NCBI GenBank assembly: GCA_017644005.1
Contig: JAEPMJ010000003.1
Span: 1-64,000 of the forward strand
Reading direction: 5' to 3'
DNA from: Rhizobiaceae bacterium
Lineage (GTDB): Bacteria; Pseudomonadota; Alphaproteobacteria; Rhizobiales; Rhizobiaceae
Length of the DNA: 64,000 bases
The notes under the pieces are model-generated. The model did no database searches. It was not told where the DNA came from and saw nothing but the letters and a program-made list of their open reading frames with translations. Shown here piece after piece: positions 1-64,000 of the stretch. Positions within the stretch are counted from its first letter, which is position 1. Each line of letters starts with the position of its first letter. The translations under genes and the position numbers were made by a program.

Positions 1-1
1 C

Positions 2-127
2 GGTGACAATGTCACGGTGGATGTCGAGCTGATCGTGCCGATCGCCATGGAAGAGAAGCTGCGCTTCGCTATCCGCGAAGGCGGACGCACCGTCGGTGCA
101 GGCATCGTCGCAAGCATCACGGAATAA
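2..127 (+). CDS. tuf: Elongation factor Tu, C-terminal fragment (5' truncated by window)
   Basis: Translation [41 protein letters not shown] is the EF-Tu C-terminus; upstream of rpsJ as expected. Confidence 0.97.
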
Positions 128-198
128 AAACAAAAGTCTGATGTCGGTACCGGGCGGTGCCAGATGGCTGCGCCCGGAAACGACCCGAAGGAACTGAC

Positions 199-507
199 AT
201 GAACGGACAGAATATCCGCATTCGCCTCAAGGCGTTCGATCACCGGGTGCTCGACACGTCCACGAAAGAGATTGTGTCGACCGCCAAGCGGACCGGCGCA
301 AGCGTTCGCGGGCCCATTCCGCTGCCGACCCGGATCGAGAAGTTCACGGTCAACCGGTCGCCGCACATCGACAAGAAGAGCCGTGAGCAGTTCGAGATGC
401 GCACGCACAAGCGGCTGCTCGATATCGTCGACCCCACACCGCAGACGGTGGACGCGCTGATGAAGCTCGACCTCGCCGCCGGCGTGGATGTTGAAATCAA
501 GCTCTAA
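199..507 (+). CDS. rpsJ: 30S ribosomal protein S10
   Basis: [19 protein letters not shown]... ; start placed at internal ATG 199 of the ORF. Confidence 0.97.
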
Positions 508-569
508 GGAGCTGGACATGAGCCGCCGCCTGCGAAAGCGGGCCGGCTCCTCTGAAGGAAGATGAACCG

Positions 570-1316
570 ATGCGTTCAGGTGTAATTGCACAGAAGGTAG
601 GGATGACCCGCATCTACAATGATGCCGGGGAACATGTCCCTGTCACCGTGCTGCGCATGGAAAACTGCCAGGTCGTGGCGCAGCGTACGCAGGAGAAGAA
701 TGGCTACACCGCCGTTCAGCTCGGCGTGGGGCTGGCCAAGGTTAAGAATACATCGAAGGCCCTGCGCGGCCATTTCGCGACTGCTTCGGTCGAGCCGAAG
801 TCGAAAGTCGCGGAGTTCCGCGTGTCGCCGGACAACATGATCGATGTCGGTGCCGAACTGACCGCCGATCATTTTGTCAGCGGCCAGAAGGTCGACGTGA
901 CCGGTACTTCGATCGGTAAGGGTTTCCAGGGTGTGATGAAGCGCCACAATTTCGGTGGCGGCCGCGCAACCCACGGTAACTCGGTTTCGCACCGTTCGCA
1001 CGGTTCGACCGGCCAGCGCCAGGATCCTGGCAAGGTGTTCAAGGGCAAGAAGATGGCCGGCCACATGGGTTCGACCCGCGTGACCACGCAGAACCTGGAA
1101 GTCGTTTCGACCGACTCCGAACGCGGCCTGATCCTGGTTCGCGGCGCGGTTCCCGGCTCCAAGGGTGCCTGGATCTACGTTCGTGACGCCGTGAAGGCGC
1201 CGCTTCCGGACAATGCGCCGAAGCCGGCCGGCATCCGTGCCGCAGCCGCCAAGGCCGAACCCGTCGCAGATGCAGCGCCGGCAGCAGAAGCCACCGCAGC
1301 CGAGGGAGCTGAGTGA
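570..1316 (+). CDS. rplC: 50S ribosomal protein L3 (Ala-rich C-terminal extension)
   Basis: [28 protein letters not shown]; gene order. Confidence 0.97.
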
Positions 1317-1936
1317 TGGACGTGAAGATGACCACGCTCGCCGGCAAGGATGCGGGCAAGCTGAAACTGTCCGAGGCGATTTTCGGTCTCGAGCCGCGCG
1401 AAGACATCCTGCAGCGTGTCGTGCGCTGGCAGCTGGCCAAGAAGCAGCAGGGTACGCATCAGGCCAAGGGGCGCGCGGATATTTCGCGTACCGGTGCCAA
1501 GATGTACCGCCAGAAGGGTACGGGCCGCGCCCGTCACTCCTCGGCGCGTGCTCCGCAGTTCCGCGGCGGCGGCAAGGCCCACGGCCCGGTGGCGCGCAGC
1601 CACGCGATCGACCTTCCGAAGAAGGTTCGCGCGCTTGGCCTGAAGCATGCACTTTCGGCGAAGGTGAAGGGCGAGCAGCTCATCATCATCGACGATCTGG
1701 CGGTGAAGGATGCCAAGACCAAGGCGCTGATCGACGCGCTGGGCAAGCTTGGCCTGTCCAATGCGCTGGTGATCGGCGGTGCCGAGCTCGACGTGAATTT
1801 CCGCCGCGCCGCGTCGAACATTCCCAATATCGACGTGCTGCCGGTTCAGGGCATCAACGTCTACGACATTTTGCGCCGTGGCACGCTCGTCCTTTCCAAG
1901 GCGGCTGTCGAGGCTCTCGAGGAGCGCTTCAAATGA
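1316..1936 (+). CDS. rplD: 50S ribosomal protein L4
   Basis: L4 sequence ([30 protein letters not shown]); gene order. Confidence 0.97.
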
Positions 1937-2226
1937 CTGACCTTCGCCATTACGACGTGATCGTCAGCCCGGTCGTGACCGAAAAGTCGACACTTGCCTC
2001 GGAGAACAACCAGGTGGTGTTCAACGTGTCGCGCAAGGCGACCAAGCCGGAAATCAAGGCAGCCGTCGAAGCGCTTTTCAGTGTCAAGGTGACGGGTGTG
2101 AACACGCTGCTGCGCAAGGGCAAGGTGAAGCGCTTCCGCGGCACGATCGGTCGCCAGAGCGACGTTAAAAAGGCAGTCGTGACGCTGGCCGAAGGCCAGT
2201 CGATCGATATCGCCACTGGCCTCTGA
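1933..2226 (+). CDS. rplW: 50S ribosomal protein L23
   Basis: [27 protein letters not shown] overlaps rplD stop. Confidence 0.97.
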
Positions 2227-2240
2227 GCGGAGACAGGACA

Positions 2241-3074
2241 ATGGCACTTAAGAAATTCAATCCGGTCACGCCAGGGCAGCGCCAGCTGGTCATCGTCGAC
2301 CGCTCCGGCCTGTACAAGGGCAAGCCGGTCAAGGGCCTCACCGAGGGCCTGACCAGCAAGGGCGGCCGCAACAATCATGGCCGTGTCACCACGCGTTTCC
2401 GCGGTGGCGGCCACAAGCGGACCTACCGCATCATCGACTTCAAGCGGCGCAAGCACGATGTGACGGCAACCGTCGAACGCATCGAATACGATCCGAACCG
2501 GACCGCATTCATCGCGTTGCTGAAATACGCAGATGGTGAGTTGAGCTACATTCTGGCTCCGCAGCGTCTGTCGGTTGGCGACACTGTGATTGCCGCCGCT
2601 TCGGCTGACGTGAAGCCGGGCAATGCGATGCCGCTTTCGGCGATGCCGGTCGGCACGATCGTGCACAATGTCGAGTTGAAGCCGGGCAAGGGCGGCCAGA
2701 TCGCCCGCTCCGCAGGTGCTTACGCACAGCTCGTCGGCCGCGATCAGGGCATGGCGATCCTGCGGCTCAACTCGGGCGAGCAGCGTCTCGTTCAGGGCAG
2801 CTGCTTCGCAACCGTGGGCGCGGTGTCGAATCCCGACCACGGCAACATCAATCTTGGCAAGGCTGGCCGTTCGCGCTGGCTCGGCCGTCGCCCGCACAAT
2901 CGCGGCGTGACCATGAACCCGGTCGATCACCCGCATGGCGGCGGTGAAGGCCGTACCTCTGGCGGCCGCCACCCGGTTACACCGTGGGGCAAGCCGACCA
3001 AGGGTAAACGGACCCGGTCAAACAAGTTGACCGACAAATTCATCATGCGCTCGCGCCATCAGCGCAAGAAATAG
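2241..3074 (+). CDS. rplB: 50S ribosomal protein L2
   Basis: [17 protein letters not shown]...[26 protein letters not shown]. Confidence 0.98.
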
Positions 3075-3090
3075 GAAGAGGTAGGCGCAC

Positions 3091-3369
3091 GTGTCCCGTT
3101 CAGTCTGGAAAGGCCCGTTCATCGACGGCTACCTGCTCAAGAAAGCGGACAAGGTCCGCGAGGGCGGCCGCAACGAGGTGATCAAGATCTGGAGCCGTCG
3201 CTCCACGATCCTGCCGCAGTTCGTCGGTCTCACCTGGGGTGTCTACAACGGCCAGAAACATATCCCGGTCTCTGTCTCCGAAGAGATGGTCGGCCACAAG
3301 TTCGGCGAGTTTGCTCCGACCCGTACCTATTACGGCCACGGCGCGGACAAGAAGGCGAAGAGGAAGTAA
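3091..3369 (+). CDS. rpsS: 30S ribosomal protein S19
   Basis: [21 protein letters not shown]. Confidence 0.98.
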
Positions 3370-3370
3370 A

Positions 3371-3760
3371 ATGGGCAAGCCCAAAACTCCGCGCCCCGTG
3401 GCCGAAAATGAGGCCCGTGCAGTTGCTCGCACCATCCGTGTGAGCCCGCAGAAGCTGAATCTCGTCGCTGCGATGATCCGCGGCAAGAAGGTTCAGGCGG
3501 CGCTGCATGACCTGGAATTTTCGCGCAAGCGCATTGCCGGCACGGTTCGCAAGACCCTGGAATCGGCTATCGCGAATGCCGAAAACAACCATGACCTCGA
3601 TGTCGATGCGCTGATCGTTGCCGAAGCTTATGTCGGCAAGTCGATCACCATGAAGCGGTTTCACACCCGTGGCCGCGGCCGTGCATCGCGTATCGAGAAG
3701 CCATTCTCGAACCTGACGATCGTGGTTCGCGAAGTTGAAGAGAAAGCGGAGGCCGCCTGA
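3371..3760 (+). CDS. rplV: 50S ribosomal protein L22
   Basis: [36 protein letters not shown] at 3371. Confidence 0.97.
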
Positions 3761-4464
3761 TGGGCCAGAAAATCAACCCGATCGGCCTGAGACTCGGCAT
3801 CAACCGTACCTGGGATTCGCGCTGGTTTGCGAATTCGGGCGAGTACGGGAAGCTGCTGCACGAGGATCTCAAGATCCGCGAATATCTTGAGAAGGAGCTG
3901 AAGCAGGCTGCCGTCTCCAAGATTGTGATCGAGCGTCCGCACAAGAAGTGCCGGGTGACGATCCATGCGGCCAGGCCTGGTCTGATTATCGGCAAGAAGG
4001 GCGCCGACATCGAAAAGCTTCGCAAGAAGCTGACCGCGATGACGCAATCGGAAACGCACCTCAACATCGTTGAAGTGCGCAAGCCGGAGATCGACGCCAC
4101 GCTGGTTGCTCAGTCGATCGCCCAGCAGCTTGAGCGCCGCGTTGCATTCCGCCGCGCCATGAAGCGCGCCGTGCAGTCGGCGATGCGCCTCGGCGCAGAG
4201 GGCATTCGCATCAATTGCGGTGGCCGTCTCGGCGGTGCGGAGATTGCGCGCATGGAATGGTACCGCGAAGGCCGCGTTCCGCTGCACACGCTGCGCGCAG
4301 ATGTCGATTACGGCACGGCAGAGGCGCAGACTGCTTACGGCATCTGTGGCGTGAAGGTCTGGATATTCAAAGGCGAGATTCTCGAGCACGACCCGATGGC
4401 GTCCGAGCGTCGCGCAATTGAGGGCGATTCCCACGGCTCGTCGCGTCGTCGCGAAAACGCCTGA
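3760..4464 (+). CDS. rpsC: 30S ribosomal protein S3
   Basis: [24 protein letters not shown] with KH-domain motif. Confidence 0.98.
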
Positions 4465-4498
4465 GCAGGCCGCTAGAAGGATTTGGAGTTAGAGAACG

Positions 4499-4912
4499 AT
4501 GCTGCAGCCCAAGCGCACAAAGTTCCGCAAGCAGTTCAAGGGACGCATCCATGGCACGGCCAAGGGCGGCACCGACCTGAACTTCGGCGGCTATGGCCTG
4601 AAGGCACTCGAGCCCAACCGCGTTACAGCGCGTGAGATCGAAGCGGCACGCCGCGCGATCACCCGCCAGATGAAGCGTCAGGGCCGTGTGTGGATCCGTA
4701 TTTTCCCGGACGTTCCGGTGACCTCGAAGCCTACCGAAGTCCGTATGGGTAAGGGCAAGGGCTCCGTCGACTACTGGGTGGCCAGGGTAAAGCCCGGCCG
4801 CGTCATGTTCGAGATCGACGGCGTTAATGAAGAAACCGCACGCGAAGCGCTGCGCCTGGGCGCGGCCAAGCTCTCGGTGCGCACGCGCTTCGTCCAGCGC
4901 ATTTCTGACTAG
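4499..4912 (+). CDS. rplP: 50S ribosomal protein L16
   Basis: [19 protein letters not shown]. Confidence 0.98.
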
Positions 4913-4926
4913 GAGAGGGCGAGACG

Positions 4927-5127
4927 ATGAAGGCCGTGGATGTACGGGCAAAGACGCCCGACCAGCTGAGCGATGACCTCGCAGCTCTGAAGAAGGAGCA
5001 GTTCAATCTGCGCTTCCAGAAAGCGACGGGTCAGCTTGAGAAAACCGCGCGCGTCCGGCAGATCCGCCGCGACATCGCGCGCATCAAAACTGTGCTGGCC
5101 GAAAAGTCGGCCGCCAAGAAGGCTTGA
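4927..5127 (+). CDS. rpmC: 50S ribosomal protein L29
   Basis: [36 protein letters not shown]. Confidence 0.97.
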
Positions 5128-5137
5128 GGACTAAGAG

Positions 5138-5401
5138 ATGCCAAAGCGCGTGATGCAGGGCACGGTCGTAAGCGACAAGAACGACAAGACGGTCGTCGTC
5201 CGTGTCGAGCGCCGCTTCACTCATCCGGTCATGAAAAAGACCGTGCGGATGACGAAGAACTACAAGGCGCATGACGAAAGCAACGCCTGCAAGGTCGGCG
5301 ATATCGTCCAGATCGAAGAGTCGCGTCCGATCTCGAAGGACAAGACCTGGGTCGTGCTTGCGGGTGCGGACAGCGAGAAGAAGCCGGCGAAAGCCGGGTA
5401 A
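5138..5401 (+). CDS. rpsQ: 30S ribosomal protein S17
   Basis: [36 protein letters not shown]. Confidence 0.97.
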
Positions 5402-5467
5402 CCCACGAATTTGAATGCCGGGCAGGGCGGATATCCCGCCCCAAGATAGAATAGAAGGCGGCCAGTC

Positions 5468-5836
5468 ATGATTCAGATGCAAACAAACCTCGACGTCGCG
5501 GATAATTCCGGCGCCCGTCGTGTCATGTGCATCAAGGTGCTTGGCGGTTCGAAGCGGAAATATGCTTCCGTTGGCGACGTCATTGTGGTGTCGGTCAAGG
5601 AAGCCATTCCGCGCGGCCGTGTGAAGAAGGGCGATGTGATGAAGGCGGTCGTCGTGCGTACCGCCAAGGACATCCGCCGTCCCGATGGCAGCGTGATCCG
5701 CTTCGACAAGAACGCGGCCGTGCTCGTCGACAACAAGAAAGAACCGATCGGTACCCGTATCTTCGGGCCCGTGCCGCGCGAACTGCGTGCACGCAGCCAC
5801 ATGAAGATCATTTCGCTGGCGCCGGAAGTACTCTGA
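5468..5836 (+). CDS. rplN: 50S ribosomal protein L14
   Basis: [28 protein letters not shown]. Confidence 0.98.
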
Positions 5837-5849
5837 GGAACCGCGGACA

Positions 5850-6164
5850 ATGAACAAGATTCGCAAAGGCGACAACGTCGTGGTGCTCGCCGGCAAGGAC
5901 AAGGGCCGAACCGGTGAAGTGCTGCGCGTTATTCCGAAGGAAGACCGTGCCCTGGTGCGCGGCATCAACATGGTCGTGCGCCACCAGCGCCAGACCCAGG
6001 CTCAGGAAGGCGGGCTGATCCGCAAGGAAGCTCCGATCCACCTTTCGAACCTGGCTGTCGCCGATCCCAAGGACGGAAAGCCCACTCGCGTCGGTTTCCG
6101 GGTCGAGAAGGACGGCACCAAGGTGCGGGTCGCAAAGCGCTCGGGAGACGTGATCAATGGCTGA
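5850..6164 (+). CDS. rplX: 50S ribosomal protein L24
   Basis: [24 protein letters not shown] (KOW). Confidence 0.97.
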
Positions 6165-6714
6165 CGCTAAGTACGAACCGCGGCTGAAGAAGCTCTACCG
6201 CGACACCATCCGTGGCGCGATGCAGGAGCAGTTCAGCTATGCCAACGGCATGCAGGTGCCGCGGCTGGACAAGATCGTGATCAATATGGGCGTTGGCGAA
6301 GCCACGGCGGATTCCAAGAAGCCGTCGGTTGCCGCCGAGGATCTGGCTATGATCGCCGGTCAGCGCCCGGTCATCACCCATGCCCGCAATTCCATTGCCG
6401 GCTTCAAGGTGCGTGAGAATATGCCGATCGGCGCCAAGGTAACCTTGCGCCGCGACCGCATGTACGAGTTCCTGGATCGCCTGATCACCATCGCGCTGCC
6501 GCGTGTCCGCGACTTCCGCGGCCTAAATCCGAAGAGCTTCGACGGACGCGGCAATTTTGCGATGGGCATCAAGGAGCACATCGTGTTTCCCGAGATCAAC
6601 TACGACAAGGTCGATCAGATCTGGGGAATGGATATCATCGTTTGTACGACCGCCGAAACGGACGACGAAGCACGCGCTCTCCTGCGCGCCTTCAACTTCC
6701 CCTTCCGGCAGTAA
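6157..6714 (+). CDS. rplE: 50S ribosomal protein L5
   Basis: [26 protein letters not shown]; overlaps rplX end. Confidence 0.98.
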
Positions 6715-6741
6715 CGGCAGCGAAAAAGGAAGATTTGCGAA

Positions 6742-7047
6742 ATGGCAAAGACCAGTGCAGTCGAAAAGAACGAGCGCCGTCGCAAGATGGTCGCGCGCTA
6801 TGCGTCCAAGCGCAAGGCGCTGAAGGCGATCATCATGGACAAGAACCAGCCCATGGAAGAGCGTTTCCGCGCTCAGATGAAGCTGGCCGCGCTGCCGCGC
6901 AATTCCGCGCCCTCGCGTATTCGCAACCGCTGCGAGGTAACGGGCCGTCCGCGCGCGTTCTACCGCAAGCTGAAGCTGTCGCGTATCGCGCTGCGTGAAT
7001 TGGGCAACATGGGCAAGATCCCTGGCCTCGTTAAGTCGAGCTGGTAA
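6742..7047 (+). CDS. rpsN: 30S ribosomal protein S14 (zinc-independent type)
   Basis: 101 aa, [26 protein letters not shown]. Confidence 0.97.
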
Positions 7048-7058
7048 GGAGCACCGTT

Positions 7059-7457
7059 ATGGCACTGAGTGATCCCCTCGGCGATATGCTGACCCGCATC
7101 CGCAACGCGTATGGCCGCAAGAAGTCCAAGGTTTCGACCCCGGCTTCGCGCCTTCGCGCCCGCGTTCTCGACGTGATGAAGTCGGAAGGCTACATCCGTG
7201 ACTACACCCAGGTCGATTTCGACAACGGCAAGTCCGAGATCGAAATCGAGCTGAAATATTACGAGGGCGAGCCCGTCATTCGCGAGATCGCCCGCGTTTC
7301 GAAGCCGGGCCGCCGCGTTTATGCATCGGTGAAGTCCATTCCGCAGGTGGCCAATGGCCTCGGCATCTCCATCCTTTCGACCCCCAAGGGTGTGATGGCA
7401 GACCACGAGGCACGCGAACAGAATGTCGGCGGAGAAGTTCTCTGCCAGATTTTCTGA
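7059..7457 (+). CDS. rpsH: 30S ribosomal protein S8
   Basis: [25 protein letters not shown]. Confidence 0.98.
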
Positions 7458-7496
7458 TCTGGGCCCAACAGGATTTAGAAGACGAGGACGCTAGAT

Positions 7497-8030
7497 ATGT
7501 CTCGTATTGGTAAGAAGCCCGTGGCCGTGCCGGACGGCGTGACCGCAACCGTGGACGGTCAGACCGTCTCGGCGAAGGGGCCGAAGGGCGAACTGAGATT
7601 TGTCGTCAACGACGAGGTTCTGGTGAAGCTCGAAGACGGCAAGATCGATGTGTCGCCACGCGATCAGTCGAAGGTGGCACGCTCCAAATGGGGTATGTCG
7701 CGCACGCAGATCTCGAACATTCTTTCCGGCGTGAAAGATGGGTTCGAGAAGCGGCTGGAGATCAACGGCGTCGGCTACCGTGCCGCCATGCAGGGCAAGA
7801 ACCTGCAGCTGGCTCTGGGTTTCAGCCATGACGTGGTTTACGAGGTGCCGGAAGGCATCACGATCCAGGTGCCGAAGCCGACGGAAATCGTCGTTTCGGG
7901 CATCGACAAGCAGCAGGTCGGCCAGGTCGCAGCCGAAATCCGCAAATATCGCGGTCCCGAGCCCTACAAGGGCAAGGGCGTGAAGTATGCGGACGAGCGG
8001 ATCGTGCGCAAGGAAGGCAAGAAGAAGTAA
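7497..8030 (+). CDS. rplF: 50S ribosomal protein L6
   Basis: [33 protein letters not shown]. Confidence 0.98.
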
Positions 8031-8143
8031 GGGTTTAGCTTGTAGCTACGCCCGGAGTTGGAAAACGCCACGGTGCGCGGTCGCGGGAGGCATTGGTTCC
8101 TACCGCAAATGGCCGCTCCCGTTTTACAAGGCAGGAACTGAAA

Positions 8144-8503
8144 ATGGCTTCCAAGGAATCCACGCAGCGCCGCGCTCAGCGCATTCGCCGTCAGATCAAG
8201 AAGGTCGCCGGCGAGCGCCTGCGCCTCACCGTCTACCGCTCGTCGAAGAACATCTACGCTCAGGTGATCGACGACACGAAGGGACACACCGTCGCTTCGG
8301 CATCGACGCTCGAGAAGGACCTGAAGGGTTCGCTCAAGACCGGTGCGGATGCCGCTGCGGCAGCAGCCGTCGGCAAGCTGGTTGCGGAGCGGGCCAAGAA
8401 GGCCGGCGTCAAGGAAGTGGTGTTCGATCGTGGGCCGTACATCTTCCACGGCCGCGTGAAGGCTCTTGCCGATGCCGCGCGCGAAGGCGGCCTCAGCTTC
8501 TAA
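8144..8503 (+). CDS. rplR: 50S ribosomal protein L18
   Basis: [28 protein letters not shown]; start at ATG 8144 rather than ORF start 8093. Confidence 0.95.
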
Positions 8504-8575
8504 TCAACCGTCCGGGACCGAAAAGACCGGACATTCATCAACGGTGCTATCCGGAAAAGAACAAGGAACAGGATC

Positions 8576-9136
8576 ATGGCACAAGATCGTAGGGACGGCG
8601 GACGCGGCCGTGACCGGGATGCTGACGACGGTTTCGTCGACAAGCTAGTCCACATCAATCGTGTCGCAAAAGTCGTCAAGGGCGGACGCCGTTTCGGCTT
8701 TGCTGCACTCGTCGTCGTCGGCGACCAGAAGGGCCGCGTTGGCTTTGGCCATGGCAAGGCGCGCGAAGTGCCGGAGGCGATCCGCAAGGCAACCGAGAGC
8801 GCCAAGCGCGACATGATCTTCGTGCCGCTGCGTTCGGGCCGCACGCTCCACCATGACGTGGAAGGCCGCTGGGGTGCCGGCAAGGTGCTTCTACGCACCG
8901 CAAAGGCCGGTACCGGAATCATCGCCGGCGGTCCCATGCGTGCTGTCTTCGAGACGCTCGGCATGCACGACGTTGTCGCCAAGTCGCTGGGGTCTTCAAA
9001 CCCCTATAACATGGTGCGGGCGACTTTCGAGGCGCTGAAGGGGCAGATGCATCCGAAGGATGTCGCTGCGCAGCGCGGCATCAAGTACTCGACCTTGCAG
9101 GCGCGCCGCGGTGCCGCCGCAACGGCCGACGAATAG
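8576..9136 (+). CDS. rpsE: 30S ribosomal protein S5
   Basis: [31 protein letters not shown]. Confidence 0.98.
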
Positions 9137-9169
9137 ACGCCAAGCGGCTTGATCAAGGGATAGATGACC

Positions 9170-9367
9170 ATGGCTAGCAAGCAGGGCAAAACCATCACCG
9201 TGGAGCAGATCGGCAGTCCGATCCGCCGTCCGTCCGAGCAGCGCAAGACGCTGATCGGACTTGGCCTCAACAAACTTCACCGCCGCCGCACGCTTGAGGA
9301 TACGCCTTCGGTACGCGGCATGATCGCGCAGGTGCAGCACCTCGTTCGCGTCGTCGACGAGGCTTGA
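9170..9367 (+). CDS. rpmD: 50S ribosomal protein L30
   Basis: [40 protein letters not shown]; alternative ATG at 9164. Confidence 0.95.
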
Positions 9368-9389
9368 GCGGAAGCGCAGGAGAGACGAG

Positions 9390-9863
9390 ATGAAACTCAA
9401 CGAATTGCGTGACCGCGACGGCGCATCCAAATCGCGCAAGCGCGTGGGCCGTGGTATCGGCTCCGGCTCGGGCAAGACCGGCGGTCGCGGCGTCAAGGGG
9501 CAGAGCTCGCGCTCGGGTGTAGCCATTAATGGCTTCGAGGGCGGCCAGATGCCGGTTTACCGGCGTCTTCCGAAGCGTGGCTTCAAGAACCCCTTCACCA
9601 AGGATCTCAACATTGTATCCCTGGCGCGTGTGCAGCAGGCGATCGATGCCAAGAAACTTGATGCGAAGAAGCCGGTAACGGCCGAGGCGCTTGTGGAAGC
9701 GGGCGTGCTGCGCCGTGTTCGCGACGGCGTGCGCGTGCTTGGCGACGGTGAGCTTAAGGCGAAGGTGGCTTTCGAAGTCGCCGGTGCGTCGAAGTCGGCG
9801 GTCGAAAAGATCGAAAAGGCCGGCGGCTCGATCAAGCTCCCGGAAGCCAAGGCGGCCGAGTGA
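9390..9863 (+). CDS. rplO: 50S ribosomal protein L15
   Basis: [38 protein letters not shown]. Confidence 0.98.
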
Positions 9864-10015
9864 GCGGCATCTTGCCAGGCTCGATCGCACGCGCTTCTCA
9901 CCGGAAATTCACACAAGCCGCGGCTCTCGCGGCTTGCATCCGGCCCGGCCGAGCCCTATCTCGGGGCTTCGGCCGCGCGCCGCTTATCGTGGCCTGATCA
10001 CGCGGAGACCGACTG

Positions 10016-11356
10016 ATGGCTTCGGCTGCTGAACAACTTGCCGCCAATCTCAACTTCTCTGCCTTTGCCAAGGCAGAGGATCTCAAGAAACGCATCTGGT
10101 TCACACTGGGCGCTCTACTGGTCTATCGGCTGGGCACCTATATTCCCATGCCGGGAATCAATCCGGACGCGTTTGCGCAAGCGTTTCAGCAGCAGTCGGG
10201 CGGTGTGCTCGGCATGTTCAACATGTTTGCAGGCGGTGCCGTGGAGCGCATGGCGATCTTCGCGCTCGGCATCATGCCTTACATCTCCGCCTCCATCATC
10301 ATGCAGTTGATGACGTCGGTCGTACCGACGCTCGAACAGCTGAAGAAGGAAGGCGAGCAGGGCCGAAAGGTCATCAATCAGTACACGCGCTACGGCACAG
10401 TGCTTCTGGCAACCGTTCAGGCCTACGGAATCGCCGTCGGGCTCGAAAGCGGGTCCGGTATCGTGACCGATCCGGGCTGGTTCTTCCGCCTCTCTGCAGT
10501 GATCACGCTCGTTGGCGGCACCATGTTCCTGATGTGGCTCGGCGAGCAGATTACCGCACGCGGCATCGGTAACGGCATTTCGCTGATCATCTTTGCCGGC
10601 ATCGTGGCGGGCCTTCCCTCGGCGATCTCCGGAACACTGGAGCTCGGCCGCACCGGCGCTCTGTCGACCGGCATCATCCTGGCCATCATCGTGCTGGCCA
10701 TTGCCGTCATTGGCGTCATCGTGTTCTTTGAGCGTGCGCAGCGCCGGCTTCTGATCCAGTATCCGAAGCGGCAGGTCGGCAACCGCATGTTCCAGGGAGA
10801 TACTTCTCATCTGCCGCTGAAGCTGAACACCGCCGGCGTCATTCCGCCGATCTTCGCATCATCGCTGCTGCTCCTGCCTGCAACCGTGGCCGGTTTCTCA
10901 GACACCTCCACCTTGCCGACCTGGGCAGCCAGCATTCTTGCCGCGCTTGGACACGGCCAGCCGATCTACATGCTGCTCTATGCCGCCATGATCGCGTTCT
11001 TTGCATTCTTCTATACTGCGATCGTGTTCAATCCGAAGGATACCGCCGATCAGCTCAAGAAGCACTCCGGCTTTATCCCCGGCTATCGCCCGGGTGAGCG
11101 GACGGCGGAGTATATCGACTATGTGCTGACGCGTATTACGGTTGTCGGCGCGATTTATCTCGTGATTGTGTGCCTGCTGCCGGAGTTTCTGATTTCGGCC
11201 ACCGGCGTACCCTTCTATCTCGGTGGGACGTCGCTGCTGATCGTGGTCAGCGTCACACTCGATACCGTTGCGCAGGTTCAGGGCCACCTGATCGCGCACC
11301 AGTATGAGGGGCTGATCAAGAAGTCGAAACTTCGCGGGGGTAAAAGAGGGCGATGA
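10016..11356 (+). CDS. secY: Preprotein translocase subunit SecY
   Basis: 446 aa polytopic protein; SecY sequence; position after rplO. Confidence 0.98.
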
Positions 11357-11940
11357 GGCTGATACTGCTTGGCCCGCCAGGCGCGGGCAAGGGGACCCAG
11401 GCACAAAGACTGGTCGAAAAACACGGCATCCCGCAGCTCTCCACCGGAGACATGCTGCGGGCGGCCGTTGCCGCGCAAACGGAGGTCGGCAAACGCGCCA
11501 AGGCGGTCATGGATGCCGGCGAGCTCGTTTCGGACGAAATCGTGAATGCGATTGTGGCGGAGCGCATCGACCAGGCCGATGCCGCCAATGGCTTTATCCT
11601 CGACGGTTATCCGCGCACGCTGGCTCAGGCCGATGCAGTCGGATCCATGCTGAACGACCGCGGTGTTGAACTCGATGCAGTTGTCGAACTCGTCGTCGAC
11701 GACAAGGCGCTTGTGGGCCGCATCCTGAAGCGTGCCGAAGATGCAAGGGCCGCCGGGCAGCCGGTCCGCAAGGACGACAATGCCGAGGTGTTCGATGAGC
11801 GGCTGCGCGAATACTACAAAAAGACGGCGCCGCTGATCGGCTACTACTACGCCAAAGGCAAGCTCGTCGGTGTGGATGGTATGGCCACCATCGACGATGT
11901 GACGAAAGAAATCGACGGCGTTCTGGTCAAGTTGAGCTAG
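11353..11940 (+). CDS. adk: Adenylate kinase
   Basis: [36 protein letters not shown]. Confidence 0.98.
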
Positions 11941-11956
11941 AGCGCCGGTCGCGGAC

Positions 11957-11985
11957 TTGACAGCGGTCGCATTCCAGACTATCGC
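11957..11985 (+). promoter_or_regulatory. Candidate sigma70-type promoter for the rpsM operon (TTGACA-N17-TATCGC)
   Basis: TTGACA at 11957-11962, 17-nt spacer, TATCGC at 11980-11985; in the 191-bp adk-rpsM spacer. Confidence 0.6.
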
Positions 11986-12131
11986 GGCCCGTCTTCCCGT
12001 CAGAACGAATGTGGAGCAGCCCGAAAGGGTGTTTCGCTGATTTTGCATTGAAGATGCCCGCAGGGGCCGGCCTCCACCGGACGCGGGTTCAACGAAGCGC
12101 CGGGTTTTCCGGCATAAATGGAGACGAGAGA

Positions 12132-12500
12132 ATGGCTCGTATTGCCGGCGTCAATCTGCCGACCAACAAGCGCGTTGTGATTGCGCTTCAGTACATCCAC
12201 GGTATCGGACCGAAATTCGCGTCCGAGATCATCGCCAAGGCCAACATTCCCGCAGAGCGACGCGTCAATGAACTGACCGACGCGGAAGCGCTGCAGATGC
12301 GCGAGATCATCGACCGCGACTATCAGGTTGAAGGCGACCTTCGCCGCGAAGTGTCGATGAACATCAAGCGCCTCATGGATCTTGGCTGCTACCGCGGTCT
12401 GCGGCATCGCCGCTCGCTGCCGGTTCGCGGCCAGCGCACGCACACCAATGCGCGTACCCGCAAGGGGCCGGCCAAGGCGATTGCAGGCAAGAAGAAGTAA
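12132..12500 (+). CDS. rpsM: 30S ribosomal protein S13
   Basis: [29 protein letters not shown] at 12132. Confidence 0.97.
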
Positions 12501-12503
12501 GGA

Positions 12504-12575
12504 AGCGAGTGGCGAAGTAGCCAAAAGCGAATAGAAAGACCATATCCGCTATTCGCTACTCAATATTCGCTCCTC
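12504..12575. repeat. Inverted array of degenerate heptamers (AGCGAAT-like)
   Basis: Left arm AGCGAGT/GGCGAAGT/AGCCAAA/AGCGAAT/AG; right arm CT/ATTCGCT/ACTCAAT/ATTCGCT/CCTC. Confidence 0.7.
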
Positions 12576-12627
12576 AGGTGTAGCCGCTGGAACTACGGCG
12601 GCGCTGATATCGATTGAAAGGACCACA

Positions 12628-13017
12628 ATGGCCAAAGAAGCCGCACGCGTACGCCGCCGCGAACGCAAGAACATCTCCACCGGCGTCGCGCATGTTTCGT
12701 CGACGTTCAACAACACCATGATCACGATCACCGACGCGCAGGGCAATGCGATTGCCTGGTCGTCGGCCGGTGCCCAGGGTTTCAAGGGATCGCGCAAATC
12801 GACGCCGTTTGCGGCGCAGATGGCCGCCGAGGATTGCGCCAAGAAGGCGCAGGAGCACGGCATGCGAACGCTTGAGGTCGAGGTCAGCGGACCCGGTTCA
12901 GGCCGCGAGTCGGCACTGCGCGCTTTGCAGGCCGCCGGTTTCACGATCACCTCGATCCGTGACGTGACACCGATTCCACACAATGGTTGCCGCCCGCGCA
13001 AAAAGCGCCGCGTCTAA
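12628..13017 (+). CDS. rpsK: 30S ribosomal protein S11
   Basis: [43 protein letters not shown]. Confidence 0.98.
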
Positions 13018-13176
13018 CCCAGAGATTTGAAACTGCCGCGCGAGCTCCCGGCAGCATGATCTCCAAATCCGGTTTCCGGTTTTCGGATCAGATTATGCAA
13101 TTCAAGGGCGCTCCTCCACGGCTTCCAGGACGCCCGCCACGATTGGATGGTGGCGGGGAAACGGAAGGATAACAGA

Positions 13177-14184
13177 ATGATCCAGAAGAACTGGCAGGAA
13201 CTGATCAAGCCCAACAAGATCGAATTCCAGTCGAAGGGCAACACGACGACGGTCGTCGCCGAACCGCTCGAACGCGGTTTCGGCCTTACGCTTGGCAATG
13301 CCCTGCGTCGCGTCCTGCTTTCGTCGCTTCGCGGCGCCGCCGTGACCGCAGTCCAGATCGACGGCGTGCTGCACGAATTCTCGTCGATTTCGGGCGTGCG
13401 CGAAGACGTCACCGACATCGTGCTCAACATCAAGGAAATCGCGATCCGCATGGAAGGCGACGGACCCAAGCGCATGGTTGTGCGCAAGCAGGGCCCGGGC
13501 CAGGTGACTGCGGGCGATATCCAGACCGTTGGCGACGTCGAAATCCTCAACCCCGACCACGTGATCTGCACACTGGACGAGGGTGCGGAAATCCGCATGG
13601 AGTTCACCGTCAACAACGGCAAGGGTTATGTGCCGGCAGACCGCAACCGCGCCGAAGACGCGCCGATCGGCCTTATCCCGGTCGACAGCCTCTATTCGCC
13701 GGTCAAGAAGGTCTCCTACAAGGTCGAAAACACCCGTGAGGGCCAGGTTCTGGATTACGACAAACTGACTATGTCGATCGAGACCAACGGCGCCATCTCC
13801 GGCGAAGATGCAGTGGCTTTCGCCGCGCGCATCCTGCAGGACCAGCTTGGCCTCTTCGTGAACTTCGAAGAGCCGCAGAAGGAGCAGCCGGCGGAGCAGG
13901 TGACGGAGCTTGCCTTCAACCCGGCACTTCTGAAGAAGGTGGACGAACTGGAGCTTTCGGTCCGTTCGGCCAACTGCCTGAAGAACGACAACATCGTTTA
14001 TATTGGCGACCTGATCCAGAAGACGGAAGCCGAGATGCTGCGGACACCGAATTTCGGCCGCAAGTCGCTCAACGAGATCAAGGAAGTGCTGGCGTCCATG
14101 GGGCTTCACCTCGGTATGGAGGTGCAGGACTGGCCGCCGGACAATATCGAAGATCTGGCAAAGCGCTACGAAGACCAGTATTGA
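13177..14184 (+). CDS. rpoA: DNA-directed RNA polymerase subunit alpha
   Basis: [18 protein letters not shown]... ; alpha-[52 protein letters not shown]. Confidence 0.98.
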
Positions 14185-14187
14185 ACC

Positions 14188-14260
14188 GGCAGCCGTGAGT
14201 AGGCGGTCGGCAGTCCATGAAACGAAGAACCTGACTGCCTGCCGCCGATTGCCCACTGCC
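14188..14260. repeat. Inverted array of degenerate heptamers (GGCAGTC-like), 4x7 bp per arm
   Basis: Left GGCAGCC-GTGAGTA-GGCGGTC-GGCAGTC; right arm reverse complement GGCAGTG-GGCAATC-GGCGGCA-GGCAGTC; 17-nt loop. Confidence 0.75.
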
Positions 14261-14304
14261 AAGTGTGTTAAGGGCGCCTCGCGCCGAATTCTAGGAGAAA
14301 GCCA

Positions 14305-14739
14305 ATGCGTCACGGAAAGTCCGGTCGTCGGCTGAACCGCACCGCCAGCCACCGCAAGGCCCTGTTCGTCAACATGGCCGCGTCGCTGATCGAGCACGAA
14401 CAGATCACCACCACGCTGCCCAAGGCCAAGGAGCTGCGCCCAATCGTGGAGAAGCTGGTTACGCTCGGCAAGCGCGGTGACCTGCATGCGCGTCGCCAGG
14501 CGATTGCCAAGATCGGTTCCGACGAACTCGCAAAGCGCCTGTTCGAGACAATTGCGCCGCGTTATGCAACCCGCAATGGCGGCTACACCCGCATCATGAA
14601 GGCTGGTTTCCGCCACGGCGATAACGCGCCGATGGCCGTGATTGAGTTTGTTGACCGCGACACCGCTGCCAAGGGCGCAGCCGACCGTGCACGCGTCGAG
14701 GCGGAAGACAACACCGAGAGCGAAGCCGAAGCGGCATAA
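14305..14739 (+). CDS. rplQ: 50S ribosomal protein L17
   Basis: [34 protein letters not shown]. Confidence 0.98.
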
Positions 14740-14767
14740 TACCACTTCGGGAACAGACAAGAATGCG

Positions 14768-14792
14768 AAGGGCCCTGCGGGGCCCTTTTTTC
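14768..14792 (+). terminator. Rho-independent terminator after rplQ
   Basis: AAGGGCCC-TGCG-GGGCCCTT followed by T run. Confidence 0.9.
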
Positions 14793-14808
14793 TCGACTGT
14801 TGCGGCAA

Positions 14809-14825
14809 TTAGCTAAAACAGCTAA
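14809..14825 (+). promoter_or_regulatory. Candidate operator of the Phd/Doc-type module (inverted repeat TTAGCT-AAAAC-AGCTAA)
   Basis: Perfect 6-bp inverted repeat ending 9 bp before the antitoxin ATG. Confidence 0.55.
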
Positions 14826-14834
14826 ACTAAGCGC

Positions 14835-15071
14835 ATGAACTCGATGACCGCATCAGACGCGAAGAACAAATTCGGGCAACTGCTTGAACTCGCCCGCTCA
14901 GGGCCGGTGCGTATCCAGAAGCAAGGCCGCGATGTTGCAATCGTACTTTCTCCGGATGAGTTTCGCCGTATAGCCGAGGCTGGCGGCAGCTCAGTAAATC
15001 CGCTCGTCGAAAAACTGCACGCCGAAAGCGCCGAGCGGTGGGCCAAGGTCTATGAGGCGCTCGCCAAATAG
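14835..15071 (+). CDS. Phd/YefM-type antitoxin
   Basis: 78 aa; NSMTASDAKNKFGQLLELARSGPVRIQKQGRDVAIVLSPDEFRRI is typical of the Phd/YefM fold; immediately precedes Fic/Doc toxin. Confidence 0.88.
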   Translation: MNSMTASDAKNKFGQLLELARSGPVRIQKQGRDVAIVLSPDEFRRIAEAGGSSVNPLVEKLHAESAERWAKVYEALAK

Positions 15072-15073
15072 CC

Positions 15074-15439
15074 GTGATCTATCTTGGCCTCGATGATGCT
15101 CTTTTCATTCATCGCGAGCAGATTCGACTGTTCGGTGGTGCGCAGGGAATTCGCGACCTGGGGCTTGTCGAGTCGGCGCTTCTGAGACCGCAGACCGGCT
15201 ACTATGCCGATACAATCGAAGAAGCGGCTGCACTTTGGGAAAGCCTGGCGATGAACCATGGCTTCATCGACGGCAACAAGCGTGTCGCGTTTGCCTGCAT
15301 GGACATCTTCCTTGGCCTCAACGGAAGGCGGCTCGAATGCGATCAGGAAGATGTAATTCGGTTTATCTACCAGCAGCTCGAGGACAAAACGTTTCGGAAA
15401 GGTGTGATCGAACAGTGGCTGCGCCGGCATGTTCGGTAG
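15074..15439 (+). CDS. Death-on-curing (Fic/Doc) family toxin
   Basis: 121 aa with Fic/Doc motif H-G-F-I-D-G-N-K-R; 2-nt gap after antitoxin. Confidence 0.9.
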   Translation: MIYLGLDDALFIHREQIRLFGGAQGIRDLGLVESALLRPQTGYYADTIEEAAALWESLAMNHGFIDGNKRVAFACMDIFLGLNGRRLECDQEDVIRFIYQQLEDKTFRKGVIEQWLRRHVR

Positions 15440-15488
15440 CTTCGGCCATTTGTTTTGCACATTCGCAGCAAAAATGGCATCCGCTTCG

Positions 15489-16985
15489 ATGAAGAGGATT
15501 CCCGCCATGCGCAGACTGCCGTCGTTTTTCGCCACCTTCGTTGCCACGCTCTTCGCCGCCTTGCTCGCGGTCGTGCCGCTTCGCGCCGAGGATGCGCCGG
15601 CGCAGGACCTTGGTTCGATCCTGACCGACCTCCTGCGCGGGGGGCTCGATACCGGTGAACCGCAGCGACGCCTGCCGTTCGGGCGCAGCGAGATGCAGCT
15701 CTCTTTCGCACCGCTGGTCGCGGAGACGGCGCCAGCGGTGGTCAATGTCTATGCGTCGGCGCAAGTGAGCGCGCGGCCTTCGCCATTCCTATCCGATCCG
15801 TTTTTCGAGCATTTTTTCGGACAGCAAATGCCGCCACGCGTGCAATCGTCGCTCGGATCTGGCGTCATCGTTGATAAAAGCGGGCTGGTGGTCACCAACT
15901 TCCACGTCATCCGGGGGGCGGATGAGGTGAAGGTCGCGATGTCGGATGGCCGCGAATTCGCCAGCACTATCCTGCTCAAGGATGAATCGCTCGACCTGGC
16001 TGTGCTCAAGATCGAAGCCGACCAGCCATTCCCCACGGTGGCGATCGGCGATTCAGACGCTCTTCTGGTCGGCGATCTCGTGCTTGCGATCGGCAATCCG
16101 TTCGGCGTCGGACAAACGACAACGAGCGGAATCGTCTCGGCTGTCGCCAGAACCCATATCGGCATTTCGGATTTCGGCTTTTTTATCCAGACGGATGCGG
16201 CGATCAATCCCGGCAATTCCGGCGGCGCGCTGATCAACATGGCGGGCGAGCTCGTCGGCATCAATACGGCGATCTACAGCCGCAGCGGCGGCTCCATCGG
16301 CATCGGCTTCGCAATTCCGGCCAATATGGTGCGTGCCGTGGTTGCGTCGGCGCAAGGCGGCAGCGATTTTTTCGAGCGGCCATGGATCGGCGCGAATTTC
16401 GAGGCGGTGGATGCGCAGATGGCGGAGGCGCTCGGAATGACGCGCCCCACCGGCGCGCTTGTGTCGGACATCTACCCCGGCAGTCCAGCCGAAAGCGCCG
16501 GCGTACGGCCGGGCGATGTGGTTCTGGCTATGAACGCGACCCGCATCGAGCATCCCGACGCGCTCGACTACCGGCTTGCGACACGCCCGATTGGCGCCGA
16601 GATATCCCTGACGCTGTTGCGGCAGGGCGAAGAAATTCCGGTCACTCTTGAACTGATGCGCGCTCCCGAGGGAGCAACGGCGGCTGAGATTGTGATCGAA
16701 GGCAGATCGCCATTCGCCGGTGCCAAGGTTGCCGCGCTATCGCCGCGCCTTGCGCAGCGGCTTGGGATGACGGGCCGCGCCGAAGGGGTGGCGATTGTCG
16801 ATATCGATCGTTCTTCTGCCGCGGCGCAGTTCGGATTTCAGCCGGGCGATATTGTGAGGGATGTCAATGGCGTTGCGATCGACAGCCCGGATACGCTGGC
16901 GAAAGTTGCCGGCGAAGAAACGCGCTGGTGGCGGTTCACGATTGAGCGCAACGGTCAAACGTTCCGCCAGGTATTGCGGTTCTGA
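15489..16985 (+). CDS. DegP/HtrA-family serine protease with PDZ domains
   Basis: Signal-like N-terminus; TNFHVIRGADEV, DLAVLKI, NPGNSGGALIN catalytic triad motifs; start uncertain (15489 or 15507). Confidence 0.92.
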   Translation: MKRIPAMRRLPSFFATFVATLFAALLAVVPLRAEDAPAQDLGSILTDLLRGGLDTGEPQRRLPFGRSEMQLSFAPLVAETAPAVVNVYASAQVSARPSPFLSDPFFEHFFGQQMPPRVQSSLGSGVIVDKSGLVVTNFHVIRGADEVKVAMSDGREFASTILLKDESLDLAVLKIEADQPFPTVAIGDSDALLVGDLVLAIGNPFGVGQTTTSGIVSAVARTHIGISDFGFFIQTDAAINPGNSGGALINMAGELVGINTAIYSRSGGSIGIGFAIPANMVRAVVASAQGGSDFFERPWIGANFEAVDAQMAEALGMTRPTGALVSDIYPGSPAESAGVRPGDVVLAMNATRIEHPDALDYRLATRPIGAEISLTLLRQGEEIPVTLELMRAPEGATAAEIVIEGRSPFAGAKVAALSPRLAQRLGMTGRAEGVAIVDIDRSSAAAQFGFQPGDIVRDVNGVAIDSPDTLAKVAGEETRWWRFTIERNGQTFRQVLRF

Positions 16986-16991
16986 GCGGTC

Positions 16992-18344
16992 ATGGCCGAT
17001 CTGTTTGGCGCTTCCGACGGTCCAGCCGAAACAGGAACATCCGGTGCTCGTCCGCTTGCCGACCGGTTGCGTCCTGCAAAGCTGGGCGAGGTTGTCGGTC
17101 AGGAACATCTGACCGGGCCGGACGGCGCGCTGACGCGCATGATCGCTTCCGGCTCGCTGGGCTCGCTGGTGTTCTGGGGGCCGCCAGGCACCGGCAAGAC
17201 TACGGTCGCACGATTGCTTGCCGGTGAAACCGACCTCGCATTCGAGCAGATTTCCGCGATCTTTTCCGGCGTTGCCGATCTCAAGAAGGTGTTCGAAGCG
17301 GCGCGCCTGCGGCACCGCAACGGCCGCCAGACACTGCTTTTCGTGGACGAGATTCACCGGTTCAACCGCGCCCAGCAGGACGGCTTCCTGCCGGTCATGG
17401 AAGACGGAACGGTCATTCTCGTGGGAGCGACGACCGAAAACCCGTCCTTCGAGCTCAACGCTGCTCTTCTGTCGCGTGCACGTGTCCTGTCGTTCCGGCC
17501 TCTGGAAGCCGAAAGCCTGACCCTTCTGCTGGAGCGCGCCGAAGCGACGATCGGCAGGCCTCTGCCGCTCGACGACGCGGCGAGGGCGGTTTTGATCCGC
17601 ATGGCCGACGGCGATGGCCGTGCCATACTGACACTGGCCGAGGAAGTGTGGCGCGCGGCCCGTGAGGATGAGACGTTCGATGCCGAGGCGCTGCAGGGCG
17701 TCGTTCAGCGCCGCGCTCCGGTCTACGACAAGGGGCAGGACGGCCACTACAATTTGATCTCGGCGCTGCACAAAGCCGTGCGCGGCTCCGACCCGGACGC
17801 CGCGCTCTATTATCTGGCGCGTATGTTCGATGCAGGGGAAGCACCGCTGTTTCTCGGCAGACGGCTGGTCCGCATGGCGGTTGAGGACATTGGCCTTGCA
17901 GACCCGCAGGCACTTGTCGTCGCCAACGCAGCGAAGGATGCCTATGATTTTCTGGGATCGCCCGAGGGTGAGCTGGCGCTCGCTCAAGCCTGCATCTACC
18001 TGGCGACCGCGCCCAAATCCAACGCAGCCTATACGGCCTACAAGGCGTCCATGGCCGCCGCGAAGGAGCATGGCTCGCTCCTGCCGCCCCGGCATATCCT
18101 CAACGCGCCGACCAAGCTCATGAAGTCCGAAGGCTATGGAACGGGCTATCAGTATGATCACGACCAGCCGGACGCGTTTTCAGGTCAGGATTATTTTCCC
18201 GAGGCGATGGGCCGCCAACAATACTACGATCCGCCGGATCGAGGTTTCGAGCGCGAAATCCGCAAGCGGCTCGACTATTGGTCCAAGTTGCGGCGCGAAC
18301 GCCAAGTTGCGGCGCGGGATGACGGCGAAGCCAATGGTAGCTGA
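16992..18344 (+). CDS. rarA: Replication-associated recombination protein A (AAA ATPase, RarA/MgsA)
   Basis: RPLADRLRPAKLGEVVGQEHLTGPDGALTRMI, GPPGTGKTTVARLLA, FVDEIHRFNRAQQD. Confidence 0.95.
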   Translation: MADLFGASDGPAETGTSGARPLADRLRPAKLGEVVGQEHLTGPDGALTRMIASGSLGSLVFWGPPGTGKTTVARLLAGETDLAFEQISAIFSGVADLKKVFEAARLRHRNGRQTLLFVDEIHRFNRAQQDGFLPVMEDGTVILVGATTENPSFELNAALLSRARVLSFRPLEAESLTLLLERAEATIGRPLPLDDAARAVLIRMADGDGRAILTLAEEVWRAAREDETFDAEALQGVVQRRAPVYDKGQDGHYNLISALHKAVRGSDPDAALYYLARMFDAGEAPLFLGRRLVRMAVEDIGLADPQALVVANAAKDAYDFLGSPEGELALAQACIYLATAPKSNAAYTAYKASMAAAKEHGSLLPPRHILNAPTKLMKSEGYGTGYQYDHDQPDAFSGQDYFPEAMGRQQYYDPPDRGFEREIRKRLDYWSKLRRERQVAARDDGEANGS

Positions 18345-18394
18345 TTTGGCACGGCGCTCTTTCAGCGTCTAGCGCCTTCCGCTATCAGGGGGCC

Positions 18395-18772
18395 ATGTAT
18401 CATTTGCTCATTGTCGCGGCGGGCGGGGCGGTTGGCGCCGCACTGCGTCATCTCGTCGGTCTCGCCGCCCTGCGACTGGCAGGGCCGACCTTTCCCTGGG
18501 GTACACTCGCCGTCAATCTGGCCGGTTCCTTCATGATGGGCGTGCTGATAGAGCTGCTGGCGCGCAAGGCAGGCGTTTCCGCGGAAGTGAGGCTCTTCGC
18601 CGCAACCGGCGTTCTGGGCGGCTTCACCACCTTTTCGGCCTTTTCACTGGACGTGGTGGTGTTATGGGAACGTGGCGCGCTGTTGGCAGCTGCCGGCTAC
18701 ACGCTGGTCAGTGTTGTGGGTGCCGTTGCCGCACTTTTTGCGGGATTGGCTTTTGTGCGCGCGCTGGCATAG
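18395..18772 (+). CDS. crcB: Fluoride efflux transporter CrcB
   Basis: GGAVGAALRHLVG...TLAVNLAGSFMMGVL...GVLGGFTTFSAFSLD. Confidence 0.95.
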   Translation: MYHLLIVAAGGAVGAALRHLVGLAALRLAGPTFPWGTLAVNLAGSFMMGVLIELLARKAGVSAEVRLFAATGVLGGFTTFSAFSLDVVVLWERGALLAAAGYTLVSVVGAVAALFAGLAFVRALA

Positions 18773-18809
18773 GCGCACCCAGGCAAACTTCCAGGAAATT
18801 GAACGAACC

Positions 18810-19793
18810 ATGTCCGGTGTTGAGCAGATCAAGGTTGCGGAAGACGAAGCCAATATGCGCCTCGATCGGTGGTTCAAGGTTCATTACCCGGGGCTTGGCT
18901 TTGGTCGCCTTCAGAAACTGCTGCGGTCGGGACAGGTGCGGGTCGATGGCGGGCGCGTCAAAACCGACACGCGGCTCGATCCCGGCCAGACAGTCCGGGT
19001 GCCGCCGCTCGATACCGACCGCAATACCGGACCGCTGACCCCACGTTCGATTGCCAACAAGGACGACGCAGACGCGTTGTCGCAGCTACTGCTCCACGAA
19101 GACGATAAGGTGCTGGTTTTCAACAAGCCGCCGGGGCTCGCGGTGCAGGGCGGTTCGGGCATTGTACGCAACGTCGACCAGATGCTTGAGGCCTGGCGCA
19201 ACAAGAAAGGCGAGAAGCCGCGGCTGGTGCACCGGCTCGACCGCGACACGTCGGGTGTTCTCGTTGTTGCCCGCACGCGGCAGGCGGCGATGCGGCTCGC
19301 CGAATCCTTCCGCGCGCGTGAAACAAAGAAGACCTACTGGGCTCTTGTGAAGGGCGTTCCCGCCAAAAAAACCGGCAAGATTTCCAACTGGCTGGTCAAG
19401 GAGCCAACGCCGGACGGAGATCGCATGCGCGTCGCGAAACACGGCGAGGCGGGGGCAGATCACGCGGTTTCCTACTACCGGGTGGTGGATCAGGCGGGGC
19501 AGGCGCTCTCCTGGCTTGAAATGGAGCCCTATACGGGGCGCACGCATCAGCTGCGCGTTCATGCGGTTTCTATTGGCTGCCCGATCATCGGCGACCCGAA
19601 ATATTTCGAGGCCGATCAGAACTGGGAGTTTCCGGGCGGACTCCAGAACCGTCTGCATCTTCATGCACGGCGCATCGTTATCCCGCATCCGGGTTCGGGT
19701 ACTATCGACGTTACCGCGCCGTTGCCGGGGCACATGGTTCAAAGCTGGAATCTGCTCGGTTTCGACGAAGCAAGCGCCGAGGACGAACAATGA
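18810..19793 (+). CDS. rluC: RluA-family 23S rRNA pseudouridine synthase (RluC/D type)
   Basis: S4-like N-terminus; PRLVHRLDRDTSGVLVVART; start at ATG 18810. Confidence 0.9.
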   Translation: MSGVEQIKVAEDEANMRLDRWFKVHYPGLGFGRLQKLLRSGQVRVDGGRVKTDTRLDPGQTVRVPPLDTDRNTGPLTPRSIANKDDADALSQLLLHEDDKVLVFNKPPGLAVQGGSGIVRNVDQMLEAWRNKKGEKPRLVHRLDRDTSGVLVVARTRQAAMRLAESFRARETKKTYWALVKGVPAKKTGKISNWLVKEPTPDGDRMRVAKHGEAGADHAVSYYRVVDQAGQALSWLEMEPYTGRTHQLRVHAVSIGCPIIGDPKYFEADQNWEFPGGLQNRLHLHARRIVIPHPGSGTIDVTAPLPGHMVQSWNLLGFDEASAEDEQ

Positions 19794-20710
19794 GCGTGGT
19801 TTCGCCGACACTCGACAAGCGGGACGCAATCGACGCATTCGCTGCCGGTATGATGATCGTGCTGACGCTGACCTGGGGCCTCAATCAGGTGGCGATCAAA
19901 ATTTCCAACGAAGGCTATAATCCGGTTTTCCTGACCGTTGCGCGCTCCAGCATTGCTGCCGTGCTGGTATTCGCCTGGTGCCGTATTCGCGGCATCAGGC
20001 TTTTCGAGAGCGACGGGACGCTGTGGCCGGGGATTATCGTCGGCGCCATGTTCGGCCTTGAGTTCATCCTCATCTTTTTCGGGCTCGATTACACCACCGC
20101 TGCGCGCGGGACGCTGATGGTCAACACGATGCCGTTTTGGGTGCTGATCGGCGCACATTTCCTACTGGGCGAGCGCATGACGGGAATCAAATTCGGTGGC
20201 CTGCTGTTGGCATTCTGCGGTGTGGTGCTGGTGTTTTCCGATGAGCTCAGCCTGCCCGATGCAGCCGCCGTCAAGGGTGATCTCATGCTGCTGGCTGCCG
20301 GATTGCTCTGGGGCGGCACGACACTCGTCATCAAGCGCACCAGCCTTGCGGATGCCAGTGCCGAGAAAACGCTGTTGTACCAGCTGCTGGTATCGGCCGT
20401 GGTATCGGTGCCGCTTATCCCGCTCGCCGGACCTGTGCTGCGCGATGTGACGACCCTGGCGACTGCTTCGCTTCTTTATCAGGCTGTGTTTGTCGTTGCC
20501 TTCACCTACGTGTTGTGGTTCTGGCTGATGCGGCGTTATCCCGCGTCGGGGCTTTCGAGCTTCACCTTCCTCAGCCCGGTATTCGGCGTGCTCGGTGGTG
20601 GCCTGCTGTTGGGCGAACCGCTCTCATGGCGTATCTTCGCAGCCCTTACGATGATCGCGGCAGGTCTGTTGCTGGTGAACAGGCCGGTGCGGCGCGGCCA
20701 ACCGGGCTGA
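19790..20710 (+). CDS. DMT-family (EamA) transporter
   Basis: About 10 TM segments in two EamA-like repeats. Confidence 0.88.
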   Translation: MSVVSPTLDKRDAIDAFAAGMMIVLTLTWGLNQVAIKISNEGYNPVFLTVARSSIAAVLVFAWCRIRGIRLFESDGTLWPGIIVGAMFGLEFILIFFGLDYTTAARGTLMVNTMPFWVLIGAHFLLGERMTGIKFGGLLLAFCGVVLVFSDELSLPDAAAVKGDLMLLAAGLLWGGTTLVIKRTSLADASAEKTLLYQLLVSAVVSVPLIPLAGPVLRDVTTLATASLLYQAVFVVAFTYVLWFWLMRRYPASGLSSFTFLSPVFGVLGGGLLLGEPLSWRIFAALTMIAAGLLLVNRPVRRGQPG

Positions 20711-21520
20711 ATGAGATCGGATACGGATATGCGTGACCTTCTCAACGATCTCGAGGCCGGCAGAGCGGCGCAGCGTGACCCCAACGAAGCTGCGCGGGAG
20801 GCCATGCGCGTTCAGTTGCCAAAACGCTTCTACAAGACGGCTGGTTTCGAAGCGGAAGACGGCGGCTTTTCGGTGCGCCTCGACGGCAAGCAGGTCCGGA
20901 CGCCAGGGCGCCGGCCGCTCGTTCTACCGACGGCTCGCGCTGCGGAACTGGTCGCCGACGAGTTCGAGGCGCAGGCCGAGAAGATCGATCCGATGACCAT
21001 GCCGGTGACGCGCATGGTCAACACGACAATCGATGGCGTTGCCAACGACGTGCAGGCGGTGCTGGAAGACATTTTGCGCTACGCGTCGTCCGATCTCATC
21101 TGCTACCGGGCCGACACACCTCAGGAACTGGTCAAACGTCAGGGCGACGCCTGGGACCCGGTGCTCGACTGGCTGCAGGGGTTGCTGGGGGCGCGTTTCA
21201 TGCTGGCTGAGGGTGTCATGCCGGTTGAGCAGCCGCGCGAGACCATCGCCGTGCTGGGCGCCTATCTCGCCCAAAGACGTGAGCCGTTTCGCATCGCCGC
21301 GTTGCACGTCATGACATCACTCATGGGCTCGGCGCTGCTCGCGCTCGCCGTCGATGGCGAGAAACTCGATGTCGAGCGCGCCTGGGCGGCCGCGCATATC
21401 GACGAAGACTGGAACATCGAGCAGTGGGGCGAAGACGCGGAAGCAGCTTCACGTCGAGCGCATCGCCTTCTCGAAATGCGAGCCGCCGGTGCACTGCTGG
21501 CGGCGCTTGAGCGAACATAA
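20711..21520 (+). CDS. ATP12-family F1-ATPase assembly chaperone
   Basis: KRFYKTAGFEAEDGGFSVRLDGKQVRTPGRRPLVLPTARAAELVADEFEAQAEKIDPMTMPVTR; alternative start 20729. Confidence 0.93.
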   Translation: MRSDTDMRDLLNDLEAGRAAQRDPNEAAREAMRVQLPKRFYKTAGFEAEDGGFSVRLDGKQVRTPGRRPLVLPTARAAELVADEFEAQAEKIDPMTMPVTRMVNTTIDGVANDVQAVLEDILRYASSDLICYRADTPQELVKRQGDAWDPVLDWLQGLLGARFMLAEGVMPVEQPRETIAVLGAYLAQRREPFRIAALHVMTSLMGSALLALAVDGEKLDVERAWAAAHIDEDWNIEQWGEDAEAASRRAHRLLEMRAAGALLAALERT

Positions 21521-21592
21521 TCCGCCGCAAACCCTTGTGAGCTTTGCCCGCCCGGCATTTCATCCGCTGGTGAAACCCCTTAGGCTGCTTGC

Positions 21593-22621
21593 ATGAGCGA
21601 ATCAAAAGCAATGATCCTGGGGGCTGCGGGCAAGCGGCTGTCAACCGAAGAAATCGCGTTCTACCACGGTGAAAAACCGTGGGGTTTCATACTCTTCGCG
21701 CGTAATATTGAGACGGCAGATCAAGTTCGGACCCTGGTTGCGGAGATGCGCACCGCGGTCGACCGGCCCGATGCACCGGTATTCATCGATCAGGAAGGCG
21801 GACGCGTGCAACGGCTTCGGCCGCCGCTGGCGCCCAACTATCCTCCTGCGGCCGAGCTCGGGGCGCTCTATGCGCGCGACCCGGAGGCCGGTTTGCGCTC
21901 GGCATGGCTGATGGCGCGGCTGCATGCGTTCGATCTGCTGCGGCTGGGCATTACCGCCGACTGCCTGCCGGTGCTCGATGTGCCGGTGGAGGGCGCGCAT
22001 GATGTCATCGGAAATCGAGCCTATGGGCGCACGCCGGAATCGGTGACTGCTCTCGGAAGAGCCATGGCGGACGGGTTGCTCGCCGGCGGGGTTCTGCCGG
22101 TCATGAAACACATTCCCGGCCACGGCAGGGCCGGGGCCGATACGCACCACGAACTGCCTCGGGTCGACGCTCCACGGGAAGAACTTGAAGCGCGTGATTT
22201 CGCGCCCTTCAAGGCACTTGCCGATCTGCCATTCGCGATGACGGCACATGTCGTCTATTCGGCCATCGACGGCATAATGCCGGCCACGACGTCCCGCGCC
22301 ATTGTCGAGGATGTCATTCGTGGCCATATCGGGTTCGATGGCCTTCTCATGAGCGATGATGTGTCGATGCAGGCGCTTTCTGGGGATTTCAGGAACCGCA
22401 CGGATGCAATCTTCGCCGCTGGATGCGATGTCATTCTGCATTGCAACGGTGTGATGGACGAAATGCAGCAAGTGGCAGCGATGACTCCGGTTCTGAAAGA
22501 CAAGGCCGAAATCCGGGCCAATCGTGCGCTGCTGCGGCGCGAGTTGCCGGACACTGTGGAAGAAGCCGCCGCACGTGAAGAGTTTTCGGTGCTGACCGGC
22601 ATTTCGGTCGAAGCGGCTTGA
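21593..22621 (+). CDS. nagZ: Beta-N-acetylhexosaminidase (GH3, NagZ)
   Basis: KHIPGHGRAGADTHHELPRVD catalytic motif; FIDQEGGRVQRL. Confidence 0.94.
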   Translation: MSESKAMILGAAGKRLSTEEIAFYHGEKPWGFILFARNIETADQVRTLVAEMRTAVDRPDAPVFIDQEGGRVQRLRPPLAPNYPPAAELGALYARDPEAGLRSAWLMARLHAFDLLRLGITADCLPVLDVPVEGAHDVIGNRAYGRTPESVTALGRAMADGLLAGGVLPVMKHIPGHGRAGADTHHELPRVDAPREELEARDFAPFKALADLPFAMTAHVVYSAIDGIMPATTSRAIVEDVIRGHIGFDGLLMSDDVSMQALSGDFRNRTDAIFAAGCDVILHCNGVMDEMQQVAAMTPVLKDKAEIRANRALLRRELPDTVEEAAAREEFSVLTGISVEAA

Positions 22622-22631
22622 GGCTGCCGTT

Positions 22632-23471
22632 GTGAGCACCCCGGCGACAAAGACAGGCGGTTCCAGGGCGCCGATGGAGGCGATCTGGACCAATGACGAA
22701 GAGCGGACGACCAGCGATCCGCTGCTTCATGTCGATGTCGAAGGCTTCGAAGGGCCGCTCGATCTTCTGCTGCATCTGGCGCGCAACCAGAAAGTCGATC
22801 TGGCGCGCATTTCCGTGCTGGCGCTGGCAGAACAATATATCTCCTTCATCGAACGTGCGCGCGAACTGCGGCTGGAACTCGCAGCCGACTACCTGGTCAT
22901 GGCAGCCTGGCTGGCCTATCTCAAATCGCGGCTCCTCATTCCCGAGCAGTCCAGCGACGACGGCGAAAGCGGCGAAGAGATGGCGGCGCTCCTGCAGTTC
23001 CGTCTGAAACGCCTCGAGGCGATGCGCGAGGCCGCATCCCGACTGGTCAACCGTAACCGGCTCGGTCGTGATTTTTTCGGGCGCGGCGATCCCGAACACG
23101 TGATCGTCGACCGCCGCAACGAATATTCGGGCACGCTCTACGACCTGCTGACAGCCTATGCTTCCCTGCGCCAGCGGCAGGCGGTGACCAATGTCCGCAT
23201 TGAAAAACGTGGTGTTTGGTCCCTCAAGGATGCCCGTGAGATTCTGTCCCGCATGATCGGTACGCTGCGCGACTGGACGGCGCTCGACAGCTTTCTGCTC
23301 GAATATCTCAGCCTTCCGGGAGAGCGCGCCACCGTGCTGGCCAGCTCGTTCGCGGCGACGTTGGAACTGGTGCGCGAAGGCACGCTGGAGATCAAACAAC
23401 AGGATGCGTTTGCGCCGCTCTTCATGCGCAACAAGGCCGACAAGGCGGCAATGGCCGGAGTGGAGACATGA
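22632..23471 (+). CDS. scpA: Segregation and condensation protein A
   Basis: VEGFEGPLDLLLHLARNQKVDLARISVLALAEQYI; followed by scpB. Confidence 0.93.
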   Translation: MSTPATKTGGSRAPMEAIWTNDEERTTSDPLLHVDVEGFEGPLDLLLHLARNQKVDLARISVLALAEQYISFIERARELRLELAADYLVMAAWLAYLKSRLLIPEQSSDDGESGEEMAALLQFRLKRLEAMREAASRLVNRNRLGRDFFGRGDPEHVIVDRRNEYSGTLYDLLTAYASLRQRQAVTNVRIEKRGVWSLKDAREILSRMIGTLRDWTALDSFLLEYLSLPGERATVLASSFAATLELVREGTLEIKQQDAFAPLFMRNKADKAAMAGVET

Positions 23472-24211
23472 TGAGCGAAGGTGAAACGGCGGAAGTCGTG
23501 GAATTCGAGCAGGATAACAGCGTTGCCGGTGTGCGCGAAGACAATCCCGCGGTGCGGCTGCACATGGCCGAAGCGGTGCGTATGGCCGAGGCAATCGTCT
23601 TCGCTTCGTCTGAGCCGGTCAGCGAAAAGACGCTGGTCTCACGGCTGCCGGACGGCATCGACGTGCCGGCGGTGATGGACGAACTTGGTGAAATCTACTC
23701 CAAACGTGGCGTCAATCTTGTGAAGGTCGGCGACAGTTGGGCGTTCCGCACGGCGGGGGACCTGGCTTTTCTGATGAACCGCGAGGCGGTTCAGCAGAAG
23801 CGACTATCGCGCGCCGCACTCGAGGTGATGGCGATCATTGCCTACCACCAGCCGGTCACACGCGCCGAAATCGAGGAAATCCGTGGTGTTGAGACGTCCA
23901 AAGGAACGCTCGACACGTTGCTCGAAACGGAGTGGGTTCGCATGCGCGGCCGGCGCCGCACGCCAGGCCGCCCTGTCACCTATGGAACAACAGAACATTT
24001 TCTCGACCATTTCGGCCTGCCCGAGCTACGTGACCTCCCCGGTATCGACGAACTCAAGGGAGCGGGGCTCCTGTCGCCGCGCATGCCGTCCAACTTCAGC
24101 GTACCGCAGCCGCCGGCCAATTCGGACGGTCTCGCCGAGGACGAAGATGAGCTGACCGATATCGACCTGGAAGAGCTCGGCCTGTTGACTCCCCGCGTGG
24201 AGGATGATTGA
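23468..24211 (+). CDS. scpB: Segregation and condensation protein B
   Basis: winged-helix ScpB: LSRAALEVMAIIAYHQPVTRAEIEEIRGVETSKGTLDTLLE. Confidence 0.94.
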   Translation: MMSEGETAEVVEFEQDNSVAGVREDNPAVRLHMAEAVRMAEAIVFASSEPVSEKTLVSRLPDGIDVPAVMDELGEIYSKRGVNLVKVGDSWAFRTAGDLAFLMNREAVQQKRLSRAALEVMAIIAYHQPVTRAEIEEIRGVETSKGTLDTLLETEWVRMRGRRRTPGRPVTYGTTEHFLDHFGLPELRDLPGIDELKGAGLLSPRMPSNFSVPQPPANSDGLAEDEDELTDIDLEELGLLTPRVEDD

Positions 24212-24253
24212 CCCGTTCGGCGCCCCGATCCGAGGGGCGGACGGAACAGGTCG

Positions 24254-25354
24254 ATGCAAGGCGAAACACAATTGGCCCAGCGCGTTACCGCCGGCGTCAC
24301 TTTCGCTGCGCGGCTTTCGTTCGAGGATATCCGTCACAGCTACGGGCCTGACGCGGTAACGCTGCGCGGCGTTACGCTGTCGGCTGAACCCGGCGAAGTG
24401 CTGTGCCTGCTTGGGCCGTCGGGTTCCGGCAAGACGACCTTGCTCAGAATCGCGGCGGGCATTGAGGCGCAGACATCGGGTCGCGTGTTGCTCAACGACC
24501 GCGAAATTGCCGGACCAAATGCGTTCCTGCCGCCTGAAAAGCGCTCCATAGGGCTGGTTTTCCAGGATTTCGCGCTGTTTCCGCATCTTTCGATCGTCGA
24601 CAATGTGCGCTTCGGCCTGACGGCGCTTTCGAAGACGGAAGGCCGCAAGGAGGCGCTGATCGCGCTCGAGCGTGTAGGTCTCGCCGGTTATGCGGACAGT
24701 TTTCCGCATGTGCTGTCGGGCGGTGAGCAGCAGCGTGTCGCACTGGCCCGCGCTATGGCTCCGCGGCCTTCGGTTCTGCTGATGGACGAGCCGTTCTCGG
24801 GTCTTGATTCGCGCCTGAAAGACAGTGTGCGGGCCGAAACGCTGGCGATTCTCAGGCAAAGCCGCGCCACGGCGATCGTTGTCACACACGACGCTGAAGA
24901 GGCGATGCGGCTGGGCGATCGCATCGCATTGCTCAAGGATGGCCGGCTTGTGCAGGCAGGCACTGCCGAGGAACTCTACGAAAAGCCGCTGGACCTGTTC
25001 GCGGCAGGGTTCTTCTCCGAACTCAATGTTTTGCCGGCGCGTGCGAAGGCAGGGTCGGTCGAGACGCCACTGGGCACCTTTGCCGCGCCCGGCCGGGATG
25101 ATGGCGCGGTCGACGTTGCCATTCGCCTGTCGGGATTCGATGTCAGCGAAAGCGGCGGCGCCTTGCAGGCCCGTGTGCGCTCGCGCCGGTTTCTGGGCGT
25201 GGTCGAGTTGCTGGAGCTTGCCGTTCCGGGTGTCGATACGCCAATCAGGGCGCGGGTTCGCATCGGTGAATTGCCAGGCCGCAGCCGCGACATTTGGATC
25301 ACTGTGCGCCCTCGCGACGTACTAGTGTTTGAAAGAGACAATGAAAACGCATAG
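24254..25354 (+). CDS. ABC transporter ATP-binding protein (FbpC/PotA-like with TOBE-like C-terminus), no adjacent permease
   Basis: Walker [13 protein letters not shown], signature [14 protein letters not shown], Walker [13 protein letters not shown]. Confidence 0.92.
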
Positions 25355-25392
25355 ATCAGGTTCAGGGAACCGAAAACCAGAGAGAATTCATC

Positions 25393-25623
25393 ATGGGTAG
25401 CTTTTCCATCTGGCACTGGCTGATTGTGCTGGTCGTCGTTCTGCTTCTTTTCGGCCGGGGCAAGATTCCCGAGCTGATGGGCGATATGGCCAAGGGCATC
25501 AGGAACTTCCGCAAGGGCATGGCCGACGACGAGCAATCGACGGATGACGATGCCAAGACCGTGGAGCACAAGGCCGACGAGCCTGTGCGCTCCGCCAAGC
25601 AGAAGGCCGGCAAGTCGTCCTAG
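25393..25623 (+). CDS. tatA: Sec-independent translocase subunit TatA
   Basis: [42 protein letters not shown]. Confidence 0.97.
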
Positions 25624-25670
25624 TCACTTTCGGCGGGAGCAGACGAACCGCCACGCTGAAAGCCTGAGTG

Positions 25671-26252
25671 ATGTTTGACATCGGTTGGCCAGAAATGCTC
25701 GTGATTGCGATCGTTCTGATCGTGATCGTGGGGCCAAAGGATTTGCCGGGTATGCTGCGCAATTTCGGGCGGACCACGTCCAAATTGCGGTCGATGGCGG
25801 CTGACTTCCGCAAGCAGTTCGACGATGCGCTGAAGGAAGCCGAGCTGGACGACGTCAAAAATCTCGTCGACGACGTTCGCAAGCTCAACCCGGCATCCGA
25901 CATCAAGAAAGCACTCAATCCGATGCAGAAGGCTGCGGAAGACGTGCGCTCGGGCCTCGATGCCGCGATGCGTCCGCAGCCAAAACCGCAGACACCGCCA
26001 GCCGGTGCAACTGCCCCTGCATCCTCTCCGGCCGGGAGCACCGCCAAGCCTGCAGCAGCCGCCAAGCCTGCAGCCAAGGCGGCTGTAAAGCCAGGCGGGA
26101 AGAAGGCATCGGCGCGCAAACCCGCTGCAGCAAAACCAGCTGCCAAGGCAACGCCAACCAGAAGCGCGGCGAAGTCCGAAACCTCGACTGGGGCCAAACC
26201 GCGCAAGTCGGCGAAGGCGACCGGCGCCGGCAAGGGTGGGGCGCCGTCATGA
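25671..26252 (+). CDS. tatB: Sec-independent translocase subunit TatB with Ala/Lys/Pro-rich tail
   Basis: MFDIGWPEMLVIAIVLIVIVGPKDLPGMLRNFGR. Confidence 0.95.
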   Translation: MFDIGWPEMLVIAIVLIVIVGPKDLPGMLRNFGRTTSKLRSMAADFRKQFDDALKEAELDDVKNLVDDVRKLNPASDIKKALNPMQKAAEDVRSGLDAAMRPQPKPQTPPAGATAPASSPAGSTAKPAAAAKPAAKAAVKPGGKKASARKPAAAKPAAKATPTRSAAKSETSTGAKPRKSAKATGAGKGGAPS

Positions 26253-27088
26253 GCAACGAAGACGAAGACATCGAGAAATCATCCGCTCCGCTGATGGAGC
26301 ACCTGATCGAGTTGCGCCGGCGGCTGATGTGGTCGATCGGCGGATTCTTCATTGCGTTTCTCGTCTGCTTCTTTTTCGCAAAGCAGCTTTTCAACCTGCT
26401 CGTCATCCCCTTCCAGTGGGCGACGCGCTGGGCCGGGCTCGATCCGAAGCAGGTTGAGCTTATCTATACGGCGCCGCAGGAGTTCTTCTTCACGCAGATC
26501 AAGCTCGGAATGTTCGGAGGGCTGGTGATCGCGTTCCCGCTGATCGCGGCGCAGATCTACAAGTTCGTTGCCCCCGGACTCTACCGCAACGAGCGTGCCG
26601 CGTTCCGTCCATTCCTGATCGCAACGCCAATCCTGTTCCTTATCGGCGCTTCGCTGGTCTACTTCTTCTTCACCCCTATGGTGATGTGGTTCTTCCTGTC
26701 GATGCAGCAGGTCGGACCGGATCAGGAAATCCAGATATCGCTGCTGCCGAAAGTGTCGGAATATCTCGGTCTGATCATGACCCTGATCTTCTCGTTCGGT
26801 CTTGTCTTCCAGCTGCCGGTGGTGACGACGCTGATGGCGCGTGTCGGGCTGATCACGGCTGACGGCCTTGCCGACAAGCGCAAATATGCGATCGTGTTCG
26901 CCTTTGTGACCGCGGCGATCCTGACCCCGCCGGATCCGGTCAGCCAGATCGGCCTTGCGGTCCCGACGATCCTTCTCTACGAGGTCTCGATCTGGCTTGC
27001 CCGCCGGACGGAGCGCAAGCGCCAGGAAGCAGAAGCGGCCAAGGACGCCGAACCTTCGGGCGATGAAGAATCGGCGGCTGCCGAATAA
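26249..27088 (+). CDS. tatC: Sec-independent translocase subunit TatC
   Basis: MEHLIELRRRLMWSIGGFFIAF...FGLVFQLPVV. Confidence 0.97.
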   Translation: MSNEDEDIEKSSAPLMEHLIELRRRLMWSIGGFFIAFLVCFFFAKQLFNLLVIPFQWATRWAGLDPKQVELIYTAPQEFFFTQIKLGMFGGLVIAFPLIAAQIYKFVAPGLYRNERAAFRPFLIATPILFLIGASLVYFFFTPMVMWFFLSMQQVGPDQEIQISLLPKVSEYLGLIMTLIFSFGLVFQLPVVTTLMARVGLITADGLADKRKYAIVFAFVTAAILTPPDPVSQIGLAVPTILLYEVSIWLARRTERKRQEAEAAKDAEPSGDEESAAAE

Positions 27089-27161
27089 GCCTCCACGCGT
27101 AGACCTGGCCAGCCCGGCAGGGTAGCCGCATATCTCTGACAAACCGCATTGAGTTCCCGCC

Positions 27162-28451
27162 ATGCTCGACATCAAATGGATTCGCGAAAACCCCGAAGCT
27201 CTCGCCGATGCGCTGGTGAAGCGCGGGTCGGACGGTGATGCGGCGCGATCGGTGGTGGCCGAAATTGTGGCGATCGACGAAGCACGGCGCACTCATCTGA
27301 CGGGGCTGCAGCAGAAGCAGGAACGGCGTAACGCGGCGTCGAAGGAAATCGGCAAGGCAATGGGCACGGGCGACAAGGAGCTCGCCGAAAAGCTCAAGGC
27401 GGAAGTGGCCGCGCTGAAATCCGATCTGCAGGACGGCGAGGCGAAAGAACGCGAACTCGACAAGGCGCTGAAGGACGCACTCGACGTGCTGCCGAACGTG
27501 CCGCTCGACGATGTTCCTGTCGGGGCGGACGAGCACGGCAATGTCGAGGTGCGCCGCCATGGCGAGCCGAAACGCGAGAACTCGTCCAAAGAGCATTACG
27601 AAATCGGCGAAGCGCTCGGCGGGATGGATTTCGAGACGGCGGCCAAGCTGTCCGGCTCGCGTTTCACAATTCTGAAGGGCCAGCTTGCGCGGCTTGAGCG
27701 TGCGCTCGGCCAGTTCATGCTCGACCTGCACACCACGGAGCACGGCTATACCGAGGTTCAGCCGCCGCTGCTGGTCAATGACGACGCCGCCTATGGCACG
27801 GACAAGCTGCCCAAATTCGGTGACGATTTGTTTCGCACAACGGATGGAAGATGGCTGATCCCGACCGCTGAGGTACCGCTTACCTACACGGTGGCTAAGG
27901 AAATCACCGAACAGGACAAGCTGCCGCTCAGGTTGACGGCGTTGACCGCCTGCTTCCGTTCCGAGGCCGGGTCGGCCGGCAAGGATACGCGCGGCATGTT
28001 GCGCCAGCACCAGTTCTACAAAGTCGAGTTGGTGTCGGTCACCGACCAGGAAAGCTCGCTCGCCGAACACGAGCGCATGACGCAATGCGCCGAAGAAGTG
28101 CTCAAGCGTCTCGAGTTGCCTTTCCGCACCATGGTGCTGTGTACCGGCGATATGGGTTTCGGGGCGCGCAAGACATACGATATCGAGGTCTGGCTGCCGG
28201 GGCAGAACGCCTATCGCGAAATCTCGTCCTGCTCTGTCTGCGGCGATTTCCAGGCGCGGCGCATGGATGCGCGTTACCGTGCAGAAGGCGAGAAGCAGAC
28301 GAAATTCGTGCACACTCTCAACGGTTCGGGCGTGGCGGTAGGGCGCGCGCTGATCGCGGTCATGGAAAACTACCAGAACCCGGACGGCACTGTCACAGTT
28401 CCGCAAGTACTGCGACCCTATATGGGCGGGCTGGAAAAAATCGGGGCCTGA
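27162..28451 (+). CDS. serS: Serine--tRNA ligase
   Basis: [18 protein letters not shown]; class II aaRS motifs ([30 protein letters not shown]). Confidence 0.97.
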
Positions 28452-28454
28452 CTA

Positions 28455-29213
28455 TTGCGCATCCTCCTCACCAATGACGACGGTATTCACGCCGAGGGAC
28501 TGGCGGTGCTCGAGCGCATCGCGCGCCAGCTTTCCGACGATATCTGGGTTGTCGCGCCCGAAGCCGATCAGTCGGGGCTTGCCCACTCGCTGACGCTGTC
28601 GGAGCCGCTGCGCCTGCGCACAATAGACGACCGCCATTTCGCATTGCGCGGCACGCCGACCGATTGCGTGATCATGGGTGTGCGGCGGCTTATGCCGGAA
28701 CCGCCCGACCTGGTGCTGTCGGGTGTCAATGCGGGCGCCAACCTCGCTGATGACGTTACCTATTCGGGTACGGTTGCCGGGGCCATGGAAGGCACGCTGC
28801 TCGGCGTGCGTTCAATTGCGCTCAGCCAGGCCTACAACATGACGGGCGAGGGCCGTTTCACGCCATGGGAGACTGTTGAGGCGCACGCACCAAAGCTCTT
28901 GCGCAAACTGATCGAAACCAGTCTGCCGCCGGGCGTGCTCCTCAACGTAAACTTTCCGCGCTGCGCGCCCGAAGAAGTCAAAGGTGTCTGCGTCGCCAAT
29001 CAGGGCAAGCTCGTCCACAATCTTTCAATCGAGGAGCGACGCGACGGACGCGGTTTTCCCTATTACTGGCTGATGTTCGGCCGCGAGCAGACCGAAACCG
29101 TGCCCGGCACCGACATTGCAGCGATCCGCGCCAATCGCATCTCGGTGACGCCGCTGCACCTGGATCTCACGGCGAACGAGGTGAAGGACCGTTTGAAGAA
29201 GGCGCTCGCATGA
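28455..29213 (+). CDS. surE: 5'/3'-nucleotidase SurE (TTG start)
   Basis: [46 protein letters not shown]. Confidence 0.96.
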
Positions 29214-29863
29214 ACGGTCCGCAGGCCGGCAAGGAAGGGTTTGTCGCATTTGTGATGCGCATGCGGGCGCTGGGCATCGACGACAAGAAGCTGCTTGGCG
29301 CCATCGAGGCGACGCCGCGCCCGGACTTCGTACCCGGCCCGTGGCAGGATGCGATCTGGCAGGACAGAGTGCTGCCTATCGCCTGCGGCGAGGTGATGGA
29401 AGGCATCGACCTGCAAGCTCAGGCGCTGGCGGCGCTCGACATTGCTGATGGTCATAGGGTGCTGGAAATCGGTACCGGTTCGGGGTTTACCGCCGCTGTG
29501 ATGTCGCGAATCGCCGGCCGCGTTCTGACCTATGACCGCTTCAAGAGCCTGTGCCACGAAGCCCAACAGCGTTTTCAGGCACTTGGCCTGAGCAACGTCA
29601 TCGTTCGCCAGGGGGACGCCTCAAACGGCGCCGCGACCGAGGGGCCGTTTGACCGCATCATCGTGTGGGCAGCCTTCGAATCGCTGCCGCGCGGATTCGT
29701 CGATCAGCTTGCAACGGGCGGCGTCATGGTCGCGGCCATCGGTGATGGCGAAAGCGAGCAGACGCTCACGAAACTCACCAAGCTGGGCAGTCGTTTCGAG
29801 CGTCAGGACATTCGCAAGGTTCGGTTTCAGCCGCTGGGCGAGGGCGTGGCTGCCGTCCTTTAG
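29210..29863 (+). CDS. pcm: Protein-L-isoaspartate O-methyltransferase
   Basis: [20 protein letters not shown]; directly after surE. Confidence 0.93.
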
Positions 29864-29971
29864 CTTCGCCGGCCAACGGGCCGCTATTGCATCTGCCAGC
29901 ACAGCTTAACTGTCGAGTAACATTAACGCGGTTTAATGCCTGCATTGATTTGTACCGGGTGTGGTAGTGTT

Positions 29972-31354
29972 ATGCAGAGTTCCATCCTGACGCGAAATCG
30001 CCGCCGTCTCGCGCACGGAGCGGCAATCCTGCTTCTGGCAGGTATGTCGGCAGGCTGCAGTTCCGATCTCATGCGCTTCGATCATGGGCTGTCGTCGAAC
30101 AACAGCTCCTATCAGCAGCCGGCTTACGCGCAGCAGCAGCCTGTGCCGGCCTACCAGGAGCAGCAGGCCTATCCGGGCGACTATGCGTCCGCCCAACCGG
30201 ATTATCTCGACCAGACCACCACGGCGTCCATCAACAGTGCCCAGGGTCAGCGCCAGGGTCTCCTTCGCTCGGCTATCCGGCCCGACAGGCGCGGGCCGGT
30301 TCCCTCAGTCAATGTCGGCGCAAATGCCGCTGCTCCTCGGCAGCCGTTCCCGCAGCAGCCCGCTCCGGTGCATTCGGCAAGCGCTCAGCAGCTTCCCGCA
30401 CCGGTGACGCCAGGCGTGTCGCGGCAGCCGCTCGCGGCTCCCGACCCGGTTCAACTCGACCGCACCGCCACCGGTTCGATCCAGCCGCACACGCCGGCCG
30501 TTTCCACATCCGTTCCGCGGCAGGCTGTACCCGCAACTGCGGCGAAGCTGCCTGCCGATGTGCCACTCCCGACAAGGGTGCCCGACAGGCGTGTGGCTGT
30601 GCTGCCCAAACCCGTATCGGTTCCCGAGCCGCAGGTGCCCTCCCAGAAGTCCGCCCGGTCGGTGACTACAGGTTCGGTCTATCAGGTTGCCGCCGGCGAC
30701 ACGCTTTCCGCAATCGCCCGCAAGACCGGGACCACGGCCGATGCCATCAAACATGCGAACAGGCTGGACAGTGCGCTGATCCGGGTCGGACAGAAACTTG
30801 TCATCCCGGGCACCACGGTGCAGGCCAACGTCGCATCATCTGTCCCCGCTGGTGTCGATCCCATGGTTACGGGTGGCGTGACGAAGCCGGCAACCGGCTA
30901 TGTCGCCCCGAAACCGAAAAAGCAGGCCGAAATCGACACCATGGTCGAACGTGCCGCTGCCGCACCCGACTCGACCGGGGTGGGGCGCCTCCGCTGGCCC
31001 GTGAACGGCCGTGTGATCGCGGCGTTCGGCAGCCAGTCCGGCGGCAAACACAATGACGGTATCGACATAGCGGTTCCGGAAGGCACGCCTGTTAAGGCAG
31101 CCGAAAACGGCGTCGTGATCTATGCCGGCGACGGCCTCAAGGATTTCGGCAACACGGTTCTGGTCAGGCATGAAAATGGTCTGGTCACCGTGTACGGACA
31201 CAACAGCAAGATCACGGTTTCGCGGGGCACGACCGTGCGTCGCGGACAGGAAATCGCCCGTTCGGGCCTTTCCGGCAATGCCGATGCTCCGAAACTGCAT
31301 TTCGAAGTCCGCAAGGACTCCGCGCCGGTCGATCCGGCAACTTATCTCGAGTAG
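29972..31354 (+). CDS. LysM + M23-type metallopeptidase lipoprotein (NlpD/EnvC-like)
   Basis: Lipobox LLLAGMSAGC; LysM YQVAAGDTLSAIARKTGTT; M23 HNDGIDIAVPEGTPVKAAENGVVIYAGD...LHFEVRKDSAPVDPATYL. Confidence 0.93.
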   Translation: MQSSILTRNRRRLAHGAAILLLAGMSAGCSSDLMRFDHGLSSNNSSYQQPAYAQQQPVPAYQEQQAYPGDYASAQPDYLDQTTTASINSAQGQRQGLLRSAIRPDRRGPVPSVNVGANAAAPRQPFPQQPAPVHSASAQQLPAPVTPGVSRQPLAAPDPVQLDRTATGSIQPHTPAVSTSVPRQAVPATAAKLPADVPLPTRVPDRRVAVLPKPVSVPEPQVPSQKSARSVTTGSVYQVAAGDTLSAIARKTGTTADAIKHANRLDSALIRVGQKLVIPGTTVQANVASSVPAGVDPMVTGGVTKPATGYVAPKPKKQAEIDTMVERAAAAPDSTGVGRLRWPVNGRVIAAFGSQSGGKHNDGIDIAVPEGTPVKAAENGVVIYAGDGLKDFGNTVLVRHENGLVTVYGHNSKITVSRGTTVRRGQEIARSGLSGNADAPKLHFEVRKDSAPVDPATYLE

Positions 31355-31413
31355 CCAAAAGAACCTAGAACAACGGCGCGGTCCGCCTGACCTCCAGTCC
31401 GGACCGCAGACTT

Positions 31414-31445
31414 CCCCGCCCCCGCCCGGGCGGGGATTTCTTTTT
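31414..31445 (+). terminator. Rho-independent terminator after the M23 gene
   Basis: CCCCGCCC-loop-GGGCGGGG then ATTTCTTTTT. Confidence 0.85.
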
Positions 31446-31455
31446 GAACTTTCGT

Positions 31456-32340
31456 CTATTCGCGCGTTGCGTCCAGCCTCGTGCCCAGGCGGCCGGCCAG
31501 ATCCTGGATGAACTGCCAGGCGACGCGGCCGGAGCGGCTGCCGCGTGTCGTTGCCCATTCCAGCGCCTCCGCCCGCAATGTCTCCGGGTCGATCTTCAGC
31601 CCGTAATGCGCAACATATGCGTCTATCATTTCCAGATAATCGTCCTGCGAGCACTTGTGGAAGCCGAGCCACAGGCCGAAGCGGTCGGACAGCGAGACCT
31701 TTTCCTCCACCGCTTCCGAGGGGTTGATGGCTGTCGAGCGCTCGTTCTCGATCATATCGCGCGGCAATAGGTGGCGGCGGTTCGACGTTGCATAGAAGAC
31801 GACATTGTCGGGCCTGCCTTCGACGCCGCCCTCGAGGGCCGCTTTCAGCGATTTGTACGATGTGTCGTCATTGTCGAACGAAAGATCGTCGCAAAACAGG
31901 ATAAAGCGGTGCGGCGCGTCTTTCAGCAATGCCAGCAGCCGAGGCAGGCCGGAAATGTCCTCGCGGTGGATTTCAATCAGCTTGAGCGGATCGTCAGATG
32001 CGCCGCCGGCGCTCACCGTCGCATGCGCCGCTTTCACCAGAGATGACTTGCCCATCCCGCGGGCGCCCCACAAAAGCACATTGTTGGCAGGCAGCCCGCG
32101 CGCAAACCGTTCCGTGTTGTCCACCAATATGTCACGCACCCGGTCGACGCCGCGTATAAGCGACAATTCGACCCGGTTTACCCGGTTCACCGGTTCCAGG
32201 CGAAGCGCTTCGGCGTTCCAGACGAAGCAATCGGCGGTGTCCAGGTTCGGCGCTTCCGGCGAGGCCGGAGCCATGCGCTCGAGCGCCGCAATCACGCGGT
32301 CGAGCTTCTTCGCAAGCGCGTCGTTGGTGGATTCGTTCAT
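31456..32340 (-). CDS. DUF815-type AAA ATPase
   Basis: NNVLLWGARGMGKSSLVKA, FILFCDDLSFDNDDTSYKSLKAALEGG. Confidence 0.88.
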   Translation of the reverse strand: MNESTNDALAKKLDRVIAALERMAPASPEAPNLDTADCFVWNAEALRLEPVNRVNRVELSLIRGVDRVRDILVDNTERFARGLPANNVLLWGARGMGKSSLVKAAHATVSAGGASDDPLKLIEIHREDISGLPRLLALLKDAPHRFILFCDDLSFDNDDTSYKSLKAALEGGVEGRPDNVVFYATSNRRHLLPRDMIENERSTAINPSEAVEEKVSLSDRFGLWLGFHKCSQDDYLEMIDAYVAHYGLKIDPETLRAEALEWATTRGSRSGRVAWQFIQDLAGRLGTRLDATRE

Positions 32341-32514
32341 CGGAGCGTCACAAAGCCTCATGTGTTGGGTGGCGTCTAGCATGCGACCGTCATTGCGAAA
32401 AGCCGCGCACCACCACTGTTCGTCGGTTGCAAAGGCGGCGCGAGCAACTATATTCGCGCCGAATTCGGCACGGTCGGTTTACCGGTCAGCCTTCAGATTT
32501 TTCAGGAGCTTTTC

Positions 32515-32862
32515 ATGTTTGTGACACCGGCATACGCGCAGACTGGCGCCGGCGGGCCCGACATCCTCGTCAGCATTTTGCCCTTCATCCTCATTTTCGT
32601 GATCATGTACATGCTGATCATCCGTCCGCAGCGACAGCAGATGAAAAAGCGCGGAGAGATGCTGGCAGCGATCCGGCGCGGCGATGCGGTGGTCACGGGC
32701 GGCGGACTGGTCGGAAAGGTAACCAAGGTCATCGACGACAACGAGCTCGAAGTCGATCTCGGCGGCGGGCTGAAGGTGACGGCGTTGCGCTCAACCATTG
32801 CCGAGGTGCGCATCAAGGGCGAACCTGTCGCCAATCAGAACGCGAAAAACGCCAAGAAATAA
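32515..32862 (+). CDS. yajC: Preprotein translocase subunit YajC
   Basis: PFILIFVIMYMLIIRPQRQQMKKRGEMLAAIRRGDAVVTGGGL. Confidence 0.95.
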   Translation: MFVTPAYAQTGAGGPDILVSILPFILIFVIMYMLIIRPQRQQMKKRGEMLAAIRRGDAVVTGGGLVGKVTKVIDDNELEVDLGGGLKVTALRSTIAEVRIKGEPVANQNAKNAKK

Positions 32863-32901
32863 GACAACTTCCGGCTGATCGGCGGATAACGGACGGACCC
32901 T

Positions 32902-35457
32902 ATGCTCTATTTCTCGCGCTGGCAGTCGATCGCTATCTGGCTGGTTGTACTTGTCGGAATTGCCTATGCGGTGCCAAATCTGTTGCCGCAGTCGACGCGC
33001 GACGCGTTGCCCGACTGGGCACCTAAGCAGCCGCTGACACTTGGCCTCGACCTCAGGGGCGGTTCGCATATCCTGCTTCAGATAGATCGCGACAGTCTGC
33101 TTGAGGACCGGCTTGAAACCGTGCGCGATGACGTTCGCACGCTGCTGCGCGAAGAGCGCATCGGCTATACCGGTCTGTCAGCGAGCGGTACGTCCGTCCA
33201 GGTCCGCATCCGTGATGCGGGTGACATCGATGCGGCCAAGGAAGCACTTGATGACATGATCGAGCCGATCTCGACCGGTGTCTTCGGCGCCGGCGTGATC
33301 ACCGAACTGGAGTTCAGCGAACCAGAACCCGGTCTGTTTCGTTACACCCTGACCGATGAGGGGATCAGCTACCGCGTCGTTTCGGCGGTCAGCCAGTCCA
33401 TCGAGGTCGTCAGCCGTCGCGTCAACGAGCTTGGAACGACCGAACCGATCATTCAGCGGCAGGGCGACGACCGGATTCTCGTCCAGGTGCCCGGTCTCGA
33501 CGATCCGCAGCGGCTGAAGGATATCCTCGGCCAGACCGCGAAGCTCACTTTCCGCTTCGTCGACCAGACCATGTCGGCCGAAGACGCTCTGCAGGGCAGG
33601 CCGCCGGCGGGTACCGAGATCCTGTATTCGCCTGACGATCCACCTGTGCCGTACCTGATCGAGACGCGGGTCATCGTGTCGGGTGAAAACCTTGTCGATG
33701 CGCAGGCGACGTTCGATTCACGCACCAACGAACCGGTGGTGTCGTTCAGGTTCGACAATCAGGGTGCAACGCGGTTCGGCCAGGCGACGCAGCAGAATGT
33801 GGGCCGCCTTTTCGCGATCGTACTCGACGAAGAAGTGATTTCTGCACCACAGATCCGCGAGCCTATCCTCGGTGGCACCGGACAGATTTCCGGCAACTTC
33901 ACCGTTCAGAGCGCCAACGACCTCGCCGTACTGCTGCGCGCCGGTGCGCTGCCAGCCGACCTGACGATTGTCGAGGAACGTACGGTTGGCCCGAGCCTCG
34001 GCGCGGATTCCATCGCCGCGGGCGAGATCGCGGGGATCGTCGCATCCATCGGCGTTGTCGTCTTCATGCTGCTTGCCTACGGCACTCTGGGCATCATTGC
34101 CAATATTGCGCTGGCGGCCAACGTGGCGCTTATCATTGGCGTCCTGTCAGGCCTTGGTGCAACGCTGACGCTGCCCGGCATTGCCGGCATCGTGCTTACG
34201 GTCGGTATGGCCGTGGACTCCAACGTCATCATCTTCGAGCGCGTGCGCGAGGAGCGGGCGAACGGGCGATCGCTCGTGCAATCGCTGGATGCCGGCTTCC
34301 GCAATGCGATGTCGACCATCGTCGATGCCAACGTGACGACGCTTATCGCAGCCGTGATCATGTTCTATCTGGGCTCGGGCCCGATACGTGGATTTGCCGT
34401 CACCCTGGCGATCGGCATCGTTACCACCGTCTTCACCGCATTCCTGCTCACCCGCTGGCTCATCGCGCAGTGGTTGCGCCGCACCAAACCGGTCGAGCTG
34501 CCGCGCGGCGTGATCAAATTCGTGCCGGACGACACCAAGATCAGGTTCATGCGGCTGCGCAACATCGCGTTCACTGTATCGGCAGCATTGTCCATTCTGG
34601 CTGCCGCACTTTTCTTCACGGTCCAGATGAACATGGGCATCGATTTCCGTGGAGGTTCGCTGATCGAGGTGCAGGCCAAGCAGGAAGCTGCCGATATTGG
34701 CGACGTTCGATCCCGGCTGGAGCAGCTCAATCTCGGTGAAGTGCAGGTTCAGGAATTTGGCAGCCCGAAAGACCTGCTGATTCGCATCGGTGCGCAGGAT
34801 GGCGGTGACAGCGCCGAGCAATCGGCAATGCAACTGGTGCAGAATGAACTCGAGGCGGATTACGAGTTCCGCCGGGTCGAAGTAGTCGGGCCGACCATTT
34901 CGGCGGAACTGGCCCAAGCTGGCACCATCGCCGTCATTGCGGCGCTGTTCGCGATGCTTGTCTATATCTGGCTGCGGTTCGAATGGCAGTTCGCGGTCGG
35001 CGCTATCGTGGCGACACTGCACGATGTGGTTATGGTGATCGGCTTCTACGTCGTGACTGGCCTCGAATTCAACCTGAGCAGCATCGCTGCGGTGCTGACC
35101 GTGGTCGGCTATTCGATCAACGATACGGTTGTGGTCTACGATCGCGTTCGCGAAAATTTGCGCAAATACAAGAAGATGCCTCTTCCTGACCTGATCGACC
35201 TCACGGTAAATCAGACACTGTCGCGAACCACACTGACCGGTGCGACGACGCTGGTCGCCCTCACGGCGCTATGGCTGCTTGGCGGCGAAGTGATCGCGTC
35301 GTTTACGCTCGCCATGATCGTCGGTGTCGTGATCGGCACATATTCATCGATCTTCATTGCCGGTCCGCTGCTTATCCTGTTCAAGCTGAGGCCGGAGAAC
35401 TTTCAGGCAAGCGTGGAGCACAAGCCGGAGGCACCGTCCGGGGCTTCCGGGGGCTGA
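32902..35457 (+). CDS. secDF: Fused protein translocase SecDF
   Basis: 851 aa; SecD (LGLDLRGGSHILLQ) and SecF (MGIDFRGGSLIEVQ) halves in one ORF. Confidence 0.96.
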   Translation: MLYFSRWQSIAIWLVVLVGIAYAVPNLLPQSTRDALPDWAPKQPLTLGLDLRGGSHILLQIDRDSLLEDRLETVRDDVRTLLREERIGYTGLSASGTSVQVRIRDAGDIDAAKEALDDMIEPISTGVFGAGVITELEFSEPEPGLFRYTLTDEGISYRVVSAVSQSIEVVSRRVNELGTTEPIIQRQGDDRILVQVPGLDDPQRLKDILGQTAKLTFRFVDQTMSAEDALQGRPPAGTEILYSPDDPPVPYLIETRVIVSGENLVDAQATFDSRTNEPVVSFRFDNQGATRFGQATQQNVGRLFAIVLDEEVISAPQIREPILGGTGQISGNFTVQSANDLAVLLRAGALPADLTIVEERTVGPSLGADSIAAGEIAGIVASIGVVVFMLLAYGTLGIIANIALAANVALIIGVLSGLGATLTLPGIAGIVLTVGMAVDSNVIIFERVREERANGRSLVQSLDAGFRNAMSTIVDANVTTLIAAVIMFYLGSGPIRGFAVTLAIGIVTTVFTAFLLTRWLIAQWLRRTKPVELPRGVIKFVPDDTKIRFMRLRNIAFTVSAALSILAAALFFTVQMNMGIDFRGGSLIEVQAKQEAADIGDVRSRLEQLNLGEVQVQEFGSPKDLLIRIGAQDGGDSAEQSAMQLVQNELEADYEFRRVEVVGPTISAELAQAGTIAVIAALFAMLVYIWLRFEWQFAVGAIVATLHDVVMVIGFYVVTGLEFNLSSIAAVLTVVGYSINDTVVVYDRVRENLRKYKKMPLPDLIDLTVNQTLSRTTLTGATTLVALTALWLLGGEVIASFTLAMIVGVVIGTYSSIFIAGPLLILFKLRPENFQASVEHKPEAPSGASGG

Positions 35458-35466
35458 CGGGACACA

Positions 35467-35856
35467 ATGGGCGCCGGCATCCAGATACGCGAGGCGCATT
35501 TTCCGGGGCGTGCTCCAATCGACGCTTATGGAAATGGCGGGTTTCGGTTTGCCGACATGTCGCACCGGGGTTCGCTGCTGTGCCTGCCGTCGGGAATTCA
35601 CGGCTGGGATGCGGTATCGGCCGGCGAGTTGACGCCAGCTCATTTTGCCAAGGTCATGACGGATGCCGCGGATATAGGTATTCTGCTGATCGGTACAGGC
35701 GCCGACATGCTGCGTTTGCCAAAACAGCTCCGCGAGACGCTGTCTGAAGCAGGAATCGCCGCCGATTCCATGTCCACGGGGGCTGCAGTGCGTACCTACA
35801 ATGTGCTCCTAGCCGAAGATCGCGCGGTCGCCGCGGCGCTGATCGCCGTTGAATGA
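35467..35856 (+). CDS. Mth938-like/DUF498 protein (NDUFAF3 homologue)
   Basis: 129 aa Mth938-like fold motifs; position after secDF. Confidence 0.82.
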   Translation: MGAGIQIREAHFPGRAPIDAYGNGGFRFADMSHRGSLLCLPSGIHGWDAVSAGELTPAHFAKVMTDAADIGILLIGTGADMLRLPKQLRETLSEAGIAADSMSTGAAVRTYNVLLAEDRAVAAALIAVE

Positions 35857-35857
35857 C

Positions 35858-36691
35858 ATGGCCGGCGCCGTCCAAACCGGCCAATCGCTGCGTGACCTAG
35901 ATCGCGAACGATATCTGACGACGCTCTACGCGCCGACCGGCAAACGCGCTGCGCTGACAGCGCTTTATGTATTCAACGCTGAAATCGCTGCCATACGCGA
36001 CAAGGTCAGGGAGCCGATGGCCGGGGAGATCAGGTTGCAATGGTGGCACGATGCGCTGGCGGCGGGGGCGGAGACCGGCAACCCGGTCGCGGACGCTCTG
36101 ATTGCCGCCATCAAGGAACACCGGCTTCCGCTGCCCGCCTTCGAACGCATGCTGGAAGCGCGCGTATTCGATCTCTACGACGACCCCATGCCCGACCGTA
36201 CCACATTGGAAGGTTATTGCGGGGAAACAGCATCGGCGCTCGTTCAGCTCGCGACGATGATCCTGAATGGCGGGACGGCTCATAAATGGGCTGACGCAGC
36301 CGGCCATGCCGGTTGTGCGATGGCGATTGCAGGCATTCTGAGGCTGCTGCCTATCCATCGTGCACGGGGGCAATGTTATGTTCCCTCAGATGTGCTGGCT
36401 TCGGCGGGAATAACTTCCGCTGCATTCATCGCAGGTGACGACCGCGACGCGGCGGGCAGGGCGGTTTCGGCCATGGTGGCACTGGCTCGCGAGCATCTCG
36501 CCGGATTCACCAGCCATGCAAAAGACCTGCCGCCTGTGCTCCGGCCGGCATTTTTGCCGGTTGCGCCAACAGGAGCTCATCTGAAAGCGATTCTGGCCCG
36601 GCCGGCGCTGGCAGTCGATCGATCCCGCAGTGCTTCGGGCATCCGTTCCCAGCTGGCGATCATGCACAGGGCTGCCCGCGGCTGGGGCTGA
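35858..36691 (+). CDS. Phytoene/squalene synthase superfamily protein, probably non-catalytic (NDUFAF6-like)
   Basis: RYLTTLYAPTGKRAALTALYVFNAEIAAIRDKVREPMAGEIRLQWWHDAL; Asp-rich motifs degenerate; ATG at 35858. Confidence 0.83.
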   Translation: MAGAVQTGQSLRDLDRERYLTTLYAPTGKRAALTALYVFNAEIAAIRDKVREPMAGEIRLQWWHDALAAGAETGNPVADALIAAIKEHRLPLPAFERMLEARVFDLYDDPMPDRTTLEGYCGETASALVQLATMILNGGTAHKWADAAGHAGCAMAIAGILRLLPIHRARGQCYVPSDVLASAGITSAAFIAGDDRDAAGRAVSAMVALAREHLAGFTSHAKDLPPVLRPAFLPVAPTGAHLKAILARPALAVDRSRSASGIRSQLAIMHRAARGWG

Positions 36692-36762
36692 TCGTCTTTG
36701 ACGCAAACGTCAAAAGCGAATAATCCGGTTGCGGAAGGTCCGCTGAGCATCGGTCGGGAGGA

Positions 36763-37194
36763 ATGAGCCTAACGCTTCTCGTCGTCATGGTGGTGGTGGG
36801 TATTGCCGCTGTGGTGGCCGCCGTTCACATGACCGGCGGTACTGTGACAGCAGCTGTCCAGGACGCAGATGCCGCCAGACGGCGCTTTGCGGAGGACTTC
36901 GGTGACGTGAATGTCGCGGATGTGTGGCTCACAGAGCAACGTCAGGCGGCATTCCTGGCACTAGACGACGGCCGCACCGGAATTGTCTCGGCGTTTGGCG
37001 ACCGGTATCTGACCCGAATCGCTGCTACCGGCGATCCCGCGATGAAGGTCGAGCGCGACGGGCGCACGGTACGGATCCGGTTGAACGACTTCACCTGGCA
37101 GGGTGGGGCGTTCACGTTTGCGGATGAGGCGGATGCGAAGGCAATCGCACAACGGCTTGGCGCCAAGGGTTGGCTAGAAGCGGAGGAGTTGTGA
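36763..37194 (+). CDS. Hypothetical protein with N-terminal TM anchor
   Basis: ORF with TM segment at N-terminus; 6 nt before the next gene. Confidence 0.75.
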   Translation: MSLTLLVVMVVVGIAAVVAAVHMTGGTVTAAVQDADAARRRFAEDFGDVNVADVWLTEQRQAAFLALDDGRTGIVSAFGDRYLTRIAATGDPAMKVERDGRTVRIRLNDFTWQGGAFTFADEADAKAIAQRLGAKGWLEAEEL

Positions 37195-37200
37195 AAGCTC

Positions 37201-38154
37201 ATGGATAGCTATGATTTTCCGGCAGTCACCCAGCTGGCCATTCCCTTTTTTGTCATCGCGATCCTGCTGGAACTCTGGCTGGTCCGTACCGGCCGCGCAA
37301 GGGGCGAGTTCGAGACGCGCGATACACTGACCAGCCTGATGATGGGCACCGGCAACGTCGTTGCCGGCATCCTGCTTGGCATCGTCTCCTATTCCGCGCT
37401 TCTCTGGCTCTGGCAGTTCCGTTTTTTCGATCTTGGCCTCAGCGTTTGGGTCTTTATCGCTGCGTTCCTGCTCGATGACCTGCGCTACTACTGGTACCAC
37501 CGCATCGCGCACCGCGTGCGCTGGGTGTGGGCAGAACATGTGAACCATCACTCCAGCCAGCACTACAATCTTTCCACCGCACTCCGGCAAAGCTGGACCG
37601 GGCTTTTCACCGGCATGTTCGTGCTGCAGGCGCCGCTGGTGTTGCTTGGGCTCCATCCGGCGGTGATCGCCTTCGTGTTCGGTTTCAATCTTGTCTGGCA
37701 GTTCTGGATCCACACCGAGACGATCGGCAAGATGTGGCGGCCGATCGAGGCGGTCTTCAACACGCCGTCGCACCACCGCGTCCATCACGCGACCAACCCG
37801 CGCTACCTGGATGCCAATTATGCCGGCACGCTGATCATCTGGGACCGTATGTTCGGCACATTTGTCGAGGAGCTTGAGGAAGACCGGCCGCGCTACGGCA
37901 TCGTGAAGAATATCGGCACGTTCAACCCGGTGAAGGTGGCGTTTCACGAGTGGATCGGCATGTTCAGAGATGCGTTTCGCCCTGGCCTCACAATTCGTCA
38001 GCGGCTTGCCTATCTTTTCGCGCCGCCCGGCTGGAGCCATGATGGTTCGCGTGCCACCTCCGAAAGCCTGAAAGCGGCCTATGTGCGCCTCAATCCGGCA
38101 GAGGCCGGCAAACCCGGATTGCCGGACGCTGTTGGCTCAGGTCCGGCGGAATAG
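37201..38154 (+). CDS. Sterol desaturase/fatty acid hydroxylase superfamily protein
   Basis: His-box motifs YHRIAHRVRWVWAEHVNHHSSQHYN and PSHHRVHHATNP. Confidence 0.93.
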   Translation: MDSYDFPAVTQLAIPFFVIAILLELWLVRTGRARGEFETRDTLTSLMMGTGNVVAGILLGIVSYSALLWLWQFRFFDLGLSVWVFIAAFLLDDLRYYWYHRIAHRVRWVWAEHVNHHSSQHYNLSTALRQSWTGLFTGMFVLQAPLVLLGLHPAVIAFVFGFNLVWQFWIHTETIGKMWRPIEAVFNTPSHHRVHHATNPRYLDANYAGTLIIWDRMFGTFVEELEEDRPRYGIVKNIGTFNPVKVAFHEWIGMFRDAFRPGLTIRQRLAYLFAPPGWSHDGSRATSESLKAAYVRLNPAEAGKPGLPDAVGSGPAE

Positions 38155-38158
38155 GGTT

Positions 38159-38590
38159 ATGGCTGGCAACAAGACCCTTCCGAATGACGCGGATGTCGGT
38201 GAGTTTCTAAATTCCGTGGAACCTGAAAGGCGCCGGCACGACGCACTTCAGCTGTTGGAATTGATGAACGCTGCTACCGGTTTGAAACCGCGCATGTGGG
38301 GTTCGGCAATCGTCGGCTACGGTCGGTATGGCTATCGTTACGAGTCAGGCAGAACAGGCGAGATGTGCCTGACAGGCTTTTCGCCCCGCAAGTCGGCGCT
38401 GACCGTCTACGTGATGCCGGGTTTCAAACCCTATGCCGACCAGCTTGCGCGCCTCGGCAAGCACAAACATAGCGTATCGTGTCTTTATCTGGGGAGCCTG
38501 GCAAGCATCGACTGCGCTGTGCTGACCGAAATTGTCGCGGACTCCGTCGAGCGGATGAAGTCGAAATATCCCGACTGGTCCGAGCGGTAG
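38159..38590 (+). CDS. DUF1801-domain protein
   Basis: GSAIVGYGRYGYRYESGRTGEMCLTGFSPRKSALTVYVMPG. Confidence 0.85.
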   Translation: MAGNKTLPNDADVGEFLNSVEPERRRHDALQLLELMNAATGLKPRMWGSAIVGYGRYGYRYESGRTGEMCLTGFSPRKSALTVYVMPGFKPYADQLARLGKHKHSVSCLYLGSLASIDCAVLTEIVADSVERMKSKYPDWSER

Positions 38591-38595
38591 CAAAA

Positions 38596-39432
38596 CTAGC
38601 CGGCCGGCTTCAGAAGGTTCGCGAACTCTGCCTCCTGTTTCGCCATCTTTGCCTGAACCGCGGTCATAAGATCTGCGGGGCGCAGCATGCCGCCATTCCA
38701 GGTCGCGATGTAGTCGAGGCCGTCGGCCACCGAATGGTCGCGCGCATAATGCAGATTGCGTTTGATGCCGGCGATCGCCAGCGGCGACTTCTTCGCGATT
38801 GCCTCGGCGAGCTCAAACGCTGCTTCCAGTACCGACTCCGGCGTTTCGAGGACCGACGAAACGAGACCGAAGCTATGCGCCTCCGCTGCCGAAAAGCGGC
38901 GGCCGGTGAAGGCCAGTTCCGCTGCAACGGCCGGGGCGATCAGTTTCGGCAGCCTCTGCAGCGTTCCGACATCGGCAGCCATGCCGATGTGGATTTCCTC
39001 GATCGCAAAGAACGCCTCCTTCGAGGCAAGTCTCAGGTCGCATGCGGTTATCAGGTCGACACCGGCCCCGATGCAGGCGCCGTGAATTGCGCAAATGACC
39101 GGGAAGGGCGCCCGTTCGATTGCGTTGAACGCGTCCTGCAGATCGAGGACAACCTGCCGCATGGCGTGTGCTGCCCGTCCGGGTTCGCCGTCGAACAGCT
39201 TGCTGATACCGGCGAATGCCTGCAGGTCCATGCCGCCGGAAAAGTTGCGGCCTTCGCCGGAGATGACCACACAGCGGACCGCCGCGTCATTGGCCAGATC
39301 GCGCATCAGTTGCGGCAAGCCGGTCCAGAAGTCCGGCGACATCGCGTTGGAACGGTCTGGCCGGTTCATTGCCAGGTGAACCACCGCGCCCCGGCGCACG
39401 ACCTTGAAAAACGTGCTTTGCAATTCCGGCAT
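38596..39432 (-). CDS. Enoyl-CoA hydratase/isomerase (crotonase) family protein
   Basis: VVISGEGRNFSGGMDLQAF; PVICAIHGACIGAGVDLITACDLRLAS. Confidence 0.92.
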   Translation of the reverse strand: MPELQSTFFKVVRRGAVVHLAMNRPDRSNAMSPDFWTGLPQLMRDLANDAAVRCVVISGEGRNFSGGMDLQAFAGISKLFDGEPGRAAHAMRQVVLDLQDAFNAIERAPFPVICAIHGACIGAGVDLITACDLRLASKEAFFAIEEIHIGMAADVGTLQRLPKLIAPAVAAELAFTGRRFSAAEAHSFGLVSSVLETPESVLEAAFELAEAIAKKSPLAIAGIKRNLHYARDHSVADGLDYIATWNGGMLRPADLMTAVQAKMAKQEAEFANLLKPAG

Positions 39433-39443
39433 GGGCGTCTCTC

Positions 39444-40067
39444 TCAGCCCTTCGGGTCAGGAAGCGTCATGTCGGGCGCGGGTTCGGCATCGACCGTGAT
39501 GAACATCTCCGGCTCGCCCTTCGAGTGCATGGTATCGCGCCACACGAACCCGGTTTCGGCGTCTACCCAGTACTCGCTGCGGATCGGCGTTCCGGTATTG
39601 TGGTCCTCGTAGTCGACCGCATAGTGGTTGACCGTCCTGCCGTCGAAATCCACGCCGTAGTCGCAGGTGATGTTGGTTGCCTTCTCCGCCTGGCTGACAA
39701 TGCCGGCAATCGCCGTATCCATCACCTCCCTGGGTGTGGAGTTGGCAAGCGTCCATGTCTTGCCTTTGTCCATGGATGTGTAGACGTCGCCATTTGCGAA
39801 CGACAGGCTGGCGGGGTTTTTGTCGGCATCAAAATAGAGCGAGCCTTCCGCCGTCTGCAGCGAATATCCGCGCATCTCGTTTTCGCCGAACTTGGTGATC
39901 GAGGTTCCGAACCGGTTCAGCTGCTGCTCCGGGGCGTTGTCTCCATACGGAGCCATGAGCGCGCGCACCGTTGCTTCGCATTCGGCCTGATCGGCAATTG
40001 CCGAAGAAACGGCCAGCGCCAGCCAGCCGGAGCTGATTGCACACAGGTGAAACACACGCACATTCAT
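39444..40067 (-). CDS. Secreted hypothetical protein
   Basis: Signal peptide-like MNVRVFHLCAISSGWLALAVSSAIA; no family recognised. Confidence 0.7.
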   Translation of the reverse strand: MNVRVFHLCAISSGWLALAVSSAIADQAECEATVRALMAPYGDNAPEQQLNRFGTSITKFGENEMRGYSLQTAEGSLYFDADKNPASLSFANGDVYTSMDKGKTWTLANSTPREVMDTAIAGIVSQAEKATNITCDYGVDFDGRTVNHYAVDYEDHNTGTPIRSEYWVDAETGFVWRDTMHSKGEPEMFITVDAEPAPDMTLPDPKG

Positions 40068-40136
40068 GACGGAAACCTCTTCACTCGCGGGCTGCCAGTG
40101 TTCAGGCACGCACCCTCGAGGTCAAGCCGTCACCGG

Positions 40137-41558
40137 CTATTCGGCGGCCTGTGCCGGCACCGGCAAGCCCAGCCACTCGCGGCAGGCATCAAGTGCGCGC
40201 CGGGTCGTTGCGCGCTTCTTTGCAATAGCCTTGTCCTTGCCGCGGAAGCGGCCCTCGAAACCTTCCGGTTTCAGCCTGGTGCCGGGCTCCAGCGGCGGGA
40301 ACAGTCCGAAATTCACGTTCATGGGCTGGAAGGAGCGTTTGCCCGGCTCTTCATCGGAGACCAGATGCCCGCCGGTGATGTGGTTGAGCAGAGCGCCGAA
40401 GGCGGTCACCACCGGCGGAACCGGTAGCGGCTTGCCGAGCCGCTCCGCCGCGGCAAAGCGGCCCGCGAGCAGTCCCATGGCCGCGCTTTCGACATAACCT
40501 TCGCAACCGGTGATCTGACCCGCAAAACGCAGGCCGGGTCGCGATTTCAACTGCAGCGAGGTGTCGAGCAGCACCGGCGAGTTGATGTATGTGTTGCGGT
40601 GCAGGCCGCCCAGCCGCGCGAACTCGGCCTTTTCCAGCCCAGGTATGGTGCGGAAAATGCGCACCTGCTCGGCATATTTCAGCTTCGTCTGGAAACCGAC
40701 CATGTTGTAGAGCGTGCCGAGCGCATTGTCCTGTCGCAGTTGCACAACCGCGTAGGACTTTTCGTCCGGCTTGTGGCGGTTGGTCAGCCCCATCGGCTTC
40801 ATCGGTCCGTGACGCAGCGTCTCCGGCCCGCGTTCGGCCATCACTTCGATCGGCAAACAGCCGTCGAAATAGGGCGTTCCTTCCCATTCGCGGAATTCGG
40901 TCTTGTCGCCGTCGATCAGAGCCTGAACGAACGCTTCATACTGCTCCTTGTTCATGGGGCAGTTGATGTAGTCCTTGCCGGTGCCGCCGGGCCCGACCTT
41001 GTCGTAACGCGACTGGAACCACGCAGTGTCGAGGTCGACGGTGTCGAAATGGATGATCGGTGCGATAGCGTCGAAGAAGGCGAGGGCGGTCTCGCCTGTC
41101 TCAGCTGCGATCGCCTCGGCAAGCGAGGGGGCCGTGAGCGGTCCGGTGGCGATGATAGCCTGGTCCCATTCGGCGGGCGGCAGGCCGGTCACCTCCTCGC
41201 GTACGATGGTGATCAGCGGATGTGCTTCGAGCTTCGCGGTTACTGCTTGGGAAAAGCCGTCGCGGTCGACGGCGAGCGCGCCGCCGGCAGGCACCTGATG
41301 CGCATCGCCGCTCGCCATGATCAGCGAGTTGGCCAGACGCATTTCGGCATGAAGCAGGCCAACCGCATTTGTTTCGGCATCGTCTGAACGGAACGAGTTG
41401 GAACAGACAAGCTCGGCCAGCCCATCTGTCTTGTGGGCGTCAGTGCCGCGCACGGGCCGCATTTCATGCAGGATGACCGGCACGCCGGCCGTTGCGATCT
41501 GCCAAGCAGCTTCGGAACCTGCGAGCCCGCCGCCGATAACGTGAACCGGATGTGTCAT
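40137..41558 (-). CDS. trmFO: FADH2-dependent tRNA (uracil-5-)-methyltransferase TrmFO
   Basis: [35 protein letters not shown]; ...[11 protein letters not shown]. Confidence 0.95.
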
Positions 41559-41676
41559 GATGGCACCGATTAGGCTCACACCGGCTGAAATGCAACCAAA
41601 ACCCCGGTGACCGCGGCGTCGCAGGTGTGGCCAAATTGCCATTGTTTCAATGGGACCTAGCGGCTAGGTTTCGGCC

Positions 41677-42276
41677 ATGAAAAAGCTGCTTTCAGGTCTT
41701 GCCCTCGTTTCCGCCATCGGGCTGACGTCCGGCTGCGCGCCCGATTTCAAGGAGCAGCAGGCAAACGCGGTGGTGCCGCACAAATTTGTCGCCTGTTACA
41801 GCTACGGGTGCCGCAAGCGGGTTACCTTCCCGATCACGCAGCAGGTGAACGACCGGTTCGCAACGATCATGTCGGAAGGCCGAGGCTCGGCGGAGGCGGA
41901 GCGGCAAGCGATCCGCAAGGCGGTGGCGTATTATGAAGACCTGTCGACCGCGCGCATTGGCACGAGAGACGATCCCAAATCGCCGGTGGCGGCGTCCGGC
42001 AAGCCCGGTCAGATGGATTGCATCGATGAATCCACCAACACCAAACATGTTCTGCTCTACCTGCAGGCGCGGCAGCTTCTGGCCTACCATTCAGTACAGC
42101 CCAACACATCTCGCGGGGTGTTGATCGATGGGCGTTATCCGCACTGGACCGCCGTGATCAAGGACACCGGCGGTAAGAAATGGGCGGTGGACAGCTGGTT
42201 TGAACCTGGCGGTGGCCTGCCGGACGTCGATCCGCTCGACTATTGGCGCACCCGCGGAGTTATGGGTGAGCGCTAG
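41677..42276 (+). CDS. Lipoprotein with transglutaminase/papain-like Cys-His-Asp motif arrangement
   Basis: Lipobox-like SAIGLTSGC; MDCIDESTN ... YPHWTAVI ... WAVDSWF. Confidence 0.7.
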   Translation: MKKLLSGLALVSAIGLTSGCAPDFKEQQANAVVPHKFVACYSYGCRKRVTFPITQQVNDRFATIMSEGRGSAEAERQAIRKAVAYYEDLSTARIGTRDDPKSPVAASGKPGQMDCIDESTNTKHVLLYLQARQLLAYHSVQPNTSRGVLIDGRYPHWTAVIKDTGGKKWAVDSWFEPGGGLPDVDPLDYWRTRGVMGER

Positions 42277-42311
42277 GCGCAGCTATTCCGCTCTGGGCTA
42301 TATAAAAAACA

Positions 42312-42343
42312 ACACCCGCCGGGGGAGGAGATCCGGCGGGTGT
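42312..42343 (-). ncRNA. CUCCUCCC-loop hairpin 3, also the U-tailed terminator of the DUF1127 transcript
   Basis: Minus-strand ACACCCGCCGG-ATCTCCTCCC-CCGGCGGGTGT followed by TTGTTTTTTATA. Confidence 0.8.
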
Positions 42344-42352
42344 CGTTTCTAA

Positions 42353-42385
42353 GATCGGCAATTGGGAGGAGGAGTATTGCCGATC
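42353..42385 (-). ncRNA. CCUCCUCCC-loop hairpin 2 (cuckoo/CcsR-like sRNA unit)
   Basis: Minus-strand GATCGGCAAT-ACTCCTCCTCCCA-ATTGCCGATC, perfect 10-bp stem. Confidence 0.8.
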
Positions 42386-42392
42386 AAGTCCA

Positions 42393-42420
42393 CGGGTTTC
42401 GGGGAGGAGGTCGAAACCCG
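42393..42420 (-). ncRNA. CCUCCUCCC-loop hairpin 1 (cuckoo/CcsR-like sRNA unit)
   Basis: Minus-strand CGGGTTTCG-ACCTCCTCCC-CGAAACCCG, perfect 9-bp stem. Confidence 0.8.
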
Positions 42421-42437
42421 CGAAACTCAGTGTTTGA

Positions 42438-42578
42438 TTAGACCGAACGGCGAGCGACGTAGGGAATGTCGCCACGGTTGATGCCCAGATCGTTGAGCTC
42501 ACGGCTCGACAGGCGGTTCAACTCGTTGACGGTTTCGCGGTAGCGGCGCCAGTTGCGGTAGTTACGGATCAGGTTCAT
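42438..42578 (-). CDS. DUF1127-domain small protein (46 aa)
   Basis: MNLIRNYRNWRRYRETVNELNRLSSRELNDLGINRGDIPYVARRSV, DUF1127 signature. Confidence 0.93.
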   Translation of the reverse strand: MNLIRNYRNWRRYRETVNELNRLSSRELNDLGINRGDIPYVARRSV

Positions 42579-42682
42579 GGTCGTTTTCCTTCGATGGAGC
42601 CCAGCGCCTGCCGGGCTCTGAATTCTGTGTATCTCGTTACGTCCATGAGATAGGGAGTAGGGGCCGATTTGAGAAGCGCATA

Positions 42683-42720
42683 TGTTGCATGGCAGCATTG
42701 CGTTTTGTGCAATGCAATAT
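42683..42720. promoter_or_regulatory. Nested inverted repeats in the divergent DUF1127/DUF2157 promoter region
   Basis: Outer TTGCAT(42685-42690)/ATGCAA(42712-42717); inner GCATTGC(42695-42701)/GCAATGC(42709-42715). Confidence 0.5.
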
Positions 42721-42787
42721 GGCGGAATTGTGCCACCATTGCAGCGAGTTGGTGATTCGGTTTGGGCTCCAGATAGCCGGAGGCGAA

Positions 42788-43903
42788 TTGGCTGGATATC
42801 TCGACACTGTAAGCAAGGACATCGCGCGCTGGCGAGCCGCCGGGCTCATAGACGAGGCGACCGCGGCAGCGCTTGTCGCGGATGCAGCGCGGCATCATCG
42901 CCGCCGCTTCAGCTTCGGCACAGTTCTGGCAATCCTGGCTGCGGTCCTTTTAGCTGCGGCGCTGCTGCTTCTGGTGGCGGCCAACTGGGAGGCCATTCCG
43001 CGGCTGGTACGCGTTGCCGGTATCTTCGCCGTCATTCTGGCCGGCTATGCGGGGGGAGCAATTCTCAAAGGCAGGGATCATTCGGCATTTGCGGAGGGGC
43101 TATGGATCATAGCCGCGGTGGCTTTCGGCGGCGGTATCGCGCTTGTCGGCCAGATGTATCACCTGAGCGGCGACGAAAAGGACGCGCTGTTTGTCTGGGC
43201 GCTCGGAACCGCTCTGGCTGCCGCGGCGCTGCGTTCGGGCCCGCTGACGGCAGGGACGGTGCTGCTTGCCGGCACCTGGATGCTTGCCGTTGCGATGGGT
43301 GGCGGTCCGGGAAGGTCCGTTCCGCTGGAATTTCCGCTTTATGCGGCGGTTCTGTGGGCCGTATCGGTCTGGACCGCAAGCATTGCCGCACGCCACCTCA
43401 TTCTGCTGTCGCTCATGCTTTATGCGGCGCTTCTTTATCTCGACGACGAAGCGCTTGTGGTTCCCGCGCTGCTTGCGGCCGTCTCGGCCGGTGCATTTGC
43501 GTTCGGCCATTTCCAGCCCCGCCTTGCCGACTGGCTGACCAGGCTCGGCGGCGGATTGATGGTCCAGGGGCTGTTGGGATTCATCGCCGGCATGTCGATC
43601 ATCCAGGTGGAACTTCATGAAGGTTCGTATTTCGTTGCGATTGCAGCTGTCACTTTCGCTGGCATCGTCGGCGCGCTGCTGATGGCCGGACGCGATAGCA
43701 GGGCACTGCGCTGGCTTGCCTATGCAGGGTTCATTTTCGAGCTTGGTTTCGTCTACCTGACGTTGCTCGGAACGATGCTCGGGACTGCCGGCTTCTTCTT
43801 CGCCGGCGGCATTTCGCTGGCGCTGCTTGCCTGGTTCATCAGCCGGATCGAGAGACGCATGGCGGCGTCCACCGGTGATGCTGGAAGCGGAGCAGGCGCA
43901 TGA
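42788..43903 (+). CDS. DUF2157 polytopic membrane protein
   Basis: DIARWRAAGLIDEATAAALVADA...NWEAIPRLVRV; TTG start at 42788 preceded by GGAGG; ORF track start 42689 less likely. Confidence 0.85.
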   Translation: MAGYLDTVSKDIARWRAAGLIDEATAAALVADAARHHRRRFSFGTVLAILAAVLLAAALLLLVAANWEAIPRLVRVAGIFAVILAGYAGGAILKGRDHSAFAEGLWIIAAVAFGGGIALVGQMYHLSGDEKDALFVWALGTALAAAALRSGPLTAGTVLLAGTWMLAVAMGGGPGRSVPLEFPLYAAVLWAVSVWTASIAARHLILLSLMLYAALLYLDDEALVVPALLAAVSAGAFAFGHFQPRLADWLTRLGGGLMVQGLLGFIAGMSIIQVELHEGSYFVAIAAVTFAGIVGALLMAGRDSRALRWLAYAGFIFELGFVYLTLLGTMLGTAGFFFAGGISLALLAWFISRIERRMAASTGDAGSGAGA

Positions 43904-44484
43904 GGCACCAGTCGCGTTATCTCCTTGCCATCGCACTCGCGGTCGCCGTCATACAGATCGGGGTCCTTGCATCGATGATCGTGAGCCGCGCGGCGATCCT
44001 GCGCGACGGTCGCGAAGTCGTGCTCGAGGTGCACCCCGTCGATCCGCGCGACCTTCTGCGCGGCGACTATGTGCGCATCGGCTACAACATTTCCTCGCTT
44101 CCGAAAGAGATTTTCGAGGGCGTTTCGGGGGAAACCGGCGATGTCGACGGTTCGGCTGTGTTTGTGCGGCTCGAAGCGGGCGAGGGCGGTATCTGGAATG
44201 CCGTGTCGGCACGTTTCGGCGAACCGCCATCAGCCGCGCGTGCGCAAAACCAGGTCGATATTCGCGGCGCGACCCCGATCGGCAACGTAAGCCAGGCACA
44301 GCTGATCGCGGTCGACTACGGGATCGAACGGTTCTATCTGCCCGAAGGCGAAGGCAAATCGATCGAGGAAGGCCTGGGAGAGCGGCCTTTCCGCATGATC
44401 GTGGCAGTCGATGACAGCGGTGCGGCGCAGATCAAGGCGTTCTACGATGGCGATACGCTCATCTACCGGGAACCGCTTTATTGA
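43900..44484 (+). CDS. GDYXXLXY-domain protein
   Basis: DPRDLLRGDYVRIGYNIS motif; TM anchor; follows DUF2157 gene. Confidence 0.87.
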   Translation: MRHQSRYLLAIALAVAVIQIGVLASMIVSRAAILRDGREVVLEVHPVDPRDLLRGDYVRIGYNISSLPKEIFEGVSGETGDVDGSAVFVRLEAGEGGIWNAVSARFGEPPSAARAQNQVDIRGATPIGNVSQAQLIAVDYGIERFYLPEGEGKSIEEGLGERPFRMIVAVDDSGAAQIKAFYDGDTLIYREPLY

Positions 44485-44622
44485 GCCGCGTCTGGGCGCG
44501 ATATTGTGCCGCAATTCGTTCATTACCCCGAAAAGGTAAGATTCAGGGCTAAATACCCTTTGATCGCAGGAATCATGGTGTTATAGAACGCCGCGCTTCG
44601 GCAGGTCGGCAGGCCTTGCCGG

Positions 44623-44707
44623 GCGGGTGTGGTGGAATTGGTAGACACGCAGGATTTAGGTTCCTGTGGCGCAAGCCGTGGGGGTTCAAGTCCCTTCACC
44701 CGCACCA
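44623..44707 (+). tRNA. tRNA-Leu(UAG)
   Basis: GCGGGTGTGGTGGAATTGGTAGACACGCAGGATTTAGGTTCCTGTGGCGCAAGCCGTGGGGGTTCAAGTCCCTTCACCCGCACCA; class II tRNA, CCA encoded. Confidence 0.96.
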
Positions 44708-44774
44708 GGCCTTCCATTCCGGCAGAACGAACGCATGTATCCGCCATGCATATGGCGGCGAGAACAACAAAGGT

Positions 44775-46211
44775 ATGACAATGCAGGTAACCGAAACGCT
44801 CAATTCGGGGCTGAAGCGCGAAATCAAGGTGACCGTGCCTGCCAAGGACATGGAAGCCAAGCTGGTCAAGCGCCTGACGGATGCGAAGGACAAGGTTCGT
44901 ATCAACGGGTTCCGTCCCGGCAAGGTGCCGGTGCAACACCTGCGCAAGGTCTATGGACGCTCTTTCATGGCCGAAGTGGTGAACGAGATTCTCTCGGAAT
45001 CCGCGCGCGACATCCTTTCCGACCGTGGAGAGAAGGCTGCCATGCAGCCTGAGATCGCGATGACCGAGGACGAGAAAGAGGCCGAGAAGGTGCTGGCGGG
45101 CAACGCCGATTTCGAATTCTCGCTCGCGTACGAAGTTCTGCCGCCGATCGAACTCAAGGATTTCTCCACGATCAAGCTGACCCGTCTGGTCTACGACGTG
45201 CCGGACGACGAGGTGGAGAAGCAGGTTGAGGTGGTCGCCGATTCCGCGCGTTCCTACGAGCCGAAAAAGGGCAAGGCCGAGACCGGCGACAAGGTGAAGC
45301 TCGACTATCTGGGCAAAATCGATGGCGAGGCTTTCGAAGGCGGTGCTGCGGAGGATGCCGATATCGTCATCGGCTCCAACCAGTTCATCCCGGGCTTCGA
45401 GGAACAGCTCGTTGGCGTGAAGGCCGGCGACGAAACCACCATCGAGGTGACGTTCCCCGAACAGTATGCAGCCGAGCATCTGGCCGGCCGGAAGGCGACC
45501 TTCGATCTCAAGATCAAGGAAGTGTCGAAGCCGGGCAAACTCGAGATCAACGACGAGCTCGCCAAGACGCTCGGACTGGAATCCGCGGACAAGCTGCGGG
45601 AAGCCGTTCGCGGCCAGATCGAAAGCCAGTATGGCGCGCTGACACGGCAGAAAGCGAAGCGCCAGCTGCTCGACGCTCTCGATGAAGCCTACAAGTTCGA
45701 TACGCCGGAGAAGCTGGTCGAGGCCGAATTCGGCAACATCTGGAGCCAGGTCATGGCCGATCTGGACAAGGCAGGGCGCACTTTCGCCGATGAGGACACC
45801 ACCGAGGAAGAGGCACGCGAGGAATATCGCCGGCTTGCCGAGCGTCGCGTACGCCTTGGTCTGGTGCTGGCCGAGATCGGCGAAAAAGCCGGTGTCACCG
45901 TTTCCGACGACGAATTGCAGCGCGCATTGTTTGAGTCGATCAGGCGCTACCCGGCCAACCAGCAGCAACAGGTCTACGAATATTACCGTGAAAACCCGCA
46001 GGCGCTTTCAAGCGTCCGTGCGCCACTGTTTGAGGAAAAGGTCGTCGATCACCTGATGGCCGAGGTCGACGTGACCGACAAGAAGGTCTCGCGCGAAGAA
46101 CTGATCGCCGACGACGACGAGGATGTCGCGGAAGCCGCACCCGCCAAGAAGAAGGCACCTGCCAAGAAGAAGGCCGCACCGAAGAAAAAAACCGAGAAGG
46201 CGGAGGAATAG
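44775..46211 (+). CDS. tig: Trigger factor (Lys/Ala-rich C-terminal tail)
   Basis: [59 protein letters not shown]; alternative start 44781. Confidence 0.96.
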
Positions 46212-46238
46212 TTCTTTCCTCCATCTCCGCAGGTTATG

Positions 46239-46275
46239 AAAGGCCGCCGGCGCTTGGTGTCAGGCGGCCCTTTTC
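46239..46275 (+). terminator. Rho-independent terminator after tig
   Basis: AAGGCCGCC-loop-GGCGGCCCTTTT. Confidence 0.8.
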
Positions 46276-46288
46276 ATGGAGATTTGTG

Positions 46289-46639
46289 ATGGCGGCGACG
46301 ATCTACGGTTTCAAGAACTGCGACACGGTCAAAAAGGCGCTGAAGTGGCTTGAGGCAAATGGCGTCGAACACTCATTCTTCGATTACCGCAAACAGCCGC
46401 TTGAAGCCGCAACGGTCGATGACTGGATCCAGCGCGCAGGCTGGGAGGCGGCCTTCAATCGCGGTTCGCGTTCTTTCCGCGCACTTCCCGAGGCCGAGCA
46501 GTTGAATATCGACGCGGTGCGTGCGCGCGATCTCATTATTGCCGACACCAACTTCATCAAGCGACCGGTGCTCGATACCGGCGACGATCTGCTGTTCGGT
46601 TTCAAGGCGGATGCTTATGCAGCAGCGCTCGGGCGCTGA
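46289..46639 (+). CDS. ArsC/Spx-family (YffB-like) protein
   Basis: MAATIYGFKNCDTVKKALKWLEANGVEHSFFDYRKQP. Confidence 0.9.
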   Translation: MAATIYGFKNCDTVKKALKWLEANGVEHSFFDYRKQPLEAATVDDWIQRAGWEAAFNRGSRSFRALPEAEQLNIDAVRARDLIIADTNFIKRPVLDTGDDLLFGFKADAYAAALGR

Positions 46640-46654
46640 CCGGGCAGGGCGGTC

Positions 46655-47464
46655 ATGCGCATCCTGTCGCTCAACGCCTGGGGCGGAAAACTCCATGCCC
46701 CGCTGATCGATTATCTCCCGGCTGTTCAAGCAGATGTTTTGTGCCTGCAGGAGGTGGTGAACACGCCGGGCTGCAGCGAAGCAGAGCTGATCTATCGCGA
46801 CGGCGACCATGTTCTCAATCAGCGCGCGAACCTGTACGAAGACATCAAGCGCGTGCTGCCGCAGCATGAGCCGCGATTCTTTCCGGCGGCACGCGGCGTG
46901 CTTCACGACGGGGAAGGGCGCACTCACGCCTCAGAATTCGGGCTCGCCACCTTCATCAGACGCGACTTGTCGGCCATCGGAGAGGCGATGGGTTTCGTGC
47001 ATGGCACGTTTTTTGCCGATGGCTGGGGCGACCATCCACGTGCGCGCAACGCGCACTGCGTCAGACTGTTCGATCCCACATGCAAAACGCCAATTGCGAT
47101 CGCCCATATGCACGGCCTGCGCGATCCGGCGACCGGCAAGGCCGACAGCGACATACGCCGTCGGCAGGCTGAGAGGCTAGCAGCGCTCATTGGCACCGTC
47201 TGGCAGCCAGGTGAGCGGCTGGTCGTCTGCGGCGACTTCAATGTGCTGCCCGGCAGCAGCATATTCGACGTTCTGGCCGCACTTGGCCTGAATGACCTCG
47301 TTGTCGGGCGCGCGTTCTCAGACACGCGCACATCGCACTACGCGAAGCCGGAGCGTTTCGCCGACTACATGCTCGTAAATGAGCATGTGGAAGTGGTTTC
47401 GTTCGACGTCGTGGAACATCCCGAAATATCGGATCACCGCGCCCTGGTGCTGGAGTTGCGTTAG
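46655..47464 (+). CDS. Endonuclease/exonuclease/phosphatase family protein
   Basis: MRILSLNAWGGK...DVLCLQEV...VCGDFNVLPGS...SDHRALVLEL. Confidence 0.9.
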   Translation: MRILSLNAWGGKLHAPLIDYLPAVQADVLCLQEVVNTPGCSEAELIYRDGDHVLNQRANLYEDIKRVLPQHEPRFFPAARGVLHDGEGRTHASEFGLATFIRRDLSAIGEAMGFVHGTFFADGWGDHPRARNAHCVRLFDPTCKTPIAIAHMHGLRDPATGKADSDIRRRQAERLAALIGTVWQPGERLVVCGDFNVLPGSSIFDVLAALGLNDLVVGRAFSDTRTSHYAKPERFADYMLVNEHVEVVSFDVVEHPEISDHRALVLELR

Positions 47465-47536
47465 GTCTTGCATACAAGGATTGCACGCGAACTTCCCATG
47501 CTGTAGCGGGCGGCACGTTCGTTACACTCTAGGGGT

Positions 47537-48307
47537 TTGCGCGTGCAGACACTCGTCCTTTTGCATGGTGCGCCGGGCTCGGGCGACTTATGGAAGCCCG
47601 TCGCCGAGGCTGTCGGCGATGACATCCATCTCGTTACACCGACATTGCGCTGGTTCGGAAGCGAACCATGGCGCGGCGACGACAGCGACTTTGGCACCGA
47701 GGCGCACACCGAACAGCTTATTGGGCTGCTTGAAAACCTCGATGGGGAAAGTCAGATTGGCGTTGCGGCGTGGTCCTATTCCACGCATGTGCTGCTCAAC
47801 GCGCTGCTCTTGAGGCCCGGCCTCGTGTCGAAGGCATTTTTGTACGAACCGGGCCTCAGCACGTATCTTGCCGGCGAGGGTGACCTCAAGGCGTTCAACG
47901 CCGACGCCATGGCCGCGTTCGGCCCGGTAGTTGCGGCGCTGCAGACCGGCGGCGCCGAAGCGGCCATGGCAGCACTCTTCGACAGCACCGGGGGCGAGGG
48001 CTGCTACGCGGCCCTTCCGGATGCCCGCCGTTCAGCCTATCTGGCCAGTGCGCGCGTGCTGCCGCTGCTGATGGGCGGAGGCCGTCCGCCGGCCAATATT
48101 ACCGCGGGCGATCTCGCTCGTATCCGCACTCCAACGACAGTCGCATATGGCCGCAACTCCCGGCCATTGTTCACAATAGCTTCCAGGGGCGTAGCGCGGG
48201 CTGTGCCTGGTGCTCAACTGGTCGAAGTTGACGACGCAGATCACATGCTTCCGGAGAAAGACGCTCGGCGCTTCGCGTCAATGTTGCGGGATTGGATGGA
48301 GCAGTAG
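47537..48307 (+). CDS. Alpha/beta-hydrolase fold protein
   Basis: TLVLLHGAPGSGDLWKPVAEAV; C-terminal VEVDDADHMLPEKDARRF. Confidence 0.85.
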   Translation: MRVQTLVLLHGAPGSGDLWKPVAEAVGDDIHLVTPTLRWFGSEPWRGDDSDFGTEAHTEQLIGLLENLDGESQIGVAAWSYSTHVLLNALLLRPGLVSKAFLYEPGLSTYLAGEGDLKAFNADAMAAFGPVVAALQTGGAEAAMAALFDSTGGEGCYAALPDARRSAYLASARVLPLLMGGGRPPANITAGDLARIRTPTTVAYGRNSRPLFTIASRGVARAVPGAQLVEVDDADHMLPEKDARRFASMLRDWMEQ

Positions 48308-48454
48308 GGTTCGTAGCAGCAGCATCAGAAAGTCGCATAAGATATATTATGGAACTTACGTGGTTGGCTATGATGTCAGCTTGAACGTGATAAAACTCAA
48401 CTATTTCAATATTTAATGCCGATCGCTTAAATGTGGCGCCGCCAAATGGCGCTG

Positions 48455-48925
48455 CTACTCGGCCAGATCGGCTACATTCGCCCCGGCAGCTGAGATCAGC
48501 GCTTTGGGTTCGGATGAAAACACCGCGTCATGCGCGCCCGCGGCCGCCCAGACGAGTTCGAACTCCGCAAGCTTGCCGTCGGCGAAAACCGGCAGCGTGT
48601 TGTCATATCCAATGGGTGCCACACCGCCGATCGCGAAGCCCGTACGCTCGCGCACATCGCGCGGGTCGGCGCGCTTCAGTTCCTGGCCGGCGGCCTTGGA
48701 TGCCTTGCCGAGATCGAGCCGCGAAGCGCCAGACAACAGGAACAGAAACAACGTGCCATCGTTCTTGCCTTCGAAGATCAGCGATTTGACGATCTGGTCG
48801 ACCGTGCAGCCGCATTGCTGCGCGGCTTCTTCGGCGGTGCGTGTCGATGCGCCCATGCGGCGGATTTCGATGTCGAGCCCGGCATTGGCCGCTGCCTGTT
48901 TCACACGTTCGATGCTGCCGCTCAT
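48455..48925 (-). CDS. YbaK/EbsC-family protein (aminoacyl-tRNA deacylase-like)
   Basis: TAEEAAQQCGCTVDQIVKSLIFEGK...TGFAIGGVAPIGY. Confidence 0.92.
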   Translation of the reverse strand: MSGSIERVKQAAANAGLDIEIRRMGASTRTAEEAAQQCGCTVDQIVKSLIFEGKNDGTLFLFLLSGASRLDLGKASKAAGQELKRADPRDVRERTGFAIGGVAPIGYDNTLPVFADGKLAEFELVWAAAGAHDAVFSSEPKALISAAGANVADLAE

Positions 48926-49749
48926 AAGCCTTGTTCCTGTCCGGTGAGGTCGATCTCGAATATCTGACCGTCAAATGCCGGTTCCACATGGTCCGGCGTT
49001 TCGCGGCGCACCGTCTCATAATCGAGCGGGGTATGCATATGGGTCAGCAGAGTTTTTCTGGGCGCCAGCCGCTCGATCCACTCCAGCGCCTCGCCGAGCG
49101 AAAAATGCGATGGATGCGGCCGGTATTGAAGCGCGTCGATCACGAGCAGCTCAAGGCCGGTCATGAGCGCAGCGGTGTGCTCGGAAAAGCCGCTGACATC
49201 GGAACAATAGGCGATCGGGCCGATGCGAAAACCTAGCGAGACGATATCGCCGTGCTGCTGCGGCAGCGGCTGAAAGGACAGGGGGCCCCCCTCTCCTGTT
49301 ATCGTCACAGGTTCATCATGACCGATGATGTGTGGCTCCACGATGGGCGGGTATGCCGAGCCAGCAGGTGTTTCGAAGCAGTAACTGAACGCGTGCTTCA
49401 GCCGGGTCATGGTCGGATGGTCAGCGAAGATGTCGATGCGCTGTCGCTGGGCCAGGAAGTAGCCGCGCAGATCGTCAATGCCGTGAATGTGGTCGGCGTG
49501 CGCATGGGTGTAGATCACGCCGTCGAGCCGTTTGATGCCCGCGCCAATCATCTGGGTTCGGAAATCCGGCCCGGTATCGATTGCCACCGTCGTCGTTCCG
49601 CGGTCGCCGATCCGCTCTACAATGGCCGCCGCTCGCAATCTTCGGTTGCGTTCGTTCGTCGGGTCGCAGGCGCCCCAGTCGCCGTTGATGCGCGGCACGC
49701 CGGGCGAAGATCCGCAACCGGTGATTGTCAGCCTCAGCCGATCGGTCAT
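48922..49749 (-). CDS. MBL-fold metallohydrolase (PhnP-like)
   Basis: TITGCGSSPGVPRINGDWGACDPTNERNRRLR; YTHAHADHIHGIDDLR. Confidence 0.92.
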   Translation of the reverse strand: MTDRLRLTITGCGSSPGVPRINGDWGACDPTNERNRRLRAAAIVERIGDRGTTTVAIDTGPDFRTQMIGAGIKRLDGVIYTHAHADHIHGIDDLRGYFLAQRQRIDIFADHPTMTRLKHAFSYCFETPAGSAYPPIVEPHIIGHDEPVTITGEGGPLSFQPLPQQHGDIVSLGFRIGPIAYCSDVSGFSEHTAALMTGLELLVIDALQYRPHPSHFSLGEALEWIERLAPRKTLLTHMHTPLDYETVRRETPDHVEPAFDGQIFEIDLTGQEQGL

Positions 49750-49755
49750 TGCGGC

Positions 49756-50553
49756 TCAGGCGCCGTCTAGCGCGGTGCGCGGAATGCGGGAGAAAACGCG
49801 CATTGCGTTTTCTGTCGTGATTTCAGCGATATCGTCGTTGCCGACCCCCAGTGTCTCGGCCAGCACAGCGGCCGTGTGCGCCACATAGGCCGGCTCGTTG
49901 CGCTTGCCGCGATGCGGTGTCGGCGCAAGATACGGCGCGTCGGTTTCAACCAGCAGCCTGTCGCGCGGCAGATCGCGGGCGATGGCGCGCAGCTCCTCCG
50001 ATTTCTTGAACGTCAGAATGCCGGAAAACGAGACATAGCCTCCGAGTTCGATCCCGGTTTCGGCCAGGGAGCGGCCGGACGAAAAACAATGCAGAATGAA
50101 GGGGAAGGCACCCTTCCCCGTTTCATCGCGCAGGATTTCGGCTACGTCGTCATCGGCATCGCGCGCGTGAATAACCAGCGGCAGCCCGGTCTCGCGCGCA
50201 GCCGCGATATGGGTGCGGAAGCCTGCAGCCTGCGCATCGCGCGGCGCCTTGTCGTAGAAATAGTCGAGACCGGCTTCGCCGATCGCCACAACCTTAGGGT
50301 GTTCCGCCAGAGCGATGATTTCGGCTGCCGGTATGCCGTCTTCCTCGCCTGCGTTGTGCGGGTGCGTGCCGACCGAGCAGAAGACGTTCGGATAGGCTTC
50401 GGCAATCGCCTTGATCTGGTCGAACCGCCGCACGCGTGTGGAGATCGTGACCATCAGTGCAACGCCAGCCTCGGCGGCCCGTGCGATGAGATCCTCGCGC
50501 TCGGCTTCCAGATCGGGGAAGTCGAGGTGGCAATGGCTGTCGATCAGCTTCAT
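49756..50553 (-). CDS. TatD-family hydrolase
   Basis: [51 protein letters not shown]. Confidence 0.95.
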
Positions 50554-52091
50554 GACGCCTGCGCTTCCGGTTCCACATAACGCGGGAATATGCCCTGCGG
50601 CTTGGGCAATTCGGTTCCAGGCACGAGCGCTGCGTCACGGAAATGGCGTCTGTCGGCCGGTACCGCAACCAGGTCGAGCAGCTTCGCGGCGCTTTGCGGC
50701 ATGAACGGCTGGATCGACACGCCGACGACACGAATAACCTCGGCCGTAACGTAAAGCACGGTCGCCATTCGTTCCGGATCGGTCTTTTTCAGTGCCCACG
50801 GCTCCTGCGCGGCGAAATAGCGGTTTGCGTCGGCCACCACTGTCCAGATCGCCGCCAGCGCCTTGTGGATCTGGAAGGCGTTCATGGCCGGCGCCACCTC
50901 GTCATAGATGCCGTAGGCGGCCTTCAGGATGGCGTTGTCCTCGTCCGAAAGCGCGCCGCATGCGGGCACCTTGCCGTCGCAGTTCTTGGCGATCATCGAC
51001 AGCGAGCGCTGCGCCAGATTGCCCAGATCGTTGGCGAGGTCGGCATTGGTGCGGTTCACAATTGCGTCGTGGCTGTAATTGCCGTCCTGCCCGAACGGCA
51101 CTTCGCGCAGCAGGAAATAGCGCACTTGATCGAGTCCGTAATGCTCGGCGAGCGCGAAGGGATCGACGACGTTGCCGACCGATTTCGACATCTTTTCCCC
51201 GCGGTTGAAAAGAAATCCGTGCGCGAACACGCTTTTCGGCAGCTCGATGCCAGCAGACATCAGGAATGCAGGCCAATAGACGGTGTGAAAGCGCACGATA
51301 TCCTTGCCGATGATGTGCGCATTGGCTGGCCAGTAGCCCCAGCGGTCGGCATTCTCGTCGGGGTAGCCAGCGGCTGTGATGTAGTTGGTCAGCGCGTCGA
51401 CCCATACATACATCACGTGCTTTTCGTCGTCAGGAACCGGCACGCCCCAGTCAAAGGTCGTGCGCGAGATCGACAGGTCCTTCAGGCCTGACTTCACGAA
51501 ACTGATTACCTCGTTGCGGCGCTCGGCCGGGCCGATAAAATCCGGCTGGTCGGCATAGAGCTTCAGCAACTTGTCCTGGTAGTTCGAGAGTCGGAAGAAG
51601 TAGCTTTCTTCCTCAACCCATTCGACGGGCGTACCCTGGGGACCGTAGCGCACGCCATCTTCGCGCAGCTCGGTCTCGCTTTCGTCGTAATAGGCCTCGT
51701 CGCGGACAGCGTACCAGCCGGCATATCCGCCCTTGTAGATGTCGCCGTTCTTCTCCATCGCGCGCCATATCGCCTGCGAGGCAGCGTAATGACGCTCTTC
51801 CGTGGTGCGAACGAAGTCGTCATTGGAGGCGTTAAGCGCCTCGGCCATCCGCATGAATTCGGCGGTGTTCCTGTCGGCCAGTTCGCGGGGTGAAACTCCT
51901 TCCCTGCGCGCTGTCTGCAGCATCTTGATGCCGTGTTCGTCGGTGCCGGTTAGGAAAAACACGTCCTTGCCGTCAAGGCGCTGGAAACGTGCCATGGCGT
52001 CGGTCGCGATCAGCTCATAGGCGTGGCCGATATGCGGCTTGCCGTTGGGATAGGAAATCGCGGTCGTGATGTAGTATTTTTCGCGGGCCAT
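50550..52091 (-). CDS. metG: Methionine--tRNA ligase
   Basis: [48 protein letters not shown]. Confidence 0.96.
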
Positions 52092-52195
52092 GGCGGCGTG
52101 AATGCTTTCGAATTCAGGTGGTCGGGAAGCGGTCAGATAGCGCATCGCGGCGACCAAGACCATACCGCCATACCCGGTACCGCGATGGCCGAACT

Positions 52196-53248
52196 CTAGC
52201 CGTGCAGGCAGTCATGCGATTTGCGCAGCGTCGTCATGACATGGTGGCGCTTGTCGAGATTATAGGTCTCGGTTGCGGCGATATCGTCGCGCAGCTGACT
52301 CCATATTTCGGCGCGCCCGGCCGCGTTGGCCGTTTCGCTTTTGGCGGCGGCCTTCGCGGCAGCGGCGGAAAGGGCACCAAGGAGATGCTCGTTGAACATG
52401 TCGAACTGAATAGTGGCGTCTCGGGCCGTCACCGCATCCGCGAGACGTGACGCCAGCGCCAGATCGAACGCCTTGCCCTGCAGGATCGAGTCGATGGTAT
52501 TGGCGATTTCGAGACCGCCATATTCAGTCAACAGGATCGCGTTGCGCACGCTGCCGCCGGCGCGTTGCAGCAGCGCCTCACGATCCTGAGCGCTGTCCGG
52601 TAGCGCCAATCCAAGGCCGGCCATCGCCTCGGCCACCTCGGCATCCGCCAGCGGGTTGAGGCGCATGAGCTGGCAGCGCGAGCGGATCGTCGGCATCAAC
52701 CGGCCCGCTACATGTGTAATAAGCACGAAGAGCGTTCGCGCGGGCGGTTCTTCCAGATTCTTCAGAAGCGCGTTTGCGGCACTTGCGTTGAGATCATCCG
52801 CCGGGTCGACAATGACGACGCGATAGCCGCCGTCATGTGCGGACAGCGACAGCAGTTTGCCCACACGCCTGATTTCGTCGACCGTGACGACGGTCTTGAA
52901 ACCTTTGGTGCGTTCATTTGCCGGACGGGTCAGGTGAAGCACCGCGGCATGCGATCCCTGGGCTACGGTTCTGAAGAGCTGCGAGGCCTCATCCAATTGC
53001 CGCAGATCGTCGGCGGGCGCGTCTTCGGCCCCAGTCAGCACATGCCGGGCCAGATGGAAGGCGAGCGTTGCCTTGCCGATGCCTGATGGCCCGGCAAGCA
53101 GCAGCGCGTGGTGCAGGCGCCCTTCCCTGAAGGCCCTGGCAAGGTTGCGCCGGACATTGTGATGCCCCGCCAGTAGCGGATTTTCGGCGGGCTCGCGCAC
53201 GCCGTCGATGGAATCGTGGCGGCGCGGTGCAAGTCCGGCGGCGCTCAT
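52196..53248 (-). CDS. holB: DNA polymerase III subunit delta'
   Basis: [54 protein letters not shown]; next to tmk. Confidence 0.92.
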
Positions 53249-53994
53249 TTGGCTGGCGCCTTCTTGCGCACCATTTTGGCGTCGTCCCGCAGAGCATTCA
53301 TCACCCGACTGTGAATTTCAGCGGCAATCGCTTCGGCGTCGGCGGATGCATCGACGACAACGCAGCGGTCGGGTTCGTTCCGTGCGATTTCCAGGAACGC
53401 TTCGCGTCGCTTGCGGTGAATCGCGACCTGCTCCTTTTCGAAACGGTCTGCGGCTTCACCTTCTGCTCGCCGCGCTGCCGCCCGCCGCAGACCCTCTTCA
53501 GGCTCGATGTCGAGCATGAATGTGAGGTCGGGCACCATGCCGTTGACGGTCGCGCGCTCCAGGGGTGTCATGAAATCGGGCGCGAGACCTCCCGTTACGC
53601 CCTGGTAGACGCGTGAAGAATCCATGAAGCGGTCCGTAAGCACGATCTTGCCGGCTTCCACCGCCGGCCTGATCACCGTTTCCACATGGTCGGAACGGGC
53701 GGCAGCGAAAAGGACTGCCTCGAGCTTGGCGCCCAGTGCCTCGGCCGCGCCGGACAGAAGCACGTGACGCACGGCCTCCGCGCCCGGCGAACCGCCCGGC
53801 TCGCGTGTCTCAACCACATCGTGGCCGGCTTCGCGCAGAGATTCGGCAAGGCGTTTGATCTGGGTCGTCTTGCCTACCCCCTCCCCGCCTTCAAAGCTGA
53901 TGAAAAATCCGCGCGCCAAAATCGAGTGTCCCAACGGGCGGGCTTGTTCGACGGAGATTCGTGCCGCCCCATTCTGCTTTGAATGGGTCGGCAT
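53245..53994 (-). CDS. tmk: Thymidylate kinase
   Basis: [37 protein letters not shown]; start uncertain (53994 ATG or TTG 53919). Confidence 0.92.
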
Positions 53995-54017
53995 CGTCTC
54001 AAATGCAAGCCCGCGCG

Positions 54018-55184
54018 TCAGCGCAGCCAGCCAATGGCCAGTTCCTCGATTGCATCGAGCGCGCGCGAGTACAGGCTTCCATGTCCTACACTTTCGGCTG
54101 CATAGAGCGGCGTTTCCTGGCTCAGTGTGTCGCCGATCCAAACCTTCAGCGTGCCGAGTTCGGTACCCGCCTCCACCGGCGGCAGCACAGGTCCATTGTA
54201 GACGATACGTGCGATCAGCCGGTCGCGATTGGTGATCGGCACAAAAATCGACAGCGGCCCGCCGGCACGCAGGCCGACATAGGATTTCTCGGCGCCATAT
54301 GTCTTGGCTTCGCCTACGATTTCGTTCTCGGCGAAAAGCTCGGTCTTCTCGAATGCACGAATGCCCCAGTCAAGCAGGCGGCGGCTCTCTTCCGCGCGCT
54401 CGTTTTCGCTTGCCATGTCGCTCATGCCGACAAACAGCCGCCTGCCGTCGCGCATCACGGAGCCGACGATCGCGTAACCCGAAGCCTCGGTGTATCCAGT
54501 CTTCAAACCGTCGGCGCCGATATCCATTCGAAGCAGCGGATTGCGATTGAACTGGCGAATTCCGTTCCAGGTGAATTCGCGCTGGGCGTAAAACCTGTAG
54601 AATTCGGGATATTCCTGCCAGATGTGGCGGGCGAGCTTCACCAACTCGCGCACGGTGACGACCTGGCCTTCCGCCGGCAGGCCGGTGGAGTTCTTGAACA
54701 CCGACTTTTCGAGGCCGATCGCGCGTGCGCGTTGTGTCATCTGGTCGGCAAACCGCTCTTCCGAGCCCGCCATGCCTTCAGCGATAACGATGCAGCCGTC
54801 ATTGGCCGATTGCACGACGACGCCCTGAATGAGGTCTTCGAGCGATATCGAGGAACCGAGTTCGGCGAACATTGTTGAGCCGCCGGAAGACGCTCCACCA
54901 GTGCGCCAGGCGTTCTCGCTGACCAGGAAGGTATCCTGCATCGTCAGACGGCCGGATTTGATGGCGTGGAAGACGACCTCCATCGTCATCAGCTTTGCCA
55001 GCGAAGCCGGCGGGATGAGTATGTCGGGGTTCTTTTCGTAGAGGATCGTACCGGTGTCGGCGTCGACCATGAAGGCTTGCCCGGCCCGCGTGTCGAATAG
55101 CTGAGCTGCGGCCGGCGCCGGCGCCATGGACACAATTGCACCAATGAGAATAAATGCAATTGATTTCAAAAAGTTACGATACAT
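54018..55184 (-). CDS. dacA: D-alanyl-D-alanine carboxypeptidase (penicillin-binding protein 5/6 family)
   Basis: [15 protein letters not shown] (SxxK), [19 protein letters not shown] (SxN-like), [16 protein letters not shown] (KTG); signal peptide. Confidence 0.93.
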
Positions 55185-55265
55185 ACTGGAAACTTGCCGG
55201 AACGGAACATGCTGCAAGGTTAGCAGCCCGGCAGTGCCGAAATCAACGCAGTGAGAGTCGTTTGT

Positions 55266-56588
55266 CTATTCGACGCGAACGATGAATGCGTCGACCGCAC
55301 CGGCCTGCCAGGCTTGCTGCGCCAGCCTGTCAAGCGCGCTTTCGTCGGTCACCATTGCGACGGTAAAGGTATCGCCGTCACGAAGTATCTCGGGCGTGCC
55401 CAACCCTGCGAGCATTTCGGCCCTGTCGCGTGCGGCGCGGATTGAGCCGAACGAGCCGGCCATCAGGTAGGAACCGCGCGGTCGAGATACGTTGCGTTTC
55501 CACGAAGCCAGCACAGCTTCGGCACTCAGATTCGCAGGAGCTATGGAATCGAACGGTGTCGCGGCTTCTCTCACGCGCCTGTCTGCATAAGACAGCAGCG
55601 GCAGCGCCAACCGGTCTGCGTCGGAGGCAACGGTGCCTGCGGGGCGTTCTGGAATGAAGGGGCCTGCATCGGGCAGTAGCGGGTCGCCTGGCAGAACGAC
55701 ATTTTCCAGCCGCGAAGTGCGTTGCTGTGTGTTCGAGGCCAGTTGAACCGGCTGTGATGCGGATCGCGCTACGGGCCGCGCATTGCGGCCGCCCGGCAGC
55801 GCCTCGAACAAACTGCGGCGGCGCAGGTTCATGCCGCTTGTCGGCGTATTGCCGGCCATGGCGATCATCACGCCGCTCGGCAGGCCGTCATTGATGACCG
55901 GCAGTTCTTCGCGGCCACGCGGCGCGGCACCTGCGCCCGGACGGTAGGAGGCCAGCAAATACTGGTCGTCGCGGCCATGCAGAGGCGCGCGGCCGAGATA
56001 TTCGACCTTCACCTTGGCGACACCGGAATGCTTGTAGTCGAGCATTTCGGCCGCACGTTTGGAAAGATCGATGATGCGGTTGTGCGCGAATGGGCCGCGG
56101 TCGTTGACACGCACCACGATCGAGGAACCGTTCTTCTGGTTTGTCACCCGGGCATAACTCGGCAGCGGCATCGTAGGGTGCGCGGCCGTCAGGTGCGTCA
56201 TGTCGTATATTTCGCCGTTGGCCGTCAGCCTTCCATGAAAGGCGTCGCCATACCAGGAGGCGGCGCCGACCTTGGCGTAATTGGGCTCCTCCTTCGGCTT
56301 GTACCATTTGCCCTTGATCTTGTAGGGCTTGCCGATCATGTCGCGTCCGCCGCCGCGGCGCAGATTGGCCGCCGCCATGGTGACGCGGGGACTCGCCTTT
56401 ACGCCATATTCGGACTCGGCGAAATATTCCTTGGAGTTGGGATCGCGGACGAGCTTCTTCACGGCAGGCGTGCCGGTGCAGCCCGCCAGCATAGCGGCGG
56501 CCGTCACGACAATCATGATTGCGGAGCTTCTGGACAAACCAAGGCGCACCAGCGCCGGCCCGGTTGTCCTGTCCCCAATTCCCCTCAT
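55266..56588 (-). CDS. rlpA: RlpA-like lipoprotein with C-terminal SPOR-like region
   Basis: Lipobox TAAAMLAGC; VGAASWYGDAFHGRLTANGEIYDMTHLTAAHPTMPLPSYARVTNQ...RVNDRGPF. Confidence 0.92.
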   Translation of the reverse strand: MRGIGDRTTGPALVRLGLSRSSAIMIVVTAAAMLAGCTGTPAVKKLVRDPNSKEYFAESEYGVKASPRVTMAAANLRRGGGRDMIGKPYKIKGKWYKPKEEPNYAKVGAASWYGDAFHGRLTANGEIYDMTHLTAAHPTMPLPSYARVTNQKNGSSIVVRVNDRGPFAHNRIIDLSKRAAEMLDYKHSGVAKVKVEYLGRAPLHGRDDQYLLASYRPGAGAAPRGREELPVINDGLPSGVMIAMAGNTPTSGMNLRRRSLFEALPGGRNARPVARSASQPVQLASNTQQRTSRLENVVLPGDPLLPDAGPFIPERPAGTVASDADRLALPLLSYADRRVREAATPFDSIAPANLSAEAVLASWKRNVSRPRGSYLMAGSFGSIRAARDRAEMLAGLGTPEILRDGDTFTVAMVTDESALDRLAQQAWQAGAVDAFIVRVE

Positions 56589-56795
56589 GCGTCCACCGCT
56601 ACAAACAACAGATGCGGCCAAACCTTCAGTCCAATCAGGTGAAGGCTGGAAGGTACAAATACCTTCCTGACCGAGTCTTTGGCATCAATATCTTATCACC
56701 GTGTTAACCGATTGCGGCGTGAAACGGGCAGCAATGTGGCGCGCTGCCATTTTCGGCCCTGCGTATGCGCGCCCCGGTGCGAAGGCGCACAGGCT

Positions 56796-57953
56796 TCATT
56801 CGATGCCATTATCCGACTTGGGAGGAGTGCCGAATTCGGCACGGATCGACTCTGTGTGTTCTCCAAGGGCAGGCACCGGGTCGAGGCGCGGTTGCCAGGA
56901 TGCGCCGGTAACTGGCAACAGGCCCGGCAATGCCCCCTTGGGCGAACCGAATTCCCCCCAGCGCTTGCGCGCGGCGAGCTGCGGGTGGTTCCAAAGCCCT
57001 GCCATGTCGTTGACCCGGGCCGTGGCGATACCGGCCCTGTCGAGGAGGGACAGCGCTTCTTCGCTGGTCAGCCTCTCCAGCGCCGCCGCGATGATGGGCT
57101 CAAGTCGGGTACGGTTTTTGGCGCGCTTTTCGTTGTTGTCGAAACGCGGATCGCCGGCAAGACCGGCATCACCGACCACATCCGTTGCAAACACGCGCCA
57201 TTCGCGCTCGTTCTGGATGGCGAGAAAAATCATGCCATCGGCGGTGCGGTAAGGCCCGTATGGGCAGATCGTGGCATGGCTCGCGCCGCTGCGTTTCGGC
57301 GGAGACTGCCCGTCAATCGCATAATTGAGCGGAAAGCCCATCCATTCCGCCATCGCCTCAAGCATCGAGATTTCGATTTCGTCACCCCTGCCCGTCTTGT
57401 GGCGCATCAGAATTGCATTGAGGATTGCCTGATAGGCGCTGACGCCAGCGGCGATATCGACCACCGAGATGCCGGATTTCGCCATCTCGTCATCGTTGCC
57501 GGTGACCGACAGGAAGCCGGCCTCCGCCTGGACGAGAAGATCGTATGCCTTGCGCGCCTCGTCGGGGCCTCCGGATCCGTAACCCGAGATGGAACAGGTG
57601 ATGAGTTTCGGGTTGGCAGCGCGCAGATCTGCGTTTGCCAGGCCCAGCCGCTGTGCCGCGCCGGGCGCCAGATTCTGTACGAAGACGTCCGCCGACTTCA
57701 GGATCGTGCGAAGCGCAGCGAGGTCGTCCTCGTTCTTAAGGTCGAGGGTCAAGCTCTCCTTGGAGCGGTTTGTCCAAACGAAATGGCTGGAAAGGCCACG
57801 TGCCCGTGTGTCGTAGCCACGCGCGAAATCGCCGCCGTCCGGGCGCTCGACCTTGATCACGCGCGCCCCCTGATCGGCCATCAGCCGCGTGCAATAAGGC
57901 GCGGCAATCGCCTGTTCCAGCGAAACAACCAGAATTTCGTCGAGCGGCCGCAT
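56796..57953 (-). CDS. CaiB/BaiF CoA-transferase family protein
   Basis: MRPLDEILVVSLEQAIAAPYCTRLMADQGARVIKVERPDGGDFARGYD. Confidence 0.94.
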   Translation of the reverse strand: MRPLDEILVVSLEQAIAAPYCTRLMADQGARVIKVERPDGGDFARGYDTRARGLSSHFVWTNRSKESLTLDLKNEDDLAALRTILKSADVFVQNLAPGAAQRLGLANADLRAANPKLITCSISGYGSGGPDEARKAYDLLVQAEAGFLSVTGNDDEMAKSGISVVDIAAGVSAYQAILNAILMRHKTGRGDEIEISMLEAMAEWMGFPLNYAIDGQSPPKRSGASHATICPYGPYRTADGMIFLAIQNEREWRVFATDVVGDAGLAGDPRFDNNEKRAKNRTRLEPIIAAALERLTSEEALSLLDRAGIATARVNDMAGLWNHPQLAARKRWGEFGSPKGALPGLLPVTGASWQPRLDPVPALGEHTESIRAEFGTPPKSDNGIE

Positions 57954-58079
57954 CGGCACTCCTCCCAGCTTGACGCATTGGGCACAGGTCCGGCTTCCTT
58001 CGCAAGCGTTCGTTTGTTGACATGGCTTCATACGGCGCACTAGAGGAAGTGCGCCGATGTCACCAGCTGGAGCGTCGAC

Positions 58080-58169
<90 letters not shown>

Positions 58170-58361
58170 TTCTTTCGCTCGCGGCAGTTTCGCTTCGTTC
58201 AACGCCTTCGCAGAGGCTGCATTTTCGGCCGGTCGCGCTCCTGTCGTCGAGTTCGAACTTCGTCCCGAACTCTGCCGCTTGCCCCATGAAAGCGCTCTCC
58301 CGATCCGGTCGCACAGAACGAGAAGGTGTTCCCAAGTGCGTTAAGGGCAGGTTGTTGTGGC

Positions 58362-59144
58362 TCACCTGATACCGGTGACATTCTTTGTCATGAGTTCCAG
58401 CTGCCTGCCGGAGAACTCGAACCGGGCCTTCGCTGCCGCGATCACCTCGGGCGTGACGCCTTTCAGGTCGGCTCCCAGTACCGCGCGTTTTTCGATCAGC
58501 GTTTCTTCCATCACGGTCGCCAGTCGAGACAGAACCACAGCCGTCTCGAGCACTTCCTCGGCCAGAGACTCAGGAATGACCACGGCCCCGTCGGCATTGC
58601 CGAAAATGTAGTCGCCCGGCACAACCAGGGTCTGGCCGATGGCAATCGGAATATTGACCTCATGGGGTGTCAGCATCCGGTGTGTGCCATATTGCAGGGT
58701 GAAGCCGCCGGTCATCAGCTTGGTGCCGGTTGTTGCAGCATTGGCCGTCAGGCTTTCGCTGTCGCGGATCTGACCGTCCGTGAGAAGTCCTGCGGCGCGG
58801 CGCCCGAGAAGGCTGGACAAGCCGGTTCCGCCACCCGCCGCGTAGTGGATCGTTCCGCGCGCCTCGATCACGAGAACGGAGCGCTCATCGCAAAGCGACA
58901 GAGCACGGGCAAACACGTCCATGCCGTGCTCGGCTACACTACGGGCAGAGACGGCCTCATCATGATCTGCCCGCGCAGGAAGCGAGCGCATGGTGACGGC
59001 GCGTCCGAACATTGCACCCTCACCCCTGAATTTCAGGCCGTTCACGGAGCGTGGTGCGCCGGATTCGCCCGTCAGGGTGTAGAGCGCATCGAGCGCATCC
59101 GCCGGCGTCGTCTCCTGATGGATGTCGAACGGGTCGCGTTTCAT
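58362..59144 (-). CDS. RraA-like family protein
   Basis: GRAVTMRSLPARADHDEA; AAGLLTDGQIRDSESL; VVPGDYIFGNADGAVVIPESLAEEVLE. Confidence 0.88.
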   Translation of the reverse strand: MKRDPFDIHQETTPADALDALYTLTGESGAPRSVNGLKFRGEGAMFGRAVTMRSLPARADHDEAVSARSVAEHGMDVFARALSLCDERSVLVIEARGTIHYAAGGGTGLSSLLGRRAAGLLTDGQIRDSESLTANAATTGTKLMTGGFTLQYGTHRMLTPHEVNIPIAIGQTLVVPGDYIFGNADGAVVIPESLAEEVLETAVVLSRLATVMEETLIEKRAVLGADLKGVTPEVIAAAKARFEFSGRQLELMTKNVTGIR

Positions 59145-59180
59145 GCCATCTCCAATTTTGTTTCGCGCCTCAGCCGAGGG

Positions 59181-59624
59181 TCAGTATATGTTGTCGATGA
59201 CCAGGGCGCGGCCCCGGAAGGTGCAGGTGTCGCCGGCCGTTTTGCCTTCAATTGCGGCAAAGATCGGAGCTGCGGTGGAGATGCCGACGAAAGTCCGCCC
59301 GTCGCAGTCGAACTGCGCGGTGGATACGGCAATGACGAGGTGGCGGTCGCCCAACGAGACAACGGCGCCTTCTGTCACCTCGGTCCGGGGGCCGAAATCG
59401 ATAGTGTGCAGCCGGGCGATCTTGTCCTGATAACCATGCACCTGATCATCGAATGCTTCGGCAAGAATGGAGGCCGTTTCGGCCTGCGCCTGTTCGTCAT
59501 TCTCGATGGGCTCGCTGCGGTCGAGACGTGCCGTACCCAGGAACTGCTGGTATTTCCTTGCGGCCTGCGACAGCTCCGCCTCGGTTAGCGAAAGCATGGT
59601 CTGCTTAAGATGTGTTTTGTCCAT
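59181..59624 (-). CDS. GreA/GreB C-terminal-like domain protein
   Basis: GAVVSLGDRHLVIAVSTAQFDCDGRTFVGISTAAPIFAAIEGKTAGDTCTFRGRALVIDNIY resembles Gre C-terminal domain. Confidence 0.65.
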   Translation of the reverse strand: MDKTHLKQTMLSLTEAELSQAARKYQQFLGTARLDRSEPIENDEQAQAETASILAEAFDDQVHGYQDKIARLHTIDFGPRTEVTEGAVVSLGDRHLVIAVSTAQFDCDGRTFVGISTAAPIFAAIEGKTAGDTCTFRGRALVIDNIY

Positions 59625-59637
59625 GATGTGCGCTCCT

Positions 59638-60003
59638 TCAGGGAGATTGCAAATTGATCTCGATGCCGCACCACACCGCCGAATAGCGCTGGCAATGCAA
59701 CATGATCGCGCGAAATCCGGCAAAGCGATCAATCGCCGGCAGGGCATATTCCTGAGCGCCCTCGAAGGCCTGAATTGGCCCAATAAGCGTGCCGCTGTCT
59801 CCCAGTTGGTCGCGGACGCCGATATCGCCGACAGCCTGCGCGACCAGATAGAGCTTTACGTCAGGACCCCAATCTGTGCGAAAATCCGCGCCTAGTTTCA
59901 GCCAAAGCCGACAATCGTCGGCGACGATGCGCCATGCACCTGTTGCGTCGTGCGCCTTGGGGTGCCAATCGCTTCCCGATTGTTCTAAGTCTCTCAGGTC
60001 CAT
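59638..60003 (-). CDS. DM13-domain-like protein, no signal peptide
   Basis: HDATGAWRIVADDCRLWLKLGADFRTDWGPDVKLYLVAQ...CQRYSAVWCGIEINLQ. Confidence 0.65.
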   Translation of the reverse strand: MDLRDLEQSGSDWHPKAHDATGAWRIVADDCRLWLKLGADFRTDWGPDVKLYLVAQAVGDIGVRDQLGDSGTLIGPIQAFEGAQEYALPAIDRFAGFRAIMLHCQRYSAVWCGIEINLQSP

Positions 60004-60101
60004 CACATTGCGCCTTTCAGTGCGCGTACCTGCAACGATGCCATTGGCATTCAGGTCCGGCCCATCGCAGAACCCGCCTGCGGCATTCGTTCGAGAATTG
60101 G

Positions 60102-60566
60102 CTATTCGCCCAGAACGGGCACCTGACCCTGGGCCAGCTTCAACCGGGTCCAGAGGTTCATGTTGATGACGATGGCGGCGATTTCGGCAATCTGCTTGTC
60201 GTCGAAATGCTTTGTCAGCGCGTCGTGCAGGGCGGCAAACCCCGGCAGATCGTAGGCGGTCAAGCCTTCGCAATAGGCGAGAGCGGCCTGTTCGGCTTCG
60301 CTGAACATCGTGCTTTCGCGCCAGCTCTGCAGATGTGCGACTTTGGCAGGGTTCACGCCCTGATCGTGTGCGGCCTCTGTGTGCAGGATGAGGCAATAGG
60401 AACATTCGTTCATCTGCGCGACCCGCAGACGCAACAGCTGCGCCAGCTTTTTCTCCACACTCATATCGGCGGTGTAGCCGACCGACTTTGCCATCTGCTG
60501 CGCGATGCTGTGAAACTCAATCAGGTCAGGGTCGAAGCGCGTGTTCTTGAATGTGATGTCGTCCAT
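60102..60566 (-). CDS. Carboxymuconolactone decarboxylase/AhpD-like family protein
   Basis: LRVAQMNECSYCLILHTEAA (CxxC-H motif). Confidence 0.92.
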   Translation of the reverse strand: MDDITFKNTRFDPDLIEFHSIAQQMAKSVGYTADMSVEKKLAQLLRLRVAQMNECSYCLILHTEAAHDQGVNPAKVAHLQSWRESTMFSEAEQAALAYCEGLTAYDLPGFAALHDALTKHFDDKQIAEIAAIVINMNLWTRLKLAQGQVPVLGE

Positions 60567-60697
60567 GTCTTTCCTCCACATCGAATTTTTTGAGCCGCTC
60601 CGGGCACGACCTGCCTTGCCGGTCAGCTTCCTCGCTTCCAGCCCGCCCCCGTTTCATTACGATAACGAAGGGCGGCTCTGGGACCGCCCCTCGAAAT

Positions 60698-61198
60698 TCA
60701 TGCTCGTTTCATCTCGAGCGTCTCCGCATCCAGCGCCGCGATGAACCGCGCCGCATCGATACGGAAATCGGCGTGCACGACGTTGCCCGAAGGGTCGATC
60801 ACCGTGAACCACGGCGTGCCGCCGCTGCGGTAATCTTCCATGAAGCTCGGATGGCGCTCGCCGGCCACCGGCACATCGTGGGCGAATGGCACATCGAGCT
60901 CGTACTGGGTCTGGTTGACCGCAAGCTTGTCGAAGGTGTTGATCTCGCCGCCCTCGAATACGGTCTGGATGACTGCGAATCCGACGCCTCGATCCTTCAA
61001 TTGACTGTGTAGGTACTTCAGCGTTGGAAACCCGCGCGAATGGCAGCCGGGGCACCAGTGCTGGAAGCAGTAGATGACCTTGTAGCCGCTGCCCAGATCG
61101 TCCAGCTTCAGCGGTGCATCCATCGCCTTCCCATTGCCATCGATCCACTGCGCGATGCGCAGTTCCTTCGCTTTCTCGTGAAGTCCTCCGAATTGCAT
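60698..61198 (-). CDS. TlpA/redoxin-family thioredoxin-like protein
   Basis: VIYCFQHWCPGCHSRGFPTLKYL; GTPWFTVIDPSGNVV. Confidence 0.85.
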   Translation of the reverse strand: MQFGGLHEKAKELRIAQWIDGNGKAMDAPLKLDDLGSGYKVIYCFQHWCPGCHSRGFPTLKYLHSQLKDRGVGFAVIQTVFEGGEINTFDKLAVNQTQYELDVPFAHDVPVAGERHPSFMEDYRSGGTPWFTVIDPSGNVVHADFRIDAARFIAALDAETLEMKRA

Positions 61199-61245
61199 GA
61201 CGTGCTCCTTTCATGTGCCGATCAATCGAGGTCGGCCCTGAAGAT

Positions 61246-61267
61246 GCGGGGCGACAAGTCGCCCCGC
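61246..61267. repeat. Perfect palindromic hairpin between msrA and the TlpA-like gene
   Basis: GCGGGGCGAC-AA-GTCGCCCCGC. Confidence 0.8.
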
Positions 61268-61282
61268 CGTCTGCCTTGATTC

Positions 61283-61785
61283 CTACTCGGCCGCATGCCG
61301 TTTCGGCAGCACCCAGTCCGCGCGCGCGAAGTGGCATGTGTAGCCATTCGGGACCCGTTCCAGATAATCCTGATGCTCTGGCTCGGCTTCCCAGAAATCG
61401 CCAATCGGTTCCACTTCAGTCACGACCTTTCCGGGCCAGAGGCCGGAAGCCTCCACGTCGGCGATCGTGTCGAGGGCGATGTCCTTCTGTGCCTCGTTCA
61501 TGTAGTAGATCGCCGAGCGGTAGCTGCGGCCGCGATCATTGCCCTGCCGGTCCTTCGTGGTCGGATCGTGGATCTGGAAGAAGAACTCAAGAAGCTCCCG
61601 GTAACTTATGCGGTCGGGGTCGAAGACGATTTCGATCCCTTCGGCATGATCCCCGTGGTTGCGGTAGGTGGCGTTGGGCACGTCGCCTCCTGTGTAGCCG
61701 ACGCGGGTTGAAACCACGCCCGGCTTCCTGCGGATCAGGTCCTGCATGCCCCAGAAGCAGCCTCCGGCCAGAACAGCACGTTCGG

Positions 61786-61789
<4 letters not shown>
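61283..61789 (-). CDS. msrA: Peptide methionine sulfoxide reductase MsrA
   Basis: [31 protein letters not shown]. Confidence 0.97.
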
Positions 61790-62232
<443 letters not shown>

Positions 62233-62347
62233 TGCGGTCATCCTCCGTCAGGCATTCTTGGTGTTGACAGGAAGATGGATGCAAACCGAGCTAAATACCA
62301 ATAGCTGGTGAACATAGATTCCATAGCAACGCCGGTCGCCTGTTGCG

Positions 62348-63229
62348 TCAATCTCTGCCCCAGTCGTACTTCGCGGCCAAACGCGCGATCTGTCGAATCT
62401 CGATCGGCGTTCCCGATCCCGAAACCGTCACTAGGACGACCTCACGGGACAGGTCCAGATTCTCTACCGGTCGGGTCACGAGCCCATGCAGGATTGCCGA
62501 GCGTTCCGGCATGATGCAGATGGCATGGCCGTCGGCGACCATGCGCTGCACCCAGTCCTCGCGCTCGGAGCGGAAGCGCGGATACATTACGATATCGCGA
62601 TTCATGAAATACTCGGTGATCTGGCCGTGGAATTCGCAGGCTAGCCGATCGACGTAAGAGTGCCTGGCTATCTCCTCGGCAGGAATCGTCTTGAGTGTGG
62701 CCAGTGGGTAGCTCTCGGCGCAGGCCAGCATGAACCGCTCTGTGAAAAGCGGCAGAACCGAGAGTTTCGGGTTGTCTGCAGGCGCCACTGGCAGGAGGCA
62801 GGCATGATACTTGCCGGACAGAACAGCGTCCGCGCCCTCCTTCATCTCCAGCGGGTGGACGTTGATCGCTGCCGCCGGCAGTTGGCTCAGCGTGTGATCG
62901 AAGAAGCCGGAAAACCCGGCAGGGGCAATCGTCGTTGCTACGCCGATATCCAACACGCGCCTGCGGCCGCGCACCGAGTTTTCCGAATGCTCGCGGATGT
63001 TCATGAGTGCCGTGTCGATGCGCATGAACTCGGCCTGCACCTCGCGACCCAGATCGGTCAGGCGGCTGTCTTTGCCGTCGCGATAGATAAGCAGACCACC
63101 CAGTTCCTCCTCCAGCCGGCGTATCGACCGTGTCAGGCTTGGCTGGGCGACGCCACTACGGCGGGCGGCCTCGGTAAAATTAAGGGTCGCGGCGAGGTTC
63201 AGGAAATATTTGATCTGGTTAATTTCCAC
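62348..63229 (-). CDS. LysR-family transcriptional regulator (GTG start at 63229)
   Basis: INQIKYFLNLAATLNFTEAARRSGVAQPSLTRSIRRLEEELGGLLIYRDG. Confidence 0.93.
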   Translation of the reverse strand: MEINQIKYFLNLAATLNFTEAARRSGVAQPSLTRSIRRLEEELGGLLIYRDGKDSRLTDLGREVQAEFMRIDTALMNIREHSENSVRGRRRVLDIGVATTIAPAGFSGFFDHTLSQLPAAAINVHPLEMKEGADAVLSGKYHACLLPVAPADNPKLSVLPLFTERFMLACAESYPLATLKTIPAEEIARHSYVDRLACEFHGQITEYFMNRDIVMYPRFRSEREDWVQRMVADGHAICIMPERSAILHGLVTRPVENLDLSREVVLVTVSGSGTPIEIRQIARLAAKYDWGRD

Positions 63230-63314
63230 GAGCTTCCGCTTTCTTCTATTTCGATGCAATTTCGGGTAGTTACTCTGCAAGCCCGATCCGTCATGAGCAT
63301 ACATTGCCCATAAG

Positions 63315-64000
63315 ATGAGCCAAGCCCTCATAATTATCGGCCTCTCGTTTCTGTTGGGGGCGGCGATGAACCGTGGGTCCATATGTGCTGTGGCCGCGAC
63401 CGAAGAACTGATTATGAAGCGGCATCCGGCGCGGTTTCTTTCGTTTTTCGAAGCAGCGCTCTGGGGCGTGTTGTGTCTGGCACTGATCGGCGCCGACGTT
63501 GTTCTGCGGCCGGACTGGATGAGCTGGCATTTCGTCCTCGTCGGCAGCATGCTTTTCGGGCTGGGAGCGGTGGTGAATGGAGCCTGCGCCTTTGGCGTCG
63601 TGGGCCGGATCGGGTCCGGGCAGGTCGAGTATCTGCTGACGGGCGTCGGCATCCTGGTCGGGATAGTCTGCGCGCGAGCAGCTATTCCGGGACACGACAT
63701 GACGTTGGTTGATCGCTCAACCGCGCTCTCATGGCCTGCCGCGGCCTCAATTCTGATCGCGCTTATCCTGGCGCGCTACATGTTGGCAAAACAGCAGCTG
63801 TGGGAATTTCTCGTGCTCACGGCGGCAGTGACGCTGGTCGGATCGCTCTTCGTTGCACTTGGATACCTGCATCAGCCCTTTCCCTGGATCAACGCACTGG
63901 CAGGGCTACCCGATCTCGATCTCAACCCCGTCCTTGCTGTCGTCGCCGTGGTGACCGGCTCGACTGCCAATGCCGCGGTAACGGGTCGCGTTCGGTTGGA
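63315..64000 (+). CDS. YeeE/YedE-family (sulfur transport-like) membrane protein, 3' truncated
   Basis: MSQALIIIGLSFLLGAAMNRGSICAVAAT...GSMLFGLGAVVNGACAFGVVGRIGSGQVEYL; open to window end. Confidence 0.8.
   Translation, partial: MSQALIIIGLSFLLGAAMNRGSICAVAATEELIMKRHPARFLSFFEAALWGVLCLALIGADVVLRPDWMSWHFVLVGSMLFGLGAVVNGACAFGVVGRIGSGQVEYLLTGVGILVGIVCARAAIPGHDMTLVDRSTALSWPAAASILIALILARYMLAKQQLWEFLVLTAAVTLVGSLFVALGYLHQPFPWINALAGLPDLDLNPVLAVVAVVTGSTANAAVTGRVRL

Follow-up and report, generated by a model that had tools for sequence, protein, structure and literature searches.

Small RNAs whose hairpins expose CCUCCUCCC loops were described as families in 2011 (PMC3927594). The founding member of the αr14 group, NfeR1 of Sinorhizobium meliloti (SmelC397/Smr14C2), a stable RNA some 115-123 nt long, uses three redundant anti-Shine-Dalgarno loops to block translation of ntrB and of two ABC-transporter mRNAs, acts independently of Hfq and has LsrB as its activator (PMC10746234, PMC7143759); only one of the six αr14 copies of S. 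meliloti is reliably detected on blots (PMC7143759). In Rhodobacter, the ccaF1-CcsR operon is expressed as one RpoHI/RpoHII-driven transcript that is cut by RNase E, and its DUF1127 protein CcaF1 aids maturation (PMC10253847, PMC8625941). The CIN1 locus (Reinkensmeier and Giegerich 2015), in the definition cited by PMC10253847, combines a short DUF1127 gene with CcsR-like/cuckoo RNAs in alphaproteobacteria. DUF1127 genes are also among the VtlR-activated Brucella targets for which the VtlR motif CAATGCAGCCATGCA is reported (PMC12595884), and DUF1127 proteins of Agrobacterium act by binding the PhoR protein (PMC12501420).

We analyzed a locus of a Rhizobiaceae bacterium in which a DUF1127 gene is followed by an array of such hairpins. 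It lies within a stretch of 64,000 nucleotides, hereafter the window, and comprises the following features:

42682-42717, minus strand: conserved stretch TTGCATTGCACAAAACGCAATGCTGCCATGCAACAT around the predicted operator
42686-42700, minus strand: predicted VtlR/LsrB-type operator CAATGCTGCCATGCA, agreeing with the VtlR motif CAATGCAGCCATGCA in 14 of 15 bases
42648-42676, minus strand: putative promoter core, proposed from the sequence, CTTCTC (42676-42671), 17 nt, CTATCT (42653-42648)
42438-42578, minus strand: gene for a DUF1127 small protein of 46 aa, MNLIRNYRNWRRYRETVNELNRLSSRELNDLGINRGDIPYVARRSV, with ATG at 42578 and TAA at 42440-42438
42307-42429, minus strand: alpha-r14 (cuckoo) sRNA with three hairpins, RF02344
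42393-42420, minus strand: core of hairpin 1, loop ACCTCCTCCC, from sequence and fold
42353-42385, minus strand: hairpin 2, loop ACTCCTCCTCCCA, from sequence and fold
42307-42348, minus strand: hairpin 3, loop ATCTCCTCCC, with a G+C-rich stem and an inner core at 42343-42312, from sequence and fold
42301-42312, minus strand: T-rich tail TTGTTTTTTATA of the terminator
41642-40140, same strand as the DUF1127-array unit: trmFO

The 46-aa product matches PF06568 with 62.9 bits (E 2.2e-17, cut-off 23.3), and the first stem begins 10-20 nt behind its stop codon, 10 nt if the extended stem is considered. The stems of the three hairpins are unrelated to each other, while the loops, read on the minus strand, are all of the CCUCCUCCC type; the loop of hairpin 3, UCUCCUCCC, deviates from CCUCCUCCC at its first position, as it does in several relatives. 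The predicted fold of the RNA consists of exactly these three hairpins, with -67.1 kcal/mol vs -31.9 in shuffles (z = -10.6). An earlier note on this DNA had described, behind a DUF1127 gene, three hairpins that share a loop motif although their stems are unrelated. This is correct to the base; the positions and loops given there hold, yet hairpins 1 and 3 fold with longer stems than noted. Judged by eye, hairpin 3 and its T-tract form an intrinsic terminator, and the U-tail directly after this hairpin agrees with the proposal that it doubles as the terminator. On the minus strand, sigma-70 and terminator scanners detected neither a promoter nor a terminator; the terminator scanner is limited to loops of 3-8, so that a 10-nt loop is invisible to it.

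The locus is a member of the known alpha-r14/cuckoo family and as such ordinary for rhizobia-like bacteria. Indeed, the Rfam model RF02344 (ar14) matches with 103.1 bits, far above its gathering threshold of 58.8, and is complete over model positions 1-123. By comparison, the CcsR1 model (RF02791) matches hairpins 1 and 2 with 47.8 bits (E 1e-10) and does not reach its cut-off of 65.3, and membership in the CcsR family is rejected by this score. The interpretation in the earlier note is largely right and its parallels were well chosen, the closer one being alpha-r14/cuckoo and not CcsR. Matches to the Rfam families 6C, ar7, Rhizobiales-2 and sX13 were all sub-threshold and reflect the shape of hairpins with C-rich loops. 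The ar14 family is widespread: it is found in 45 of 61 genomes, many of which have several matches, and each of ten named Rhizobiales genomes that we checked has two to eight. The genome studied here carries only two ar14 arrays, the second one (60.8 bits) being located at C9:518019-518138.

Like NfeR1, the RNA of the window has three hairpins, a length of ~123 nt, CCUCCUCCC loops, hypervariable stems and a terminal hairpin with a T-tail. NfeR1 is driven by a promoter of its own immediately ahead of the RNA, whereas here the closest conserved operator and promoter elements are found upstream of the DUF1127 gene, and the sRNA would need to be cut out of a longer transcript. In gene order the locus resembles the ccaF1-CcsR1-4 operon of Rhodobacter sphaeroides, where a DUF1127 gene is likewise followed by tandem hairpin RNAs with the terminator last; however, that operon encodes four CcsR RNAs instead of one three-hairpin unit, is driven by an RpoHI/RpoHII promoter rather than preceded by a VtlR/LsrB-type box, and its CcaF1 protein comprises 71 aa as compared with 46 aa here. 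The locus combines an RNA of the NfeR1 type with the gene order of ccaF1-CcsR. It also agrees with CIN1, as far as the second-hand definition of the latter goes: a short DUF1127 gene lies adjacent to and upstream of the array, the CCUCCUCCC-loop hairpins follow immediately on the same strand, and we found no difference from that definition.

The pairing of gene and array is conserved. In each of the five same-genus relatives, the array is directly preceded by a DUF1127 gene, and in a sample of 84 distinct arrays about 30 have such a gene 5-81 nt upstream; of the others, some come after a phasin gene and the remainder are free-standing. The unit of DUF1127 gene and array is located upstream of trmFO, and on its strand, in Mesorhizobium amorphae, Mesorhizobium sp. 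ORS3324 and WSM3859, Phyllobacterium and Aminobacter. Given this shared trmFO neighbourhood, the locus looks orthologous across Mesorhizobium, Phyllobacterium, Aminobacter and the organism of the window, whose TrmFO is closest to homologues from these three genera (up to 83-84%). Several of the trmFO-linked loci contain a second DUF1127 gene, and their arrays have five to seven hairpins. Between array and trmFO, the window contains a reading frame of 199 aa that matches no Pfam family (41677-42276, plus strand), convergent with the array. This frame is absent from the corresponding place in Mesorhizobium, where the array ends just 70-150 nt before trmFO.

Upstream of the DUF1127 gene, TTGCATTGCACAAAACGCAATGCTGCCATGCAACAT is the best-conserved piece in relatives, and among six same-genus loci CTATCT is kept in five and CTTCTC in four. 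Within the 3.7-Mb genome, CAATGCTGCCATGCA is the only perfect match to CAATGCNGCCATGCA; allowing up to two mismatches yields 101 sites vs 20 for the backward-read control, such that weak matches alone mean little. The box written with degenerate bases occurs once in each of four same-genus genomes and twice in a fifth, every time including the DUF1127-ar14 promoter, and it recurs ahead of the DUF1127-array unit in Mesorhizobium, Aminobacter and Brucella rhizosphaerae. Furthermore, boxes with up to three mismatches precede 19 of 33 DUF1127-linked arrays, as opposed to 4 of 51 other arrays and 4 of 490 shuffled controls. This is the same kind of operator as that of the VtlR-regulated DUF1127 genes in Brucella and of the LsrB-activated AbcR1 and NfeR1 in Sinorhizobium, but here, unlike at those targets, a single operator precedes both a DUF1127 gene and an alpha-r14 array, a combination that Brucella rhizosphaerae shares.

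The predicted operator is situated before the DUF1127 gene, 273 nt upstream of the first stem, and not, as in the NfeR1 subtype, with a sigma-70 promoter and the LsrB box directly upstream of the sRNA. Many stand-alone arrays have a related, weaker box ~60 nt ahead of their first stem, which is about the position of LsrB binding in the NfeR1 promoter; this promoter reads CTTAGAC-N17-CTATAT (PMC10746234) and is resembled by the putative promoter core of the window locus. From these boxes, both kinds of αr14 locus, DUF1127-linked and stand-alone, seem to share one LysR regulator. Elsewhere in the genome, an AbcR-like RNA (C8:22085-22258; RF02345, 36.5 bits, slightly short of its cut-off of 40) adjoins a LysR gene, and one of the next-best VtlR-type boxes is found 49 nt upstream of this RNA. 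An abcR gene next to lsrB is the arrangement known from Sinorhizobium (PMC8844928), which the LysR gene beside the AbcR-like RNA matches as an lsrB/vtlR arrangement.

We consider it likely that the locus is a VtlR/LsrB-activated stress/nutrient operon of the alpha-r14 type (CIN1-like) with two products, the DUF1127 protein and a processed silencing sRNA. The most serious competitor is an RpoH-dependent, Rhodobacter-like ccaF1-CcsR unit, from which the hairpins would be cut as separate sRNAs with the help of an RNA-binding DUF1127 protein. The identical gene order (PMC10253847) and the CcsR1 match to hairpins 1 and 2 speak for such a unit, and a processing role of the protein would suit it as well, although this role also fits the alpha-r14 reading. 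Yet the CcsR1 match stays below its cut-off, in contrast to the ar14 match, which greatly exceeds its threshold. A VtlR/LsrB-type box makes up the conserved block upstream, and the core, as read from the sequence, appears to lack a CTTG element; by eye, we saw no CTTG-type -35 element upstream of the DUF1127 gene. Moreover, since DUF1127 proteins of Agrobacterium bind PhoR (PMC12501420), RNA binding cannot be assumed. A CcsR-type operon thus appears improbable. With RF02791 below its cut-off and a promoter that looks VtlR/LsrB-activated rather than of the RpoHI/RpoHII kind, the closest parallel is alpha-r14/NfeR1, not CcsR.

To compare stems and loops, we aligned 19 arrays linked to DUF1127, taken both from the same genus and from further genera of the family. 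CCTCCTCCC is invariant in hairpins 1 and 2 and nearly so in hairpin 3, and the columns without variation correspond for the most part to the loops, with CCTCCTCCC in hairpins 1 and 2 and CTCCT(C)CC in hairpin 3. In the stems, by contrast, 25 of 31 pairs show two-sided changes, and none of 500 shuffles reaches any of five measures. Cells are paired in 90.7% of cases vs at most 48% in slid controls; as the structure was derived from the window sequence, this favours the unslid version in the number of paired cells, but far less in the count of double changes. Counted hairpin by hairpin, TCCTCCC is kept in 263 of 266 distinct units with 172 different inner stems, a count that is partly circular because motif and pairing were themselves used to find the units. 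The expectation that stems covary while loops stay fixed is thereby borne out in relatives. This pattern is best explained if the stems matter solely as structure and the loops as sequence.

The same pattern bears on the view that the hairpins mainly stabilize and terminate the DUF1127 mRNA as its 3'-UTR and give no trans-acting sRNA. Hairpin 3 as a terminator and a first hairpin no more than ~20 nt past the stop codon are what one would expect in this case; however, a stabilizer would need stems and not a fixed 9-nt loop, whereas it is the stems that vary freely and the loops that are fixed. In addition, the same arrays are also found without DUF1127, and NfeR1 was shown to silence in trans (PMC10746234), so that we regard a mere 3'-UTR function as even less probable than a CcsR-type operon. 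As for an origin as chance repeats or as a mobile palindromic element, octamers rich in C and T abound in this G+C-rich genome, and CTCCTCCC alone is not rare (5 copies in the window vs 1.75 expected, 64 genome-wide), but within a perfectly paired stem of 9 bp or more it occurs in the window only at these three sites and never in 100 first-order Markov windows, and together with the fold z-score, the stem covariation, the conserved position and a genome with just two arrays this leads us to reject such an origin as next to impossible.

For the alpha-r14 operon that we favor, the following course of events can be proposed by analogy with relatives. A LysR regulator of the VtlR/LsrB kind would bind at 42686-42700 and activate the promoter just downstream. 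Judging from the spacing, we infer a single transcript for gene and array; this short RNA would encode the 46-aa DUF1127 protein and terminate at hairpin 3. An RNase cut past the stop codon but upstream of hairpin 1 would then free a stable sRNA of ~120 nt, whose three exposed CUCCUCCC loops may serve as redundant seeds that pair with purine-rich, GGGAGGAG-like Shine-Dalgarno sequences of trans-encoded mRNAs. In this way the sRNA probably silences other genes, masking the ribosome-binding site of each target mRNA, and translation of transporter, catabolic-enzyme and perhaps ntrB mRNAs would be blocked. Expression, processing and targets at this locus are thus modelled on its relatives. The DUF1127 protein may bind RNA, as does CcaF1, or PhoR, as in Agrobacterium, both of which are published for DUF1127 proteins.

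GGGAGGAG sites lie before start codons in 20 of 58 cases vs a background of 17%, which we do not count as support, since a plain Shine-Dalgarno preference suffices: any strong Shine-Dalgarno sequence can pair with the loop seed, and enrichment is expected even without regulation. In this genome, a GGAGGG-type site precedes the start of ntrB and gives duplexes with the loops at -9.8 to -12.5 kcal/mol, a weak finding that is compatible with the target known from S. meliloti.

On novelty the earlier note needs correcting: the family, its pairing with the gene and its mechanism have each been described in the literature (PMC10746234, PMC7143759, PMC3927594, PMC10253847). New elements may be the shared operator before the combined DUF1127-αr14 unit and a phasin-linked class of arrays, for which Reinkensmeier and Giegerich 2015 would be the likeliest earlier source; among the papers that our search covered, none names both DUF1127 and NfeR1. 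The locus provides a clean, well-conserved αr14 case from an unstudied bacterium related to Mesorhizobium and Phyllobacterium, together with the comparative test of loops and stems. It also offers a testable hypothesis of control, in which one LysR operator would be common to the AbcR-like RNA, the stand-alone αr14 loci and the DUF1127-αr14 unit. If true, this shared operator would tie redox/nutrient sensing to a broad repression of uptake genes.

A bolder and rather doubtful extension is that the DUF1127 peptide itself binds the αr14 RNA and matures it from the 3' end of its own VtlR/LsrB-controlled operon, with a phasin gene supplying the second αr14 copy at its 3' end. Such a self-maturing operon, if true, would join the VtlR-DUF1127 regulon of Brucella and the LsrB-NfeR1 regulon of Sinorhizobium into one conserved Rhizobiaceae-Phyllobacteriaceae module.

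Two observations concern arrays at other loci. A phasin gene (PF09361) precedes the second alpha-r14 array of this genome, at C9, its stop codon lying 25 nt before the array, and a similar phasin-like gene is found ahead of arrays in four same-genus relatives, in five other genera of the family (L059, L063, L078, L083 and L090) and in Mesorhizobium amorphae. In three other members of the family (L031, L081 and L094), alpha-r14-type arrays have grown to 9-12 tandem hairpins, which are partly near-identical repeats.
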